Below are positions 1 to 64,000 of a DNA stretch of 64,000 bases, one piece after another; the stretch's first letter is position 1; the number at the start of each line of letters is the position of its first letter. Made by a program: the position numbers and the translations under genes. This DNA comes from Corynebacterium sp. HMSC29G08 (GTDB lineage: Bacteria > Actinomycetota > Actinomycetes > Mycobacteriales > Mycobacteriaceae): positions 1 through 64,000 of the forward strand of contig NZ_KV786211.1 of the NCBI RefSeq assembly GCF_001806875.1, written 5' to 3'. Below the pieces are notes generated by a model, which saw only the letters and a program-made list of their open reading frames with translations, did no database searches and was not told where the DNA came from.

Positions 1-120
1 CGGAACACCGGTACCAAAAACCCGCATCTGACAAAGGCTTCTAAAGGGCCTTCTCAAAGACACAAACCCCGGATTCACACTCATCCTTGAGTTACCTGAA
101 TCTGAACCCAGGACGCTTCA
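1..120. other. Non-coding left edge, no gene recognised
   Basis: No open reading frame with recognisable content is present here. The stretch lies downstream of the relaxase gene, beyond its terminator hairpin. It is probably part of the same plasmid-derived accessory region, but the sequence itself gives no proof. Confidence 0.4.
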
Positions 121-127
121 AAAAACA

Positions 128-164
128 CCGCTCTAATTCTTCGATTTTCGCTGAATTAGAGCGG
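128..164. terminator. Perfect 12-bp hairpin terminator downstream of the relaxase gene
   Basis: The arms CCGCTCTAATTC (128-139) and GAATTAGAGCGG (153-164) are perfectly complementary around a 13-base loop. On the minus strand the stem is followed by a GTGTTTTTT run, so it fits a Rho-independent terminator for the minus-strand relaxase gene. A TTTT also follows on the plus strand, so it may act in both directions. Confidence 0.75.
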
Positions 165-247
165 TTTTAGCGCTGTCGCTGGACACTGACCCTGGCGACA
201 TCCTGTTAGGCCGCTACAGGGCCATACAGGGCAGGGGAGACCCCCAT

Positions 248-1966
248 CTACGGCTTGCCGCCGTCGGGGGAATCCTTGTCACCGTCGGGAGACTCCTTGC
301 CACCGTCGGGGGACTCCTTGTCACCGTCGTGGTCGCGCTGTTGCTCCTGCTGGCGGCGCTTAGCGATGCGTTCCAGCGCGCGACGCAGTACTGCAGCGCT
401 TTCCTCCTGAGTACGGTCGATGACGATCTCGCGGTACCGTTGCTTCATCTCTGGGTTGCTGTCAATCTCGACCCGCAAAAAGTCCTGATCAACATGCGAA
501 ATCTCCTGCAACGACTGCGTTGCTTCCTCGATGATGATCTTCGCTTCCTGCTCTGCTTCCTCGCGCGTTACTGCAGCGTCACGTGTGGCCTCATCATGTT
601 CTTCACTGCCGAATTCTTCGGCAAGGTCAAGCAGCTCATCTGCCTGAGCTTCAGCGAGACCCAGCGTCTGCTCAGCTTCTTTGCGTGCGTCATTGCGGAT
701 CTGCTCGGCTTCTTGCTCGGCCTTTTCGCGTGCTTCGCTGCGGAGCTGTTCGGCTTCCTGCTCTACACGCTTGAGCTTGGCTTCGGCGGCGCTCTCAACC
801 TCCTTGGCACGGTCCAGCAACTCTTCCGCCTGTGCCTCGGCAAGACCCAACTCCTGTTCAGCATCCTTCTGTGCATCACCACGAATCTTTTCGGCGTCCT
901 GCTCGGCCTTCTCGCGTGCTTCTTTGAGTACGCGCTCGGCAACCTCGCGAGCCTGCTGTTCAGCATTTTCCTGCACACGCTGGGCTTCTTCACGGGCCTG
1001 CTGCGCCCGTTCGAGTTCTTCTGCAGCTTGCTTGCGGTCTTTCGCTGCAGCATCGACATCTCGCTGTACGGAGCTGTGCTTCCGTTCCACCTCGTCCTCA
1101 CGGTTCGCAAGGTCGCGCTCCCGGTCCTGCTGTTCGACGTAACGGTCAAGATTCAGCGACTCATTGTGACGTTCAGACACATCTAGCTCTACCGGGTAAC
1201 CCAACGCGTACATGTGCTCTCGAAGTCCATGCTGCGCGTCGATGAACTTCTGGTTCCCGGAGATTTGTTTGCCCTTCTTCGGGCCAGATATGTACCGCAC
1301 CGACTCATCAGTGTTGTACGCGATGCCGGGCCGGCAGCGGAGCTTGTCGGGATCATCCGGCTTCGGCGAGAACGTATCAGCCTGGAACTGGATGTGTGGC
1401 GTTGATTCGTCGAAGTTCATATCCCCACCGGCTACGGCATCGATGCCGCCGGGGATGAAGTTCTCGGCGAGCCAGCGCATCGACTCTTCGAGGTACTCCT
1501 TCGCTTCGTCGTAGTCCCGTGCGACAAGCCGTGCGCGCTTCACCTCACGGCCGTCCACAGTGCTGGTGTAGAAGTCGGGGACCTCTACACACATCGACTT
1601 CGGCAGATGCACGACGAACAGAGACGTCTCGAAACTGTTCTTCTGTACGCGCACGCCGTCCATCCGGGCGTCTTGGTACGCCAAGACCTCCTCGACGGAC
1701 GCAGCGCGTCGGAACGTGCCGTTGCCGTCGTTGACGAACGGAACGTTCAAATGCGCATCGGCCACGACGATATTGCTATTCATCGCGGCCTGATGCGCGA
1801 GATCCTGCGGATCTAATTCTCGCATCGCCTCCTTGAGGAGTCGCTTGCGGTCTCCTCGCGTGTCTCCGCCGCAGTTGTCGCGGCGGAGATGGCGCAGATT
1901 GAACGCTGCGCGTCCCTTCTGCGCTGTAGATGTCTTCGACATATCGCGTACCTCCTGTAGCGACAT
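248..1966 (-). CDS. MobV-like plasmid mobilisation relaxase with long coiled-coil tail
   Basis: This 572-residue protein resembles the Mob/Pre (MobV) family, which nicks oriT and pilots plasmid DNA during conjugative mobilisation. Seen in the sequence: an HLRRDN motif near residue 28, an NIVVADAHLN segment near residue 65 (MobV proteins have a similar 'THLN' segment), and NFDESTPHIQF near residue 183, which aligns with the metal-binding HxDExxPHxH motif. Two of the three expected histidines are replaced here (by N and Q). Residues about 275-520 are a Glu/Ala/Arg-rich coiled coil containing two copies of a roughly 37-residue block. The tail has three PDG(G/D)K repeats. The start is ambiguous: a 24-bp tandem duplication gives two Shine-Dalgarno/ATG sets, at 1966 and 1942. 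Family assignment is fairly secure; catalytic activity is uncertain because of the motif changes. Confidence 0.75.
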   Translation of the reverse strand: MSLQEVRDMSKTSTAQKGRAAFNLRHLRRDNCGGDTRGDRKRLLKEAMRELDPQDLAHQAAMNSNIVVADAHLNVPFVNDGNGTFRRAASVEEVLAYQDARMDGVRVQKNSFETSLFVVHLPKSMCVEVPDFYTSTVDGREVKRARLVARDYDEAKEYLEESMRWLAENFIPGGIDAVAGGDMNFDESTPHIQFQADTFSPKPDDPDKLRCRPGIAYNTDESVRYISGPKKGKQISGNQKFIDAQHGLREHMYALGYPVELDVSERHNESLNLDRYVEQQDRERDLANREDEVERKHSSVQRDVDAAAKDRKQAAEELERAQQAREEAQRVQENAEQQAREVAERVLKEAREKAEQDAEKIRGDAQKDAEQELGLAEAQAEELLDRAKEVESAAEAKLKRVEQEAEQLRSEAREKAEQEAEQIRNDARKEAEQTLGLAEAQADELLDLAEEFGSEEHDEATRDAAVTREEAEQEAKIIIEEATQSLQEISHVDQDFLRVEIDSNPEMKQRYREIVIDRTQEESAAVLRRALERIAKRRQQEQQRDHDGDKESPDGGKESPDGDKDSPDGGKP

Positions 1967-1984
1967 ATCGCGTACCTCCTGTAG
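1937..1984. repeat. 24-bp tandem duplication carrying ribosome binding site and start codon of mob
   Basis: Two perfect, adjacent 24-bp copies (1937-1960 and 1961-1984) each contain, on the minus strand, AGGAGG, a short spacer and ATG. The gene therefore has two identical in-frame initiation modules 24 bases apart. Confidence 0.95.
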
Positions 1985-1992
1985 CCCCCTAA

Positions 1993-2036
1993 AGACCTCA
2001 GTCTAGCCACCTCGCAAGCTCGGATAACTGAGGTCT
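1993..2036. other. Candidate oriT: 10-bp inverted repeat just upstream of mob
   Basis: AGACCTCAGT (1993-2002) and ACTGAGGTCT (2027-2036) form a perfect inverted repeat with a 24-base spacer, 27 bases upstream of the mob start. MobV relaxases of the pMV158 type nick within an inverted repeat located right upstream of their own gene and can repress their promoter there. Position and structure fit an oriT or autoregulatory site; no conserved nick sequence was recognised. Confidence 0.45.
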
Positions 2037-2239
2037 CACGGGGGCGCCTGCAGCGGGCAATCGCGAAGCTGCAAAACCCTCCCTATTCGGTCGGCTTTCT
2101 CCGCTTCGCCTTGCGTGAAAAGCTACGTGACCTGCGAAGAGGCGCTGTGGCGATCTTCTTTGTCCCGCAGCAGGGCAGGGCCGGCACGGCGCTATTCGCC
2201 CCGTTTGGCCCTGCCTGAGGCTTCTGACGAAGCCTGACA
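2037..2239. other. Non-coding spacer in plasmid-derived region
   Basis: No convincing gene is visible. The only open frame (minus strand, 1998-2249) has low complexity and no recognisable motif. The stretch separates the candidate oriT from the hairpin array. Confidence 0.4.
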
Positions 2240-2514
2240 TAACCGTCACATTAAAAATGTACCGGTTATGAAGCGGTGCACATTTTCAGAGCGAAAATTG
2301 ACGCCGCACCACAAGCGGTGCATTTTCCCTGCTCACGCTGTGAAAACAGGACTTTTAGAAAAAGTCCTGGCGTCGCACCCCCTTATACTGTGTTTACGGT
2401 GTCAGTGCTGAAAAACAGTCCTGACACATCAATTCCGTCATCGCTGCAGCTCAGACGGCAAAAAATCGGTTACGAACCGATTGTTTTTTGCGTGTAACCG
2501 GTTATGAACCGGTT
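2240..2514. other. Array of hairpins (possible replication origin or regulatory RNA region)
   Basis: At least six inverted repeats follow each other: TAACCG...CGGTTA around ACATT/AATGT (2240-2268); GGTGC..ATTTTC/GAAAAT..GCACC (about 2276-2312); a perfect 10-bp stem, CAGGACTTTT/AAAAGTCCTG, with a 3-base loop (2347-2369); GTGTCAG/CTGACAC (2399-2427); AATCGGTT-ACG-AACCGATT flanked by an A-run and a T-run (2460-2489); and AACCGGTT-ATG-AACCGGTT (2496-2514). The motif ACCGGTTATGAA recurs. Such density is typical of plasmid origins (single-strand origin, lagging-strand start) or of antisense-RNA copy-control regions. Which of these applies cannot be told from sequence alone. Confidence 0.6.
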
Positions 2515-2611
2515 GACACACATATCCTTCGGAATATCGCGCTGGTACAGCGCTGTTTTCGCGTCGCTACAGCCTTGCAGCACGGCCACGGGAGCAGCTC
2601 CAGACAGAGCA

Positions 2612-2636
2612 AAACCCCGCCACGAGGACGGGGTTT
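2612..2636. terminator. GC-rich hairpin, probable terminator
   Basis: AAACCCCG (2612-2619) and CGGGGTTT (2629-2636) form an 8-bp stem with a 9-base loop. It lies between the hairpin array and the istA fragment. It is terminator-like, but the T-run is short. Confidence 0.5.
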
Positions 2637-2744
2637 CGATGGGAGAGTAACCGCTACGGCGGCACACCTTTCGCGCTCAGACTGTACAGCGACACGGGGT
2701 TCGGCCGTACAACCACACGCCTAATTCTGTACAGTCTCGCCGGA

Positions 2745-3417
2745 GTTATCCGGCACCAAGATGCGACTGTTTGACCCAACCGGGAAACCGGGTGCAAAAG
2801 TCAGTATCTTTGTTGCCTCTCTTCCATATTCAGGGATGCTGTTTGCATGTGCGTGTGCTGACCAACGCCAACAGGCCTGGCTTGATGCTCACCGGTGTGC
2901 ATTTGAATATTTTGGCGGCGTCTGTCAAGTCGTCGTGCCTGATAACGCGTCGACTGCGTCGAACGCAATCAGTACGTCAGATAGAAACCGGAAGGTCAAT
3001 GACACCTACGAACAGTTCTTGGAGCATTACAACACTGCAGCTCTTCCTGCCCGTCCGCGTCGACCGAAAGATAAAGCGAATGTGGAAGCCGCAGTCAAAA
3101 TTGTCACACACAAGATCATCCATGCACTCGATGGTCACCAGTGCGTTGATCTTGACGAGCTCAATGACAAGATTGTCAGCCTCGTCGATGCAATTAACGA
3201 TGCCACGCCGTTTCGGAGTCAGCAATCAAGCCGCCGGGACCTGTTTGAAACCTATGAGCAGCATCTTCTTGCCGATCTGGCGCAAACACCATGGCAGCAC
3301 ACCGAATGGAAACGCGCGAAAGTCGCACCAGATTTCCACATCATTGTTGCCACGGTGCGCTACTCGGTACCGCATCAACTCGTTGGGCGCACCGTCGATG
3401 TTTTTCTCTGGTCGTGA
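2745..3417 (+). pseudogene. istA': IS21-family transposase IstA, central/C-terminal fragment
   Basis: The reading frame from about 2745 gives SGTKMRLFDPTGKPG, then IFVASLPYSGMLFA, VVPDNAST and KDKANVEAAV, matching the DDE transposase core of IS21 IstA. The second catalytic Asp (PDN) and the Glu (NVEAA) are present. The first catalytic Asp, normally in a VDW(A/S)G motif just upstream, is lost at the left break. The right end stops at VGRTVDVFLWS, short of the normal C-terminus, where a plasmid replication gene fragment begins. No istB partner or terminal repeats are visible next to it, so this is an inactive remnant. An ATG at 2761 could give a 218-residue product, but function is unlikely. 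Confidence 0.85.
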
Positions 3418-4141
3418 AATCTTCGAAGCAGCGAAAACACGCAGGCAAGAAGCAGAAGCCTTCAAAGCGCTTGCAAACGACGTCGAAGCAGAACTTGCGA
3501 CAAGCGTTGAGCGCTATGACCCCGACCTCATCGAGGGCGTGCGCGTGTTGTGGATTCACCAAGGACGCGCTGCACGTGACGAGACGGCGTTTCGACATGC
3601 GCTAAAAGTCGGGCACAGGCTACGCGCAGCAGGCCAGCGCTTAACCGATAACGCTCTGATTGACGCTTACGAGCATGGATACAACATCGCCCAAGAAGCC
3701 GGTGGCGATGGGAGACTCTCGGAGATGCCGCCGATGCGTGATCGCCAGACCATGGCGAGGCGAGTTCGTGGGTACGTCACGCAGGCAAAGGCTTCAAACG
3801 GTGGTTCTGTGGCCCCTGGGAGAGCTACAAGCACCGAACGTAAGGCCTTGGCCACGATGGGACGTAGAGGCGGTCAGAAAGCCGCACAACGCTGGAAAAC
3901 AGACCCAGACGGCGAATACGCGCGGGGCAGGCGCGCCACAATGAAGCGGACCCATCGAAAAAAGAAAGTCCAGGGGACGAGTAACCGTCAGAAAGTCGGC
4001 CAATTCGTAAACGAATATTGGATTGAGACTGGTCGACTACCAACGTGGAAATTGATTCAGAAAGAGACAGGCTTCTCTCGGGCTACGGTCGCCCGCCACG
4101 TTTCTGCCCTCAAGGAAGTGGGTGAGTGGCCTGAGCCGTAG
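3398..4141 (+). pseudogene. C-terminal part of a corynebacterial plasmid replication initiator (RepA-like)
   Basis: From the in-frame ATG at 3398 the frame encodes about 247 residues resembling the C-terminal half of theta/rolling-circle Rep proteins of corynebacterial plasmids of the pCG1/pNG2 kind. Segments such as ARDETAFRHALKVGHRLRAA, MRDRQTMARRVRGYV, RRGGQKAAQRWKTDPDGEYA and a terminal helix-turn-helix (ETGFSRATVARHVSALKE) support this. The N-terminal catalytic part is missing. The upstream frame (back to 2771) stays open by chance through istA sequence, giving a chimeric 456-codon frame. This family assignment is from memory of the family and should be checked by search. A truncated DNA-binding Rep could still be made from 3398, but there is no clear ribosome binding site. 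Confidence 0.65.
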
Positions 4142-4159
4142 GGGGGTCTCACACCATAT

Positions 4160-4330
4160 GCAATATACGGTTCCCCGTGCGGTAGCACGTGAGCTACCTA
4201 GGTTCGTTTCTTTTTTAGCAACAGCGAAGCGCGGGGGTCGACCTGCCGAGGGGTGCCTGAAAGCGCCCTAAATAAATGTGCCACCCCGTAAGCAATATAC
4301 GGTTTCCCTGCGAACGTGTTCTCACGTGAG
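4160..4330 (+). repeat. Two imperfect direct repeats flanking the rep remnant end
   Basis: GCAATATACGGTTCCCC followed by an element ending GCACGTGAG (4160-4193) recurs as GCAATATACGGTTTCCC followed by TCTCACGTGAG (4292-4330). The shared part is about 16 of 17 bases plus a CACGTGAG end. The copies lie between the rep remnant and the secreted-protein gene, and could be iteron-like, regulatory, or scars of duplication. Confidence 0.6.
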
Positions 4331-4378
4331 ACGATAAGATGACGACAGGTGGTTTTGAAAGATTTGAAGGATGCTCAT

Positions 4379-4966
4379 ATGAAAAAGGTTCTATTTCGCT
4401 CCCTGACCCTGCTTTTTGCCACAGTGCTAGTTTTGTCTTCCTCGAGCATGGTCAATGCTGCGCCAGATCCCAGCGCTCCTTCTCCAGCCGGAAACGATGA
4501 AACCAGCTTGGAAGATTTCTCCGAATCGCTTCAGCTTTCGAAAGATCCGACTGAACGACGTAGACAGCTCACAGAGGCAGGGTTTGTCAAAGTAAATGAT
4601 CGGATCGAACATGGGTACACCGTTGAGACCTACAGCAAGAAAGATCCTTCGGGTATAACTGTGGAATATGACGTAGTGGTGCCTCCAGCGGGGCCCACTC
4701 TTTACGTTAATTTCGAGTGGGATTGGGGTCCGCGGCTCTACATGACCGGTGCTGAGTTTTGGTCGCTAGGGGCGGCTGGATTTGCCGGACTTCTATGCAA
4801 CTACTTCAGTGGAGGACTCGCTGCTGCCGGGTGCTCTATGGCCACCACGGCGTTTTGGAACAAGCTCGCTGGGAATAACCGCATCCTCAATGACCAGACC
4901 TGTTATGACTTCAGTCAGGCGCTTAACATTGGATGGGAAGTAGCTCCGAAGGAAAAGTGTCGATAG
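4379..4966 (+). CDS. Secreted four-cysteine protein of unknown function (bacteriocin-like candidate)
   Basis: The ATG at 4379 is chosen because GAAGGA lies 7 bases upstream and the protein then opens with a classical signal peptide: MKK, a hydrophobic core (LTLLFATVLVL) and a likely cleavage at VNA-AP near residue 27. The 195-residue precursor has a polar Pro/Ser/Glu-rich N-terminal half and a hydrophobic Gly/Ala/aromatic stretch near residues 125-160 (GAEFWSLGAAGFAGLLCNYF), followed by a basic end. All four cysteines fall in the last third (LLCNYF, AAGCSM, QTCYDF, EKCR), so two disulphides are possible. I do not recognise a named family. A Gly-rich amphipathic C-terminal segment after a signal peptide, next to a small membrane protein gene, is what secreted bacteriocin-like proteins look like, but this is inference. 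Confidence 0.7.
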   Translation: MKKVLFRSLTLLFATVLVLSSSSMVNAAPDPSAPSPAGNDETSLEDFSESLQLSKDPTERRRQLTEAGFVKVNDRIEHGYTVETYSKKDPSGITVEYDVVVPPAGPTLYVNFEWDWGPRLYMTGAEFWSLGAAGFAGLLCNYFSGGLAAAGCSMATTAFWNKLAGNNRILNDQTCYDFSQALNIGWEVAPKEKCR

Positions 4967-4985
4967 TCTAGGCAGTATACAAAAG

Positions 4986-5297
4986 GTGCGTTCCATTCCG
5001 GAAATGAGGAGTCAGCGAGTCGCCGCCATTTTTTCATTAACCCTTGTTTTGGGGGCTGGCGTCTATGTGGCGTTGTCGCGCCACTTCTCTGCTCTTGGGT
5101 TAGTTCTATTCTTCGTTTCAGCATCTGTTCTGCTCTTTCTCTGCTGGAAACCAAAAAGAAAAGCTTCGGCCGCTACAGGGATCATTTCCGTAGGGGCGGT
5201 GGTTTATGCACTTCCTCTCGGGGTCATTGTTTCCTCGCCGACCTTCGGGGGCGGTCTGATGGCGATTGGCGTCCTCATGGCGGCATTGCGCCTTTAA
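4986..5297 (+). CDS. Small four-helix membrane protein, possible immunity partner
   Basis: This 103-residue protein is almost entirely hydrophobic, with about four transmembrane segments (near residues 11-30, 35-54, 62-83 and 87-102) and a basic loop, KPKRK, in the middle. It starts 19 bases after the secreted-protein gene and so is probably co-transcribed. The start is GTG 4986 or ATG 5004; neither has a strong ribosome binding site. No family is recognised. Small multi-helix proteins encoded right after secreted antibacterial peptides are often immunity proteins, which is the basis for the suggestion. It could equally be an unrelated membrane protein. Confidence 0.6.
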   Translation: MRSIPEMRSQRVAAIFSLTLVLGAGVYVALSRHFSALGLVLFFVSASVLLFLCWKPKRKASAATGIISVGAVVYALPLGVIVSSPTFGGGLMAIGVLMAALRL

Positions 5298-5373
5298 AAG
5301 GATTGGCGATCGCTTAACCCAAGGCCTCGCCGCGAGCCGCGCGAAGCCTTTCTGTGCGTTCGTTAAAAGCGGG

Positions 5374-5628
5374 CTAATGACGGCGCTTCGCGGCCCGGCG
5401 TTGGGTGCGATTGTCGTCCGTTTGCGGTACCGCCGCTGCGGCGTCCTCGGTAGCGTTGAGCGCTTTGGAGAGTTTGTACACCGCCGTGATGCTTAGGCCT
5501 GCTGTAGGACTCCTGCAAGAAGATCGCCCAACCGAAACACGCGGTGATGCTGCTGATACCACCGATACGCAGTCGGGGAATCGCCGGTATAAAACGGTCA
5601 CAGGCTGAACCGATGGGAAAAATGGCTG
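5374..5628 (-). other. Decayed sequence of unknown origin between membrane protein gene and istA remnant
   Basis: On the minus strand one frame ends in a plausible Ala-rich, basic C-terminus (KLSKALNATEDAAAAVPQ...AAKRRH, stop at 5374), while another frame further upstream reads as a hydrophobic stretch (IGGISSITACFGWAIF). This looks like the 3' end of a former gene broken by frameshifts. The parent family could not be identified. Confidence 0.35.
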
Positions 5629-5631
5629 TCA

Positions 5632-6078
5632 TGTCCCGCCCAGTCGACTTGCATGGTGTGGGCAGGGGCGTGCGTAATGCGTGCGCTAAGACCTGTGGCA
5701 TCGACGTGTTCGGCAACAAGCTGACGGAATCGCTCGTAGCTGTAGTAACGCTGACCTGGGTGAGCTGGTTGGGTGGTGTATCGCCCCCCAAGACTTGGAG
5801 GGTCACTTTGTTTCGCCCGGTGCGCGCCTTGACAACCGCTTCAAAGTCAATCGGCACGAAGTCACCTTGAGCAACACTACGACCATCAACAAATCACGTA
5901 GCCATTTCTTCATCAGTGATGTCGGCAAGTTGTGCATGAGTTGTGATCTGGTGCGTCGCTTCACCATTGTGTGGCGAGCTTTTTGGACTGTGGTGTGTGA
6001 ACATCGCACAGTCGAACAGATTTGGCGGACAGACCAGCCTTGCAAAACTAGATCCATCACGGCCCGATAATCAGTCAC
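5632..6078 (-). pseudogene. istA': IS21-family transposase IstA, N-terminal fragment with frameshifts and a stop
   Basis: The likely start is GTG 6078, preceded by GGAG. It gives MTDYRAVMDLVLQGWSVRQI and an N-terminal helix-turn-helix (CSHTTVQKARH), the usual opening of IS21 IstA. The frame then breaks: after about residue 45 the homology continues in another frame as QLADITDEEMAT, an in-frame TGA, then FVDGRSVAQGDFVPIDFEAV. It shifts again at a run of six G to RYYSYERFRQLVAEH. It ends at MQVDWAG, which contains the first catalytic Asp. Everything after that is missing. The gene is clearly dead. Its break point corresponds closely to where the other istA fragment (2745-3417) begins. Confidence 0.85.
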
Positions 6079-6144
6079 GATCGGACTCCTCTGATAAGCC
6101 GCATGCCCTTTTGTCACACGGTCAGAAAAATCCTCCCCCAAAGT

Positions 6145-6212
6145 GTTACTCGATACTCACCGTTGCGTTACTGGATAGTCACCACGGTGTTACTAGATAG
6201 CCCCGCGCAACA
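6145..6212 (-). mobile_element. IS21-type left end with three transposase-binding repeats
   Basis: Upstream of the istA N-terminal fragment, three copies of TATC(T/C/G)AGTAAC (minus strand) occur at 6189-6199, 6166-6176 and 6145-6155, spaced 21 and 23 bases apart. IS21 elements carry such multiple repeats at their ends. The tip TGTTGCGCGGGG ends at 6212 and fits the usual IS21 terminus beginning TGT. This marks the right boundary of the mobile DNA next to gluD. Confidence 0.75.
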
Positions 6213-6311
6213 ATGTTGCTCACCCACCCATGGCCTAAGTCAGGTAAAACCCACAGGGTACAACGACAAGAGTGATCTTCACAGCACAAACTGTGCACCA
6301 AGTCAAACTAA

Positions 6312-6348
6312 AAGCGCGCATCGAGTCTTTCGACTGATGCGCGCATCA
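6312..6348 (-). terminator. Terminator of the gluABCD operon
   Basis: GCGCGCATC (6314-6322) pairs with GATGCGCGC (6336-6344), extended by an inner GAGTC/GACT stem around TTTC. On the minus strand the stem is followed by TTTT. It lies just after the gluD stop, as expected for the end of the operon. Confidence 0.85.
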
Positions 6349-6370
6349 CGGGAGCTTGTTCGTCGAGAAG

Positions 6371-7327
6371 CTACTCGTCTGGGTTCTCGATCTGCTTGTA
6401 ACCCGGTGCCTTCCAGTCCACGTTGACTGTGTCCTTGGTGTCCAGGCCCACGCCAGCGCCGGCGGCCTCCGGAACCTTGGCAAAGATGTTGCGGCGTGCA
6501 CGGCCCGCGCGCAGCTGGCGCTCCACACGCTCCGCCAGGGCGGTAAGCGCGAAGTTGATCAGGATCATGATCACGCCAACAACAAACAGGGAAGCCAGGA
6601 AGTTCTGGTTCGCAGACGCGGATTGGATGCCGGAGCGAACAACCTCAACGTAGCCAATCTGGTAACCAAGCGCAGTATCTTTCAGTGCAATCACCATCTG
6701 AGCGATCAGCGCCGGCAGCATTGCAGCCACTGACTGTGGCAAAAGGATGGTCCACATGGTCTGCCAGTGCGACATACCAAGTGCACGGGACGCCTCAGTC
6801 TGGCCCTTGGGCAACGAATTGATACCAGCGCGCAGGATTTCTGCAATGACAGATCCGTTGTAGAGAGTCAGCGCAACTACCACCGCCCAGAACGCAAGGC
6901 CGCTTGGCGGCACCATTTTGTACAGCGCGAAGAGCTGGTAGGCGAAGATCATCAGAAGCAGCACTGGGATAGCGCGGAAGAACTCCACAATCACAGCGCA
7001 GAAGCCACGCACGAGGCGGTTTTCGCTCAGCCGTCCAAGGCCGAAGACCACGCCAAACACAATGGCGAAGATGATGCTTGTTACAGCGGCTTTAACCGTG
7101 CCCCAAAGACCGGGGAGGATGTAGGTCTTCCACGTGTTGCCGTCGAGGAATGGGCGCCACTTGGCTGCATCCAGCTGGCCCTTGTCGCCCAGGGTGGACA
7201 GTACCCACCACAACGCAAGCGCCATGAGGGCAATGGTGATCACAGTGTAGATGCGGTTGCGCTGGAGGGCCTTCGGGCCTGGCGCGTCATAAAGAACAGT
7301 TGCGCGTACTGCGTTAGAGGTAGCCAT
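6371..7327 (-). CDS. gluD: Glutamate ABC transporter permease GluD
   Basis: This 318-residue inner-membrane permease belongs to the polar amino acid (HisMQ-type) family and forms the GluC-GluD channel of the glutamate uptake system known from Corynebacterium glutamicum. About six transmembrane segments are visible, with the ATPase-contact (EAA) loop near residues 190-215 ([20 protein letters not shown]). The C-terminus is extended by about 45 polar residues ([20 protein letters not shown]...). Its ATG directly follows the gluC stop (TAAATG), so translation is probably coupled. It is the last gene of the operon and is followed by a strong terminator. Confidence 0.93.
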
Positions 7328-8014
7328 TTACTTCTTCACCGCCATTTTCTCAGCTGCGCGGCCAATGATCAGGCCGATGGGCAGGGTCAGGATGATGAAG
7401 CCAACAGCGAACACGCCGAAGATAATGAACAGCTCATTGGCGTGGAACTCAATCGTGGACTTCATCAACAGCGAAGCCTCAGCAACGCCGATTGCAGAAG
7501 CAATGGTCGTGTTCTTCGTCAGAGCGATCAGCGTGTTGCCTAACGGCACTAACGCGGCACGCCATGCTTGCGGGAAAATAATGGTGGAAAACGTCTGCCC
7601 GAAGCTCAAACCTAAGGAACGAGCAGCCTCGGCCTGCCCGAAGTGCACGGTGTTAATACCGCTTCGCAAAGACTCCGCCACAAAGCATGAGGTGTAGAGG
7701 ATAAAGCCCAACACTGCCAGGCGGAAGTTTTGATCCACAAGGAAGGTGCTGGAATCGCGGCTCGCCAACTGCAATCCTAGGTTCTGGTACAGACCAAAGG
7801 AGCAGAAGATGATAACCAGCGTCAGTGGGGTGTTGCGCACTGTGTTGATGTAGAAAGCAGACAGGGAACGCAAAATCCCAACGGGGGAGACCCGCATCGC
7901 CGTCAACAGGGTTCCGAATACCAGCGACCCGAAGGCGGAATACACCGTCAGCCTGATCGTGGTCCAGAAAGCTGGCCAAAGTTTGGGCAAAAGATCTGCC
8001 CAGAGTGCATCCAT
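7328..8014 (-). CDS. gluC: Glutamate ABC transporter permease GluC
   Basis: A 228-residue amino acid permease with about five transmembrane helices and the conserved EAA loop (EAARSLGLSFGQTFSTIIFP, near residues 126-145). It pairs with GluD to form the membrane channel for glutamate import powered by GluA. It abuts gluD without a gap and starts 48 bases after gluB, behind a GGGAGAA ribosome binding site. Length and order match the C. glutamicum operon. Confidence 0.93.
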   Translation of the reverse strand: MDALWADLLPKLWPAFWTTIRLTVYSAFGSLVFGTLLTAMRVSPVGILRSLSAFYINTVRNTPLTLVIIFCSFGLYQNLGLQLASRDSSTFLVDQNFRLAVLGFILYTSCFVAESLRSGINTVHFGQAEAARSLGLSFGQTFSTIIFPQAWRAALVPLGNTLIALTKNTTIASAIGVAEASLLMKSTIEFHANELFIIFGVFAVGFIILTLPIGLIIGRAAEKMAVKK

Positions 8015-8061
8015 TGCTTGTTCTCCCTAAAGACTAACGATGCGGGTGAAAAAATGGCGTT

Positions 8062-8949
8062 TTACTGCTCCAAGAAGGAGAGGTCACCAGGGGTTTCCTT
8101 GGTAACGCCGGTACCACCATCAATGTTTGCGTCGACGAACTTGTCAAAGGAACCGTCGTCGTACATCGCCTGCAGCGCCTTGTTGATTGCCTCGGTTGCT
8201 GCTGCGTCGTCCTTCTTCAGGCCGATGCCGTAGTACTCGTTGGTGAACGGCTTGCCGTCCTTCTCCAGCTCAACCAGCTTGAAGGTGCCCGGGGACTGTG
8301 CAGCGTAGCCGCCGAGAATGGTTGCGTCCGTGGTCAGTGCGTCGACATTGCCCTGGCGCAGAGCCTCAACACAGGAGGAGTAGGTGTCATACTCCTGCAG
8401 CTGAACACCCGGGAGGGCATCCTTGACCTTCTGAGCCGGGGTGGAGCCACTTACGGAGCACAGGATCTTGCCATCTAGGTCATCCAGACCACTGATGTCG
8501 GTATTGGCATCCTGGACCAGCAGGGCCTGGTGGGTCAGCAGGTACGGGCCACCAAAGTTCACGCTCTCAGCGCGGGACTTGTTGATGGAGTAGGTGGCGG
8601 TGATCATGTCCACCTCACCGTTGGAGATCAGAGTCTCACGCTGTGCGGACGGGGTCTCTCGCCAGGTGATCTCCGGCTCAGCCCAGCCGTTGTCCTGAGC
8701 AATGGAGTTGACTACGTAAGTAGCAACGTCAACGTCCAGGCCGGTCATGGAGCCGTCCGGCTCGCGCAGGCCAAGACCCGGCTGGTCAAACTTGGTGCCC
8801 AAGGTGACCTTGCCGGCTTCAATGTTTGCAAGCAGGCCGCCACCAGCGCCGTCGGCGGAATCGGAGCTGTCAGAACCACCGCAGGCGGCGAGGGACAGGC
8901 TCAATGCAGCGGCAGTGGTAGCTGCCAGTACGCGGATTGCACGGTTCAT
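8062..8949 (-). CDS. gluB: Glutamate-binding lipoprotein GluB
   Basis: This is the extracytoplasmic solute-binding component of the glutamate importer. The 295-residue precursor has a lipoprotein signal peptide with the lipobox LSLAAC, the lipidated Cys being residue 23, followed by a Gly/Ser/Asp-rich linker. The rest is an SBP_bac_3 fold, including GLDVDVATYVV and the ligand-contact region ITATYSINKSRAE. It sits between gluA and gluC in the same operon, with AAGGAG before its ATG. The protein is anchored on the outer face of the cytoplasmic membrane. Confidence 0.94.
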   Translation of the reverse strand: MNRAIRVLAATTAAALSLSLAACGGSDSSDSADGAGGGLLANIEAGKVTLGTKFDQPGLGLREPDGSMTGLDVDVATYVVNSIAQDNGWAEPEITWRETPSAQRETLISNGEVDMITATYSINKSRAESVNFGGPYLLTHQALLVQDANTDISGLDDLDGKILCSVSGSTPAQKVKDALPGVQLQEYDTYSSCVEALRQGNVDALTTDATILGGYAAQSPGTFKLVELEKDGKPFTNEYYGIGLKKDDAAATEAINKALQAMYDDGSFDKFVDANIDGGTGVTKETPGDLSFLEQ

Positions 8950-8991
8950 CAGGAAACTCCTTGTTGTAAAACAGAAATGTTTGAAAAGCGA

Positions 8992-9741
8992 TTAGTGCAG
9001 GATCTTGCCAAGGAAGTCCTTGGCACGGTTGGACTGCGGGTTGGTGAAGAAAGACTCAGGATCTGTGTCTTCAACAATCTCTCCGTCAGCCATGAAGATG
9101 ACGCGGTCAGCCACCTTGCGGGCAAAACCCATCTCATGGGTGACCACGATCATGGTCATGCCGGACGCGGCCAGCTCTGACATCACGTCGAGCACTTCGC
9201 CCACCATCTCGGGGTCGAGGGCGGACGTCGGCTCGTCGAAAAGCATAACCTTCGGCTCCATGGCCAGCGCACGTGCAATAGCTACGCGTTGCTGCTGGCC
9301 GCCGGAAAGCTGCGCCGGGTACTTGCTGGCCTGTGCGGCGATGCCCACGCGGTCCAACAGCTCATCGGCACGGCGTGCGGCGTCTGCCTTCTTCGCTTTG
9401 CGGACCTTGATTGGGCCCAGGGTGACGTTGTCGCGAATAGTCAGGTGCGGAAACAGGTTGAACTGCTGGAACACCATGCCCACTTCAGAGCGCAGGCGTG
9501 CCAGGTCTTTACCTTCCTCCGGCAACTTCTCGCCGTCGATTTCGATCACGCCGTCATCAATAGTTTCAAGACGGTTGATCGTGCGACACAGGGTGGATTT
9601 ACCGGAGCCCGACGGACCCAGCACCACAATCACCTGCCCACGAGGAACTTCGAGGTTGATGTTTTTCAGTGCGTGAAAATCGCCGAAGTGCTTCTCCACT
9701 CCAGCAATACGGATCATTGGCTGCGAACTCGCCTGTGTCAT
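8992..9741 (-). CDS. gluA: Glutamate ABC transporter ATPase GluA
   Basis: Cytoplasmic ATPase of the glutamate uptake system. From ATG 9741 it has 249 residues; Walker A (GPSGSGKST), the Q-loop (VFQQFNLF), the ABC signature (LSGGQQQR), Walker B ([12 protein letters not shown]) and the switch His (VTHEMGF) are all present. Starts at 9765, 9741 or 9717 are possible. The C. glutamicum protein begins with MIK, matching 9717 ([11 protein letters not shown]), but no ribosome binding site precedes it. A TATATG box 8 bases before 9741 suggests a leaderless start there. First gene of gluABCD, divergent from miaB. Confidence 0.93.
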
Positions 9742-9764
9742 GCCGAATACATATACCGGATACA

Positions 9765-9780
9765 AGTGACCTAGATGACA
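9765..9780. promoter_or_regulatory. GlxR (CRP-like) site candidate upstream of gluA
   Basis: AGTGACCTAGATGACA matches the GlxR consensus TGTGA-N6-TCACA at 8 of 10 positions and lies about 24-39 bases upstream of the chosen gluA start. In C. glutamicum the glu operon is subject to GlxR control. This is a weak match and remains an inference. Confidence 0.35.
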
Positions 9781-9849
9781 AGTTTGATCAAATCTTTATA
9801 ATTCGCTGGCATTTTCCTCCCCTCAATGTGCAGCATTAGACTCCTTGCC

Positions 9850-11370
9850 GTGTCTACGCCGATGAAACCTACCGCCCGTACGTATGAAGTCCGCACGTTT
9901 GGCTGCCAGATGAATGTGCATGATTCCGAGCGTCTCTCTGGCATGCTCGAGGATGCTGGGTATATTGCCGTCACCGAAGGCGATACTCCTGATCTTGTGG
10001 TGTTTAACACGTGTGCTGTTCGTGAGAATGCAGACAAGCGCCTCTATGGCACACTCGGCGCGCTGAAACACACGAAGCAAGCGCACCCGGGAATGCAGAT
10101 CGCTGTGGGCGGTTGTCTTGCACAGAAAGACAAAGACGCGGTGATTTCTCAGGCACCGTGGGTGGATGCAGTGTTTGGTACGCACAACCTCGCCACGCTG
10201 CCGACCTTGTTGGAGCGTGCCCGTGTGGAAGAGGCGGCGCAGGTAGAGATTGTTGAGGCGCTTGAGGCGTTTCCGTCGGTGCTTCCAGCGAAGCGCGAGA
10301 GCTCGTATGCCGGATGGGTTTCTGTGTCGGTAGGCTGTAACAACACGTGTACGTTTTGTATCGTGCCGTCGTTGCGCGGTAGGGAGCTCGACCGCCGGCC
10401 GGGGGATATTCTGGCTGAGGTACAGATGCTTGTCGACGGTGGCGTGTCCGAAATCACCCTCCTCGGCCAAAATGTCAATGCCTACGGCGTGAACTTCGCT
10501 GACCCAGACGTAGAGCGTGACCGTTCGGCGTTTTCCAAACTCCTGCGCGCCTGCGGTGACATCGAGGGCCTTGAGCGCGTGCGCTTTACGTCCCCGCACC
10601 CGGCGGAGTTCACCTCTGATGTGATTGACGCGATGGCGGAAACCCCGAACGTATGCCCGCAGTTGCACATGCCGCTGCAGTCGGGCTCTGACAAGGTACT
10701 TAAAGAGATGCGGCGTTCATACCGCTCGAAGAAGTTCCTTGCCATTTTGGAGGAGGTGCGCGAAAAGATCCCGCACGCTTCTATTACTACGGACATCATC
10801 GTGGGCTTCCCCGGGGAAACGGAGGAGGACTTCCAAGACACATTGGACGTGGTGGAGAAGTCCCGGTTTAGCTCTGCCTATACGTTCCAATACTCGCCGC
10901 GCCCCGGCACCCCCGCCGCGGAGATGGAAAACCAGGTTCCGAAGCAGGTGGTGCAGGAGCGCTTCGAGCGCCTGATCGAACTGCAGGACAGGATCTCTGC
11001 AGAGGAAAACGTCAAGCTGGTGGACACTGAGCAGGAGCTTTTAGTGCAGGCTGATGGCGGGCGCAAGAACGACCGCACGCACCGTATGTCTGGGCGCGCA
11101 CGTGATGGCCGCTTGGTGCACTTCGCGCCGAGAGGCGAGATCGACGGCGACATTCGCCCTGGCGACTACGTCACCGTCACCATTACGGACGCGAAGACAC
11201 ACTTCCTTATCGCCGATTCCGGAGTGCACAGCCACCGCCGTACCAAGGCTGGCGATAACTCTGAGCTTGGACAGGTGCCAACCACGGCGCCGATCGGCGT
11301 GGGCTTGGGTTTGCCGTCTATCGGCGCGCCAAAGGTGCAGGCGGGTAGCGACGGGTGCTGTTCCGCGTAG
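9850..11370 (+). CDS. miaB: tRNA-2-methylthio-N6-dimethylallyladenosine synthase MiaB
   Basis: Radical-SAM methylthiotransferase that adds the 2-methylthio group to i6A37 in tRNAs reading UNN codons, after MiaA has installed the dimethylallyl group. The N-terminal UPF0004 domain has the three cluster cysteines (FGCQMN, CAVREN, GGCLAQ). The radical-SAM core carries CNNTCTFC, and a TRAM domain follows near the C-terminus. GTG 9850 is chosen because a TAGACT box lies exactly 7 bases upstream, giving a leaderless mRNA of a type common in corynebacteria. ATG 9862 is the alternative. No Shine-Dalgarno is visible for either. miaA follows about 4.5 kb downstream, with several genes between. Confidence 0.95.
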
Positions 11371-11382
11371 GCTAAAGACACC

Positions 11383-12033
11383 ATGACTTCCACGAATTCC
11401 ACTGCTTCCACGAATTCAGCCGCAGCTGCTCTTGCTGCCGAGGAGCGCCGCACGGGTGCTCGCCTAGCTGATGGTCCGTATCGCTGGGGACTTATCGCGT
11501 GTGCTGCCATTTACCTGGTTGGCCTGTTCCTACCGTTCGTTGGCTCCACCTCGGGCGTGCAGGTGCTGATCCGCAGCGGTGCTGCGCAGGCGTCCAACGT
11601 CAATATGACTGAGTACCTGTTTGCCTGGATCTCTTTCGCGGGTTTGGCGGTGGTGACCACGATCGCCATGCTTGCCCGCCGCTACGGGCTTGCTGCGCTG
11701 GGTTGGGGACTGACCGTGATTTCTGTGGTCTTTGCCATGTTTTCGTTGTGGCTGCGCAACGCCGCAGCTGCCGGTGGGGGCGAGCCACACGGCGTGGGTG
11801 CGTACCTAGCAATGGTCGCTGTGCTCGTCGCGGCGCTGGCCTACGCCCCGGCGATCATCCGACGTTCGGACGAGCAGCAGGCGATCACCGTGGAGCGCGC
11901 CGCGGTGCAGGAATCCGATGAGCTTTCGCTATTGCAGCGTGAAGCAGCCACCAAACCCCTGAACCCTTTGCTTGTGGACGACCGACGCGCCCGCGCCGCC
12001 GAACGCCACAAGCGGACGCACGAGCAGGGTTAA
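11383..12033 (+). CDS. Conserved four-helix membrane protein (Rv2732c-like)
   Basis: A 216-residue protein with a Ser/Thr/Ala-rich N-terminus, four hydrophobic segments (near residues 36-53, 75-92, 103-122 and 140-157) and a charged cytoplasmic C-terminal tail (EQQAITVERAAV... to HKRTHEQG). It begins 12 bases after miaB and is probably co-transcribed. Mycobacteria and corynebacteria keep a membrane protein of this kind beside miaB (Rv2732c), with no established function. The family call rests on position and layout. Confidence 0.75.
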   Translation: MTSTNSTASTNSAAAALAAEERRTGARLADGPYRWGLIACAAIYLVGLFLPFVGSTSGVQVLIRSGAAQASNVNMTEYLFAWISFAGLAVVTTIAMLARRYGLAALGWGLTVISVVFAMFSLWLRNAAAAGGGEPHGVGAYLAMVAVLVAALAYAPAIIRRSDEQQAITVERAAVQESDELSLLQREAATKPLNPLLVDDRRARAAERHKRTHEQG

Positions 12034-12157
12034 GAAAAGTCTTCACGGTAGGGAACCAACCCATTCCTAAAACAGTCAAATACCTAGAGGGTTACGCACG
12101 TTTAGCAACATGTGTGTAAATGGCTATTTACAGATTAAGGAGTGGGGGGTTGACACG

Positions 12158-12370
12158 GTGAAGCGTAGTGCTGTAATTAAGAAGCTAAGAACGGAAGCTC
12201 GCAGGTTGGGTCTACCGTTCGAAGAAATACGTTTGAAGCGCCACGACGCGTTTCGCGTCGGTACAACTACTCGCACGTTGGGACGTCATAAAGAAATTGA
12301 TGACGTTACTGCGCGCAAGTTTTTTGATCAGTTTGCGAATGAGCTAGGCAAAGGGTGGTGGAGAAAATGA
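12158..12370 (+). CDS. hicA: HicA-family toxin (predicted mRNA interferase)
   Basis: The predicted product is 70 residues, from GTG 12158 (MKRSAVIKKLRTEARRLG). It matches actinobacterial HicA proteins, small dsRBD-like RNases that cleave mRNA. The typical His motif appears as LKRHDAFRVG, followed by GRHKEID, TARKFF and the end LGKGWWRK. AAGGAG lies 15 bases upstream, rather far; ATG 12110 upstream has no ribosome binding site. The stop overlaps the start of the next gene as ATGA, the usual translationally coupled toxin-antitoxin layout. The pair interrupts an otherwise conserved miaB-to-miaA block, which suggests acquisition by transfer. Confidence 0.8.
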   Translation: MKRSAVIKKLRTEARRLGLPFEEIRLKRHDAFRVGTTTRTLGRHKEIDDVTARKFFDQFANELGKGWWRK

Positions 12371-12744
12371 AGACGTTTACGGTGACAGCAGAGCGCGGCA
12401 AAAACCCGGTTTGGGTGTTGGAATGCCGGGAACTTGGGGTTGTCTCACAGACGAAGAGGCTTGGGGATGCTGAAGAGGAAGTGCGCGAAGCAATTGCGTA
12501 CCAATCGGGCCTTGAAGAATCTGAGTTCAAAATTGAAATTCAACCGGTACTCGGAGCGGAACTTGATTCGCTCAGGGACGAGGCGTTGGAACTGAAACGC
12601 GAAGCAAATGAGATTGCCGAACGAGCAAGTACGGCAAGTCGTCGATTCGCGGCTCGCATGAAGGAGGAAGGGTTCTCCGTTCGTGAAATGGGGCAGCTCT
12701 TGGACGTCTCCTACCAGCGAGCCGCAGCGTTAGCCGCGGGCTAG
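12367..12744 (+). CDS. hicB: HicB-family antitoxin with C-terminal DNA-binding domain
   Basis: This 125-residue protein has an N-terminal HicB fold (FTVTAERGKNPVWVLEC, GDAEEEVREAIAYQSG). A charged helix follows (residues about 70-95), then a C-terminal helix-turn-helix (GFSVREMGQLLDVSYQRAAAL), which would bind the operon promoter. GGTGGAG precedes ATG 12367, which overlaps the hicA stop. HicB neutralises HicA and usually represses the operon. It ends 15 bases inside the 3' end of the convergent GNAT gene. Confidence 0.8.
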   Translation: MKTFTVTAERGKNPVWVLECRELGVVSQTKRLGDAEEEVREAIAYQSGLEESEFKIEIQPVLGAELDSLRDEALELKREANEIAERASTASRRFAARMKEEGFSVREMGQLLDVSYQRAAALAAG

Positions 12745-13863
12745 GCGCTGCCAGGCGGTGGTGGAGGAGACCACACTGGCGCCGAGTGTTTCCGCGATCG
12801 CACGAGCACCTGCGGATTCCGCAGGATAAGAGACGTAGACGGTTTCTAGATCTTCCCACTGTTTCCGCGCGGCGGAAACTGTCTGCCTAACCAGCGCTTC
12901 GCCAATGCCGCGCCCGCGGAATTCCGGCAGGACGTAGATCAGGCCAAGCTCGCACACGGCGTCGGAGTCGTGTGTGTAATGCACGGCCTCGCAAAGCCCA
13001 ACGTACTGGCGCTCGCCGCTGCCATCGGCGCGAGAATCATTGACCAAGGCGATACCGGTCAACTGCGCACCACCACGATCCTTAAGCCGCGCACCCGCAT
13101 CGGTGATGCGTTGCAGATCCCACTCAATTGGCTCAAGCTGTAGCTCGCCCCGCGGGTAATCGCGTGAGGCTGCAGAGAGCAGCGCACCAAACGCGGCCGC
13201 GTCCCTGCTATCAGAACCAACGGGTGCTTCGAACCCGGCAAAGCCCGGCCCCTCTGCCACATTGATGGAAAACTCCGATGCTGCCAGATCCTTCAACGCC
13301 GCCAGCTTCTCCACCGCGTCTGCCTCGAACACCGCCTGGTCTTCCCGAAACGCTTGCGCGTAGCCAGCCTCCACTGCTCCTGGGGGAGCCCACGCACCTG
13401 GGGAATGTGTGACCCAAATTTGGCGGGTGGGGCGGTTGAGGGCGTGCGATAAGGCGTCGATAAGCATGAAAGCCCCTTGCCACGGTGCGGCAGGTACTTC
13501 CTCGCCGGGAAGCGGGGCGATGGATGCGTCGAGGGTGACGTTGGCTTCGAGTACTGTGACGTCTTCCAGCAGCGGCAGGGAGATGAACACCCAGGCCTCG
13601 ACATCAAACAAGTCGTCGCTGGTTAAAAGCGGGAAGCCAAGTGGGCCAACCGGGCGCAGTGCCTCGCGCGAAGTCAACGCGAAGAGCAGCGCCCTGGACT
13701 CGGCGGAGCCCTCCATACGCTTCGCAATGTGCGCCGGCGTTACCCCAGAGGTGGCCAGGCCTGTGATGTCCTGGATAGCCAGCGTTGCGGAAAAGGCGTA
13801 AGCCCCGACAACGGCCTCATCAAACTCGCCGCCTTGTCGGGGCACATACTGCAAAGCCTGCAC
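12730..13863 (-). CDS. GNAT-family N-acetyltransferase, large form
   Basis: A protein of 377 residues if started at GTG 13863, whose first base overlaps the stop of the upstream DUF349 gene (TAGTG). That coupling decides the start; a longer frame to 13911 would run into the upstream gene. The C-terminal third is a GNAT domain with the acetyl-CoA loop PEFRGRGIGEALV and the following helix. The N-terminal part also shows weak GNAT character, suggesting a tandem fold as in mycothiol synthase-like proteins. The substrate is unknown. It forms an operon with the DUF349 gene. Confidence 0.75.
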   Translation of the reverse strand: MQALQYVPRQGGEFDEAVVGAYAFSATLAIQDITGLATSGVTPAHIAKRMEGSAESRALLFALTSREALRPVGPLGFPLLTSDDLFDVEAWVFISLPLLEDVTVLEANVTLDASIAPLPGEEVPAAPWQGAFMLIDALSHALNRPTRQIWVTHSPGAWAPPGAVEAGYAQAFREDQAVFEADAVEKLAALKDLAASEFSINVAEGPGFAGFEAPVGSDSRDAAAFGALLSAASRDYPRGELQLEPIEWDLQRITDAGARLKDRGGAQLTGIALVNDSRADGSGERQYVGLCEAVHYTHDSDAVCELGLIYVLPEFRGRGIGEALVRQTVSAARKQWEDLETVYVSYPAESAGARAIAETLGASVVSSTTAWQRLARG

Positions 13864-15212
13864 TAGCGGTCGCTTGCTGCCTTCGCAGCTACATCTGCAA
13901 ACTCCTGCCACTGCTTGGCCTGCTCACGCAGCTCGGCAGCCTTCTTCGCGTCGCCCTTCGCCTCAGCTGCTTCGGCTTGCTTGAGCAAGTCATCAGCCTT
14001 GTCCTGGAACTGGTTGACCTTCTCCTGGGCAGCCGGGTCGGAGCGACGCCAGCGGGAATCCTCCGCCTCAGCCACACGCTTTTCCACCCGTGCGATCTTG
14101 TCCTCGTACTCGCGAACCTTGCCGCGCGGCACGAAGCCGATCTCCTCCCACTTATCCTGCAGCTCACGCAGTTTCGCCTTCGCCGCGCCGAGGCCCTTCG
14201 CCGGGTCAATCAGAGCGTCATACTCAGCGAGCAGGGCGTCCTTGGCTTGGGCGTTAGCCTCAAACTCCTTGTCGCGCTCCGCATTAACGGCGTTGCGGGC
14301 ATCAAAGAAGTGATCCTGTGCGCTGCGGAACCTCTCCCACAGCTTGTCATCCACATCGCGCGGGGCACGACCTGCGGCTTTCCACTCCTTCATCAGGTCG
14401 CGGAATGCGCGTGCGGTCTCGTTCCAATCGGTGGACTCCTTCAGCGCCTCGGCGCGCTCCACCAGCGCTTCCTTCGCCTTCTTCGCCGCCGCACGGCCAC
14501 GGTCCAGCTCAGCGAAGTGGCTGCCGCGGCGGCGGTTGAAGCCGTCGCGGGCACGCGAGTAGCGCTTCCACAATGCGTCATCCGTCTTGCGGTCAATGCC
14601 GCGGATGGTGCGCCACTCTTCCAGAATGTCGCGGATGCGATCGCCCGCGGCCTTCCAGTCGGTGGAGTTTGCCGCCAAGTCCTCAGCTTCAGCGGCAAGT
14701 GCTTCCTTCCGGGCGATTGCCTCTGCGCGGCGTGCCGCCTTGGCTTCCTTTGCCTTCTCTCCGGCTTCAGCGGTGTTAGCAATGACGGTATCCAGACGGG
14801 CCTCAAGCGCGTCAAAGTCACCGATCGCAGCGGCAGTGGCTAGTGAATCCTTCAGATCTCGGGCGTTTTTGGCGATCTGGTTGGCGTCTTCAGGGTGGGC
14901 AACCAGGCGGGTCTCCAGGACCTCGACCTCAGTCACAATGTCTGTGAAGCGCTGCACGTAGTGTGCCAAGCCCTCTTCAGGGGTACCTGCCTGCCAAGAA
15001 CCAATCTCGCGTTCCTGGCCGCCGCGCGTGACAAAGACGGTGCCGTTTTCAGCCACACGTCCAAACTTTGCTGCTTCCTCGGTATTTATCTGCGGTGTTG
15101 CAGCGGCAACTGGTGCCTGTGAGTGCGGTCCCGGCTTGGGGGTGCGGCCCGGCATTGCTGCCGGTGTGGGACGGTTGTTGCCAGTAGGGGAGGGTGTAGT
15201 TGGGGTGGTCAC
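13863..15212 (-). CDS. DUF349 domain protein (Rv2731-like), helical
   Basis: A 449-residue protein beginning at GTG 15212, with AGAAAGGA upstream. A Pro/Thr-rich N-terminal tail of about 45 residues precedes a region FGRVAENGTVFV, then several tandem DUF349 repeats recognisable by (D)W..A..(I/F)R.L...W (EWRTIRGIDRKTDDALWKRY, DWNETARAFRDLMKEWKAAG). The rest is Ala/Glu/Lys-rich coiled coil. Mycobacterial Rv2731 occupies the same position near miaA. The function is not established; related DUF349 proteins are stress-associated. Base composition matches the neighbouring genes. Confidence 0.85.
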   Translation of the reverse strand: MTTPTTPSPTGNNRPTPAAMPGRTPKPGPHSQAPVAAATPQINTEEAAKFGRVAENGTVFVTRGGQEREIGSWQAGTPEEGLAHYVQRFTDIVTEVEVLETRLVAHPEDANQIAKNARDLKDSLATAAAIGDFDALEARLDTVIANTAEAGEKAKEAKAARRAEAIARKEALAAEAEDLAANSTDWKAAGDRIRDILEEWRTIRGIDRKTDDALWKRYSRARDGFNRRRGSHFAELDRGRAAAKKAKEALVERAEALKESTDWNETARAFRDLMKEWKAAGRAPRDVDDKLWERFRSAQDHFFDARNAVNAERDKEFEANAQAKDALLAEYDALIDPAKGLGAAKAKLRELQDKWEEIGFVPRGKVREYEDKIARVEKRVAEAEDSRWRRSDPAAQEKVNQFQDKADDLLKQAEAAEAKGDAKKAAELREQAKQWQEFADVAAKAASDR

Positions 15213-15304
15213 GGCGGATCCTTTCTCCAGTGCCGCGCGACGCGGCTGCCATAAGGTCGTTGCATGAACTTTACCGCGCCCGGCAGCTGGCTAGGGTAGT
15301 TTGT

Positions 15305-15871
15305 GTGCCTTCCATATTCATTGTTCCGGGCTCGCCGTCGTTGGTGCAGGAACTTTCGCTTGCCGACGCCGCGTCGCACCACCTCACCCGCACCATCCGC
15401 GAGACCGCGCCAAATGGTGTGCCGGTAGACATTGTCTGCCCGCTAGATGAGGATTCTTATACCGCACACACTGGCAGCTTGCGTGCGTGGGGCGCGCCGC
15501 AGGTGCAGGTGGGCGGCGGGAACCACTTGGGCGAACTTGTGGTGCGTTACGTGTTGGGGAACCGCGACTTCCGGCCCGTACGCGACTCGATCGGTGAGCT
15601 CGATCCAAAGGCACTCACCGTTGTGGTGGTGGATGGTCCGGCGGGGCTTACCCCGCGAGCACCCCTGGCGCTTGTGCCCGGCGCGCGGGAGACACACGAG
15701 GGTTTGCAAATGTTCATCGCTGGCAATGCGCCACTGCCGCCGCTTGAAGGCGGTGTCTTGAAGCCTGAGCTGTGGCATGAGCTTGCGGCACTTTCGCCGG
15801 CTAAGCAGATGTTGTTGGCTGCTGATGATTCACTTGGCGTTGGCCGGTATGTAGGGGTGTGGACGTGGTAG
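15305..15871 (+). CDS. Extradiol dioxygenase-fold protein (Rv2728c-like), function unknown
   Basis: From GTG 15305 the product is 188 residues, opening [18 protein letters not shown]. It resembles the class III extradiol dioxygenase subunit-B-like proteins found beside miaA in mycobacteria and corynebacteria (Rv2728c). A TAGGGT box exactly 7 bases upstream of 15305 supports a leaderless start. The longer open frame to 15200 would overlap the divergent DUF349 start. Motifs seen: [17 protein letters not shown] and [17 protein letters not shown]. The gene overlaps the miaA start, so the two are likely expressed together. Catalytic activity is unproven. Confidence 0.75.
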
Positions 15872-16785
15872 GGACTGTGACACCGGTTGCTGTGGTTGGC
15901 CCGACTGCCTCGGGCAAGTCGGCGCTTGGCATTGCACTAGCTCACGAGCTTGGAGGTGAGGTGGTCAATATCGATTCAATGCAGCTGTATCGCGGCATGG
16001 ATATTGGCACGGCAAAGCTTCCGGTAGAAGAGCGCGAGGGTATTGCGCATCATCTGTTGGATATTTGGGATGTCACCCGCGTGGCGTCTGTTGCTGACTA
16101 CCAGGACCAAGCTGTGACCACGGTCGAGGACATCATGGCCCGTGGGCGAGTGCCTGTCTTGGTGGGCGGCTCGATGCTTTATGTTCAGTCGTTGATTGAT
16201 AACTGGTCGTTTCCTCCTACTGACCCGGCAGTGCGTGCTCGCTTTGAAGAGCGTTTGGCCGCAATCGGGGTGGACGCCTTGCACGCGGAGCTTGCCAAGG
16301 TTGATCCTGCCGCCGCGCAGATTATTGAGGATAAAGACCCGCGCCGCACTGTTCGCGCACTTGAGGTTATTGAGCTGACCGGCAAACCCTTTCAGGCATC
16401 CCAACCGCCGAAGGACGCCCCGCCGCGTTGGGGGACACGCATCCTAGGGCTTCGCACCACACCGGAATGGCTTAACCCGCGCATTGAGTTGCGCACGCAG
16501 CAGATGTTCGAGGCTGGTTTTGTCGATGAGGTCCGTGCCCTAGTCAGCCAGGGCCTGATTAGGGAATCCACTGCCGGCCGCGCTATTGGGTATGCACAGG
16601 TGCTGCAGTACTTGGAGGGGGAGCTTTCGCTTGATTGCGCCGTAGTGCAGACCATCACTGGCACCCGCCGCTACGTGCGGCGCCAACGGTCTTGGTTTAA
16701 CCGCGATCCGCGGATCGTGTGGTTGGATGCTGCATCACCGTCACTGGTTGCAGACGCGCTGACGGCGCTAGACTCGCAGCGCTAG
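15859..16785 (+). CDS. miaA: tRNA dimethylallyltransferase MiaA
   Basis: Transfers a dimethylallyl group to A37 of tRNAs reading UNN codons; the product is the substrate of MiaB. The 308-residue sequence shows the P-loop [13 protein letters not shown] near residue 14, then [17 protein letters not shown] and [12 protein letters not shown]. The conserved [11 protein letters not shown] is also present, and [14 protein letters not shown] lies near the end. The start is GTG 15859 (overlapping the upstream gene) or GTG 15877; both are plausible. The last five codons and the stop lie within a 14-bp tandem repeat that also supplies the promoter box of dapF. Confidence 0.95.
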
Positions 16786-16792
16786 ACTCGCA
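16765..16792 (+). repeat. 14-bp tandem duplication at miaA stop / dapF promoter
   Basis: GCGCTAGACTCGCA occurs twice in direct succession (16765-16778 and 16779-16792). The second copy contains the miaA stop codon TAG and the TAGACT -10 box lying 7 bases before the dapF GTG. Confidence 0.95.
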
Positions 16793-16795
16793 GGC

Positions 16796-17596
16796 GTGAA
16801 ATTTATTAAGGCCCACGCAACTGAGAATGACTTTGTGGTGATCGTTGACATTGACGCTCAGCTGGACATCACCCCCGAACAGGTCGCGTTTTTGTGCCAC
16901 CGACGCGCCGGTATTGGTGGCGACGGCCTGCTGCGCGTCGTGCGCAACGATGGCCGTTGGTTTATGGATTACCGCAACGCTGATGGCTCTATTGCAGAGA
17001 TGTGCGGCAATGGCATCCGTGCATTCGCCCACGTTCTTGTGGCCGAGGGGCTAGAAGAGGCTTCCGAGTTTGAGGTGGACACCCGTGCTGGCGTGAAGAC
17101 GATCAAGGTGTTGTCGGCCGATGCTGAGCATGCCGTAGTGGCCGTGGGCATGGGGGAGGTCGAAGTTACCGGTGTGTCTACGGCACGGATGGGTTCCTTC
17201 GAGTTCGCCGGTATCGGCGTGGATGTGGGCAACCCGCATCTGGCGTGTGTGATCCCAGGTTTGAGTGCCAATGAGTTGGCTGCGCTCGACTTTGTGCAGC
17301 CGGAGTTTGATCCGGAGTTCTTCCCCGAGGGTGTCAACGTTGAGGTTTTAACAGAGCTTGCGGATGGCGCAGTCCACATGCGTGTGTGGGAGCGCGGCGT
17401 AGGGGAGACACGCTCTTGCGGAACCGGCACCGTTGCAGCAGCGCAGGCTGCGCTCGCAGACGCCGGAATTGAAAACGGTAGCGTCACCGTCAACGTACCT
17501 GGTGGTGTGATTGAGGTGGCCTTGGAAAATGGCGTTGCCACCATGACGGGCCCATCTACGATTGTCGCCCGCGGCGAGCTAGTCGCCGAACTGTAG
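16796..17596 (+). CDS. dapF: Diaminopimelate epimerase
   Basis: Interconverts LL- and meso-diaminopimelate in lysine and peptidoglycan synthesis, without cofactor. The 266-residue protein carries the two catalytic cysteines, in [10 protein letters not shown] (Cys70) and RSCGTGT (near residue 208), which form the thiol pair typical of the family. The GTG start at 16796 is fixed by the M-K-F-I-K-A-H opening and by a TAGACT -10 box 7 bases upstream, so the mRNA is probably leaderless. The same miaA-dapF order is found in C. glutamicum. Confidence 0.96.
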
Positions 17597-17608
17597 TCTC
17601 ACGCCGCG

Positions 17609-18124
17609 TTAGCTCGGACCGATTTCCCGGGCTGCGCGGCGTGCGTCGTCCCAGGCGATCTCAAGCTCGGCGGCGCGTTGATCCGCAATGGTCAACAGGC
17701 GCTCGAGCTGCGCGCGGTCGACGGTGGGGTCTTCCAGGTAGGCGTCGATACGCGAAAGGAACCGGCGCGCAGAAGACGCGCGCAATAAGAATTCGTTGAT
17801 TTCGGATACCGAATTGTCCGGGTTCGCCAGTGCGGGGAAGTGGAGCGTGCGGTCTGCAACATCGGCGGCAGAAGCCCCGTTGAGCAGCTGGTTGTACGCA
17901 TCCAGGATCTCGCAAATATCATCGCGCGCATACCCCAAGCTCGCGCGCATCGCCTCAACCTCCGGATGTGGCTGGTACCTCCGTCCGATCAAACCGACAA
18001 TGGCTACAAGCAAGGCGGAAAGAACTAGCCCGGGTAGCCGCAAGAGCACCACAAGCATCACCACAGCCACCAGCACCAACGTGCCGATGATGGCGATGGA
18101 GAAATCCCTGTCCGGCTTACTCAT
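17609..18124 (-). CDS. Conserved membrane-anchored protein, unknown
   Basis: A 171-residue protein with two N-terminal transmembrane segments (residues about 9-27 and 29-46), then a soluble helical domain rich in Asp, Glu, Arg and Ala (SLGYARDDICEILDAYNQLL, FLSRIDAYLEDPTVDRAQLE). No family motif is recognised. It ends 12 bases from convergent dapF and starts 15 bases after the next minus-strand gene, so it probably shares that operon. This position next to dapF and hflX is common in corynebacteria. Confidence 0.65.
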   Translation of the reverse strand: MSKPDRDFSIAIIGTLVLVAVVMLVVLLRLPGLVLSALLVAIVGLIGRRYQPHPEVEAMRASLGYARDDICEILDAYNQLLNGASAADVADRTLHFPALANPDNSVSEINEFLLRASSARRFLSRIDAYLEDPTVDRAQLERLLTIADQRAAELEIAWDDARRAAREIGPS

Positions 18125-18139
18125 CTACCGCGTCCCCTG

Positions 18140-18886
18140 CTAGTGGCCTCCACAGCCGCAGGAACCACCACACCCACCGCAGTCCCCGCCCTGCGGGGTC
18201 GGGATAGAGCCAACCATCACCGCAGTGCCGGCAATCACGCTGTTGCGCTCCGGAAGCTCACCGTCAGGCAGGCACACATCAAACGGGAACGCCGCGTCCA
18301 CGGACACATGGATGAAGCGCTGGCCAGTCAGCTGAGAGGTGCGGTACTCCGCACTCAACACACGCGCGGTGAACTCCGCACGAGCATCCGGAGACATCGG
18401 TGCGCCACTGGCCACGGCCTCCGCACCAGGGGAGACAACCTCGCCAACAACCTTGCCCGGGTTGGCCTCAAAGTATGCGTCCATGGATGCGTGGCGGGTG
18501 TGCTCAAGCATCAGCGCGGTCAGGGAGGTCTCCTGCCAGGTCAACGGCGCCTCGTCCACAAGCAGAGGCTCCTGAGCCAAATTAATAGTCACCTGGGCCA
18601 TGGAATTTCCATGGGGGTCGACGATGTCAGCCAGCGCCACAACATCATCAAGCGGGGTGATATGCGTATACGTACGGGTCACACCATCAAAACCAGCGAA
18701 AGTAGCAAAAGGCTCAACAGCCAGGATATTTAGCTGCGCGCCGGACGCATCCGAGTACTGGATGAGCTGGCCATCTCGGACCTCACCTGTCACCGCAAGG
18801 GACCCAGAGGCGATAGCTGCCTCGACTGCATCCTGCCAGCGGGGGAAACTCAGACCGATTGCGGCCAGATCCGTCGTTGTATTCAT
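18140..18886 (-). CDS. Conserved corynebacterial protein with Cys/Gly-rich C-terminus
   Basis: A 248-residue cytoplasmic protein from ATG 18886; TAGGCT lies 8 bases upstream, favouring a leaderless start over the GTG at 18892. The body has no recognised domain (QWDAVEAAI-like opening, then mixed alpha/beta). The last residues form a striking CGGCGGSCGCGGH tail with four Cys and a terminal His, plausibly a metal-binding or redox tag. It is divergent from hflX. The function is unknown. Confidence 0.65.
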   Translation of the reverse strand: MNTTTDLAAIGLSFPRWQDAVEAAIASGSLAVTGEVRDGQLIQYSDASGAQLNILAVEPFATFAGFDGVTRTYTHITPLDDVVALADIVDPHGNSMAQVTINLAQEPLLVDEAPLTWQETSLTALMLEHTRHASMDAYFEANPGKVVGEVVSPGAEAVASGAPMSPDARAEFTARVLSAEYRTSQLTGQRFIHVSVDAAFPFDVCLPDGELPERNSVIAGTAVMVGSIPTPQGGDCGGCGGSCGCGGH

Positions 18887-18959
18887 AGGCACTCAGCCTA
18901 CTCGCCGCAGCCTAAGGGAAGAAAGGCGGAGGCGTGTGTGTTGGTTAGGATGTATGACA

Positions 18960-20465
18960 ATGACTGAGTTTGACAATGGGTACGATGAGCAGGATGAGCA
19001 TGACGAGCTTTTAGCCCGTGCATTTCGCCACAACTCCCCGCAGACTGGTGTGGGCGCGGATGACCCCACTGTTGGTGCGCTGGACCTGGAGGATCGCAAT
19101 GCGCTGCGACGTCTCACGCGCGACACCAACATCCGTTCCGAAGACCATGAAGACATCTATGAGGTTGAATACCGCAAACTTCGCCTTGAACAGGTGATTC
19201 TGGTCGGCGCGTGGACTGAAGGTAATACCGCCGAGATGGAAGCCAGCATGATGGAGCTTGCGGCGCTGACAGATACCGCAGGTGCCGAGGTGCTCGACAT
19301 TCTCTATCAGAAGCGCGACAAGCCTGACCCAGGCACCTATATCGGCTCCGGCAAGGTCAAAGAACTTGCGCAAATCGTGCAGTCAACCGGCGCGGATACC
19401 GTCATCTTTGATGGTGAGCTCTCCCCGGGACAGATGGTGGCGCTGGAGGAAGCGCTCAAGGTCAAGGTGATTGACCGCACCATGCTCATCCTGGATATTT
19501 TCGCCCAACACGCCAAGAGCAAGGAAGGTAAAGCGCAGGTCAGCCTTGCGCAGATGGAATACCTTTACACCCGGACACGTGGTTGGGGTGGCAACCTTTC
19601 GCGTCAGGCAGGTGGTCGCGCCGGATCCAATGGTGGTGTAGGTCTGCGCGGTCCTGGTGAGACGCGTATTGAGGCGGATCGTCGCCGCCTGCGCACTGAG
19701 ATGGCGAAGCTGCGCCACCAGCTACGTGACATGGCCACGGCCCGTGAGGTCAAGCGTGCACAGCGTGCGCGCTCAACCACACCAAAGATTGCGATTGCGG
19801 GCTACACCAATGCTGGTAAGTCTTCGCTGATCAACGCAATGACTAACGCTGGCGTACTTGTTGAGGACGCGCTGTTTGCCACTCTCGACCCGTCCACACG
19901 CAAAGCCCAGCTTGCAGATGGCCGCACGGTGGTACTCACCGACACCGTCGGATTTGTCCGCCACCTGCCCACACAGCTGGTGGAGGCGTTCAAGTCCACA
20001 CTTGAAGAGGTCTCTGGGGCTGACCTTGTGTTGCACGTGGTGGACGGTTCCGACCCGTTCCCGCTGAAGCAGATCGAGGCGGTCAATGACGTGCTTTCGG
20101 AGATCACCCGCGAAAGTGGCGAGACCTTGCCGCCGGAACTGGTTGTGGTGAACAAGATCGACGAGGCGGACCCTGTTGTACTTGCAGAGCTACGCCACGC
20201 GTTCGACCATGCGGGGCGTGACGTGGTGTTTGTCTCCGCGCTTACCGGCGAGGGGATCGCGGAGCTGGAATCAAAAATCGAGATGTTCCTCAACACTCTC
20301 GACGAGCACGTGACCATGCTGGTGCCGTTTACCCGCGGCGATGTGGTCTCACTGCTGCATGAGCACGGCACGGTGCGTTCAGAGGAGTATCAGGAGCAAG
20401 GCACGCTTATCGACGTCCGGTTGCCCCGCGTCCTCGTCGAACAGCACCGCGAGTTCGTTATCTAG
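18960..20465 (+). CDS. hflX: Ribosome-associated GTPase HflX
   Basis: HflX splits stalled ribosomes into subunits under stress. The product is about 501 residues. After an acidic N-terminal extension ([20 protein letters not shown]) come the HflX N-terminal domain ([38 protein letters not shown]) and the G domain with G1 [10 protein letters not shown]2 region TLDPSTR, G3 DTVGF and G4 NKID. ATG 18960 is preferred to 18954: AGGA lies 9 bases upstream and TAGGAT 8 bases upstream. The open frame extends to 18600 but overlaps the divergent neighbour. Confidence 0.93.
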
Positions 20466-21190
20466 TTCTGCTTAAGCTTGCTCGCCGCCGCCTTATCCAG
20501 GATCACCGTGACGTTCGGGTGGTTTTGGATGGCGCTGGCAGGGGAGTCTTCGCTAACCGGGCCCTCTATGAGAGCTTTCACCGCGTCGGCTTTGTTTGCA
20601 CCGGTTGCGATCAAGATGAGGTTCTTGGCCTCCATGATGGTGCCGATGCCCTGGGTAAGCGCCTGACGCGGCACCTCATCTTCACTGTCGAAGAAGCGGG
20701 CGTTGTCAGCGATGGTCTGCTCGTGCAGGTTGATCACGCGGGTGCGCGAGTCATGCGCACTGCCCGGCTCGTTGAACGCGATGTGGCCGTTGGCGCCGAT
20801 GCCTAAGATCTGGATGTCTACGCCGCCTGCGTCGTTGATGGCCTGCTCGTAGTCGCGTGCGGCCGCTGCCGCGTCAGCTGCAGTGCCGTCTAGGGAACGC
20901 ACCTTCTCGTCTGGGATGTCCACATGGCCCGTCAGCTCGCGGCGGATGGTGGCGTAGTAGGACTCGTTGTGGCTTTTGGGCAGCCCCAAGTATTCGTCGA
21001 GAAGAAAAGCCTGGGAATGTGTGAAGCTTAAGCCCTCCTCGGCGTGGCGGCGGATCAGTTCCTGGTAGGTGGGGGGGGGGGTGGAGCCGGTGGCCAGGCC
21101 GAGGACACCGCCGTTGCGGACAAACGGCTCGATGATGTCGGCGGCGGCGCGGCCGACCTCCTCCGGGGTGCTGCGGATGATGATGTGCAT
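20462..21190 (-). CDS. nagB: Glucosamine-6-phosphate deaminase
   Basis: Converts glucosamine-6-phosphate to fructose-6-phosphate and ammonia, the last step of amino-sugar breakdown. From ATG 21190 the product is 242 residues, opening [14 protein letters not shown] as NagB proteins do. Conserved blocks: [14 protein letters not shown] (substrate loop), FLLDEYLGL with the catalytic Asp, and [17 protein letters not shown]. An 11-base C run (coding strand) encodes the Pro-Pro-Pro of the substrate loop, so slippage would silence the gene. It lies 22 bases after nagA in one operon. Confidence 0.93.
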
Positions 21191-21212
21191 GTCTTGAGAA
21201 TACAACCTGAGA

Positions 21213-22400
21213 TTAGGCGATCCGGCTTCCGCCGCTGTAGACGACAACGGGGCGGAAATCAGCGTCGAGGCCGACAAGGTCGGCCCGGGCACCGGGTGCG
21301 ATATCACCCAGCGTCGTATCTCCCAATACCTCAGCGGCGGTAGTGGACGTAAAACGCACGGCCTGGGCAGCTTCGTGGCGGCTGATGAAGCGGGCGAACT
21401 GCTCCGCGATCGTGGAGGTGCCGCCCGCAATCGCGCCGTTGGCAATGCGCGCGACGCGGTCAGTGACCGTGACATCCAACTGGCCGAGACGGTAGCAGCC
21501 GTCGCACATGCCAGCGGCCTCCATCGCGTCGCTGACAGCGAAAGCGCCGGTGCCATAGACGCTATCGACCACAGCGTCGTCTAAATGCACGCCGTCTGCG
21601 ATCAGCTCCACGTAGGCATTCCCGTGTCGCGCGGCTGCCAGAAACGCACCGACTGGGCCCGGCTTACGGTGGTGCAGCGGCGGCATAGCGTTAAACAGGT
21701 GCGTCGCCGTCACCGTCACACCGAGTGCGTTTGCCTTTGCAATCACGCCCGCCGTTGTAGCGTAGTTCGCGTCCGTGTGGCCCAGGCTAGCGATGATGTC
21801 GTGGCGCTTGCACAGCTCTAAAAGTCCATCGACGTTTTCTGTCTCGGGCGCGAAGGTAATGGCGCGGACCGTGCCGCCGGAAGCGTCTATGACCGCTTCA
21901 AACATGTCCGGGTTCCCTGAAACGATGCGCGAAGGGTCCTGCGCACCCGGCTTGGCGGGAGAGACGAACGGGCCTTCCAAGTGGATGCCCCGGATCACAC
22001 CATCCGCTACGAGGGTGGCCAGGCGCTCAACTTGCGTGCACAGCTCCTCACGATTAGCGGAAACGGTGCTTGCTAGCAGTGTCGTGGTGCCCTGGCTGCG
22101 GTGGTACTGTGCGGCCTTGCGGCACTCCTTAACGCTACCGCTGGGGAACGCGCCGAGGGCACCGCCGTGGTTGTGCAAATCAATGAAACCGGGCACCCAT
22201 GTCAGGGTGTCATGTAAGGCGGTACCTGCTGGTGTACCACCTGCGCCGTCGGCTGCGACGGTCTCGATGCGCTCGCCGAAGGTGATCTCGCCGTAGCCGA
22301 GGTCTCCTCGCGGGGTCAGGATTCGGCCTTGGACGCGTTGTACGCCGACTGCCATACTGCCCGCAGTATCGGGCGCAGTATCGGGCGCATTCTCGGTCAC
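21213..22400 (-). CDS. nagA: N-acetylglucosamine-6-phosphate deacetylase
   Basis: Removes acetate from GlcNAc-6-phosphate to give GlcN-6-phosphate for NagB. The 395-residue amidohydrolase starts at GTG 22400, with GGAGGA upstream; the longer open frame has no support. Metal and substrate residues are visible in [34 protein letters not shown] and THLFNAM, with the catalytic Asp in [10 protein letters not shown] 12-bp in-frame tandem repeat near the start encodes APDT twice. The gene is divergent from nanK and shares its regulatory region. Confidence 0.93.
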
Positions 22401-22494
22401 AATGGTCCTCCGTTCGCTCGGGTTGTTCAAGGTCGCCCTGCACGGGCTCTTGAGATAGCACGGTACCGTACTTTTCACCCAAATTGCGCCGTTC

Positions 22495-22508
22495 GTATGA
22501 TGTACGAT
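22495..22508. promoter_or_regulatory. Candidate NanR operator and nanK promoter
   Basis: GTATGATGTACGAT contains the 9-base GTATGATGT that also occurs, on the opposite strand, in the palindrome upstream of siaE/nanR. It overlaps a TACGAT -10 box placed 7 bases before the nanK ATG, so a bound GntR repressor would block transcription of nanK and probably of divergent nagA. Assignment to NanR is inference. Confidence 0.5.
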
Positions 22509-22515
22509 CACCGGT

Positions 22516-23493
22516 ATGAGCGCGGCGACTTTGGCACTAGACATTGGCGGCACCAAGATCGCATTCGGCTTGGTCGCCGACACGGCTTCGGATACATGTC
22601 CGGGAACAGTCGTCGGCGAGGGCCGAGTCCCAACGCTCGCGCACAGCGGCCGGATCGGCACACAGATCGCGCTCGCAGTTCAAGCTGCCCAAGAGGAAGC
22701 CGCCGCCGCGGGATTAGAGATCGTGCGGGTGGGCGCAGGCGCGCCCGGAATTATGCGCCCGGATGACGGCGTGGTGGTGCATGCAGGCCTGACGATCCCC
22801 GGCTGGACAGGCACGAACGTCACCGCCTTGATCAACGCTGTGCCTGGGTTGCAGCGCACCCCGGTTGCCGTGCACAACGACGTGCGCGTGTGGGCCTGGG
22901 GCGAAGACCACTTCGGGGCGGGTAAAGATATCCACGGCCGGGTGCTCTATCTTTCCTTGGGCACAGGTTTGGGTGGTGCGATGGTCGACTGCGGCGAACT
23001 GCTCGGAGGCCCTACTGGCTCGGCTGGCGAGTTTTCAGAACTTCTGGTGGAAGATTGCCGCGGCCTGGCAGACCGCGCCGAAAACGTCGTGTCTGGTCCT
23101 GCACTCGCCGCCTACTACCGGGCGTTGGCGGCGGGGGAGCACACAGAACGCATCGTGTGGGCTGCGGAATCCGACGGCCAGGTCACGCTCCGTGAAGTGA
23201 TGGAGCGCTACCACGCAGGCGAGGCGTTGGCACACAAAGTGATTGATGGCAACCTTGCCGGGTTCGGTCGTGCTGTCGGGGGCCTGGTTAGTGCCCTTGA
23301 CCTTTCTGCCGTTGTGCTGGGTGGGGGAGTCTGCGGCATCGGGGAACCCATCATCGCGCCGTTTATCCGAGCGCTGCGTGACGCCGCACTTACGCCGAAC
23401 CGGAGCATCCCGGTGCGCACCAGCACGCTCAGCGGCAACGCCCCATTAGTTGCTGCGGCAGCCTACGCTCGTGCCCAGTTCCCCGCCACTTAA
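22516..23493 (+). CDS. nanK: ROK-family sugar kinase, probable N-acetylmannosamine kinase
   Basis: Phosphorylates ManNAc to ManNAc-6-phosphate in sialic acid breakdown. The 325-residue protein has the ROK phosphate loop LALDIGGTKIAFGLV, the catalytic Asp in HNDVRVWAWGE, and the second phosphate motif LSLGTGLGGAM. The ROK zinc-binding cysteine cluster is not seen, so it belongs to the zinc-free type. The start is ATG 22516, without a Shine-Dalgarno but with TACGAT 7 bases upstream (leaderless). nanE follows after 23 bases. The substrate is inferred from nanE and nanA in the same locus; a generic glucokinase is less likely. Confidence 0.85.
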   Translation: MSAATLALDIGGTKIAFGLVADTASDTCPGTVVGEGRVPTLAHSGRIGTQIALAVQAAQEEAAAAGLEIVRVGAGAPGIMRPDDGVVVHAGLTIPGWTGTNVTALINAVPGLQRTPVAVHNDVRVWAWGEDHFGAGKDIHGRVLYLSLGTGLGGAMVDCGELLGGPTGSAGEFSELLVEDCRGLADRAENVVSGPALAAYYRALAAGEHTERIVWAAESDGQVTLREVMERYHAGEALAHKVIDGNLAGFGRAVGGLVSALDLSAVVLGGGVCGIGEPIIAPFIRALRDAALTPNRSIPVRTSTLSGNAPLVAAAAYARAQFPAT

Positions 23494-23516
23494 CTGCAAA
23501 CGCAAAGGAGCAAGCC

Positions 23517-24239
23517 ATGCCTTACACCTTCACCGCAACAACCGTCGAGGGGCGCGCCCGCGAGATCCACGACGCGATCCGCGGCAAGCTCATCGTTTCC
23601 GTGCAGGCGCCCGAGGGGCACGCGATGCGCGACACGCACACGCTCACCCACGTGGCCCGCGCGTGCGTAGATGGCGGCAGCCCGGCGATTCGCTGTGGCG
23701 GTTACGGCGGATTGGAGGACATTGGCTCCATCTCGAACGCCGTTGACGTGCCAGTGTTCGGCTTGACCAAGGAGGGTGCCACCGGCGTCTACATCACCCC
23801 CACGAAGGCGTCGGTAGCGGCGGTGGCGCAGGCAGGCGCGGCTGTTGTGTGCGCAGATGCCACCCTGCGCCCACGTCCGGACGGCTCCACGTTCGCCGAT
23901 TTGGTGCAGGTCGCGCATGACGCAGGCGTGGTCATCATGGCGGATTGCGCCACGCCGGAGGAGATGGAGGCCGCTTACGAGGCTGGCGCGGACATCATTT
24001 CCACCACGCTCGCCGGGTATACGGAGCACCGCGAGAAGACCGCAGGCCCGGATTTCGACTGCCTGCGCGAGGGCCGTGAGCGCTGCGGCGATGCGGCCTT
24101 CATTATCAGCGAGGGGCGCTTCTACACGCCTGCGGACGTGGCCCACGGGATGCTTGCCGGGGCCAATGCCGTCATCGCGGGCACCGCAATCACGGACCCC
24201 GGTTTCATTACGGCGCAGTTTGGCTCGCTGTTGCGTTAG
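23517..24239 (+). CDS. nanE: N-acetylmannosamine-6-phosphate 2-epimerase
   Basis: Converts ManNAc-6-phosphate to GlcNAc-6-phosphate, linking NanK to NagA. The 240-residue TIM-barrel protein has the family blocks KLIVSVQAPEGHAMRDTHT, AIRCGGYGGLEDI, VFGLTKE, IITPT-like YITPTKA, VCADATLRPRP and STTLAGYT. A good ribosome binding site (AAAGGAG) precedes ATG 23517. It is co-transcribed with nanK and ends 4 bases from the convergent nanR gene. Confidence 0.93.
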   Translation: MPYTFTATTVEGRAREIHDAIRGKLIVSVQAPEGHAMRDTHTLTHVARACVDGGSPAIRCGGYGGLEDIGSISNAVDVPVFGLTKEGATGVYITPTKASVAAVAQAGAAVVCADATLRPRPDGSTFADLVQVAHDAGVVIMADCATPEEMEAAYEAGADIISTTLAGYTEHREKTAGPDFDCLREGRERCGDAAFIISEGRFYTPADVAHGMLAGANAVIAGTAITDPGFITAQFGSLLR

Positions 24240-24243
24240 CTGA

Positions 24244-24933
24244 TCAGGCTTCGATGGTGCGGCGCAGCGGAGCATAATGCTTGTCGACGCTTGCGTGGTA
24301 GCCCTCCACGTCACCGTCGAGAAGCATCTGCGCAATCTCCCTATGCACCTGCACGGTGAGGTCTATATCCTCCGACACCGGCACCTTCAGCTGCGGCAAT
24401 GTGGCCATGTGGATTTCCCACAGCGCATCAGAAAGCTCGAGGAGTAGTGGGTTTGAGATTTCGGCGAGTAGCGTTTGGTGAAACTTCCGGTCGAATGCGG
24501 TAAATGAGCGGCCGGCGGCGTGCTCTGCCTCTATCTTCTCCACGATGGACATCAGTGGCTGCGGGTCGTTGCCCGACCAAATGCGCACCAGCTCATCGCC
24601 AAGCGAGTGGTCGATCGCGCTGCGTAAGTCGACCACGTTGCCCAGGGTTGCAAGGGAACGATCCGCGTCAAGAAGAATGCGAAGTGTCATGCCCTGAATC
24701 AGCGGCGCCATACTCATATTGGATACATACGTGCCGTGCCCGTGCCGCACCTCGACGATGTCGAGGGAGCTGAGCGTCTGCATCGCCTCGCGCACTGACG
24801 TGCGTGAGAGGCCGAGCTCGGTGCACAGCGCAGCCTCGCTGGGCAGCGAGTCGCCTGGCGCTAGCCGGTGTTGCCGGATGTAATCCAAGACGCCTTGCTG
24901 AGCCAATTTGGCTGCGGTGCCGCGCTTTGCCAC
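24244..24933 (-). CDS. nanR: GntR/FadR-type regulator of the sialic acid locus
   Basis: The 229-residue product has an N-terminal winged helix (LPSEAALCTELGLSRTSVRE, residues about 30-50) and an all-helical FCD-type effector domain (DLRSAIDHSLGDELVRIW, AFDRKFHQTLLAEISNPLL). GTG 24933 is chosen because AAGGAG lies 5 bases upstream, whereas GTG 24939 overlaps that site. The effector is presumably sialic acid or ManNAc-6-phosphate. It is divergent from siaE, with a perfect inverted repeat between the two genes, and convergent with nanE. This position matches NanR of C. glutamicum. Confidence 0.85.
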   Translation of the reverse strand: MAKRGTAAKLAQQGVLDYIRQHRLAPGDSLPSEAALCTELGLSRTSVREAMQTLSSLDIVEVRHGHGTYVSNMSMAPLIQGMTLRILLDADRSLATLGNVVDLRSAIDHSLGDELVRIWSGNDPQPLMSIVEKIEAEHAAGRSFTAFDRKFHQTLLAEISNPLLLELSDALWEIHMATLPQLKVPVSEDIDLTVQVHREIAQMLLDGDVEGYHASVDKHYAPLRRTIEA

Positions 24934-25020
24934 GGTCACTCCTTTTCCCGAGCTGTTTCCATATGAATGTTGGCAATCTTACGGGGTGCGTAAAAAATTT
25001 ATTTGAAAAACGGTGACAGT

Positions 25021-25034
25021 GTATGACATCATAC
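25021..25034. promoter_or_regulatory. Candidate NanR operator between nanR and siaE
   Basis: GTATGACATCATAC is an inverted repeat (arms GTATGA and TCATAC, 2-bp centre). It is set 18 bases downstream of a TTGAAA -35-like hexamer and thus overlaps the probable siaE -10 region. Its complement shares GTATGATGT with the nagA/nanK region. FadR-type regulators bind such short palindromes. Confidence 0.55.
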
Positions 25035-25120
25035 CTCTAAACTTAAGAGTGATCACACACCCACAGAAATGTGACGTGTGACAGCCCCTCAGTTCACCAA
25101 CTACAAAAGAGAGGTTCCGC

Positions 25121-26695
25121 ATGATTTTCAAAAAGCGCGGCATTGTCGCAGGTATCGCGGCACTTTCCCTCGTGCTCACGGCATGCTCCGGCTCCGACTC
25201 TGCCGGTAACCAACCCTCCGGCGAGGCGGCAGAAGCCGTCCCGGCCGGCAACGGTGAAATCCACCTTGGTGTGGCCTACGAAACCACGAACTATCACCCC
25301 TCCCAGACCTCCTCGGCGCTCGCCCTGGGGACGAACTGGCACGTGGTTGAAGGTCTCTACGAGTTCAATATGGACGACTACACGGTCTACCCGGCGCTCG
25401 CCGCCGGTGAGCCGAACTGGTCCTCTGACACCGAGTTCGAGGTCGACCTACGCGAAGACGCGAAGTTTTCCGACGGCACTCCCGTCACCTCCCAGGACGT
25501 GATCTCCTCCTTCGATCGCTCCATGGCGGAAGGCAACTTGTACACTTCTATGCTGAGCTTCATCGACTCTGTCGATGCAGTCGATGAGGACACCGTCAAG
25601 TTCACCCTGAACCAGCCGTTTTCCATTGCCACCAACCGTCTCGTGGTGGCCAAGATTGTTCCGGAGTCCGCTACGGACGACGAGCTGACCGCCATGCCTA
25701 TTGGCTCCGGCCCGTACAAGTACGTGTCCATCACCGACTCCAAGCTTGAGGCTGTGCCGAACGAACACTACACCGGCCCGAACCCGGCGGGTGCAGACAA
25801 GATCGTCTGGGACGTGATCAAGGACGACACCGCCCGTACCACCGCAGCTACCTCCGGCACCATCGACGTGATGGAGGCCGTACCAGCGGCGTCAGCACCG
25901 ATGCTGGAAAGCGCAGGCATGACCGTGGCGGAAGTCGACGGATTCAACCTCCCGTTCATGCTGTTTAACACCACGAAGGAACCGTTTAATGATCCGCGGG
26001 TGCGCCAGGCGTTCCTCTACGCTGTGAACACCGACATGCTGATCCAGAACAACATGGACGGCAAGGCCACCCCGGCAACTTCCTTCCTGCCGGAATCTAA
26101 CCCTGCTTACAACCAGGCGAAGAACGTCTTCACCTACGACCCGGAGAAGGCGAAGTCCCTGCTTGAAGAGGCTGGTGTAACCGACCTGAACATTACGCTT
26201 CTGACAACGGATCACCCGTGGATCTCGGAGCTTGCGCCGCAGGTGCAAAATGACCTGCAGGCCGTTGGTATTAAGGTCTCCCTGCAGTCCGAGGCTTCCG
26301 CCTCCCTGTACGCCAATAACCTGGACGTGGACACCCCAACCTTCGACGTGGCACTGGCACCGGGCGACCCCTCTGTTTTCGGCAACGACCCGGCGTTGCT
26401 GATGAATTGGTGGTACGGCGATAACGTTTGGACCACGAAGCGTACCTTCTGGCAGCAGTCTGACCAGGCTACCTGGCAGAAGCTGCAGGACATTATCAAT
26501 GAGGGTGCAGCAGCCGAGGGCGCGGCCCAGCAGGAGAAGTGGAACGAGGCGTTCGACCTCATCTCTGAGGAGGTTCCGCTCTACCCGCTGTTCCACCGCA
26601 CGATGCTGACGGGCTACAACCCAAGCACCGTGGCTGACTTCAAGCCGATCGGCACCACCGGACTGTGGGCAGTCACCGCCCGCTCCAACCGCTAA
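25121..26695 (+). CDS. siaE: Sialic acid ABC transporter, substrate-binding lipoprotein
   Basis: Extracytoplasmic SBP_bac_5 (oligopeptide-type) binding protein of 524 residues. Its signal peptide ends in the lipobox VLTAC (Cys22), followed by a Ser/Gly/Ala linker. Family features: NYHPSQTSSALALG near the start of the mature domain, YTVYPALAAGEPNWSSD, and VRQAFLYAVNTDML. A ribosome binding site (AGAGAGG) precedes the ATG. Its order with two permease genes and ATPases, and its neighbours nanR, nanE and nanA, match siaEFGI of C. glutamicum, so N-acetylneuraminate is the likely ligand. Direct ligand evidence is absent. Confidence 0.88.
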   Translation: MIFKKRGIVAGIAALSLVLTACSGSDSAGNQPSGEAAEAVPAGNGEIHLGVAYETTNYHPSQTSSALALGTNWHVVEGLYEFNMDDYTVYPALAAGEPNWSSDTEFEVDLREDAKFSDGTPVTSQDVISSFDRSMAEGNLYTSMLSFIDSVDAVDEDTVKFTLNQPFSIATNRLVVAKIVPESATDDELTAMPIGSGPYKYVSITDSKLEAVPNEHYTGPNPAGADKIVWDVIKDDTARTTAATSGTIDVMEAVPAASAPMLESAGMTVAEVDGFNLPFMLFNTTKEPFNDPRVRQAFLYAVNTDMLIQNNMDGKATPATSFLPESNPAYNQAKNVFTYDPEKAKSLLEEAGVTDLNITLLTTDHPWISELAPQVQNDLQAVGIKVSLQSEASASLYANNLDVDTPTFDVALAPGDPSVFGNDPALLMNWWYGDNVWTTKRTFWQQSDQATWQKLQDIINEGAAAEGAAQQEKWNEAFDLISEEVPLYPLFHRTMLTGYNPSTVADFKPIGTTGLWAVTARSNR

Positions 26696-26723
26696 GACGC
26701 GAGTTTTGCGGACATGGATTTAA

Positions 26724-26768
26724 AAGGGGTGCGGACCACCTGCCTACCGGGTAGGGGCCGCACCCCTT
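26724..26768 (+). terminator. Intergenic stem-loop between siaE and siaF (attenuator or mRNA stabiliser)
   Basis: AAGGGGTGCGG (26724-26734) pairs perfectly with CCGCACCCCTT (26758-26768); a smaller CCTAC/GTAGG stem lies in the loop, and the stem is followed by GTCCTTTTA. Such elements between binding protein and permease genes commonly cause partial termination or protect the upstream mRNA, giving more binding protein than transporter. Confidence 0.75.
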
Positions 26769-26814
26769 GTCCTTTTATCAACAGCTTGCTTCAAACCACT
26801 GACCTGGAGCTTCC

Positions 26815-27762
26815 ATGAATAACCTCCTACGGCTGATAGGACGACGGCTTGTAGCTCTGCCGATCATGGTCATCGGCGTGACCTTCCTCGTCTTTGCCCT
26901 GATGAAACTTTCCCCGATCGACCCTGCGTATTCCGCGCTGGGTGACTCCGCCACACCTGCGCAGCTTGAAGCGTATCGCGAAACCCACGGGCTGAATGAT
27001 CCCTGGTACGTCCAGTTCGGCAACTACCTGGCGGGCATGATCCAGGGGGACCTTGGCACTTATGGCCAAAACAACGCCTCCGTTTCGGAGAAGGTGTTCA
27101 GTGCACTGCCTGTCACCCTGCAGCTGACCTTCCTCGGCCTGATTATCGCCGTGCTTGTCGCCTTGCCTCTGGGGATATTGGCGGCACTCTACCGCGACAC
27201 CTGGGTAGACCAAGTCATCCGCGTGTTTTCCGTGATCTGCATCGCAATGCCGTCGTTTTGGTTGGCGATTTTGCTGGTGCTTGCCTTCATTGGCAAGTTG
27301 CCCGTGGCGGGTCCGCTGCCATCGATCACTGCTGATTTCGGCGGGTGGCTTCAGCGCATGTTCTTGCCCGCGGTGGCGCTGGCCACGCCTGTGGTGGGCC
27401 AGCTTACCCGCGTCATCCGCACCTCCATGGTGGAGGAACTCGACCGCGATTACGTGCGTACTGCGCTCGGCGCCGGCATTCCTAAATCCATCGTGGTGTC
27501 TCGCAATGTGCTGCGCAACGCGCTGATCACCCCGGTCACTGTCCTGGGATTGCGTGTGGGCTACTTGATGGGTGGTGCGGTGGTCATCGAGATCATCTTC
27601 TCCTTGCCGGGCATGGGCCGCGTGCTTATCGACGGCATCTCTATGAACTGGGTCCAGGTAGTCCAGGGCGCAACCCTGACCGTGGCTGTGGCCTTCATCA
27701 TCATCAACATCATCGTTGATCTGCTCTACATTGCGATCAACCCGAGAATCAGGGCGGTGTAA
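26815..27762 (+). CDS. siaF: Sialic acid ABC transporter permease SiaF
   Basis: A 315-residue DppB/OppB-type permease with six transmembrane helices. The family N-terminal pattern MNNLLRLIGRRLVALPIMV and the large first periplasmic loop (PAYSALGDSATPAQLEAYRE) are present. The ATPase-contact loop DYVRTALGAGIPKSIVVSRNV lies near residue 210. TGGAGC precedes ATG 26815. siaG starts 6 bases downstream. It acts in the cytoplasmic membrane as half of the translocation channel. Confidence 0.88.
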   Translation: MNNLLRLIGRRLVALPIMVIGVTFLVFALMKLSPIDPAYSALGDSATPAQLEAYRETHGLNDPWYVQFGNYLAGMIQGDLGTYGQNNASVSEKVFSALPVTLQLTFLGLIIAVLVALPLGILAALYRDTWVDQVIRVFSVICIAMPSFWLAILLVLAFIGKLPVAGPLPSITADFGGWLQRMFLPAVALATPVVGQLTRVIRTSMVEELDRDYVRTALGAGIPKSIVVSRNVLRNALITPVTVLGLRVGYLMGGAVVIEIIFSLPGMGRVLIDGISMNWVQVVQGATLTVAVAFIIINIIVDLLYIAINPRIRAV

Positions 27763-27768
27763 GCGAAG

Positions 27769-29886
27769 ATGCGCAACGAACTAAGTACCAAACTTTCTCA
27801 GCCCGGACGAAAGCGGCTCGGCGGCTGGTCGCGTATGCGCACTGGCTCCAAGATTTCGCTTGTCGTGCTCGCGCTTATCGCGCTAGCCGCGATCTTCGCG
27901 CCGCTTTTGGCTCCGCACGACCCGACCGCCATTGACCTGAAAGCCCAAGCTCCGAACGGCACCTACTGGTTCGGTACCGACAACCTCGGCCGCGACGTTT
28001 TTTCCCGCGTGCTTTACGGCGGGCGCTACTCCCTAACCGTTGGCCTGTTGGCCACTTTGGTGGCGCTGGTGATCGGAGCCATCTTCGGCTCCATCGCTGC
28101 TGTTGCCAACCGTTGGGTCTCCGAGATCATCATGCGCATCATGGACATCATCATGTCCGTGCCGGGCATCGCGCTGGTTGCCGTCACGGTCGTGGTGTTT
28201 CGCGACCCACAGCGGCCGCTGTACATGCTCGGCGTGATCATTATGTCCATCGCGTTCGTGTACATTCCGCAGATCACCCGTATCGTGCGAGCGAACGTTT
28301 TGTCGGAGTACGGCGAGGACTACGTCAATGCCGTCGTGGTCTCCGGTGCTCGCTCCCCGTGGATCCTGATCCGCCACGTCGCACGCAACTGTGCCGCCCC
28401 CGTGCTGGTCTTCGCGACCGTGCTGGTGGCGGACGCCATTATCTTGGAAGCGTCGCTGACCTTCATCGGTGCCGGACTGCAGGAACCGATCCCGACGTGG
28501 GGCAACATTTTGTCATCTGCGCAGCAGGGCGTGCTTCGCGGTCAGTGGTGGCAGGCCCTCTTCCCGGGTCTGATGATCATGATCACAGTGCTGTGTTTGA
28601 ACATCTTGTCCGAGGGCATCACCGACGCCATGGTGGCCGCCCCGCGCGGCCCCCAAGTCAACGATGACGATGTGGCCGCCAACCGCGAAGCGGACCGCCT
28701 GCTCACCGACCCGGTGCGCGCGTACGAAGCGCAGCACGAATCTTTACGCGTCCGTCTCGACGCGTTGGAGAACGTGGAAAACCAGCGAACCGACCGCTAC
28801 CACCCAGCACCTGGCACCACGCCGCTGCTGGAGGTGCGCGACCTGTGCATCTCCTTCCCGCGCCACGGCGATGTCAACGTGGTCGACCACGTCAGCTACG
28901 GTGTGTCCGCAGGCGAGACCATGGGCTTGGTCGGCGAATCCGGCTGTGGCAAATCCATCTCTTCGCTGGCCATCATGGGATTGTTGGATCCGGCTGCGAA
29001 GATCAGCGGTGAGATCTTCTACCAGGGCGAAGACCTATTGAAGAAAACGCCGGAGGAGCGCCGTGCACTGCTGGGCAATGAAATCGCCATGGTGTACCAG
29101 GATGCGCTGTCGGCTCTGAACCCATCGATGTTGATCCGTTCCCAGCTCAAACAGCTGACCAAGCGCGGCGGCACCCGCTCTGCCGAAGAGTTGCTTGAGC
29201 TGGTGGGCCTGGATCCGAAGCGCACGCTGGAGTCTTACCCGCACGAGCTTTCCGGTGGTCAGCGCCAACGCGTGCTCATTGCCATGGCGCTGACTAGAGA
29301 CCCGAAGCTGATCATTGCGGACGAACCGACCACCGCCCTCGATGTGACCGTGCAGAAGCAGGTCATCGAGCTGATCAACAGTCTGCAGGAGAAGCTGGGC
29401 TTCGCCATGGTTTTCGTCTCGCACGACCTTGCTCTTGTTGCGGAGGTCGCCCATTCGATCACCGTGATGTATGCGGGCCAGGTGGTGGAGCAGGGCAGCA
29501 CCACTGAGATCCTCACTGATCCCCGACACGAGTACACCCGCGGCCTGCTGGGCGCGGTGCTGTCTATTGAGGCGGGCGAAGGCCGACTGCATCAGGTGCC
29601 GGGTTCCGTGCCCTCGCCGGCGGAATTTCCCGCAGGAGACCGCTTCGCCCCGCGTTCTTCCCACCCTTCAGTGGGCTTGGACACTCCGACCGTCATGCGC
29701 AACGTGGAAGGCACCTTCCATCTCTACGCCGACCTGCCGGACGAACTCAAGCACGCCGCAGATCTGGAAAAACACGGCCAACTGCCGGAGGGCCTGCGTA
29801 CCGACGCTGAGTTCGCCGCACTGAATGAGCCAGGCGCCGACGGCTCCCACCGCGTCACCATCAACCCCGAAGGAGGCGAGTTGTGA
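27769..29886 (+). CDS. siaG: Fused ABC permease-ATPase SiaG
   Basis: One 705-residue protein combines a DppC-type permease (residues about 25-295, with EDYVNAVVVSGARSPWIL as contact loop) and an OppD-type ATPase (about 345-640). The ATPase part has Walker A GESGCGKS near residue 388, signature LSGGQRQR near 493, and Walker B LIIADEPTTALD. It ends in an oligopeptide-transport C-terminal region. A short charged linker (EAQHESLRVRLDALEN) joins the domains. The same fusion is reported for C. glutamicum SiaG, so it is not an assembly artefact. The stop overlaps the siaI start (GTGA). Confidence 0.9.
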   Translation: MRNELSTKLSQPGRKRLGGWSRMRTGSKISLVVLALIALAAIFAPLLAPHDPTAIDLKAQAPNGTYWFGTDNLGRDVFSRVLYGGRYSLTVGLLATLVALVIGAIFGSIAAVANRWVSEIIMRIMDIIMSVPGIALVAVTVVVFRDPQRPLYMLGVIIMSIAFVYIPQITRIVRANVLSEYGEDYVNAVVVSGARSPWILIRHVARNCAAPVLVFATVLVADAIILEASLTFIGAGLQEPIPTWGNILSSAQQGVLRGQWWQALFPGLMIMITVLCLNILSEGITDAMVAAPRGPQVNDDDVAANREADRLLTDPVRAYEAQHESLRVRLDALENVENQRTDRYHPAPGTTPLLEVRDLCISFPRHGDVNVVDHVSYGVSAGETMGLVGESGCGKSISSLAIMGLLDPAAKISGEIFYQGEDLLKKTPEERRALLGNEIAMVYQDALSALNPSMLIRSQLKQLTKRGGTRSAEELLELVGLDPKRTLESYPHELSGGQRQRVLIAMALTRDPKLIIADEPTTALDVTVQKQVIELINSLQEKLGFAMVFVSHDLALVAEVAHSITVMYAGQVVEQGSTTEILTDPRHEYTRGLLGAVLSIEAGEGRLHQVPGSVPSPAEFPAGDRFAPRSSHPSVGLDTPTVMRNVEGTFHLYADLPDELKHAADLEKHGQLPEGLRTDAEFAALNEPGADGSHRVTINPEGGEL

Positions 29887-30725
29887 CTGAGGCAGTAACA
29901 ACCACAACAAGCATCACGACAACAACCGCGACCCCGATCATTGAACTTGATGACATCCACGTGCGGTTCAAATCCCGCACCGGCCCCATTTTCAAACCGA
30001 ACTGGGTCCACGCCGTCAATGGAGTCTCCCTGAAACTCATGCCGGGCGAAACCATCGGCATCGTGGGTGAGTCTGGCTGCGGAAAGTCCACTACCGCAAA
30101 CGTCATGTGCGGTCTGCAGCGTCCGACGGAAGGCAGGGTGCTGTTCAAAGGCGAGGACTTTACCAAGCGCACCGCCGCCGATCGCAGGAAGATGGGCCGT
30201 GTGGTGTCTGTGGTGTTCCAGGACCCGGCTACGGCCCTGAACGCGCGCATGACGGTAAAAGACCAGTTGCTGGACCCGTTGAAGGTACACAACGTGGGTA
30301 GCGCGGCGGACCGAGAGTCCAGAGTGCGCGAACTTATCAGTCTTGTGGGGCTGCCGTCCTCGGCACTCGAGGCGCTTCCCGGTCAGCTTTCCGGCGGTCA
30401 GCGCCAACGTGTGGCCATCGCCCGCGCGCTGGCACTGGAACCGGATGCGATCATTGCAGATGAGCCGACGTCAGCTCTTGACGTGTCGGTGCGTGCCCAG
30501 ATTCTCAACCTGCTCACAGACCTGAAAGCCTCGCTCGGACTGTCCATGGTGTTCATCAGCCACGACATCCAGACTGTGCGCTACATCTCCGACCGTATCT
30601 GCGTCATGCTTAAAGGCCAGATCGTTGAAGAGGGCAGTGTGGAGCAGGTTTTCCACAATCCTGCGAACGACTACACAAGATCTCTCCTCGGGGCTGCGCC
30701 TTCGCTGCTCCATCCCTCGCTCTAA
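29883..30725 (+). CDS. siaI: Sialic acid ABC transporter ATPase SiaI
   Basis: A 280-residue OppF-type ATPase, the second nucleotide-binding subunit next to the SiaG ATPase domain. Walker A GESGCGKST near residue 60, Q-loop VVFQDP, signature LSGGQRQR and Walker [12 protein letters not shown] are intact, with the switch His in FISHDIQ. A strong AGGAGG precedes GTG 29883, whose codon overlaps the siaG stop. The N-terminus is Thr-rich (TEAVTTTTSITTTTAT) before the domain starts. Confidence 0.9.
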   Translation: MTEAVTTTTSITTTTATPIIELDDIHVRFKSRTGPIFKPNWVHAVNGVSLKLMPGETIGIVGESGCGKSTTANVMCGLQRPTEGRVLFKGEDFTKRTAADRRKMGRVVSVVFQDPATALNARMTVKDQLLDPLKVHNVGSAADRESRVRELISLVGLPSSALEALPGQLSGGQRQRVAIARALALEPDAIIADEPTSALDVSVRAQILNLLTDLKASLGLSMVFISHDIQTVRYISDRICVMLKGQIVEEGSVEQVFHNPANDYTRSLLGAAPSLLHPSL

Positions 30726-30740
30726 ACAGAAAGAAGCACC

Positions 30741-31658
30741 ATGGCAATCAATTTTGAAGGCGTTATTCCTCCGGTCGTGCTCGCCCGCCACGACGACGGC
30801 AGTCTTGACCTCGCCTCCTACTCTCGCAACCTGGAGCGCCTGATCGCCGCAGGAGTGCACGGCTTGTTCGTGCTCGGCTCCTCTGGCGAAGGGGCATTTT
30901 GCACCTTCGAGGAGCGTGAGGCCATCCTTGCGGCTACGCGCGACACGGTCGCCGGCCGGACGCCGGTGATGGTGGGCTGCATCGATATGCAGACCGCCCG
31001 CGTGATCGAGATGGTGCAGCAGGCGCAGCGTTACGGCGCCGACGCGGTCGTTGCCACCGCGCCCTTTTACGCGCTTGGCGGTGCCGCGCAGGTAGAAAAC
31101 CACTTCCGGCTCATTCACCACGCCACCGAGCTGCCGGTGTTCGCCTACGACATCCCGGTGTGTGTTCACTCCAAACTGTCCAACCAGATGCTGATCAAGC
31201 TGGGCAACGAAGGTGTGCTTGCGGGTGTGAAGGACTCCTCGGGTGACGACGTCGCGTTTCGTCTCTTAGCCATCCAAAACCGTGAGGAGGGCAGTCCGCT
31301 GAAGCTTTTTACCGGCCACGAAGTCGTGGTCGACGGCGCGTATCTGTCCGGTGCGCACGGTAGCGTACCCGGTCTGGCCAACGTGGACCCTGCAGGCTAC
31401 ATACGCCAGTGGGAGGCCTACCAGAAGGGCGACTGGGACGCAGTGGCGGAGGAGCAAAATCGCCTTGCCAAGCTTATGCTGATTGCCCACCAGGCGAAGT
31501 CTGTTTCTGGCTTCGGTGCGGGTGTGGGCAGTTTCAAGGTCGCTTTGAAGCTCCTGGGCGTATTCGAGTCTGACAGGATGCCCACTCCCGTGCCACAGAT
31601 GACGGTGGAAGAGGTCGAGCTCATCCGGGGTGTTCTGTCAGGAGCCGGTTTGCTCTAG
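30741..31658 (+). CDS. nanA: N-acetylneuraminate lyase (DapA family)
   Basis: Cleaves N-acetylneuraminate into ManNAc and pyruvate, the first catabolic step. The 305-residue TIM barrel shows the family motif VLGSSGEGAF (pyruvate carboxylate binding), the Tyr of VFAYDIP, and the Schiff-base Lys in AGVKDSSGDD. DapA-family members also include dihydrodipicolinate synthase and other aldolases; the sialic acid role is inferred from the siaEFGI-nanA-nanK-nanE context. It lies 15 bases after siaI with AGAAAG upstream, so it is the last gene of the transporter operon. Confidence 0.85.
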   Translation: MAINFEGVIPPVVLARHDDGSLDLASYSRNLERLIAAGVHGLFVLGSSGEGAFCTFEEREAILAATRDTVAGRTPVMVGCIDMQTARVIEMVQQAQRYGADAVVATAPFYALGGAAQVENHFRLIHHATELPVFAYDIPVCVHSKLSNQMLIKLGNEGVLAGVKDSSGDDVAFRLLAIQNREEGSPLKLFTGHEVVVDGAYLSGAHGSVPGLANVDPAGYIRQWEAYQKGDWDAVAEEQNRLAKLMLIAHQAKSVSGFGAGVGSFKVALKLLGVFESDRMPTPVPQMTVEEVELIRGVLSGAGLL

Positions 31659-31673
31659 GGCATAATGCTCTGC

Positions 31674-33035
31674 GTGGATAACGCGAGTACAAGGACCACG
31701 GACAGTGGCTTCGGTTGGAAACTTCACGGCGACGGCAAACGGGTGCTCCCCGGTGCTGTCGTCGCACCAGATGAGCGGCTGAGCTGGCCGCGCACCATCG
31801 GCATCGGCATGCAGCACGTGGTGGCCATGTTCGGCGCCACGTTGCTCGTGCCCACCCTCACAGGCTTCCCGGTGAACACCACGCTGCTGTTCTCGGGTCT
31901 GGGCACGCTCATCTTCCTCATGCTGACGAAGAACAAGCTGCCAAGCTACCTGGGTTCTTCGTTTGCGTTCATTGCGCCGCTGACCGCGTCACAGCAGTAT
32001 GGTGTGGCCGCGCAGCTCGGTGGTGTACTGTTCACTGGCTTGGCGCTGATTGTTGTCGGCTTCATTGTTCAAGCGGCGGGCAAGCGCGTTATCGACGCGG
32101 TCATGCCTCCCGTTGTCACCGGCGCCATTGTTGCGCTCATCGGGCTGAATCTGGCCCCCACTGCCGTCGCAAATGTTGAAGCCCAGCCTGGTGTCGCCGG
32201 CATCACGCTGCTGACCATCGTGCTTGTCACAGTGGCTACGCGCGGCATGGCGGCGCGCCTCTCCATCCTCATTGGCGTGGTTGTGGGTTGGGTCTTTGCC
32301 GCGCTGACCGGGGGACTGGCAGAAGACGCGTTGGACACTATCTCGGCGGCACCGTGGGTCGGCCTGCCGCAGTTCCATACCCCAGAGTTCCACCTCTCGG
32401 CCATCCTGGTCACGCTGCCCGTGCTAGTGGTGCTGATCGCGGAAAACGTCGGCCACGTCAAGGCGGTTTCCGAGATGACGGGCAGGGACCTTGATCCGAT
32501 GCAGGGCAGGGCGTTGATTGGCGACGGCATCGCCACCACCCTCGCCGGCACCTTCGGCGGGTCCGGCACCACGACCTACGCCGAGAACATCGGCGTGATG
32601 GCGGCGACAAAGGTCTACTCCACGGCGGCGTATTGGGTGGCGGCCTGCTTTGCCATTGTGCTCGCGTTCATTCCGAGATTCGGTGCTGTCATCTTCACCA
32701 TCCCGGTCGGTGTGCTCGGCGGCGCGTGCCTGGTGCTCTACGGCCTGATTGGCATGCTGGGCATCCGTATCTGGCAGGACAACAGGGTGGACTTTACCGA
32801 CCCGGTAAACCTCACCGCCGCGGCGGTGGCGCTGATTGTGGGCATTGGCAACCTCACGCTGCAGGCGGGGCCGGTGGCGTTGGAGGGCATCGCGCTCGGC
32901 TCCGTCGGCGTCATTATCGTGTATCCACTCATGCGGTGGTGTTACAACACGGTGGGCGAGGGGCGTTACCGCTTAGGCTTCCCAACGAAAAAGCGGGAGC
33001 CAGCCAACGTGGCCGACCCCCACACATTCGGGTAG
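31674..33035 (+). CDS. uraA: Uracil/xanthine permease family (NCS2) transporter
   Basis: A nucleobase:cation symporter-2 protein of about 453 residues with 12-14 hydrophobic segments. It has an opening typical of UraA (SWPRTIGIGMQHVVAMFGAT), the transport-site region LIAENVGHVKAVSEMTGR and GGSGTTTYAENIGVMAATKV. The latter block is the UraA/PyrP signature, so uracil is the likely substrate. GTG 31674 is preferred to ATG 31665 because CATAAT lies exactly 7 bases upstream (leaderless). It follows nanA closely but has its own promoter box. Convergent with ptsH. Confidence 0.87.
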   Translation: MDNASTRTTDSGFGWKLHGDGKRVLPGAVVAPDERLSWPRTIGIGMQHVVAMFGATLLVPTLTGFPVNTTLLFSGLGTLIFLMLTKNKLPSYLGSSFAFIAPLTASQQYGVAAQLGGVLFTGLALIVVGFIVQAAGKRVIDAVMPPVVTGAIVALIGLNLAPTAVANVEAQPGVAGITLLTIVLVTVATRGMAARLSILIGVVVGWVFAALTGGLAEDALDTISAAPWVGLPQFHTPEFHLSAILVTLPVLVVLIAENVGHVKAVSEMTGRDLDPMQGRALIGDGIATTLAGTFGGSGTTTYAENIGVMAATKVYSTAAYWVAACFAIVLAFIPRFGAVIFTIPVGVLGGACLVLYGLIGMLGIRIWQDNRVDFTDPVNLTAAAVALIVGIGNLTLQAGPVALEGIALGSVGVIIVYPLMRWCYNTVGEGRYRLGFPTKKREPANVADPHTFG

Positions 33036-33057
33036 GAGCGAAGAATCAGCGAAGTGC

Positions 33058-33327
33058 CTAGGCTTCGTCCAAGTTCTGAGCAATCAGCGCGGCAATCGCG
33101 TCAACCGCTGCTGCGTTGTTGGACGTAACCGTAACTTCATCACCGTATTCCGCGCCCATTGCCATGATCATCAGTGAAGACGCAGCGTCGGTCACATCGT
33201 CGTCATCGCCCCCAATCAGGGTGAGAATAATGTCGTCGTCATACTCACTGGCGGCATCAGCGATGACGGTGGCGGGGCGGGCGTGCAGGCCCACGGTAGA
33301 GCCCACTTTCACGGTTTTAGAAGCCAT
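33058..33327 (-). CDS. ptsH: Phosphocarrier protein HPr
   Basis: The 89-residue HPr carries phosphate from enzyme I to sugar-specific EII components of the PTS. The phospho-acceptor His15 is in VGLHARPA. The region of the regulatory serine (DAASSLMIMAMGA, Ser50/51) is present. It starts at ATG 33327 with AAAGGAC upstream. In C. glutamicum ptsH lies with the fructose PTS genes; here none is adjacent, and the gene stands alone between uraA and lexA. Confidence 0.95.
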   Translation of the reverse strand: MASKTVKVGSTVGLHARPATVIADAASEYDDDIILTLIGGDDDDVTDAASSLMIMAMGAEYGDEVTVTSNNAAAVDAIAALIAQNLDEA

Positions 33328-33385
33328 GCGGTCAAAGTCCTTTCAGCGGTTTAATGGTGACTCAATACTAGAGTCATCCGGCAAT

Positions 33386-34078
33386 CTAAAGTGCACGGAA
33401 CACGGAAACGACAAGGCCCATGATCTCCGCGTCATCGCCCTTGATGGGGGCGAACGCGTCGTTGCGCGGCATGAGCCACACCCCCGAAGCGTCTTTGTGG
33501 AACACCTTGGCGGTCGCCTCACCGTCAATAAGCGCGGCAACGATCTGGCCTTCTTCAGCAACCGGCTGTGAGCGAACAACAAGCCAGTCCCCATCCAAGA
33601 TTGCGGCGTCCACCATGGAATCACCGACAACCTTGAGCATAAACAGCTCGCCATCGCCGAGCAGCTCCTCCGGGAGAGGGTAGTAGGTCTCTACATTCTC
33701 CTCAGCCAGGATCGGGGCGCCTGCAGCGATCTGGCCGACAACAGGGATAAAGCGCGCGTTGGATGCGTCTTCCGGGGCGTTGTGGGCAGCCGGACCTGCG
33801 GCTTTCTTACGGGCAGTTGGAGCGCCTGGCAGGTGGCGCAAATCTACTGCGCGGGGCTTGTTGGGATCGCGCCGAAGGAAGCCCTTCTTCTCTAGTTCTT
33901 TCAGCTGGTACGCCACAGAAGAAGTGGATTGCAGCCCTGCAGCATCACCGATCTCTCGGATGCTTGGCGGGTACCCGCGAAGTACCACCGCATCCTGGAT
34001 GACTTGCAGGATTCGACGCTGGCGGTCGCTCAGTGTGCTCATGTCCAGGCTGTTTGGGTCTGTCTTCTTTCGTGCCAC
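33386..34078 (-). CDS. lexA: SOS-response repressor LexA
   Basis: LexA represses DNA-damage genes and is inactivated by RecA-stimulated self-cleavage. The 230-residue protein has an N-terminal winged helix ([19 protein letters not shown]), the Ala119-Gly120 cleavage site in QIAAGAPI, and the catalytic dyad Ser154 (GDSMVDAA) and Lys191 (EATAKVF). The start is GTG 34078 behind AAGGAG. It is divergent from divS, with SOS-box-like sequence between, as in C. glutamicum. Confidence 0.96.
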
Positions 34079-34224
34079 GTTGTGCTCCTTACGTGCTTGT
34101 CAGTCCGTATAGCTCTATTGCCAAGGTCCTAGATGCGGTCCTAGTTGTGAAACTACCACGTGAGGCAAGTTTGTTCGATATTTTTGGCTAAATTCTGGAC
34201 ACGCGTTCGATCGCCTGCTATAAA

Positions 34225-34252
34225 TCGAACATGTACTCGTTCGAACGTATGG
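34225..34252. promoter_or_regulatory. SOS-box-like region between lexA and divS
   Basis: TCGAACATGTACTCGT at 34225-34240 matches the corynebacterial LexA consensus (TCGAA(C/A)A-N2-TGTTCGA), with one complete TCGAACA half and a weaker second half. It is followed at once by the palindrome CGTTCGAACG (34238-34247). A further GTTCGA lies at about 34171. These would let LexA control its own gene and divS. Confidence 0.6.
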
Positions 34253-34323
34253 GCGCAGATGGTTTAGGTGTGTGGTTCACGTTCCTAGGATGAGGCCAAA
34301 CAGTATCAAAAGGAGACAACATC

Positions 34324-34641
34324 ATGACCACGATTATTCGCAATTCTTACCCACGTGCCTCTGTAGCTTCTGAGGTCTGGGATCTTTCGCCTGCAGAAGA
34401 CCGCCGTGTTTCTGCTGGCACCGTCCGTCAACTGCGTGCAGGAAATTCTCCTACACGGTCAGTGCGAGATACGAGTGCAGATGGGTTCGAACCTAGGCGC
34501 GAACACAGCGAAAGTCTCTTTGTTGGTGTGGTGATGGCCACTGCGCTTTTGATCGGTTCACTGTTCGGCGGAGCGTTCGGTGGGGGCGATGAGCCAACAG
34601 CGGGCGAGATAGCGCAGTATTCACACGTTGTCGCGCGTTAG
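34324..34641 (+). CDS. divS: SOS-induced cell division suppressor DivS
   Basis: A 105-residue protein with a charged N-terminal half and one transmembrane helix (LFVGVVMATALLIGSLFGGA, near residues 68-87). DivS, divergent from lexA in C. glutamicum, blocks cell division during DNA damage. Identification is by position, size and topology. AAAGGAG precedes ATG 34324. nrdR follows 48 bases downstream, with its own promoter box. Confidence 0.85.
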   Translation: MTTIIRNSYPRASVASEVWDLSPAEDRRVSAGTVRQLRAGNSPTRSVRDTSADGFEPRREHSESLFVGVVMATALLIGSLFGGAFGGGDEPTAGEIAQYSHVVAR

Positions 34642-34689
34642 ACACAATTCGTTGTACGGCATTGTGGGGCCGGGCTAGGCTTAGGTCTT

Positions 34690-35148
34690 GTGTTTTGCCC
34701 TTTTTGCCACAACGCGCACTCTCGTGTCACGGACTCCCGCACGGTAGAGGCTGGTGCAGCCATTCGCAGACGCCGTGAGTGCACGGAATGCGGGGGGCGT
34801 TTCACCACAGTTGAAAAAGCCGTATTGATGGTGGTGAAGCGAAACGGAGTAAGCGAACCGTTTGACCGCGACAAACTCATTGTTGGCGTGCGGCGCGCCT
34901 GCCAGGGCCGCGACGTGTCAGACGACGCGCTTAAGCGGCTGGCCCAGCAGGTAGAAGAAACCGTGCGAGCTCAAGGCAGTTCGCAGGTGCCAGCAAACCA
35001 AATCGGTTTGGCCGTGCTCGAGCCCTTGCGGGCTTTAGACGAGGTTGCCTACCTGCGCTTCGCCTCCGTATACAAGTCTTTCGAGAGTGCGGACGACTTT
35101 GAGTCAGAGATCCGACTCATGCGCCGCCGAGACCGCGAAGACTTCTAG
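34690..35148 (+). CDS. nrdR: Transcriptional repressor NrdR
   Basis: Represses ribonucleotide reductase genes in response to (d)ATP. The 152-residue protein has the N-terminal zinc ribbon (FCPFC ... CTECGG) and an ATP-cone domain ([16 protein letters not shown]). GTG 34690 lies 8 bases after a TAGGCT box, so the mRNA is likely leaderless. Its stop codon is within a 15-bp tandem duplication shared with the end of convergent hrpA. Confidence 0.95.
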
Positions 35149-35163
35149 CGCGAAGACTTCTAG
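35134..35163. repeat. 15-bp tandem duplication at the nrdR/hrpA convergent ends
   Basis: CGCGAAGACTTCTAG is repeated exactly (35134-35148 and 35149-35163). The first copy ends with the nrdR stop; the CTAG of the second contains the hrpA stop on the other strand. Confidence 0.95.
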
Positions 35164-38100
35164 CGCAACGCATCAGTCATCTTCTCAATACGGCGCTGGC
35201 TCACCGGCTGAGGCGTGCCAAGGCGCTGCGCGAAGATGCTGACCCGAAGCTCCTCAATCCGCCAGAGAATGTCCTTGTACGCCTTCGACTTTTTCCGGAT
35301 CGCTGGAAGTGTTGCCATCTTTTGCGCCAGGTAGCGCTTTGCGTCATCGATCACCATCTGTCGATCCGCATCTCGGTCCGGATCCATACTCATATCCTCA
35401 AGCCGAATCCGCATCGCCTCGATATATCGCGGCAAGTGCTGCAGATGGCCAGCGCCATGCAAGGTAATCGCATGCTTTGGCAAGTAGAAATCCAGCTGAG
35501 CGCGCATATCTTCAATCGCTGGGCCTTCCCACTTAGCAAGCTCTGCGCGCATATTCGCAAAGTCTGCAAGCCCTGGGGCAATGCCCACGACAATGCGACG
35601 AACCTCGCCCGCCACCTTTGGCTTAATCTCTGCAAGCAGTGCGTCAAACTCCTCAGGTGTACGCACCGCGCCACCGTGGGAGAGCAATAAGTCACGGATG
35701 ACAGCCACGCGGGCGTCCTCCACCAAACCCTTCGCACCACCATGGGGGAAGTGGTCCACCGCGACCTTGTGGCGAAGGGGCAGCCCCTTGGTCATCTGTT
35801 GCGTTGACACCTGAATTTGGCGAAGCAACAGGGTCAGTGTGGCCGTGGTCATCGACGCATCCGCAGCAGCCTTCGTTGGATGCACCGTCACCTTCACGCC
35901 ATCTTTGGTGGCCTCAAGCGCGGGGTAGGCCGTAACCTCATTGCCGTCAATGACCGTAGTTACAGTTTCTGGCACCGCACCCAACGTATCCGCGCTCCAC
36001 GTCTCGACGGTTTCAGATTCGCTGCCACGTGCGCGTTTCGACACCGAGGAACGAATACCGCCCGCCTGCCTTCGACGCAGCGCATTCAAGTCCTTATCAC
36101 TGTCAATGATGTCGCCGCGGCGATCAACTGCTGCGTACGTCATCCGCAGATGCGCAGGCAGTGCATCCGGGCGAAAATCGGAAGCGTTAATGCCGCTGGC
36201 GCCGAGGAGGCGCAGGGCGTTCGTTAAAGCGTCGTCAAGCGGGAGGCCCTCTTCAAGCAGTGGCAATGCACGAGCGGCGAAATCCGGGGCCGGCACAACC
36301 GTTTTGCGAAGCTGCTTAGGCAGGGTGCGGATGAGTTCTGTGAGCAGCTCCTCGCGAAGACCGGGAACCAACCATTCAAAGTCCGCGGCATCAAGACCAG
36401 CCAGCAGCGGCACTGGTACGAGTACGGTGACGCCGTCGAACGGGTCACCCGGCTCAAACTTGTAACGCAGCTCATAGGCTATAGATCCCTGCTGCAATAC
36501 CTCGGGAAACGCGACTTCGGAGGTATCAATGCCGTCTGAGTCCAGCAGTCGTTCCGGATCAAAATCCAGGTAGTGCTTGTCTTTACTGCGCTGCTTCTTC
36601 CACCAAGAGTCAAAGTGGCGTGCAGTTGTGACATCAGCCGGCAGCTTTGAGTCGTAGAACTCAAACAGTGTGTCCTCATCGACTACCAGACCGCGTCGAC
36701 GCACCTTTTCCTCAACCTCGGCGGCATCGGCCAGCATCGCTTCATTGTGCTCGATGAACATGTGATGGCGATTCCAATCGCCGCCAATCAGTGCGTGGCG
36801 GATAAACATGTTTCGCGCACCTGCCGGGTCCACCCGGTGGTAGGGCACAAGGCGATCGCGCACGATGGTTACGCCATAAAGCATGGTCTTTTCGTGCACC
36901 ATTGCGGCAGAGCGCTTGCGGGACCACACCGGCTCCGAATAGTTGCGCCGCAGCAGGTCGCCTGCAGCCCGCTCCACCCACGCTGGCTCAATCTTGGCCA
37001 CGTCACGCGCGAACAGGCGCGAGGTTTCCACCAACTCCGCGGCCATCACAAACTCTGGGGGCTTTTTGCTTATCGACGACCCCGGGAAGATCACAAACCG
37101 CGTCCCCCGAGCTCCGTTGTATTCCTTGGAACCCCCGTCACGCGCACCGATGTTGGACAGCAACCCGGTCAGCAGCGACTGGTGGATGGAGTCAGCATCA
37201 CGATTCTCGTTCTGGCTGTTCCAGCCCTTCCAACCCAGTTGCTTTTCCACGTCGCGAAGCTGACGCACCAAGTCGTACCACTCACGAATGCGCATGTAGT
37301 GCAGAAATTCGCGCTTCATCCGCTTGCGAAACGCGTTGCCGGAAAGCTCGTCGCGGGAATCTGTAATGTAATCCCATAGCTTGAGCGCTGAGAGAAAGTC
37401 AGATTCCTTGTCTTTGAAGCGCGCGTGTGCCTGGTCGGCCTGGGCCTGGAACTCAAGCGGGCGTTCGCGCACATCTTGGATGGTCATGTAAGCGACGAGC
37501 ACTGTGACGTCTTCAAGCACGCCCATGCGATCAGCCTCAACCAGCATGCGGGCCATCTTTGGGTCTACCGGGATACGCGCAATGTCGCGGCCGATGTTGG
37601 TGAGCACTGGCGCGCCGCCGCGTTCTTTATCCCCAATGGCGCCGAGCTCATGCAGGATAAGCAGACCGTCCCGAATCGCCTTCGGGTCAGGTGCCTGGAT
37701 GAAAGGAAACTCCGCAACATCACCAAGGCGCAGCGAGATCATCTGCAAAATCACCGACGCCAAGTTGGTACGCAGAATCTCCGGGTCCGTGAACTCAGCG
37801 CGCGCGTTGAAGTTCTCCTCCGAGTACAAACGGATGGCAATACCGTCTGCAACACGTCCTGAGCGGCCTGAGCGCTGGTTTGCAGACGCCTGGGAAATCT
37901 CCTCAATCGGTAGGCGCTGAACCTTTGTGCGCGTGGAATAGCGCGAAATACGCGCAAGGCCGGTGTCAACCACGTAGTGAATGCCTGGCACCGTCAGGGA
38001 GGTCTCAGCGATGTTGGTAGACAGCACAATGCGCCTGCCAGAATGTGGCGAAAAGACTCGGTGCTGCTCCGCGTTGGAGAGACGCCCAAACAGCGGCACC

Positions 38101-39023
38101 ACCTCGACGCCACGCCAGTGCTTCTTCTCAATCGCCTCCATGCAGTCACGGATGTCACGCTCAGATGCGAAGAAGCACAAGATGTCGCCGTCGCCTTCGC
38201 GCATAAGCTCCGCGCAGGCGTCCACGACACCGTCAATCATGTCGGTATCCGCTAGTCCGTCTTCACCTTCCAGTGGACGGTAGCGGATCTCAACAGGGTA
38301 GGTTCGCCCAGAAACCTCAATGATTGGTGCCGGGTTGCCGTGTTTGTCCTTGAAGTGGTTCGCAAACGCCTCAGGATCAATCGTTGCTGAGGTGATGATC
38401 ACCTTGAGATCCGGTCGCTTCGGCAGGAGCCGCTTGAGGTAGCCCAGTAAGAAATCAATGTTCAGTGATCGTTCGTGAGCCTCGTCGATGATGATCGTGT
38501 CGTAGGCATTCAAGAACCGGTCCCGCTGCATCTCCGCCAGCAAGATACCGTCTGTCATCAGCTTGACTGCGGTGGAGTCTGACACTCGATCATCAAAGCG
38601 AATGGCGTAGCCCACGGACTGGCCAATGTCTTGGCCCAGCTCATCTGCGATGCGTTCAGCCACGGTTCGCGCAGCCAGCCTGCGCGGCTGCGTATGCCCG
38701 ATGATGCCGCGGCGACCACGGCCCATCTCCAGCAGCATCTTTGGAATCTGGGTGGTTTTGCCCGAACCGGTTTCACCCGCGATTACCACAACCTGGTTGT
38801 CGCGCACAGCAGCCACGATGTCATCGCGGCGTGCGGAGACCGGAAGCTGCTCCGGGTAGGTGATTTCGGGCACCAACGCGTCACGGCTTGCGACAATTGC
38901 CGCAGCCTGCTGCATATCGTTGGCAATCTGTGCGCGTGCCGCATCCGACTTTGCGTTTCTTAAACGCCGGCGAAACCGGCGTTCATCCGCGATAGTGAGC
39001 TGGTTAAACCTGGTCTTATTCAT
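35160..39023 (-). CDS. hrpA: ATP-dependent RNA helicase HrpA
   Basis: A large DEAH-box helicase of 1287 residues, full length for the family. Motif I GETGSGKTTQIP lies near residue 82, motif II DEAHERSLN near 177, SATID (motif III), and QRSGRSGRVADG (motif VI) near 398. These are followed by the HA2/OB region and the long DUF3418 C-terminal part characteristic of HrpA. HrpA resolves stalled or collided ribosomes and processes mRNA in other bacteria. Its ATG overlaps the oxyR stop by 8 bases, giving an oxyR-hrpA operon, as known in corynebacteria. Confidence 0.94.
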   Translation of the reverse strand: MNKTRFNQLTIADERRFRRRLRNAKSDAARAQIANDMQQAAAIVASRDALVPEITYPEQLPVSARRDDIVAAVRDNQVVVIAGETGSGKTTQIPKMLLEMGRGRRGIIGHTQPRRLAARTVAERIADELGQDIGQSVGYAIRFDDRVSDSTAVKLMTDGILLAEMQRDRFLNAYDTIIIDEAHERSLNIDFLLGYLKRLLPKRPDLKVIITSATIDPEAFANHFKDKHGNPAPIIEVSGRTYPVEIRYRPLEGEDGLADTDMIDGVVDACAELMREGDGDILCFFASERDIRDCMEAIEKKHWRGVEVVPLFGRLSNAEQHRVFSPHSGRRIVLSTNIAETSLTVPGIHYVVDTGLARISRYSTRTKVQRLPIEEISQASANQRSGRSGRVADGIAIRLYSEENFNARAEFTDPEILRTNLASVILQMISLRLGDVAEFPFIQAPDPKAIRDGLLILHELGAIGDKERGGAPVLTNIGRDIARIPVDPKMARMLVEADRMGVLEDVTVLVAYMTIQDVRERPLEFQAQADQAHARFKDKESDFLSALKLWDYITDSRDELSGNAFRKRMKREFLHYMRIREWYDLVRQLRDVEKQLGWKGWNSQNENRDADSIHQSLLTGLLSNIGARDGGSKEYNGARGTRFVIFPGSSISKKPPEFVMAAELVETSRLFARDVAKIEPAWVERAAGDLLRRNYSEPVWSRKRSAAMVHEKTMLYGVTIVRDRLVPYHRVDPAGARNMFIRHALIGGDWNRHHMFIEHNEAMLADAAEVEEKVRRRGLVVDEDTLFEFYDSKLPADVTTARHFDSWWKKQRSKDKHYLDFDPERLLDSDGIDTSEVAFPEVLQQGSIAYELRYKFEPGDPFDGVTVLVPVPLLAGLDAADFEWLVPGLREELLTELIRTLPKQLRKTVVPAPDFAARALPLLEEGLPLDDALTNALRLLGASGINASDFRPDALPAHLRMTYAAVDRRGDIIDSDKDLNALRRRQAGGIRSSVSKRARGSESETVETWSADTLGAVPETVTTVIDGNEVTAYPALEATKDGVKVTVHPTKAAADASMTTATLTLLLRQIQVSTQQMTKGLPLRHKVAVDHFPHGGAKGLVEDARVAVIRDLLLSHGGAVRTPEEFDALLAEIKPKVAGEVRRIVVGIAPGLADFANMRAELAKWEGPAIEDMRAQLDFYLPKHAITLHGAGHLQHLPRYIEAMRIRLEDMSMDPDRDADRQMVIDDAKRYLAQKMATLPAIRKKSKAYKDILWRIEELRVSIFAQRLGTPQPVSQRRIEKMTDALR

Positions 39024-39966
39024 ATTCAGGCCACGAGTCTACGGCAGACTCGTAAGCACGCTTGATTATGCTCCCAAGCTCAGCGAAATGGTCTTTGCGT
39101 ATGGACGCCGTGCGGAAAACCACGCCGACCTCCCTGTCCGCGCCCGAGTCTTGTGCGAACTGGGCAACTGAAAGATTTGGCCTGTGGCACTCCGCCGCAA
39201 GCGCCGAGGCTGGCAGCAGCGTTGCTCCCATGCCAGCAACAACCATCTGCACCACCGTCGTAAGCGACGAGGCACGTGCCACAGCATGCGCGTGTGCGGT
39301 GTTGGCAACGCCGGCAGTCTTGCATAGGTCAATGACCTGGTCGCGGAGACAGTGACCGTCGTCAAGCAGCAAAAGCTCTAGCTGGCCAAGATCATCCAAC
39401 GCCAGATCGCGCTTGCCGGCTAGCGGGTGATCCTTGGGCATTACAGCAGCGAACGGCTCGCTGTACAGCGGGAGTGCTTCGAGCCCAGGGGTATCTGTGG
39501 GTAGGGCGATGAGTGCGACGTCAATGAGGCCATCGCGCAGTTTCGCCAGAAGGCGCTCGGTCTTCTCCTCGACTACCTGTAGCTCAGTCTGCGGAAACTC
39601 GTCAGCAATCAGCGGTAGCAAGTGGGGTAGGAGGTATGGGGCGATGGTGGGGATGATGCCAAGCGTCAACGGGCCTGCAAACGGATCAGCTGCGCCACGG
39701 GCGCGTACCACCAGAGCTTCAGCTGCATGAATTGCAGCCTTTGCGTCCGGAAGTAGTGCCTCACCGGTAGCGGTAACGATTACCTTGCGGGTGGAGCGTT
39801 CGATGAGCTGCACCCCCAAGCCCTCCTCCAATGCGGCAAGCCCTTGGGATAGCGAGGGTTGGGAAATGCCGAGCTTGGCCGCTGCGGAACCGAAGTGCTT
39901 TTGTTCGGCAACGGTGACAAAAGATCGAAGTTGCGACAGGGTTGGCCTGAACTCTCTATTGGGCAT
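39016..39966 (-). CDS. oxyR: Peroxide-sensing LysR regulator OxyR
   Basis: This 316-residue LysR protein has an N-terminal winged helix (KHFGSAAAKLGISQPSLSQG). Its sensor domain contains two cysteines in the OxyR arrangement, Cys206 (LDDGHCLRDQ) and Cys215 (VIDLCKTAG), which form a disulphide on peroxide exposure. It is divergent from ahpC-ahpD, the mycobacterial oxyR-ahpCD layout, and overlaps hrpA downstream. It probably controls ahpC through the 104-bp intergenic region. Confidence 0.93.
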   Translation of the reverse strand: MPNREFRPTLSQLRSFVTVAEQKHFGSAAAKLGISQPSLSQGLAALEEGLGVQLIERSTRKVIVTATGEALLPDAKAAIHAAEALVVRARGAADPFAGPLTLGIIPTIAPYLLPHLLPLIADEFPQTELQVVEEKTERLLAKLRDGLIDVALIALPTDTPGLEALPLYSEPFAAVMPKDHPLAGKRDLALDDLGQLELLLLDDGHCLRDQVIDLCKTAGVANTAHAHAVARASSLTTVVQMVVAGMGATLLPASALAAECHRPNLSVAQFAQDSGADREVGVVFRTASIRKDHFAELGSIIKRAYESAVDSWPEYE

Positions 39967-40070
39967 GCCTATTAGCGTACAACATCTTTATAAGTTTCTC
40001 TTGCATGTCTTGGAGAGTTGTGGCACACTTGTTGGCGTACCACCCAAATCACAACCCCAGGAGGTTTGTA

Positions 40071-40667
40071 ATGCCGATCATGACCGTTGGAGAACGTTTC
40101 CCGGAGTTTGATCTCATCGCACTGAAGGGCGGCAACCTCAAGGCTGCTAACGCATCCACCCCGGATGACTACTTTGAGCGTGTTTCCCTGGACAAGTACG
40201 AAGGCAAGTGGAAGATCGTCTTCTTCTACCCGAAGGACTTCACCTTCGTCTGCCCGACCGAGATCGCTGCCTTTGGCAAGCTGAACGAGGAGTTTGAGGA
40301 TCGCGACACCCAGGTGCTCGGCGGCTCCACCGACAACGAGTTCTCCCACTTCAACTGGCGTGCAACCCACGAAGAGCTGCTGGACATCCCGTTCCCGATG
40401 TTCTCCGACATTCGCCACGACCTGATCCGCGCGCTCGGTGTTGAAAACGCAGACGGCGTGGCAGACCGTGCAACCTTCATCATCGATCCGGACGGCATCA
40501 TCCAGTTCGTGTCCGTCACCCCAGACGCTGTTGGCCGCAACGTTGATGAGGTTCTTCGCGTGCTTGACGCACTGCAGTCCGAAGAGGTCTGTGCATGTGA
40601 CTGGCAGAAGAACGACCCGACCAAGAACATCGACAAGATGGCAGTGGTCCAGGAGTCCCTGCAGTAA
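40071..40667 (+). CDS. ahpC: Alkyl hydroperoxide reductase subunit AhpC (peroxiredoxin)
   Basis: A 2-Cys peroxiredoxin of 198 residues reducing peroxides. The peroxidatic Cys61 is in DFTFVCPTEIAAF; Cys174 and Cys176 (EEVCACDW) lie where M. tuberculosis AhpC has its extra pair, indicating the AhpD-dependent type. A strong AGGAGG precedes ATG 40071, so the longer open frame from 40005 is rejected. ahpD follows after a stem-loop. Divergent oxyR is the expected regulator. Confidence 0.96.
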   Translation: MPIMTVGERFPEFDLIALKGGNLKAANASTPDDYFERVSLDKYEGKWKIVFFYPKDFTFVCPTEIAAFGKLNEEFEDRDTQVLGGSTDNEFSHFNWRATHEELLDIPFPMFSDIRHDLIRALGVENADGVADRATFIIDPDGIIQFVSVTPDAVGRNVDEVLRVLDALQSEEVCACDWQKNDPTKNIDKMAVVQESLQ

Positions 40668-40690
40668 TTCAACTGCTGTAGTTTCCGTCT

Positions 40691-40725
40691 CGCCCCGCGC
40701 TCCGCAGAGCTGGAACGTCGGGGCG
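40691..40725 (+). terminator. Stem-loop between ahpC and ahpD
   Basis: CGCCCCG (40691-40697) pairs with CGGGGCG (40719-40725) around a 21-base loop that itself can fold. Only a short T-poor tail follows. This may partly terminate transcription or stabilise the ahpC message, favouring AhpC over AhpD. Confidence 0.55.
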
Positions 40726-40752
40726 TTCCCATAACTATTGAGAGGATAAAAT

Positions 40753-41277
40753 ATGTCTATTGAGAACCTGCGCAACGCACTTCCGGAGTACGCCAAGGAC
40801 CAGAAGCTGAACCTTGGTTCCCTGACCCGCTCCACCGAGCTCAACGAGCAGCAGCTGTGGGGCACGCTGGTGGCCTCTGCTGCAGCTACCCGCAACGCAA
40901 CCGTGATTTCTGAGATCACCGATGAGGCGAAGGAGCACCTCTCCGAGGAAGCTATCGACGCAGCGTTTGGCGCAGCCACCGTTATGGCTATGAACAACGT
41001 TGCCTACCGCGCTAAGAACTGGTTGGGCGATGACTACGCCCAGGTCAAGTTCGGCCTGCGCATGAACATCATTTCCAAGCCTGGTGTGGACAAGGTGGAC
41101 TTCGAGCTGTGGTCTTTGGCCGTATCCGCTGTCAATGGCTGTGAGCACTGTGCTGTTGCCCACGCAAACGAGGTTCGTGAAGGCGGCTTGACCAAGGAGC
41201 AGGTTTGGGAAGCAGTTAAGGTGGCCGCCGTGGTCCAGGCTGTCGCCCAGACCATCGCTATTGAAGACGCACGCTAG
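40753..41277 (+). CDS. ahpD: Alkyl hydroperoxidase AhpD
   Basis: A 174-residue all-helical protein that reduces AhpC through a CxxC pair. Cys130, Cys133 and His137 ([13 protein letters not shown]) fall at the positions of the catalytic residues of M. tuberculosis AhpD. AGAGGA precedes ATG 40753. The pair with ahpC suggests the dihydrolipoamide-linked peroxidase system known from mycobacteria. Confidence 0.95.
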
Positions 41278-41290
41278 AGCGTCGCCCTAG

Positions 41291-41312
41291 CGCGTGGAGC
41301 GAGATCCACGCG
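41291..41312. terminator. Hairpin between ahpD and convergent dadA
   Basis: CGCGTGGA (41291-41298) pairs with TCCACGCG (41305-41312), loop GCGAGA. It lies 14 bases after the ahpD stop and just before the dadA 3' end, so it can serve both convergent genes. Confidence 0.65.
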
Positions 41313-41334
41313 TTAGATCTCACCTAGATCTCAC

Positions 41335-42582
41335 CTAGATTCCGACCCAGTGCCCGCGCAGCGGGTCAAACGGGTCCAAGATGGGGTCGGTCTTTCCAGT
41401 AGCAATCTGCTGAGCAAGCAGCTTGCCGGAGACCGGCCCCAAAACAATGCCCCACATACCGTGGCCGCCGTTGACGTATACGTTGGGCACCTTCGTGCGG
41501 CCGACCAACGGCAAGCCGTCCGGGGTAACTGGGCGCGACCCCACCCACTCATCCTGACGGCTGTCCCAATCCACGCCCTGGAACATGGGCTTGGTGGTGT
41601 GGATGATCGAATCAATACGACCTGGCTGGAACGGCTCGTCCGGCCCGCGGAACTCCATGGTGCCGGCTACGCGGAAACGGCCCTCGTAGGGAGTACATGC
41701 CACCTTTTGCTCCGGTAGATACACCGGACACGTGGCTGGCTTATCAGTTTCCACGCTGAAGGAATACCCGCGGCCTGCCTGCACCATCGTGGTTACCCCA
41801 AGCTGATGGGACAGTTTTGGCAGCCACGCACCAGTAGCAACAACTACCACGTCCGGGTTGAGCCATTCGCCCGTAGAAAGCTTGACTGCAGGCTTGCGAG
41901 TGGAGCGGACCTCCACAACCTCAACACCCGTGGTGATCGTGCCGCCGCGCTCCTCAACAGAGGCCGCGATAGCCTCACAGTAAGGGCCAGGCTCGATGTA
42001 GCGCTGGCCGTCCAGCTTGTAGATCGCCCCGACCTTCTCGGTAAGCATGGGCGCGAACTCACGTGCACGTTCAAGCGAAATCTTTTCAAACGGGATGTCC
42101 TGGCCGTGACGGATAGCACCTTCGACCTCTCCAAGGAAGCCCTTTGCATCCTTCTCCTTGGCAAACCCCACTATGAATGGCGCAGGGTGGCTGGTGGCCT
42201 TCACACCACCCGCCTCAAGCTCATCAAACGCTGCCAGCGCCGCCAAGTCTGCCTGGGTCAGGCCCGCCATGGTGGTATCCCATGCGCGAGGGGTGGCATG
42301 AGCCATGAATTGGGCGACGAATGCCCACAGTTTTGCATCTACCCGCACTGGCACATCGAGAGCCGCGTGCTTATCAAACAGTGCGGTGGGGCCGTAGCGC
42401 CACAAACTTGGGTGTGAGAGGGGAATGGTCTTGCCTGGTGCCAGCCAGCCTGCGTTGCCCCAAGAGGCACCGCCGGCTACGCCGACACGATCAACAACCT
42501 CAACCTCATATCCGTACTCTTGTAAGTGCCACGCTGTGGCAAGGCCGGTCATGCCGGCGCCGATAACCAATGCCGTAGTCAT
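41335..42582 (-). CDS. dadA: FAD-dependent D-amino acid dehydrogenase
   Basis: A 415-residue DAO/DadA-family oxidoreductase. The N-terminal FAD-binding motif is VIGAGMTGLATAWHL, followed by GGASWGNAGWLAPG, a DadA-like block. Near the C-terminus GSRPVTPDGLPLVGRT and NGGHGMWGIVLGP complete the FAD site. D-amino acid dehydrogenases oxidise D-amino acids to keto acids at the membrane. It starts 17 bases after the helicase gene in the same direction. Two 11-bp tandem copies lie at its stop codon. Glycine/sarcosine oxidase-type activity is an alternative. Confidence 0.82.
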   Translation of the reverse strand: MTTALVIGAGMTGLATAWHLQEYGYEVEVVDRVGVAGGASWGNAGWLAPGKTIPLSHPSLWRYGPTALFDKHAALDVPVRVDAKLWAFVAQFMAHATPRAWDTTMAGLTQADLAALAAFDELEAGGVKATSHPAPFIVGFAKEKDAKGFLGEVEGAIRHGQDIPFEKISLERAREFAPMLTEKVGAIYKLDGQRYIEPGPYCEAIAASVEERGGTITTGVEVVEVRSTRKPAVKLSTGEWLNPDVVVVATGAWLPKLSHQLGVTTMVQAGRGYSFSVETDKPATCPVYLPEQKVACTPYEGRFRVAGTMEFRGPDEPFQPGRIDSIIHTTKPMFQGVDWDSRQDEWVGSRPVTPDGLPLVGRTKVPNVYVNGGHGMWGIVLGPVSGKLLAQQIATGKTDPILDPFDPLRGHWVGI

Positions 42583-42599
42583 ACGGCAGAATCTACCGG

Positions 42600-45143
42600 T
42601 TATACCTGCTTCATTTCGAGAGATTGGAGACGAACTTCTCCGGCCTCATCGGAAGCGTCCAAATCCACCACGCCATGCAGCTGAAACGCGTTGTCGCCCT
42701 CCGGATCTTTGATGATCTGGGTGACCTTCCACGCCCTCGAAGTGGTATCTCCAAGGCGGAAGTACTCCGGGCCGCGCGCGTTTGCACCGAGATCCAAATC
42801 GTCGTACTCGTCGAAGTAATCATCCATCGCTGCGGGCCAGTCAACGGTATCCGCTGGGTCGAGATAGTCCAGCATGGTGGCAAGCTGGTCTTCCTTCTCA
42901 TAGGCAAAGAGCTCAGTGAGGCGGAAGAAGAAGTTACGCACCATGATGGTGAACGCGCGCCGATTCGCCGTCAGCGCGTTTGGATCCTCCACGCCGAACG
43001 CCAACTCACGGTCAAGCGCCTCGCGCGAAATAGGGGAGTCTTCATCAGCCATGTGTGCCCATTCATCAATCAACGACGAGTCCACCTGGCGGATCATCTC
43101 GCCCAACCAAACGGTGATGTCTTCCAGCTCATCGTTCATATAGGCATCCGGGATGGAGTGGGAGAGGGTACGCCACGCGTCCGTAAGGTAGCGCAGCACC
43201 ACACCTTCAGAACGCGCCAAACCGTAGGTGGCAATAAGGTCCGAAAATGTCATGGCGTGCTCAATCATGTCGCGCACCACCGACTTCGGCGAAGGCTCAA
43301 ATTCCTTCGCCCAAGGATTGCCCTCGCAGAAGGTAGAAAACGCTTCCTCCAGCTCCACTTCTAAGGGCTTGGGGTAGGTAACGTCCTCAATAATCGCCAT
43401 GCGTTCGGTGTAATCCACGCCCTCAGCTTTCAGCGCCGCGATTTCTTCAGAGCGTTCATTATTCTGCTGTGCCTGCAGCAGCTGGCGTGGGTCATCCAAA
43501 ATCGCCTCAAAGGTGGAGATGACATCTAGCGTGTATGTCTCAGACTCTGGGTCCAGCAGGGAGAGGAATGCCAACGCAAACGGGGAGAGAGGCTGGTTAA
43601 GCGCAAAGTCTCGATCCAGCTCCTGCGTAAGCGTATACGGGCGGAATGCAGGCGAATCCGGGGTGCGCTCAACAACACCCGCAGCGATCAGACCACGGAA
43701 GAGGTCTACTGCCGCCAACACGTCACGGTTTTGCTTGGCACGCGTGTCGTGGTTGGTGCGGATCAAATGCCGCATGTGCTCATAGCCATTACCGGGGCGT
43801 GCAACCACGTTCAGCAACATCGAGTTTGACACCTGGAACTGACTCGTCAGCTCCTCTGGCTCAGCCGTGGTCAGGCGTTGGAAGGTGTTTTCAGACCACG
43901 AGACCTCGCCGTCACGCGGGGCTTTCTTGCGAAGTTTTTTCAGCTTCTTCGGGTCATCACCAGCTTTACGCCGAAGCTTGACGTTTTCAATCTCGTGCTC
44001 AGGGGCCTCCACAACCACGGTGCCTTCCGTGTCATACCCGGCCCGGCCAGCGCGGCCAGCGATCTGGTGGAACTCACGAGACTTCAGGATGCGGCTGCGG
44101 GTGCCGTCATACTTGGCAAGCCCGGTCATCAACACTGTGCGGATAGGCACGTTGATACCCACCCCAAGTGTGTCAGTGCCACAAATTACCTTTAGCAGAC
44201 CTGTTTGAGACAGGCGCTCTACGAGACGGCGGTACTTCGGCAGCATGCCTGCGTGGTGAATACCTATGCCACGGCGCACAAGCTTGGAAAGCGTCTTGCC
44301 AAAAGTGGTGCTAAAGCGGAAATCTCCAATCTCTTGGGCAATACGTGCCTTCTCATCCGCGTTCACAAACGTCATACTCGTCAGGGCTTGGGCACGCTCC
44401 GTAGCCTCACGCTGGGAGAAATGCACGATATAAATCGGCGCCTTGCCATTGGCCATGAGCTCTTCGATGGTCTCGTGCACCGGGGTAAACACGTAATGGA
44501 AGTCAAGCGGTACCGGGCGCTCGGACCCACCCACATAGCTGGTCGTACGCCCAGTGCGCTGCGTGAGGTCATCTTGCAGCCACTGGGTATCGCCCAAAGT
44601 TGCAGACATCAGCAAAAACTGGGCCTTCGGCAACTCAAGTAGCGGCACCTGCCACGCCCAGCCACGATCGGGTTCAGAGTAGTAGTGGAACTCATCCATC
44701 ACCACCTGGTCAATGCGGGCGTTAGCACCCTCGCGCAGAGCAATGTTGGCCACAATCTCCGCGGTGGCGGCAATGATCGGGGCGTTGCCGTTGACCGTGG
44801 CATCACCGGTCATCATGCCCACATTCTCAGGGCCGAAGATTTCACACAAAGCGAAAAACTTCTCACTGACCAACGCCTTAATCGGCGCGGTGTAAAACGA
44901 GCGCTGGCCACGCGCCATCGCTATGAAGTGCGCCGCGTTGGCCACCATAGATTTACCCGACCCCGTCGGGGTAGCCAGAATGACGTTGTCGCCTGCTAAC
45001 AGCGCAACAGAGGCCTCCTCCTGCGCAGGATAAAGCGAAATGCCACGTGACTGGGTCCAACGGGTAAACGAATCCCAGACCGCGTCCTCAAATAGAGACT
45101 CGGGGACATCCTCTAGGTCCGTCAGGTAATTAGCCAGCGTCAC
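42600..45143 (-). CDS. Mtr4/HelY-like DEAD/DEAH RNA helicase with DUF3516-type C-terminus
   Basis: An 847-residue superfamily 2 helicase. Motif I ATPTGSGKSMVA lies near residue 58, motif II DEFHYY near 149, SATLGD (motif III), and QIAGRAGRAGYD (motif VI) near 363. The C-terminal half has no arch domain of canonical HelY and resembles the DUF3516 region of actinobacterial helicases. It probably acts in RNA unwinding or decay; the substrate is unknown. Its ATG overlaps the stop of the PAC2 gene by 4 bases. Confidence 0.85.
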   Translation of the reverse strand: MTLANYLTDLEDVPESLFEDAVWDSFTRWTQSRGISLYPAQEEASVALLAGDNVILATPTGSGKSMVANAAHFIAMARGQRSFYTAPIKALVSEKFFALCEIFGPENVGMMTGDATVNGNAPIIAATAEIVANIALREGANARIDQVVMDEFHYYSEPDRGWAWQVPLLELPKAQFLLMSATLGDTQWLQDDLTQRTGRTTSYVGGSERPVPLDFHYVFTPVHETIEELMANGKAPIYIVHFSQREATERAQALTSMTFVNADEKARIAQEIGDFRFSTTFGKTLSKLVRRGIGIHHAGMLPKYRRLVERLSQTGLLKVICGTDTLGVGINVPIRTVLMTGLAKYDGTRSRILKSREFHQIAGRAGRAGYDTEGTVVVEAPEHEIENVKLRRKAGDDPKKLKKLRKKAPRDGEVSWSENTFQRLTTAEPEELTSQFQVSNSMLLNVVARPGNGYEHMRHLIRTNHDTRAKQNRDVLAAVDLFRGLIAAGVVERTPDSPAFRPYTLTQELDRDFALNQPLSPFALAFLSLLDPESETYTLDVISTFEAILDDPRQLLQAQQNNERSEEIAALKAEGVDYTERMAIIEDVTYPKPLEVELEEAFSTFCEGNPWAKEFEPSPKSVVRDMIEHAMTFSDLIATYGLARSEGVVLRYLTDAWRTLSHSIPDAYMNDELEDITVWLGEMIRQVDSSLIDEWAHMADEDSPISREALDRELAFGVEDPNALTANRRAFTIMVRNFFFRLTELFAYEKEDQLATMLDYLDPADTVDWPAAMDDYFDEYDDLDLGANARGPEYFRLGDTTSRAWKVTQIIKDPEGDNAFQLHGVVDLDASDEAGEVRLQSLEMKQV

Positions 45144-46144
45144 TCGTCACTATCCTCCGTAGGTGTCTCGTCGGTGGTGGGGTTGTCCACAACGTCGTCA
45201 AGCGGGAGCTGCCTCGCCCTGTCCCTATCTTCAATCGCAGCGAGGAAGTTCTCAAACGCCTCAGAAATCTCCTCACCAGTGGGCAGCTCGGACTCGCCCG
45301 GCATCATCGCCTGCGGATTGCGCTCACGGTAATCAGCCATCTCAGAGTCATAGTTCTTCTCCAAAGCCTGCACGACATGCGCAATCTCATCCGACTGCGC
45401 CGTCTGCTCTGCCAACTGACGCGATACCTTTGCCATATCCCGCTCAATTGAACGCAGCGGCAGCTTCAGGTTCACCGAATCCTCCAAGGATTGCAGCAGC
45501 TGATACATGGCATGCGGGTACGGGGAGGCGGCTACATAATGCGGCACGTGTGCAGTAAAACCAGCAACCTTGCGGCCGCGCTTGTGCAGCTCACGCTCAA
45601 TCATGATCGCTGCGGCCCCAGGCGCGGTGACCATGCCGTCAAACGTAAACATGGAACCGACCAAGTCCCGATCATTACCGTGTGCCGAAACTACCAGCGG
45701 GCGAGTGTGCGGCGTAGCCATAGGTGCTGCGTATAGGCAGATGGTTTCCGAAACATCGAAACGCTCCACCAAATCCGCAACAGCCTCCGAAAACGCCTGC
45801 CAACGAAGGTCCGGCTCAGGGCCAGAAAGCAGCAAAAACGGCGTACCTACGTTGTCTTTTAGCACTCGCATATTCAACTCCAACGCCTCGACGTTAGAAA
45901 TCTCATGATGATTAATCGTCACCATCGGGCGACGTGAGCGGTAATCAATCAACTCATCGCTGTTAAACGTAGCAACGGCGTGTGACTCTAACGCAGCCTT
46001 TAAATGATCCGCAGCACCCTCCACCGCATGACCAGCATCCGCGTAACCTTGCATAGCAATAACCAGAGTTGGCCCCGCAGGCGAATCTCCACCGACAGCG
46101 GGCGCAGGGTATTCAAGTTCATACATGCGGCGGTCATCCGACAT
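45140..46144 (-). CDS. PAC2 family protein
   Basis: A 334-residue protein of the PAC2 (proteasome assembly chaperone-like) ATP-grasp-associated family, common in actinobacteria. Blocks seen: LVIAMQGYADAGHAVEGA, VATFNSDELIDYRSRRPMV and CLYAAPMATPHTRPL. The C-terminus is acidic. The start ATG 46144 follows AAGGAG. The bacterial function is unknown. It is the first gene of the PAC2-helicase-dadA unit. Confidence 0.85.
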   Translation of the reverse strand: MSDDRRMYELEYPAPAVGGDSPAGPTLVIAMQGYADAGHAVEGAADHLKAALESHAVATFNSDELIDYRSRRPMVTINHHEISNVEALELNMRVLKDNVGTPFLLLSGPEPDLRWQAFSEAVADLVERFDVSETICLYAAPMATPHTRPLVVSAHGNDRDLVGSMFTFDGMVTAPGAAAIMIERELHKRGRKVAGFTAHVPHYVAASPYPHAMYQLLQSLEDSVNLKLPLRSIERDMAKVSRQLAEQTAQSDEIAHVVQALEKNYDSEMADYRERNPQAMMPGESELPTGEEISEAFENFLAAIEDRDRARQLPLDDVVDNPTTDETPTEDSDE

Positions 46145-46330
46145 GGTCAGCTCCTTACAATTGCTATCTAATAACTGCCCCCTACAACGCGATGGGCATT
46201 GCCTTCATTCCAACACACTCCACTGCCCAGCGAATGTGTAACGCCAGTACTGGCACCAAAGAGCGCGAAGCACAAAGAAAATCTTGTAACCGTGGGGAAC
46301 CGAAGTAGCCAATACACGGTCTGAATATGC

Positions 46331-47449
46331 ATGACACACTTTATGAATTCAGATACCGCAATTACCCATCCAGGCAACTTCATCGCTTCGATCCCCGGAG
46401 TCTTGGGCTACTACCCGCAAGAGTCCGTCATTATCGTCACCGCCTACACCGAGCCAGGAAAAGACGAGGCGTTTTACGGACCCGTATTCCGAGTAGATCT
46501 CAGTATGGCCGACCGTCTCCAAGAGGTGTTCGACAGCGTCCCGGCCGAAGACATCATGGAAGCCGTCGGCCACTTTGCCATCTTGGTTACCCGCATCCCC
46601 AACTCAAAAACAGCCCGCGCCGCCATTAGATCCCTGCTCGAACTCACTGATCCAAGGGGCCTCCCGCTTGTCGACGCCTGCTGGCACGCCTCCGAAATAG
46701 CCAACTACACCCCCTACAGCCTCATCTTCGGACCACCCATGGACCAGCTGATCCGAGCAGGCGTACCTGACAGCTGGGTATCAGGCACCGTCGGCTCTGT
46801 TATTTCCCAACCAACAATGCAAGCACTCATCGCACAAGGCGCACTACCGGAACTAGACAGGGAAGACACCCGTGCTTACTTCGAACCTGAAACAGGGCAG
46901 TGGGAAGCCACAAGCGCACAGTGCACGCAACTGCGCCGCCGTGGCGCACGGCTTGCCTCCCACATTGCGCTTTACCCTGAGAACGTTCGCGCAGAGATGG
47001 AGCGAGCCTGTGAAATCCTCAAATCCGTAACCCCGCAGCCATTAGTCGGCCAATCCTGCCGCCAAACAATTGAAGAGGTCTTCGGCACCACAGAAAACGC
47101 AGACCTCATCGCAACAACCCTGACCAGATCCAAACTGCGCGACTGTCTTTTCAACGTCGCACTTGAACATCCACTGGAAACAGGAGTAGCAATGCTGACA
47201 ATCGCCCGCGCCTACAGCGGCATCATCCGAGCCAATGCACTGAGCATCTGGGCTGTCATAGCCGTGAAGCTCCAGCTGTCAAACTGGGCAACTGCAGCAC
47301 TTGAAAGCGCTGAAGACGCCCAGCCCAACCACTCCCTATCCTGCATCCTCAAACAGCTCTTGCGCGCCGGGCAACACGAAAACATGCTGGAAACCGCGGC
47401 ACTTGGGTGCGAGGAGATGTGGGAGGAGCTGGCCGCGCTCGAGGATTAG
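46331..47449 (+). CDS. DUF4192 domain protein
   Basis: A 372-residue protein with the DUF4192 opening, NFIASIPGVLGYYPQESVIIV, found across Actinobacteria. It has no catalytic motif I recognise. The gene stands alone between a divergent PAC2 operon and convergent galE. The start is ATG 46331 (alternative ATG 46343); no Shine-Dalgarno is visible. A 17-bp imperfect tandem repeat (GGAAGAATCAGA cores) follows its stop. Confidence 0.8.
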   Translation: MTHFMNSDTAITHPGNFIASIPGVLGYYPQESVIIVTAYTEPGKDEAFYGPVFRVDLSMADRLQEVFDSVPAEDIMEAVGHFAILVTRIPNSKTARAAIRSLLELTDPRGLPLVDACWHASEIANYTPYSLIFGPPMDQLIRAGVPDSWVSGTVGSVISQPTMQALIAQGALPELDREDTRAYFEPETGQWEATSAQCTQLRRRGARLASHIALYPENVRAEMERACEILKSVTPQPLVGQSCRQTIEEVFGTTENADLIATTLTRSKLRDCLFNVALEHPLETGVAMLTIARAYSGIIRANALSIWAVIAVKLQLSNWATAALESAEDAQPNHSLSCILKQLLRAGQHENMLETAALGCEEMWEELAALED

Positions 47450-47496
47450 AACCTCGGAAGAATCAGAATCTTGGAAGAATCAGATCAACGTGTGGG

Positions 47497-48477
47497 TTAG
47501 CGTGCACTGTGAGAGGCATCACCCAACTCTTGGGTAAAGGCCCACGCGTCACGCACTATCCGGTCAAGCTCCGTGCGGGTGGGGTTCCACCCGAGCTCCG
47601 CCTGGATGTTTTCCGAGGATGCGATCAACACCGCAGGATCACCTGCACGCCGAGGTGCAACCTCCGCTGGAATGCTGTGGCCGGTGACCTTCCGGCAGGC
47701 TTCGATGACCTCAAGGACGGAGTACCCATCGCCAGAACCAAGGTTGTAAATCTTGTGCTCGCCAGCGGTGTTGGCTTCCAGCGCAAGCAAGTGCGCGTCT
47801 GCGAGATCCCGGATGTGGATGTAGTCGCGCACACAGGTGCCGTCCTTGGTGGGCCAGTCATCGCCGAAGATCATGATCTTGTCGCGGTAGCCCATCGCTA
47901 CCTGAAGGACAAGCGGTATCAGGTGCGTTTCGGTCTTGTGGTTTTCACCAATCGATCCGTAGGCGCCCGCCACGTTGAAGTAGCGCAGGCTCGTTGCCGC
48001 CATCCCGTAGGCCTGGCAGTAGGAGGTAATGGCGTAATCGATGGATAGTTTGGTCGCGCCGTAAGGGTTCGTCGGGCGGGTTGGCGCGGTCTCAACGATC
48101 GGAACTTCTTCCGGCTCGCCGTAGGTCGCGGCGGTGGAGGAGAAGACCAGCGAGTTCACCCCATGGGTGCGCATGGAATCCAGCAACTGGAGGGAAACAC
48201 CAAGGTTGTCGTGCCAGTAGGTGGCCGGCTCCGTCATCGACTCACCTACAAGCGAACGGGCGGCAAAATGCAGCACGCCGTCAACATCGCCAGCACCGAG
48301 AACCTGATCAATGACGTCTTCGATCCGGCCCTCCACAAACGTCGCGCCAAACGGCACCGCTTCACGGTTGCCTGTACTCAGGTCATCTACAACGACAACG
48401 TCATGGCCAGCTTCCAACAAGGTTGCGGTACACACGCTGCCGACATAGCCGGCGCCACCGGTTACTACCAGTTTCAA
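47497..48477 (-). CDS. galE: UDP-glucose 4-epimerase
   Basis: Interconverts UDP-glucose and UDP-galactose; in corynebacteria the product feeds arabinogalactan synthesis. The 326-residue SDR protein has the NAD motif [10 protein letters not shown] at the N-terminus, the catalytic Ser-Ser-Thr region [10 protein letters not shown], and YGATKLSID with the catalytic Tyr and Lys. The conserved YFNVAGA follows. It lies 11 bases after dtxR; the dtxR-galE pairing is typical of Corynebacterium. Confidence 0.95.
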
Positions 48478-48488
48478 AAGGTTTGCTC

Positions 48489-49181
48489 CTACTTGGTCAG
48501 CTCTACGCGAAGTGCGTGTGCAAATTCAGGCGCGAGCTCTACAGTCTCATCATCTTGGGTGGTCAACGTTACTCCACCGTTTTCCAACGGGGTAAGCGTC
48601 ACTGTCTGACCAACGAGTGCGCCTAAAGAGATCACTGGGTGTTGCACCTCAGTGCCTTGCTGCAGGATTTCGCTGATCTGGACAACTTTGACGGGCACCG
48701 GTTCATCCAGATGCAAATCAATTGCGCGGGTCCCGTTTTGAGCATCGCTTGAAGACGCCGCGCCGACTTCTTCCAGCGACGGAATTGGGTTTCCGAACGG
48801 TGAGCGGGTGGGGTCCTCTAACACCGCAACCACGCGGCGCTCAACCTCATCACTCATCACGTGTTCCCAGCGGCACGCCTCGTCGTGCACCTTGGCAATA
48901 TCCAAGCCAAGCACATCGGTCAGCAGGCGCTCTGCGAGACGGTGCTTGCGCATAACAGCGGTGGCAAGCTTTCGCCCTTCAGGTGTGAGCGACAAGGAGC
49001 GATCCCGCTCCACCACAATGAGGCCGTCTCGTTCCATGCGCGCAACCGTTTGAGACACTGTCGGCCCAGATTGCTCCAGACGCTCAGCGATTCGCGCGCG
49101 CAGGGGTGTGATTCCCTCCTCCTCCAATTCGTATACGGTACGCAGATACATTTCTGTGGTGTCTACGAGATCACGCATCAT
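48489..49181 (-). CDS. dtxR: Iron-dependent diphtheria toxin repressor homologue DtxR
   Basis: Global iron regulator of corynebacteria. The 230-residue protein opens (M)[20 protein letters not shown], nearly the C. diphtheriae sequence. The helix-turn-helix [16 protein letters not shown] is present, and the metal ligands Cys102/Glu105/His106 lie in [13 protein letters not shown]. The PFGNPIP linker leads to the SH3-like domain, which diverges most. Two adjacent ATGs (49181, 49178) are possible starts. It is followed by galE and lies downstream of sigB, separated by a terminator. Confidence 0.96.
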
Positions 49182-49254
49182 CTTTGCCTCTCAATACAAA
49201 CGCAGTAGATTTGAAATTACTTTAGCGAATCAGGTAACCGCTCGGCATAGAAGA

Positions 49255-49284
49255 AAGGGCCCACCGGGCTTCCGACGGACCCTT
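49255..49284 (-). terminator. Terminator of sigB
   Basis: On the minus strand AAGGGTCC (49284-49277) pairs with GGGCCCTT (49262-49255) with one G-T pair, followed by TCTTC. It lies right after the sigB stop and separates it from dtxR. Confidence 0.75.
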
Positions 49285-49290
49285 GCTCAG

Positions 49291-50295
49291 CTACAGGGCA
49301 TAATCGCGCAGGCGATCTGCGCGCTCACCAACACGTAGCTTCGCCATAACCTCGCGTTCAATCTGGCGGACACGTTCACGTGAAAGTCCGTACTGGCGAC
49401 CAATCTGATCGAGCGTGCGCGGTACACCATCTGTGAGGCCGTAGCGCATGCGAATAACGTCCTGTTCGCGCTGCTCAAGACCATTGATGATGTCCTGAAT
49501 ATCATCATGGCGCAGGGCGGAAACTACAGCATCCTCAGCGTCGGTTGCCTCGGCGTCCTCGATGAAATCTCCTAGCGGTGCCTCTTCATCCGCACCGACC
49601 GGCATGTCAAGACTGACCGGGTCACGGGACTGGCGAAGCAGCATTTCAATCTTGGACTCCGGAATGCCAGATTCTTCCGACAGTTCTTCGTTCGTCGGCT
49701 CACGTCCCAAAGACTGGTACATCTCACGGCGGATGCGTGAAAGCTTATTCACCTGCTCTACTAGGTGGACTGGAAGGCGAATCGTGCGGGACTGATCAGC
49801 CATGCCCCGGGTAATGGCCTGACGGATCCACCAGGTGGCGTACGTGGAGAACTTAAAGCCCTTGGAGTAGTCGAACTTCTCCATGGCGCGAATAAGGCCC
49901 AAGTTTCCTTCCTGGATGAGGTCCAGCAGTGGCATGCCGCGGCCGGTGTAGCGCTTGGCCAAGGATACGACGAGGCGAAGGTTCGCCTCGAGCAGGTGTG
50001 CGCGTGCTTTGCGGCCCTGCTTGGCCAAGATCTTCAGATCACGCTTCTTAGCGCGGGTGAGTTTCACCTCGGGATCATCCAGCAGGTGCTGGGCGTAAAG
50101 GCCAACCTCAATCTGCTGGGCTAACTCAACTTCTTCTTCCGCGTTGAGGAGTGCGGTCTTGCCGATGCCGTTTAGGTAGACGCGGACAAGGTCTGCCGAC
50201 GGGTTATCGTTCGTCTGGTTCCTGCGACTGCCACGGTCAACCTCTTGGGTTTCTGCGGCATTGGCGTGATCCGGGGCATGATCCGGCTGAGTCAA
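49291..50295 (-). CDS. sigB: Group 2 sigma factor SigB
   Basis: The general-stress/transition-phase sigma factor of corynebacteria. The 334-residue product has regions 1.2 ([20 protein letters not shown]), 2 ([39 protein letters not shown]), 3 and 4 ([20 protein letters not shown]). TTG 50295 is chosen because GAGGAGG lies 7 bases upstream and no ATG or GTG fits. The open frame to 50433 covers the promoter and is not coding. A SigH-type promoter precedes it. Confidence 0.94.
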
Positions 50296-50336
50296 CTGCT
50301 GCCTCCTCGATCCCTTTATTTTTTGAGTCCATCTTG

Positions 50337-50365
50337 GTAACGCCGCCAAAGGCGAAAATGTTCCC
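50337..50365 (-). promoter_or_regulatory. SigH-type promoter of sigB
   Basis: On the minus strand GGGAAC (50365-50360) and CGTTAC (50342-50337) are separated by 17 bases. This matches the SigH consensus GGAA(T/C)-N16-20-GTT of corynebacteria, in which sigB is a known SigH target. The predicted start site near 50329 leaves a leader of about 34 bases carrying the GGAGG site before TTG 50295. Confidence 0.7.
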
Positions 50366-50509
50366 GCAGTTCCAAACACACAGCATCTATGCAGAATATG
50401 TACAGCCTGGCTTTTGGGGTGACCGGTGTCCAACGGAATGAATACGGGATCCGATCACGCGTTACGTGATTTTTACCACGCGGTTTAAAGGTTGTCTATC
50501 GTTTCGGGA

Positions 50510-50944
50510 TCAGGCCTCAACAATGACGGTAAACGGTCCCTGGTTCACACTTGCAACCTGCATATCAGCGCCGAAAATGCCCTCTTCAACATGAATATTT
50601 CTTTCGCGCAGTGCCGTGGCGATCTTGTCCATCACGGGTTGTGCAACACCAGCTGGGGCTGCATCGGACCATGATGGGCGTCGACCTTTTGCGGTGCGTC
50701 CCATCAGGGTGAACTGGCTGACTAACAACACTGGGGCAGAGGCGTCGGTGACGCTGAGCTCGCCGTCGAGAATCCGCAGTTCTGCAATCTTGCGCGCAAC
50801 TGTTGCCCACGCATCCTCTGCATCGTTTGCGCCTACGCCTACAAGGGCAAGGATGCCTCCGTTTTCAGGGCAATCGATTGCGCCAACTACCTGGCCATCA
50901 ACTGTCACCGAGGCGCTGGAGACCCGCGTAAGAACGGCCTTCAT
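50510..50944 (-). CDS. dtd: D-aminoacyl-tRNA deacylase
   Basis: Hydrolyses D-amino acids mischarged on tRNA. The 144-residue protein has the two family motifs, [10 protein letters not shown] and NQGPFTV, and starts [20 protein letters not shown] 50944 is preceded by GAAGGAG located within the end of the upstream methyltransferase gene, with which it is adjacent and probably translated together. Confidence 0.95.
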
Positions 50945-52522
50945 CTACTTCACTCCTTCTTCAAGCCCACGTTGATTGCCGTCTTCGATTTCACTGATCT
51001 CAGCGGGGACGACAACACCGTGGCGCACCAAATCAGTGATCGCTGCAACCGCGCTTTGCTCAAGTCCGGCAACTTCCTGATCACTTGTAATCCCGCGTGA
51101 GGATGCGAAGATTCCCACCACATCTCGCAGAGTTAACCCATTCGGGTGTAGGCCGGCGAGCACCGTGCGCAGATCGGCATTGATTTCGTGGGAAAAACGC
51201 GGGCCGTCAGTGCGGGTAACGCGCACCATCTCGTCCTTAAAGCCCATACCTGATTGAGTGTCCGCGACCGAGACCTCTTCAATCGCCACACCTGGACGCA
51301 CCAGAAATCTCGAATCCAGGACATCGTCTGCGCTTTTGTTGCGGAGCCAAGCTGCGCGGAGGAAATACTCCTCAACCTCTGGACCTAGGGGATCGGTGAA
51401 GGGGTGGCTAAGCTCCTCGGCGGTGATTTCGCTGGGGTGATCGCCAATGTTTCGCAAAAAGACCCACCCCAAGCCGATCGCGTGAACATCGTTGTCATCG
51501 AAATGCGCAAGCCAGGCTTCGGTGCGATCGATTGCCTCCGGTGAGCGTGGGTCAAGTGACTCATCTTTCAGCCAAGTCGACACGTACATTCCAGGATCCA
51601 CCACGTCACGCTGCAGTACCCATGCACTAACCCCTTCAGCTGGAAGCCATGACGCAACACGCGCCTGCCACGATTCTTCAGCGGTATGCACCCAGGCGCC
51701 CAAGATGCACGCCGTGCCATCTGCAGCTAAGTAGTCGGGGGTCTCACGAACTACGAGCTCTGTCGCACCGTCTAGTGGCAAACCCGAATCCCGATATACG
51801 TGGCCAACCTCAGGTACGCCGACCACAAACGGCGGATTTGCCACGATGCGCTCAAACTTTTCCCCCTCAACAGGGCCAAACCACGCACCTTGACGCAGCT
51901 CTACGTTGCTCACCCCGTTAGCAACCAAGGTCACCTCGGCCAGGTCCAGCGCACGCTGATGAATATCAGTAGCAACCACCTCGCGCGCAACGCCAGCGTG
52001 TGCAAGCGCCTGAACGCCAGAGCCAGTACCCAGATCCAGCACCCGATCAACTCGGCTCAACGGGGTTGCAGACAACAGTGACAACGACGCAGCGCCCACA
52101 CCCAACACGTGATCACGGCCGGGAACAACCTCGGTCACCGAAGCATCACAATCAGACACCACCAGCCGCTCGTTGCCCGCAATCACATGGGGACGAATAT
52201 CAAAGGCAACCGTTACCTCGCCGGTGGGAGTTGGGGTGGTCAACGTGGCGTCGATAAGCAAAAGCCCAAGTTTGTGCCCCAGCATTTGCGTTACCTGCTC
52301 TGGCTTTAACGGACGGCGCAACAGGAAAAATCGAATCAACTGATCCAACTGCGAGCCACCCTGTGTGGCGTGCAACACCACACCAGGCTCACCCCGGTAC
52401 AAGGCATCCGTAGCATCCGGGCCCAAATGTGCCGCGATACCGTCGGCGGTAAACGACGCGGCCGACAGCGCATCTGCAAGCTCACGCAACAACGAAGCAT
52501 CAGGGGTAGGGGAATTCACCAC
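50945..52522 (-). CDS. Class I SAM-dependent methyltransferase (HemK/PrmC-like core)
   Basis: A 525-residue protein. The central domain has the SAM motif VLDLGTGSGVQALAHA and the catalytic IVANPPFVVG, typical of N-methyltransferases acting on glutamine or nucleobases. An N-terminal domain of about 130 residues (winged-helix-like) and a long C-terminal extension flank it. Corynebacteria and mycobacteria encode such three-part proteins, whose substrate is not established. GTG 52522 is the start. It ends one base before the dtd start. Confidence 0.8.
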   Translation of the reverse strand: MVNSPTPDASLLRELADALSAASFTADGIAAHLGPDATDALYRGEPGVVLHATQGGSQLDQLIRFFLLRRPLKPEQVTQMLGHKLGLLLIDATLTTPTPTGEVTVAFDIRPHVIAGNERLVVSDCDASVTEVVPGRDHVLGVGAASLSLLSATPLSRVDRVLDLGTGSGVQALAHAGVAREVVATDIHQRALDLAEVTLVANGVSNVELRQGAWFGPVEGEKFERIVANPPFVVGVPEVGHVYRDSGLPLDGATELVVRETPDYLAADGTACILGAWVHTAEESWQARVASWLPAEGVSAWVLQRDVVDPGMYVSTWLKDESLDPRSPEAIDRTEAWLAHFDDNDVHAIGLGWVFLRNIGDHPSEITAEELSHPFTDPLGPEVEEYFLRAAWLRNKSADDVLDSRFLVRPGVAIEEVSVADTQSGMGFKDEMVRVTRTDGPRFSHEINADLRTVLAGLHPNGLTLRDVVGIFASSRGITSDQEVAGLEQSAVAAITDLVRHGVVVPAEISEIEDGNQRGLEEGVK

Positions 52523-52560
52523 ACACGGTCCTTTACGCGGTTATCTGCCTGGGGCGCTAG

Positions 52561-53061
52561 CTACTCAGGCTTTTCTTCGTGCTCGATGATACTGAGCTCG
52601 TCCGGCTCGCCCGGCTCGCCCGCGCTGCCATCACTGCCAGAGGTACCAGCTTCCAACTCAGCGCGCCGAGCCGCCTCCAGACGCTGCTCTTCTCGAATCA
52701 CCGCAGGTTTATACACATTGCGCTGACGCGAATCGCGCTTCTCACCCTGGCCATTAGCCACCATCACTGAAAGCCACGGCAGGGGAACAGAGACTACAAA
52801 CAGCACAGAAGCTAGCCACCAGTTGTTCCACGCAAACGCGGAGACCATAGACAACAGCAACAAGGGCATACGGATGCCCTGCAAAAATATGTATTGCTTC
52901 TCACGCGTACGGCGATTGAGCTCCGGGGAACGCTGAGCATCCGTAATCAACACACGACGGTGCTTGCGCGCACGCCGCTTTTTCGACGAAGTCTCAACAT
53001 CCTCTGCATCCACGTCAACCGTCGGCTGTTGGCTGTGGAACTGGTTTTCCGTAGCGCCCAT
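52561..53061 (-). CDS. DUF3099 membrane protein
   Basis: A 166-residue protein with a charged N-terminal region (SSKKRRARKHRRVLITDAQR) typical of DUF3099. Two transmembrane segments follow (IRMPLLLLSMVSAFAW and SVLFVVSVPLPWL), then a charged C-terminal tail ending in acidic residues. The function is unknown. A TAGAGT box lies 9 bases before ATG 53061. Divergent from the DUF3039 gene. Confidence 0.75.
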   Translation of the reverse strand: MGATENQFHSQQPTVDVDAEDVETSSKKRRARKHRRVLITDAQRSPELNRRTREKQYIFLQGIRMPLLLLSMVSAFAWNNWWLASVLFVVSVPLPWLSVMVANGQGEKRDSRQRNVYKPAVIREEQRLEAARRAELEAGTSGSDGSAGEPGEPDELSIIEHEEKPE

Positions 53062-53136
53062 ATGCTTTTCACTCTAACGCATTGCTACACCCAGCCCGTT
53101 GTCCGAATGTGGGGTCCTTGGGGCATGATGGTTGGC

Positions 53137-53382
53137 GTGAATACGACGACGAAGACGCTCGAGCGCACAGACATACGAGAAGACACATCGTCGACCACCG
53201 ACGACGGAACCCCAAAGTTCTTCCACTACGTAAAGAAGGACCAGATCATTGATTCCGCTGTCTCCGGCAAGATGGTGGTTGCACTTTGCGGGGAAACCTT
53301 CCCGGTGAAAAAGCAGGCCAAGCCGGGGTCCCCGGTGTGCCCAGACTGTGAGCGGATTTTTAAGGGGTTGCGCAGGAAGTGA
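53137..53382 (+). CDS. DUF3039 small zinc-ribbon-like protein
   Basis: An 81-residue protein from GTG 53137, with CATGAT exactly 7 bases upstream (leaderless). Its conserved core HYVKKDQIIDSAVSGKMVVA is followed by CGETFPV and CPDCERIFKGL, three cysteines that may bind metal. DUF3039 proteins are restricted to Actinobacteria and have no assigned role. Its stop overlaps the start of the next helicase gene (GTGA), implying coupled translation. Confidence 0.8.
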   Translation: MNTTTKTLERTDIREDTSSTTDDGTPKFFHYVKKDQIIDSAVSGKMVVALCGETFPVKKQAKPGSPVCPDCERIFKGLRRK

Positions 53383-55136
53383 CCGCTTCCAACCTGCGCG
53401 CGTGGCAGCAGGAAGCGCTTGACCAGTTCATGCGCACCAAGCCACGCGATTTTCTGGCTGTGGCTACCCCAGGGGCGGGTAAAACCACCTTCGCGTTGAC
53501 GCTGGCGTCTCGTCTCTATGAGGCGAAGTCGGTGCAGCGCATCATCGTGGTTGTGCCAACGGAACACCTCAAGCACCAGTGGGCGGAATCGGCGAAGCGT
53601 TTCGGGCTGTCGCTGGATCCGAATTTCACCAACTCGTCTGCTGTCAATGCTTCCTATGACGGCATTGTGGTGACCTATGCCCAAGTAGGTATGCACCCGT
53701 TTAAGCACCACGCGGTGGCGTCTGCGCGCAAGACCATGGTGATTTTGGACGAGATCCACCACGCCGGTGACGCCCGCAGCTGGGGCGATGGTGTGTATGA
53801 GGCGTACAACGACGTCGAGCACCGCCTGGCGCTGACAGGTACACCGTTTCGTTCCGATGACTCGCAGATCCCGTTCGTACGCTATGCGGAAGATGGCCAA
53901 GGCCACCTGATTTCAGAGTCGGACTACACATACGGCTATGCCGAGGCGCTGCGCGACGGCGTTGTGCGCCCCGTTGTATTCCTCGCCTACTCGGGCGAGG
54001 CACAGTGGAAGGATTCCGCAGGCGAGGAGTATTCGGCACGTCTCGGTGAGCCTTTGAATGCGGAGCAAACCGCCAAGGCGTGGCGTACCGCGCTGGATCC
54101 GAAAGGTGATTGGATTGCCGCTGTGCTAAGCGCTGCCCACACGCGTTTGTTGAAGCTGCGTGTGAACATGCCTGATGCCGGCGGCCTCGTCATTGCCACC
54201 AACAAGACCACCGCGCGTGCGTACGCCCGCATTCTGGAGAAGATCAGCTCCACCCCAGTCACCGTCGTCCTTTCAGATGAGCCGGGGGCTTCCGCGCGTA
54301 TCGACGACTTCTCCGCCTCTTCCGACGAATGGATGGTGGCCGTACGCATGGTGTCTGAAGGTGTGGACGTGCCGCGCCTGGCAGTTGGTGTTTACGCAAC
54401 CTCCGCCTCAACACCACTGTTCTTCGCGCAGGCCATCGGGCGTTTTGTGCGCTCCCGCCTGCCGGGGGAGTCGGCTTCGGTGTTCCTGCCCTCCGTGCCG
54501 GTGCTGTTGCAGCTGGCTGAGGAGATGGAGGTTTCCCGCGACCACGTCTTGGGTAAACCACACCGTGAATCAGGGTGGTCAGATGAGCTTTTAGAACAAG
54601 CGAACCGGACGCAGACTGAACCGGATGAGGAGTCTAACTATGAGGCCATCGGTGCTTCGGCAGAGCTGGATTCGCTGATTTTCGACGGTTCCACATACGG
54701 CACTCCAACCCTTGCCGGCTCTGCCGAGGAACAAGACTTCTTAGGCCTGCCGGGTTTGCTCGACCCCGAGCAGGTCAAGGCGCTGCTTCGGAAGCGTCAA
54801 AGCGACCAGTTGGATGCGCGTGAAGCAGAAGAGAAGGCTCGCAAGGCGGCTGAACGTGCTGAGATTGAGCGCGCGAAAATCTACGGCGAGCCTGTTAAGC
54901 ATGAAGACCCCGAGAAACCTGCTGCGAGCGAGGACAGTGGTGCCGGTGTTGCCGCCGACGAAATCCCGCAGCTACGCAAGGAACTTAACGCGCGAGTTGC
55001 CATTGTGGCCAGCAAGACGGGTCGGCCGCACGGGGCAATTCACACGGAGGCGCGAAAGGCCTGCGGGGGACCGCCGACGGCGTTGTGCAACGCCGAACAA
55101 CTGCGTGAACGGATCAACTACCTTCGCGGCTGGTAG
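53379..55136 (+). CDS. DEAD/DEAH-box helicase (XPB/UvrB-like type)
   Basis: A 585-residue superfamily 2 protein. Motif I ATPGAGKTTFAL lies near residue 28, motif II LDEIHHAGD near 122, motif III LTGTPFRSD, and motif VI region FAQAIGRFVRSR near 350. The C-terminal 200 residues are charged, with a Lys/Glu/Ala-rich helix and a final zinc-free domain (GRPHGAIHTEARKACGGPPT). The helicase is common beside DUF3039 in corynebacteria; its substrate is unknown. GTG 53379 overlaps the upstream stop. Confidence 0.85.
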   Translation: MTASNLRAWQQEALDQFMRTKPRDFLAVATPGAGKTTFALTLASRLYEAKSVQRIIVVVPTEHLKHQWAESAKRFGLSLDPNFTNSSAVNASYDGIVVTYAQVGMHPFKHHAVASARKTMVILDEIHHAGDARSWGDGVYEAYNDVEHRLALTGTPFRSDDSQIPFVRYAEDGQGHLISESDYTYGYAEALRDGVVRPVVFLAYSGEAQWKDSAGEEYSARLGEPLNAEQTAKAWRTALDPKGDWIAAVLSAAHTRLLKLRVNMPDAGGLVIATNKTTARAYARILEKISSTPVTVVLSDEPGASARIDDFSASSDEWMVAVRMVSEGVDVPRLAVGVYATSASTPLFFAQAIGRFVRSRLPGESASVFLPSVPVLLQLAEEMEVSRDHVLGKPHRESGWSDELLEQANRTQTEPDEESNYEAIGASAELDSLIFDGSTYGTPTLAGSAEEQDFLGLPGLLDPEQVKALLRKRQSDQLDAREAEEKARKAAERAEIERAKIYGEPVKHEDPEKPAASEDSGAGVAADEIPQLRKELNARVAIVASKTGRPHGAIHTEARKACGGPPTALCNAEQLRERINYLRGW

Positions 55137-55193
55137 GGTTTCCTGTACGCACTTTTAGGTGTGGGTTGTTGCAGGCTTAGAGAAGAGGAATAT

Positions 55194-55730
55194 ATGACCA
55201 ATCCAAACAACAACGAATCTAACAGCCCAGATGGCTACAGCTACGGCGATAATGGTTACGGTTCGCAGGACTCGCAGGACTACAGCGCGCAGTACGGCGA
55301 ACAGTACAGTGCGAACGCATACAACCAGCAGTACGCCCAGCCGGGGTATGGCGCTGCAGCAACTGCACCCGCGAACAATCTGGCGCTTGCCTCACTGATC
55401 GTTGGCATCGTCTCGCTGGTCCTGATTCTGATCTTCCCGTTTGTCTCCATTATCAGTGGCATTGTCGCAGTCGTGTTGGGCTTCATGGGTATGCGGAAAG
55501 CCAACGAGATACAGGCTGCCGCAGGGGGATACCCGGTTCCTACCCGTAAAGGCATGGCCGTTGGTGGCCTTGTCACCGGTATCATCGCCTTTCTTATCGG
55601 TGCGGCTCTTACCATTCTTGCTCTTTTCGTTTTCAACGAGGTAAAGGAATGCCAGCAGTACGTGAATAACCCCGAGAAGATGGAGCAGTGCATCGAAGAT
55701 CGCGTAGTGGAGCGTTTCGGAGGCAAGTAA
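55194..55730 (+). CDS. DUF4190 membrane protein with Tyr/Gln-rich N-terminus
   Basis: A 178-residue protein starting at ATG 55194, behind AGAGGAA. The first 60 residues are Asn/Tyr/Gln/Ser-rich and of low complexity (YGEQYSANAYNQQYAQPGYG). Two transmembrane helices follow, with the DUF4190 signature ALASLIVGIVSLV and IVAVVLGFMGMRKANEI. The function is unknown; such proteins often have disordered cytoplasmic tails. Confidence 0.8.
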   Translation: MTNPNNNESNSPDGYSYGDNGYGSQDSQDYSAQYGEQYSANAYNQQYAQPGYGAAATAPANNLALASLIVGIVSLVLILIFPFVSIISGIVAVVLGFMGMRKANEIQAAAGGYPVPTRKGMAVGGLVTGIIAFLIGAALTILALFVFNEVKECQQYVNNPEKMEQCIEDRVVERFGGK

Positions 55731-55803
55731 TTCGCTGCAAGGTATGCCTCGAGTAGGGGATTTCGAGTACGTGACGGTTCCTTAGTCAACTCAAATCGCC
55801 GTG

Positions 55804-55831
55804 CTCGAAGTTGTAGCCTCGAAGTTGTAGC
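55804..55831 (+). repeat. 14-bp tandem duplication in the DUF4190/sigA intergenic region
   Basis: CTCGAAGTTGTAGC occurs twice without spacing (55804-55817 and 55818-55831). It lies in non-coding sequence between convergent genes. Confidence 0.95.
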
Positions 55832-55866
55832 CACGCGCGCATGCACGAAAGAGCTGGCCGTTAAGC

Positions 55867-55896
55867 AAAAAACCCGAGCAGTTGCTCGGGTTTTTT
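55867..55896. terminator. Bidirectional terminator of sigA
   Basis: AAAAAACCCGAGCA and TGCTCGGGTTTTTT form a perfect 14-bp stem with a 2-base loop. The A-run and T-run on either side make it a strong intrinsic terminator for sigA (minus strand) and for the convergent DUF4190 gene. Confidence 0.93.
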
Positions 55897-55939
55897 GCTA
55901 TGTGCGAGAGTTTCCGCGTGGTGCAAGAGCATCCACGTG

Positions 55940-57448
55940 CTAATCCAAGTAGTCGCGCAGCACCTGGGAACGCGACGGGTGGCGCAGCTTCGACATCGTC
56001 TTGGACTCAATCTGGCGGATGCGCTCACGGGTGACGCCGTACACTTGGCCAATTTCGTCTAACGTGCGCGGCATGCCGTCGGTAAGACCGAAGCGCAGAC
56101 GAACCACGCCGGCCTCACGCTCCGACAGGGTATGCAGCACGTCCTGCAGTTGATCCTGCAGCAGGGTGAAGGACACCGCGTCTACAGCGACCACTGCCTC
56201 GGAGTCCTCGATGAAGTCGCCGAGCTGGCTGTCACCCTCATCACCAATCGTCTGATCCAAGGAAATTGGCTCACGGGCGTACTGCTGGATCTCAAGGACT
56301 TTCTCCTCTGTAATATCCATTTCCTTCGCCAGCTCAAGCGGCGTCGGCTCACGGCCAAGATCTTGCAGCAGTTCACGCTGAATACGGCCAAGTTTGTTGA
56401 TCACTTCGACCATGTGCACCGGAATACGAATGGTGCGGGCCTGGTCCGCCATGGCACGAGTAATGGCCTGGCGGATCCACCACGTGGCGTACGTGGAGAA
56501 CTTGTAACCCTTGGAGTAGTCGAACTTCTCCACGGCACGAATCAGGCCCAAGTTGCCTTCCTGAATCAAGTCAAGGAACGCCATACCGCGGCCGGTGTAG
56601 CGCTTAGCAAGGGAGACAACCAGTCGAAGGTTCGCCTCAAGAAGGTGGTTCTTCGCCTTGCGTCCGTCACGCGCAACAGCACGCAGATCACGCTTCACGG
56701 TGGGGGTGAGCTTTGCTTCTGCATCTCCCTCTTCCGCCGCACGCGTCATCTCATCCAAGCGGTACTGGGCGTAAAGACCCGCCTCAATGCGCTTCGCCAG
56801 AGACACCTCCTGCTCAGCGTCGAGCAGCGCGACCTTGCCAATCTGCTTGAGGTATGCGCGAACCGAGTCAGCGGAAGCAGTTAGCTGTGCGTCCTTGCGT
56901 GCCTGGCGCAAGGCAGCAGACTCCTCGATGTCCCAGACCGAGGCACCCGAGTCTCCTTCCTCGTCCTCTTCGTCCTCGTCTTCATCCTCATCGCGGTTGA
57001 TATCGTCTTCGTCGACATCATCGTCTTCTACGTCGTCCTCATCAAGGTCGTCGTCAAAGTCATCCTCCTTATCTTCATCAAGAAGATCAGGATTGTAGTC
57101 AATGTCGCGGCCGTCGTCCTCAGCATCAACCTCGTCATTGTCAAGGGTCAGCTCGGCATCGGTCGACTCATTTGCCTCATCAGCCGCCGCCTTTACCGCC
57201 GCCTTACGCGTGGTTTTCTTCACGGCTTTCCGGGCAGTCTTCTTCACGGTTTTCTTCGCCGTCTTCTTTACAGCCTTCTTGGCGGTTTTCTTCGCGGTCT
57301 TCTTGGCCGTCTTTTTCGCTGTCTTCTTGGCAGTTTTCCGGGCGGGCTTAGCTGCTGCCTCGCTAGTCGCGCTGTCAGAGTCGCCGCCGGAGGCAGTCAC
57401 ATCCGTGTCATTGACGGAATTAGTGCCCGAAGCTTTCCTGGCTACCAC
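55940..57448 (-). CDS. sigA: Primary sigma factor SigA
   Basis: The housekeeping RNA polymerase sigma factor, 502 residues. The N-terminal 190 residues comprise a Lys/Ala/Thr-rich block of KKTA-type repeats (about residues 36-85) and a very acidic stretch (about 100-170). Conserved regions 1.2 to 4.2 follow: [59 protein letters not shown] and [19 protein letters not shown]. The start is GTG 57448, with AAAGGG upstream. SigB differs from it mainly by lacking the long N-terminus. Confidence 0.96.
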
Positions 57449-57560
57449 GTACGCCCTTTCGCCTAGTGAACAAATACGGTCCCGCTATTCAGAACGCCCA
57501 TAGTAACAGCGGACGAAAAATAATATTCCATCGACCCGCCGCGTAGAGCATCAAATCATG

Positions 57561-58319
57561 TTATGGCTTGACGTGTTCGTACGCCGCCATCGCGGCGCCC
57601 ACAATACCTGCACGGTTGCGAAGCTTCGCCGGAATCACCGGTACATCCACCGTTAGGCGCGGCACCCACTTGTCAGCCTTACGTGAAATGCCGCCGCCAA
57701 CGATGAACGCGCTCGGATTGAACAGGCGATCAAACTCATGTAGCACTGTATCCACGCGTTTTGCCCATTCCTTGAAGTTCAAGTCCTCGTTGTCTTTGAC
57801 TGCGGAGGACGCGAGGTGCTCGGCCTCCACACCGTCGATAAGCAGATGGCCCAATTCGGTATTTGGAAACAGCTTGCCGTCGGCGAAAAAGGCCGAGCCG
57901 ATGCCGGTGCCAAACGTAAGGAAGATAGCCCCACTTTGCTTGGCCTGCTCCTCGCCAAAAGCGACCTCAGCAAGGCCAGCCGCATCAGCGTCATTAAGAA
58001 TGGAGATCTCACGCCCCGGCAAGTGCGTAGTCAAAAGGTCATGGCAATTAGTGCCAATCCATGCTTTATCGATATTGGCAGCAGTTACTGCGACCTGATT
58101 CTTGATCACACTGGGCAATGCAACGCCCACAGGGCCATTCCACTCGAGCTGGCGAACTACCTTCGCAACCACTTCGCCAACGGCTTCTGGCGTGGCCGGT
58201 TTCGGGGTAGCAATTTTTACACGCTCAGTTACGAACTCGCCCGTATCCAAATCAACAATTGCACCTTTGATACCGGAACCGCCGACGTCAATACCCACGC
58301 CTAAGTTGGAAGTTGTCAT
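57561..58319 (-). CDS. ppgK: Polyphosphate glucokinase
   Basis: Phosphorylates glucose using polyphosphate or ATP. The 252-residue ROK-type protein shows [15 protein letters not shown] at the N-terminus, [13 protein letters not shown] with the catalytic Asp, and [12 protein letters not shown]. The specific ELGHLLIDG and [19 protein letters not shown] blocks are those of PpgK. ATG 58319 is chosen; the open frame to 58700 overlaps the divergent inositol phosphatase gene. The sigA-ppgK-suhB order is conserved in corynebacteria. Confidence 0.94.
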
Positions 58320-58374
58320 ACCGGCGAGTCTATCGCCACCACAGTTCCGCTTGCACCTCTGGCACGATGGGGCC

Positions 58375-59250
58375 ATGCCTGCTGAATCAACGCAACCGCA
58401 ACCAACCAATACTCCAAGCCCCGAAGAGCTGAAAAACCTTTGTGTGCAGCTCGCTCGGGAGGCAGCCGCGTTAGTCGCCCACCAGCGTGACTTTCTGTCG
58501 CACCACGGCTCGATTGCACAGGTCACCTCAACCAAGTCCTCCGCAGTAGACCCAGTTACGGCAGTGGACAAGGCTTCCGAGGCGCAGATTGTGCGCCAGC
58601 TTCGACAGCTTCGGCCAGATGATGGGATTGTTGGCGAGGAAGGAGCAAATGTTGCGGGTGTCACGGGTGTGAGTTGGGTCGTCGACCCTATCGACGGCAC
58701 CGTGAACTTCCTCTACGGCCTTCCTGCCTATGCCGTGTCTGTGGGGGCGGCGATTGATGGGCAATTTGTTGCCGGATGTGTAGTTAACGTTGCCAACGGG
58801 GACTGCTACTTCGCCGCAGCCGGGGCAGGTGCCTGGGTTGAGCGTGATGGTGAAACGACGCAGCTTCGGGCGTCGCGTGCGGACGACATTGCGACCTCGC
58901 TTGTAGCAACCGGTTTTGCCTACAACTCCGCGTGGCGTGCAAAGCAGGCGGCATTGTTGCAGCGGATCTTGCCTCGTGTGCGCGACATCCGCCGATTCGG
59001 TTCCGCCGCCCTGGACCTGTGCCACCTTGCAGAGGGAAGGGTGGATGCTTATTACGAGCACGGCACGCACCCATGGGACTACGCTGCAGGGGCTGTAATT
59101 GCGGCTGAAGCAGGAGCGAAAATCCTGCATCCCGGCCTGGAAGATCGGGGGGTGGTTGGGGCGCCGGTGATCGCCGCTGCGCCGCGCTTGTGGGATTGCT
59201 TTGTTGACCTCCTGAAATCCAGCGATGCTACACAACCAATGGAGGGGTAA
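58375..59250 (+). CDS. suhB: Inositol monophosphatase family protein
   Basis: A lithium-sensitive phosphatase-fold protein of 291 residues. Metal-binding motifs are EEGAN (GEEGANV), [14 protein letters not shown] and [16 protein letters not shown]. It may dephosphorylate inositol-1-phosphate for mycothiol and phosphatidylinositol synthesis, or histidinol-phosphate or other sugar phosphates. ATG 58375 lies 6 bases after CACGAT (possible leaderless start); the longer open frame to 58102 overlaps divergent ppgK. Confidence 0.88.
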
Positions 59251-59377
59251 TAAACTGCCTCTGTTACCCCTATTTACCAGCTTTGATGACAGAAATGCTT
59301 GTGTGTTTTAGTATTCCGCTGATACTGGGCGCTTTTCAAGGCCCGTAAACACGTAACACAGCTGGAGGAATCACACC

Positions 59378-59671
59378 ATGGCTACCGACTACGATGCGCC
59401 GCGCCGACGGATGGACGACGACATCGAGACCGACTCTCTTGAAGGCCTGAAAGCCGCGGAAGTTGCTGGCAGCAGCATGGATGATGACGGTGAAATCGTC
59501 GAAGCGTTTGAACTTCCCGCCCAGGAGATTTCCGGTGAAGAGCTCAACGTTGAGGTGAAGCCGCGTCAGGATGACGAGTTCACGTGCTCGTCCTGCTTCT
59601 TGGTGCAAAAACGCAAGCGCCTTGCATACGAGGAGCCGAACGGCGCGATGATCTGCTTGGACTGCGAGTAG
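59378..59671 (+). CDS. DUF4193 small acidic zinc-ribbon protein
   Basis: A 97-residue acidic protein (DDDIETDSLEGLKAAE opening) ending in a four-cysteine ribbon, CSSCFLVQKRKRLA to ICLDCE. DUF4193 proteins are actinobacterial, abundant and of unknown role. ATG 59378 follows GGAGGAA. The preceding 127-bp gap holds a likely promoter but no gene. The last codons are echoed by a 9-base repeat (GACTGCGAG) just after the stop. Confidence 0.85.
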   Translation: MATDYDAPRRRMDDDIETDSLEGLKAAEVAGSSMDDDGEIVEAFELPAQEISGEELNVEVKPRQDDEFTCSSCFLVQKRKRLAYEEPNGAMICLDCE

Positions 59672-59702
59672 AACTGACTGCGAGCAATACTCGATCTGGC
59701 CG

Positions 59703-60215
59703 TTAGGGTTGGGCGGCCGCTGCCTGCTCGGGCAGGAACGTTTCTAACACTCGCTCGGGGTTGCGGGTGGCAATCATCCAGTACGGGGTGGGATCTTCCG
59801 GATCGTCGAGCACGAGTAGGACGTGCTCCGGAACCCAGGTATGGGATACCAGGAACGCAGCAGGGTCAAGTTGACGGCCAAGTGCGTTCTGGCGGGCGGA
59901 TGCCGGCACTACGGTTGAGCGTGTCACTACGTTAGATGGCAGGTTTGCGTCTTCGACGATGAGCCAGCGTGTGCCATCTGCGTCCATTTCAACTTGAACC
60001 ACAGTCTTGGACAGCCAAACGAGGAACCAAATCACCATCGCCCCGATGAGGATCAACGGGAGGAGGAACCACCAGATATTGCGGTTGAGTCCAAATTGGC
60101 CCGCCAGCAGCAGCGTCAACCCTAAGCCGGTGGCCCACCAGTACCAGGGGACCCACTGGCGCTCCGTGTAGAGCACTTGCGGGGAAGCATTCGGGGAAAC
60201 GTTGTTGTCGGTCAC
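59703..60215 (-). CDS. DUF3093 membrane protein
   Basis: A 170-residue protein with two transmembrane helices near residues 25-65 ([40 protein letters not shown]) and a soluble C-terminal domain ([20 protein letters not shown]). DUF3093 genes lie opposite dut in corynebacteria and mycobacteria. The function is unknown. The start (GTG or ATG near 60215) is only 28 bases from the divergent dut start. Confidence 0.82.
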
Positions 60216-60242
60216 CCATCAAACCTTAGTAGGGTTGGCGGG

Positions 60243-60704
60243 GTGAGCGAATTAGTACTAACTGACCTTCCCCCCTTGCGCGTGAAGCGCCTCGATCCTG
60301 ACATCCCGATGCCGTTTCGTGCGCATGCTGGTGATGCAGGCGCAGATCTCCACTCCGCTGAAGACATTACGTTGCAGCCGGGGCAGCGTGCGCTGGTTTC
60401 CACGGGCATTGCTGTTGCCTTGCCGATGGGCACTGTTGGATTGATCCACCCACGTTCCGGACTTGCGGCAAAGCAGGGCCTGACCATTGTGAATGCTCCT
60501 GGCACTGTGGATGCGCAGTACCGTGGTGAGTTGAAGGTGTGCTTGCTAAACACGGATACAACCACCCCGATTGAGATCACCCGCGGTATGCGCATTGCCC
60601 AGTTGGTGGTGCAGAAAGTGGAGCTGGTTGATTTTATTGAAGTGGATGAGTTGGATGACACGGACCGTGGTGAAGGCGGTTACGGTTCTACTGGCACCTA
60701 CTAA
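60243..60704 (+). CDS. dut: dUTP pyrophosphatase
   Basis: Hydrolyses dUTP to dUMP. The 153-residue trimeric dUTPase has the five family motifs: [48 protein letters not shown], and the C-terminal flexible P-loop-like [13 protein letters not shown] 60243 has a TAGGGT -10 box exactly 7 bases upstream, a clear leaderless arrangement; the open frame to 60177 is rejected. Confidence 0.96.
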
Positions 60705-60798
60705 GGTCAGCTGAGAAGCAAAGAATAAGAAACCCTTGTACAAGGCGCCTAGGGACACCTACGTCACAGTCACAACACGTTAAGGAGCATGAAGAACC

Positions 60799-61710
60799 AT
60801 GGCATTTTGGCCGTTCGGTAAGAAAAAGAAGGAAGAGCAAGAGCCAAAGGCAGCGCAGTCGGTTACGGAGACCGCGCCTGAAGAGGTTGCTGTAGCAACC
60901 TCTGAAGACACAAACGCTTCGGCAGTGGCACCTGATCCGGAAGCCGAGTCTTCACCGGCTGCTGCCGGTACCGTGATTGCTCAGGCTCCTGGTACCACCA
61001 AGATTGAAAACTACGATCCAGTCGGTGGCTCCACCGGTCCGTTCGACGGTGATTCAGTTGAGATTGAAGATTTTGACTTCACTGATTTCTCAGATGTGAC
61101 GCTGAACTTAGGATCTGTTCGCATTCCGTTGCCGAAGGGCTCCCAGGTCCAGGTGGAAATGGGCGAGCAGGGCCCGAAGATGGTCCACATTGTTACTGAA
61201 TTCGGGCGTCTCACCCCGGTTGCGTTTGCCGCCCCGCGTACCGGTGGCCTCTGGGAGGAATCCTCCGATGACATCGGCGAGGGTATGCGTTCTGAAGGTA
61301 TGCCCATGAACTTTGAGGAGGGCCCGTGGGGGCGTGAGGTTGTTGGTAAGGGCACCAATGGTGTCGTCCGCATTATTGGTGTGGAGGGCCCACGTTGGCT
61401 CTACCGCGTAACGCTTGCGGCGCCGAATGGGCGCGAGGAGCAACTTGCTCAGCTTGGCCGTGAGGTTGTTGCTCGTTCCTTTATCTACCGTGGCCAGGAC
61501 GCGATCCTTTCTGGCAACTCGCTTCCTGTGACCTTGCCACAGCAGCTGGCAGCCCAGGTGCAGCAGGCTGTTGAAGCGCGTGCTGCTCAGGCTCAGGGCC
61601 AGACTGCGGGTGCGTCGGGGCAAGCCCCAACCACCCCGAACCCGAATGCTTTGTCGGATGCGCTGCGCCAGATTCTGGAGCAGAGCGAAGCAAGCCGTAA
61701 GAACGACTAG
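60799..61710 (+). CDS. DUF3710 protein
   Basis: A 303-residue cytoplasmic protein, opening MAFWPFGKKKKEEQE, with an acidic low-complexity N-terminus and a conserved DUF3710 core (LNLGSVRIPLPKGSQVQVE, GPWGREVVGKGTNGVVRIIG, GVEGPRWLYRVTLAAP). The C-terminus is Ala/Gln/Pro-rich. The function is unknown; it lies between dut and dxs throughout corynebacteria. AAGGAG precedes ATG 60799. Its stop overlaps the next start (TAGTG). Confidence 0.85.
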   Translation: MAFWPFGKKKKEEQEPKAAQSVTETAPEEVAVATSEDTNASAVAPDPEAESSPAAAGTVIAQAPGTTKIENYDPVGGSTGPFDGDSVEIEDFDFTDFSDVTLNLGSVRIPLPKGSQVQVEMGEQGPKMVHIVTEFGRLTPVAFAAPRTGGLWEESSDDIGEGMRSEGMPMNFEEGPWGREVVGKGTNGVVRIIGVEGPRWLYRVTLAAPNGREEQLAQLGREVVARSFIYRGQDAILSGNSLPVTLPQQLAAQVQQAVEARAAQAQGQTAGASGQAPTTPNPNALSDALRQILEQSEASRKND

Positions 61711-62921
61711 TGGTGGTTGAAGCTCCACGTGTCACCGTCACAGTGACACGTATGGCCCATGGTGGCGAGGGCATTGCCCAGCTTGACGACGGTCGCGTGG
61801 TCTTCATCGCCGGCGCCATCCCCGGCGACACCGTTGACGCTCGTATTACGAAGTCCAAGAAGCGGTGGGCGCGTGCCCAACTGCTGGAGGTACGTACGCC
61901 GTCTGAGCTGCGTGTGGCGCACACGTGTCCGGCGTCCGCTGCTGGGGCCGGATGTTGCGATTTCAGCCACATTGCCGCAGATGCGCAGCTTGGTCTGAAA
62001 CTGGAGATCTTGCGTGGTCAGCTGCGTGCTCTCGCACAGGCAGAAAACACCCAAGATTTGGGGATCGAAGCAGTAAGCCTTCCGCCGTCGACACAGTGGC
62101 GTACCCGCGTGCGTTTGGGCGTGGATGGACAGGGCCGCGCCGGGATGCGCAAGGCGCGTTCGACAGAAGTTGTCACCTCCGCTACGTGTACGCAGCCAGT
62201 TGCCGGGCTGATGGATTCGTTGCCACGTTTTACCCCGGGCAGCGAGGTTGTCGCCGTTATGGATAGCGATGGCGCGCGTCATATTGTGCAGACCACTCGC
62301 GCTAAGCGGGGCACGAGAGTAGAACACTTCGACACCGTAGTTGAGGGCTCTGGTGAGGTCACGCAGCGCATCGAAGCGGGCTATGGCTCTTCGACCTTTC
62401 ATTTTCCTGCAACCGCCTTCTGGCAAGCACACACCGCAGCACCCAACGCGTACGCAAACGTTATTGAGCAGTGGGGCAGCGGCACCTACGCCTCGGACGT
62501 GGCATGGGATCTCTATGGCGGTGTTGGCGCGTTTGTGCCTGCCATCCAGGCGGCGACTGGCGGCGCACGCGTCATTTCGGTGGATTACTCGCGGGCAGCT
62601 ACATCGCGCATGCAGCCGGCACTGGACGGCATTGATGTGCGGGTTGTGGCTGAGAGGGTTGAGCGTGGCGTCGATACGCTTGAAGCCCCAGGTCTAGTAG
62701 TGCTTGACCCGCCGCGAACCGGCGCGGGCGCACAGGTAGTGGCTGCGATTGCGGCGAAATCTCCGGAGCGGGTCATCCACATTGGGTGCGACCCGGCGAC
62801 GTTTGCTCGTGACGTTGCAGCGTGGCGCGAGGGTGGCTACGAAGTCAAGCGGCTCGGCTTGATCGACGCGTTTCCTAATACACACCACTTTGAAACGATC
62901 GCGGTACTTGAACCGCGCTAA
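61710..62921 (+). CDS. TrmA/RumA-type RNA m5U methyltransferase
   Basis: A 403-residue class I methyltransferase that would methylate U in rRNA or tRNA. An N-terminal TRAM domain (VTVTRMAHGGEGIAQLDDGR) is followed by a four-Cys iron-sulphur-like region (HTCPASAAGAGCCDFSH), the SAM-binding DLYGGVGAFVPAI and VLDPPRTGAGAQVV. The catalytic Cys is in IHIGCDPATFARDV. The start is GTG 61710, overlapping the upstream stop. It is known beside dxs in corynebacteria; the exact target is not assigned. Confidence 0.87.
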   Translation: MVVEAPRVTVTVTRMAHGGEGIAQLDDGRVVFIAGAIPGDTVDARITKSKKRWARAQLLEVRTPSELRVAHTCPASAAGAGCCDFSHIAADAQLGLKLEILRGQLRALAQAENTQDLGIEAVSLPPSTQWRTRVRLGVDGQGRAGMRKARSTEVVTSATCTQPVAGLMDSLPRFTPGSEVVAVMDSDGARHIVQTTRAKRGTRVEHFDTVVEGSGEVTQRIEAGYGSSTFHFPATAFWQAHTAAPNAYANVIEQWGSGTYASDVAWDLYGGVGAFVPAIQAATGGARVISVDYSRAATSRMQPALDGIDVRVVAERVERGVDTLEAPGLVVLDPPRTGAGAQVVAAIAAKSPERVIHIGCDPATFARDVAAWREGGYEVKRLGLIDAFPNTHHFETIAVLEPR

Positions 62922-62999
62922 GCCTCAACTGTTCATCGCCGTTGCCGCCGCGTGTAAGATTGCGGAGAAGTTAGTAACCGATAGGAGTGCACATCAACC

Positions 63000-64000
63000 G
63001 TGAGACTGCTCGAGACAATCACTTCACCGGCAGACCTGAACGGGTTGTCGCAGGAAGAGTTGAGCCAGCTCGCGGATGAGATTCGCCAACTGCTCATTGA
63101 AAAGGTGTCCGCTACCGGCGGTCACCTGGGTCCAAACTTGGGCGTGGTGGAGCTGACGATCGCGTTGCATCGAGTGTTCAACTCGCCGAAGGACCCGTTC
63201 ATTTTTGACACGTCGCACCAGTCCTATGTGCACAAGATCCTGACCGGGCGCGCCGGACAGTTTGATACATTGCGCCAGCGTGGAGGCCTGTCCGGCTACA
63301 CATCACGCGCGGAATCCGAACATGACTGGACTGAGTCTTCCCACGCGTCTGCATCCCTGTCGTATGCGGATGGGCTAGCGAAGGCAAAGCAGCTGCGCGG
63401 TGAAGAGGATGATCACGTGATCGCCGTAGTGGGGGACGGTGCGTTGACTGGCGGCATGTGCTGGGAGGCGCTGAACAATATTGCGGAAGGGGACCGCAAT
63501 GTGGTCATCATTGTCAATGACAATGGGCGTTCCTATTCACCAACCATCGGTGGTTTTGCGGCGAACTTGGCGCGGCTGCGCGATCATTTTGCGCAGATCC
63601 GGATCCAGCCGGGCTATGACGAGGTGATGGAGTCCGGCAAAAAGACGCTGAAGTCCATGGGCTGGGTGGGCGAGCGGACGTTTGGTGCGCTGCAGGCCCT
63701 GAAAGCTGGTGTGAAGCACCAGGTGGTGCCTACGGAGATGTTCTCTGAGCTGGGCATGAAATACGTCGGTCCTGTTGATGGACATGATCTGAAGTCGTTG
63801 CTGAACGTCTTGAATTACGCAAAGACCTATCGTGGCCCGCTGATTATCCACGTGCTGACGGAAAAAGGGCATGGTTTTGCCCCTGCTGTGAACAACGTGG
63901 CAGACCAGATGCACTCCACGGGTGTGATTGACCCGGTGACGGGTAAGTCGCTATCCAAGTCGGCTCCCGGCTGGACGTCGGTGTTTACCCAGGAGTTGTT
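63000..64000 (+). CDS. dxs: 1-deoxy-D-xylulose-5-phosphate synthase, 5' part
   Basis: First enzyme of the MEP isoprenoid pathway, thiamine diphosphate-dependent. The visible 333 codons run off the window end, about half of the full length. Features: [34 protein letters not shown], the TPP-binding [16 protein letters not shown] (Gly-Asp-Gly), [10 protein letters not shown], and [11 protein letters not shown] 63000 follows AGGAG, 12 bases upstream. An uninterrupted reading frame continues to position 64000. Confidence 0.95.

Follow-up and report, generated by a model that had tools for sequence, protein, structure and literature searches.

A candidate bacteriocin-immunity gene pair in Corynebacterium: a secreted four-cysteine protein and its four-helix membrane partner

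Two adjacent genes near the start of a Corynebacterium contig, encoding a secreted protein with four conserved cysteines and a small membrane protein, probably form a two-gene bacteriocin-immunity cassette, a reading to which we give a probability of about 0.74 and in which the antibacterial role is argued by comparison only. A secreted protein with conserved cysteines and a hydrophobic C-terminal part, a membrane partner beside it in every intact case, joint mobility of the two genes and survival of the membrane gene together make up the signature of a bacteriocin with its immunity protein. This likeness had been proposed in a sequence-only reading of the DNA and gained support from comparison across the genus, where the two genes co-occur and the membrane gene appears to outlive the secreted one.

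The two genes and the relic that carries them

The window, that is the whole stretch of 64,000 nucleotides analysed here, is the start of a contig in a 2.41-Mb genome, which is close to C. riegelii (G146), with MiaB 96% identical between the two. The gene of the secreted protein, the presumed toxin or bacteriocin (4379..4966, + strand), runs from an ATG at 4379 to a stop codon at 4964-4966, encodes 195 amino acids and follows a plausible ribosome site (GAAGGA, 4366-4371). The presumed immunity gene, encoding the membrane protein (4986..5297, + strand), opens with a GTG at 4986, 19 nt past that stop codon, and ends with a stop codon at 5295-5297 (103 amino acids). The sequence-only reading had placed both ORFs and the 19-base gap correctly. 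No promoter or terminator consensus was found in 4100-5500, and no Rfam match in 3900-5700.

The proposed signal peptide agrees with the N-terminus of the secreted protein, by hydropathy and by eye: it carries Lys-Lys, Arg, a hydrophobic stretch (Kyte-Doolittle up to 1.77 over 19 residues) and V-N-A before residue 28. Cleavage after V-N-A, placed by eye, would make residues 1-27 (4379..4459, + strand) the signal peptide; if cut at 27/28, the mature protein has 168 residues, 18.4 kDa and a pI of 4.6. Its N-terminal part (residues 28-118; 4460..4732, + strand) is acidic, with a net charge of -9. A conserved hydrophobic Gly/Ala-rich part with Cys140 and Cys152 follows (residues 119-166; 4733..4876, + strand), containing 37.5% Gly plus Ala and three charged residues, with a mean Kyte-Doolittle value of only 0.55, and then a conserved C-terminal tail with Cys175 and Cys194 (residues 167-195; 4877..4963, + strand). 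All four cysteines lie within the last third of the protein, as had been noted, and all are invariant in the five intact secreted sequences, two of which are identical. Mean pairwise identity, computed from the first five rows of the alignment, was 21% in residues 28-56, 42% in 57-111, 64% in 112-165 and 65% in 166-195. The AlphaFold2 model of the secreted protein was weak (mean pLDDT 63.7, pTM 0.56); at this low overall confidence it placed a helix and three strands in residues 57-101, a hairpin of helices 124-143 and 146-165 further on, and one more helix at 172-182.

For the membrane protein, AlphaFold2 predicted four helices (mean pLDDT 79.7) and hydropathy gave four hydrophobic segments, in line with the four-helix protein described from the sequence. 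By a simple hydropathy rule the four segments are kept in 13/13 intact membrane ORFs, a count that includes G124, which was left out of the identity and tree comparisons. The membrane protein of G056 has four segments despite only 15% identity to that of the window.

The surroundings of the pair are a plasmid/IS relic, next to what we take to be the glu operon. A mob-like ORF (248..1966, - strand), so labelled in the sequence-only reading, is open and had no Pfam match above cut-off (best row DUF7053, E 0.008); window positions 34-2104 are 98% identical to genome G161. Window positions 1-6500 were matched by 46 plasmid records, 41 of them from Corynebacterium, and among the 30 plasmid matches listed all fall within 3400-4185. 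These nucleotide matches (65-73% identity across the 30, 27 of which are annotated there as replication initiation protein) mark the 3' remnant of a plasmid replication-initiation (rep) gene at 3402..4185 (+ strand). One transposase is split into two halves (2752-3401 and 5635-6212) that face opposite ways with about 2.2 kb between them, and their counterparts are contiguous in G146, G100, G173 and others. C. riegelii has a copy of 5490-6212 (99% identical) that leads straight into a rep homologue; compared with that genome, the segment between the transposase halves, which holds the rep remnant and the pair, appears inverted in the window. Synteny with C. riegelii beside the glu operon ends at window base 6215, where other DNA follows that presumably includes a recA gene. 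The description of the region as a decayed island was borne out by the open mob-like ORF, the rep remnant and the split transposase. The further statement that everything else on the island is broken stands for the transposase and rep; the contig begins at window base 1, so the other end of the island lies out of view and the statement does not reach that part.

A 27-bp direct repeat (85%) is present between rep and the pair, at 4150-4176 and 4282-4308. Stretches related to it match other Corynebacterium rep loci, and it is perhaps a plasmid origin element, to judge from these matches. A recombination cassette bounded by these repeats was ruled out, as no repeat copy is found downstream of the pair.

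Distribution and state of the pair across the genus

Matches to the secreted protein were found in 9 of the 242 Corynebacterium genomes sampled. A profile of the family raised this to 11/242, the two extra ones being false: in G178 and G234 (profile E 6e-4) one match fell in what we take to be a YetF/DUF421-like gene and the other in a frame overlapping a presumably Ppx/GppA-like gene, and both were rejected. Outside the genus, only the window's own genome was recovered among the 397 genomes of the order and 394 of the class that were drawn. Scanning a genome collection with a degenerate pattern gave six loci, all in Corynebacterium and one of them a MAG, with C. riegelii, C. uropygiale and C. 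macginleyi as named carriers; a single-sequence scan of the same collection gave no match. The membrane-protein profile matched 60 genus genomes at E up to 0.1. We used the 14 clear loci (E up to 2e-13) and left out 44 further genomes (E 0.001 or worse), taken as unrelated hydrophobic genes. Among 328 genomes drawn from the order, this profile found the own genome only (E up to 1e-4). Within the genus, the membrane gene reaches further than the secreted gene. Weak relatives of the membrane protein in G197 (L051) and G064 (L052), at E about 3e-7, were looked at and kept as uncertain, outside the 14; they stand without a recognisable secreted gene and are possibly part of a wider immunity-like family.

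The suggestion that the pair belongs to an unrecognised family held up: neither protein matched a Pfam, NCBIfam, PHROGs or PADLOC model above cut-off, and membership of a known non-toxic family, which had been named as evidence against a bacteriocin, was likewise not indicated by any family model above cut-off. PDB sequences gave no match to the secreted family above cut-off. Pfam and NCBIfam hold a lactococcin 972 model, and no match to that profile was listed for six members in these two libraries at E up to 10. Several sub-threshold matches were taken as shared hydrophobicity or chance, namely Cpta_toxin (E 0.35) and PRK10537 (E 0.09) with the window membrane protein, TgpA_N in 2/7 membrane members (best E 0.0029), and DUF4025 (E 0.14), AAC_6p_III (E 0.074) and others with single secreted members. 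Structure searches with the secreted-protein model gave no useful match by Foldseek (best E 0.31) or VIA-align (best Z 5.0, 6bu2_B, rmsd 4.1, 60 aligned); at a mean pLDDT of 63.7, their coverage was mainly residues 54-121 and barely took in the hairpin part. No paper on the family appeared among the literature matches listed, and the absence of a nameless family from print is unprovable.

At the 14 clear loci, counted from one genome per species, both genes are intact in five (G000, G146, G039, G144 and G145), the membrane gene is intact and the secreted gene interrupted or lost in eight, and both are broken in one (G102). G144 and G145 do not differ in either gene, leaving four distinct intact pairs. 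With both genes open and in the same order in G146, G039, G144 and G145, the pair is, judging by this conservation, not a chance ORF pair. An intact secreted gene without the membrane gene, which the sequence-only reading had named as evidence against a bacteriocin, was seen in 0 of 14 loci and for 0/5 intact secreted genes.

The eight loci with a lone intact membrane gene show different degrees of decay. In G188 a stop interrupts the secreted gene within the region of the signal peptide; 181 codons stay open from an internal GTG, a product is conceivable and the gene is perhaps alive. Its sister G133, with the same neighbours, has the secreted gene deleted but for short ends (by eye). A stop in G231 removes the last two cysteines. 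One common internal deletion in G175 and G152 leaves about the last 59 codons, with further stops, and in G056 about the last 33 codons are left. In G056, G175 and G152 the remnant immediately precedes the retained membrane gene (tblastn E 1e-11 to 4e-9). A short, weak 3' scrap (E 0.12) is left in G153, and a few bases, by eye, in G124. In G153 an unrelated 154-aa ORF with no Pfam match (L047:5030-5494, - strand) occupies the place of the secreted gene.

By lineage, the eight loci correspond to roughly six independent losses of the secreted gene. Part of this asymmetry would be expected from length, the secreted gene being about double the membrane gene. If losses were proportional to length, the chance that all six of six fall on the secreted gene would be roughly 0.08 by our own arithmetic, and the loss count alone is only suggestive. 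The pattern fits a toxin and an immunity protein in which immunity would outlive the toxin.

Selection, transfer and alternative readings

Selection on the membrane gene would add to the loss count. Between the membrane genes of G000 and G153, the latter having lost the secreted gene, dN/dS was 0.22 (bootstrap 0.12-0.40), with the branch unspecified. Other close membrane pairs gave 0.57 (0.35-1.04), 0.53 (0.25-1.19), 0.46 (0.23-0.99) and 0.49 (0.11-1.96); the close-pair values are below 1, neutrality is not clearly excluded and they are not decisive. Distant membrane comparisons gave 0.16-0.19 with dS nearly saturated. In total, 18 dN/dS comparisons were made, eight of which had undefined dS (two membrane, six secreted) and two no differences. 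There is no dN/dS for the secreted gene because its comparisons are saturated or identical. G175 (L048) and G152 (L049) are identical in the secreted remnant and differ in the 3' part of the membrane gene, and recombination inside the membrane gene is likely there. With that combination of identical remnants and differing membrane genes, the G175-G152 dN/dS does not represent evolution after the loss.

For six loci, the secreted-protein tree and the membrane-protein tree agree in unrooted topology, and the two sets of distances correlate at 0.59, a value reached by 7/720 label permutations. For the flanking genes of the 14 loci, the comparison covered ORFs of at least 60 aa within 4.5 kb and used BLASTP with E up to 1e-6. 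The pair itself contains the sole genes common to many loci with unrelated flanks; the remaining common genes come from sister genomes at one site or occur in two or three loci. The latter are ABC-type ATPase genes (G000, G146 and G231), a transposase (G146 and G152), an ATPase-like gene (G133, G188 and G153) and an ORF group (G039, G124 and G231). Between the window and C. riegelii, membrane-protein identity is only 53%, against the 96% for MiaB, whereas between the window and G153 the values are 83% and 86%. This disagreement of MiaB with the membrane protein points to horizontal transfer. For membrane proteins from one chromosomal locus, identity is 77-84%, against 98-99% for MiaB, a divergence that reflects fast change or allele exchange. 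Together, the matched gene topologies, the differing flanks and the conflict with the species marker show that the pair moves as a unit.

Adjacent genes in the same orientation with an inherited pairing would suit any obligate partner, and the membrane protein could be a maturation or export partner or a membrane anchor for a secreted protein with another role, such as surface attachment or signalling. With its substrate gone, a dedicated partner would be expected to decay, whereas the membrane gene is intact in 8/14 loci beside an interrupted or lost secreted gene and is constrained between G000 and G153. The intact membrane gene fits immunity better than a secretion or processing partner, and we consider the partner reading improbable. 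A kept membrane gene is as expected if immunity pays against neighbours that still make the toxin.

The setting of the window pair, on a relic with mob-like and rep sequences, and of other copies, with a phage-type integrase near that of G039 and a transposase adjoining that of G146, would suit an exclusion or addiction module that stabilises its plasmid or excludes related plasmids or phages. Searches for the pair gave no credible match in 72,556 plasmid records (two unrelated ones at E 0.1 and 0.6), 50,697 phage records or viral contigs and none in PADLOC, and an addiction module would not be expected to combine an exported protein with a partner that also occurs as a chromosomal orphan. We rate this reading slightly lower still; it partly overlaps with the preferred one, because bacteriocin pairs commonly reside on plasmids too. 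A third reading, in which the secreted protein would target the animal host or eukaryotic competitors and the membrane gene would be an unrelated passenger, would suit the named carriers C. riegelii, C. macginleyi and C. uropygiale, all of which live with animals. It leaves unexplained both the matched trees and the survival of the membrane gene where the secreted gene is gone, and we regard it as the most remote of these alternatives. One property counts against the bacteriocin-immunity reading itself: the mature protein is acidic, unlike most small bacteriocins, which are cationic.

Proposed mechanism and comparison with known systems

For the bacteriocin-immunity reading, we propose a mechanism in four steps. 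The N-terminus suggests that the secreted protein would be exported by Sec and relieved of its signal peptide, yielding the mature form of about 168 residues, 18.4 kDa and pI 4.6. The four conserved cysteines would then form two disulfides that hold the Gly/Ala-rich hydrophobic helical hairpin and the tail. Target recognition or a propeptide role may fall to the variable N-terminal part, and the most conserved region, with the hairpin and all cysteines, is likely the killing part, which would attack the cytoplasmic membrane of related bacteria. Finally, the genetics suggest that the membrane protein would reside in the membrane of the producer and block the toxin there. Action of the toxin at the membrane is the weakest step; we propose it on the grounds of hydrophobicity and of the partner's place in the membrane.

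On balance, we think it probable that the pair represents an undescribed antibacterial family restricted to the genus: a Sec-exported, acidic protein with two disulfides and a hydrophobic helical hairpin, with no detectable relative in sequence or, at the low quality of the model, in structure, encoded in a minimal two-gene mobile cassette whose fast-changing four-helix immunity gene has, in most carriers seen, survived the toxin gene and so would record past warfare among animal-associated corynebacteria. If the secreted protein kills, it would offer a two-gene antibacterial for which natural resistance is already mapped; genomes with the membrane gene only would then predict which strains are immune.

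Bacteriocin production is called a neglected trait of Corynebacterium in the excerpts of PMC9927463 available to us, which describe corynaridin, a linaridin of the genus made with modification enzymes. Predicted Corynebacterium bacteriocins include lactococcin 972-like class IId members, lanthipeptides and others, found via known classes according to the available part of PMC12188740. Such mining would probably miss the present family, as none of the models tried matched it. Genus and presumed role are shared with these bacteriocins, which in the passages available are peptides, whereas here an 18-kDa protein has one partner gene.

In the Vibrio cholerae type VI secretion system (T6SS), as described in the accessible text of PMC5361080, effectors are displaced and orphan immunity genes are kept. 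The retained membrane genes resemble these orphans, with the differences of another secretion route and of single genes vs arrays. TspA of Staphylococcus aureus depolarises membranes and is neutralised by TsaI, a polytopic and variable protein whose copies outnumber the toxins (PMC9484751, in the sections available). Polytopic, variable immunity proteins and an excess of immunity copies over toxins would be common to both systems. Unlike TspA, which uses type VII secretion, the secreted protein has a Sec-like leader and no Pfam match, the LXG domain included; unlike TsaI with its five helices, the membrane protein has four, and immunity copies in tandem were not seen. SdpC-SdpI of Bacillus subtilis, from the portion of PMC1626106 at hand, likewise has an exported toxin and, encoded close by, a polytopic immunity protein of the membrane. 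Unlike that system, the pair has no third gene (sdpA/sdpB or a repressor) common to its loci among ORFs of at least 60 aa within 4.5 kb at 14 loci, and no NCBIfam match above cut-off was obtained.

The nearest design that we found, in the parts of the sources available, is the streptococcal class III pair dysgalacticin-DysI, together with streptococcin A-M57. Dysgalacticin is described in the available text of PMC8308785 as plasmid-encoded and Sec-exported (220 aa with a 28-aa leader), disturbing the membrane potential, with the membrane-associated immunity factor DysI encoded by the adjacent gene; streptococcin A-M57 is likewise a protein bacteriocin exported by Sec. Blocking of sugar uptake through the PTS is a trait of this class. 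The secreted protein here would share the Sec-type leader, assigned by hydropathy and by eye, and, at 18.4 kDa when mature, the size class of about 20 kDa. Unlike the present pair, dysgalacticin and streptococcin A-M57 come from a different phylum; no Pfam, NCBIfam or PDB-sequence match above cut-off was obtained, and the likeness to DysA/DysI is one of design. Most likely, the secreted protein is a Sec-exported, disulfide-stabilised antibacterial that acts at the target membrane, of a new sequence family that would work like dysgalacticin-DysI. We rate the pair, on this comparison, as a probable new sequence family within a kind of system that is already known.
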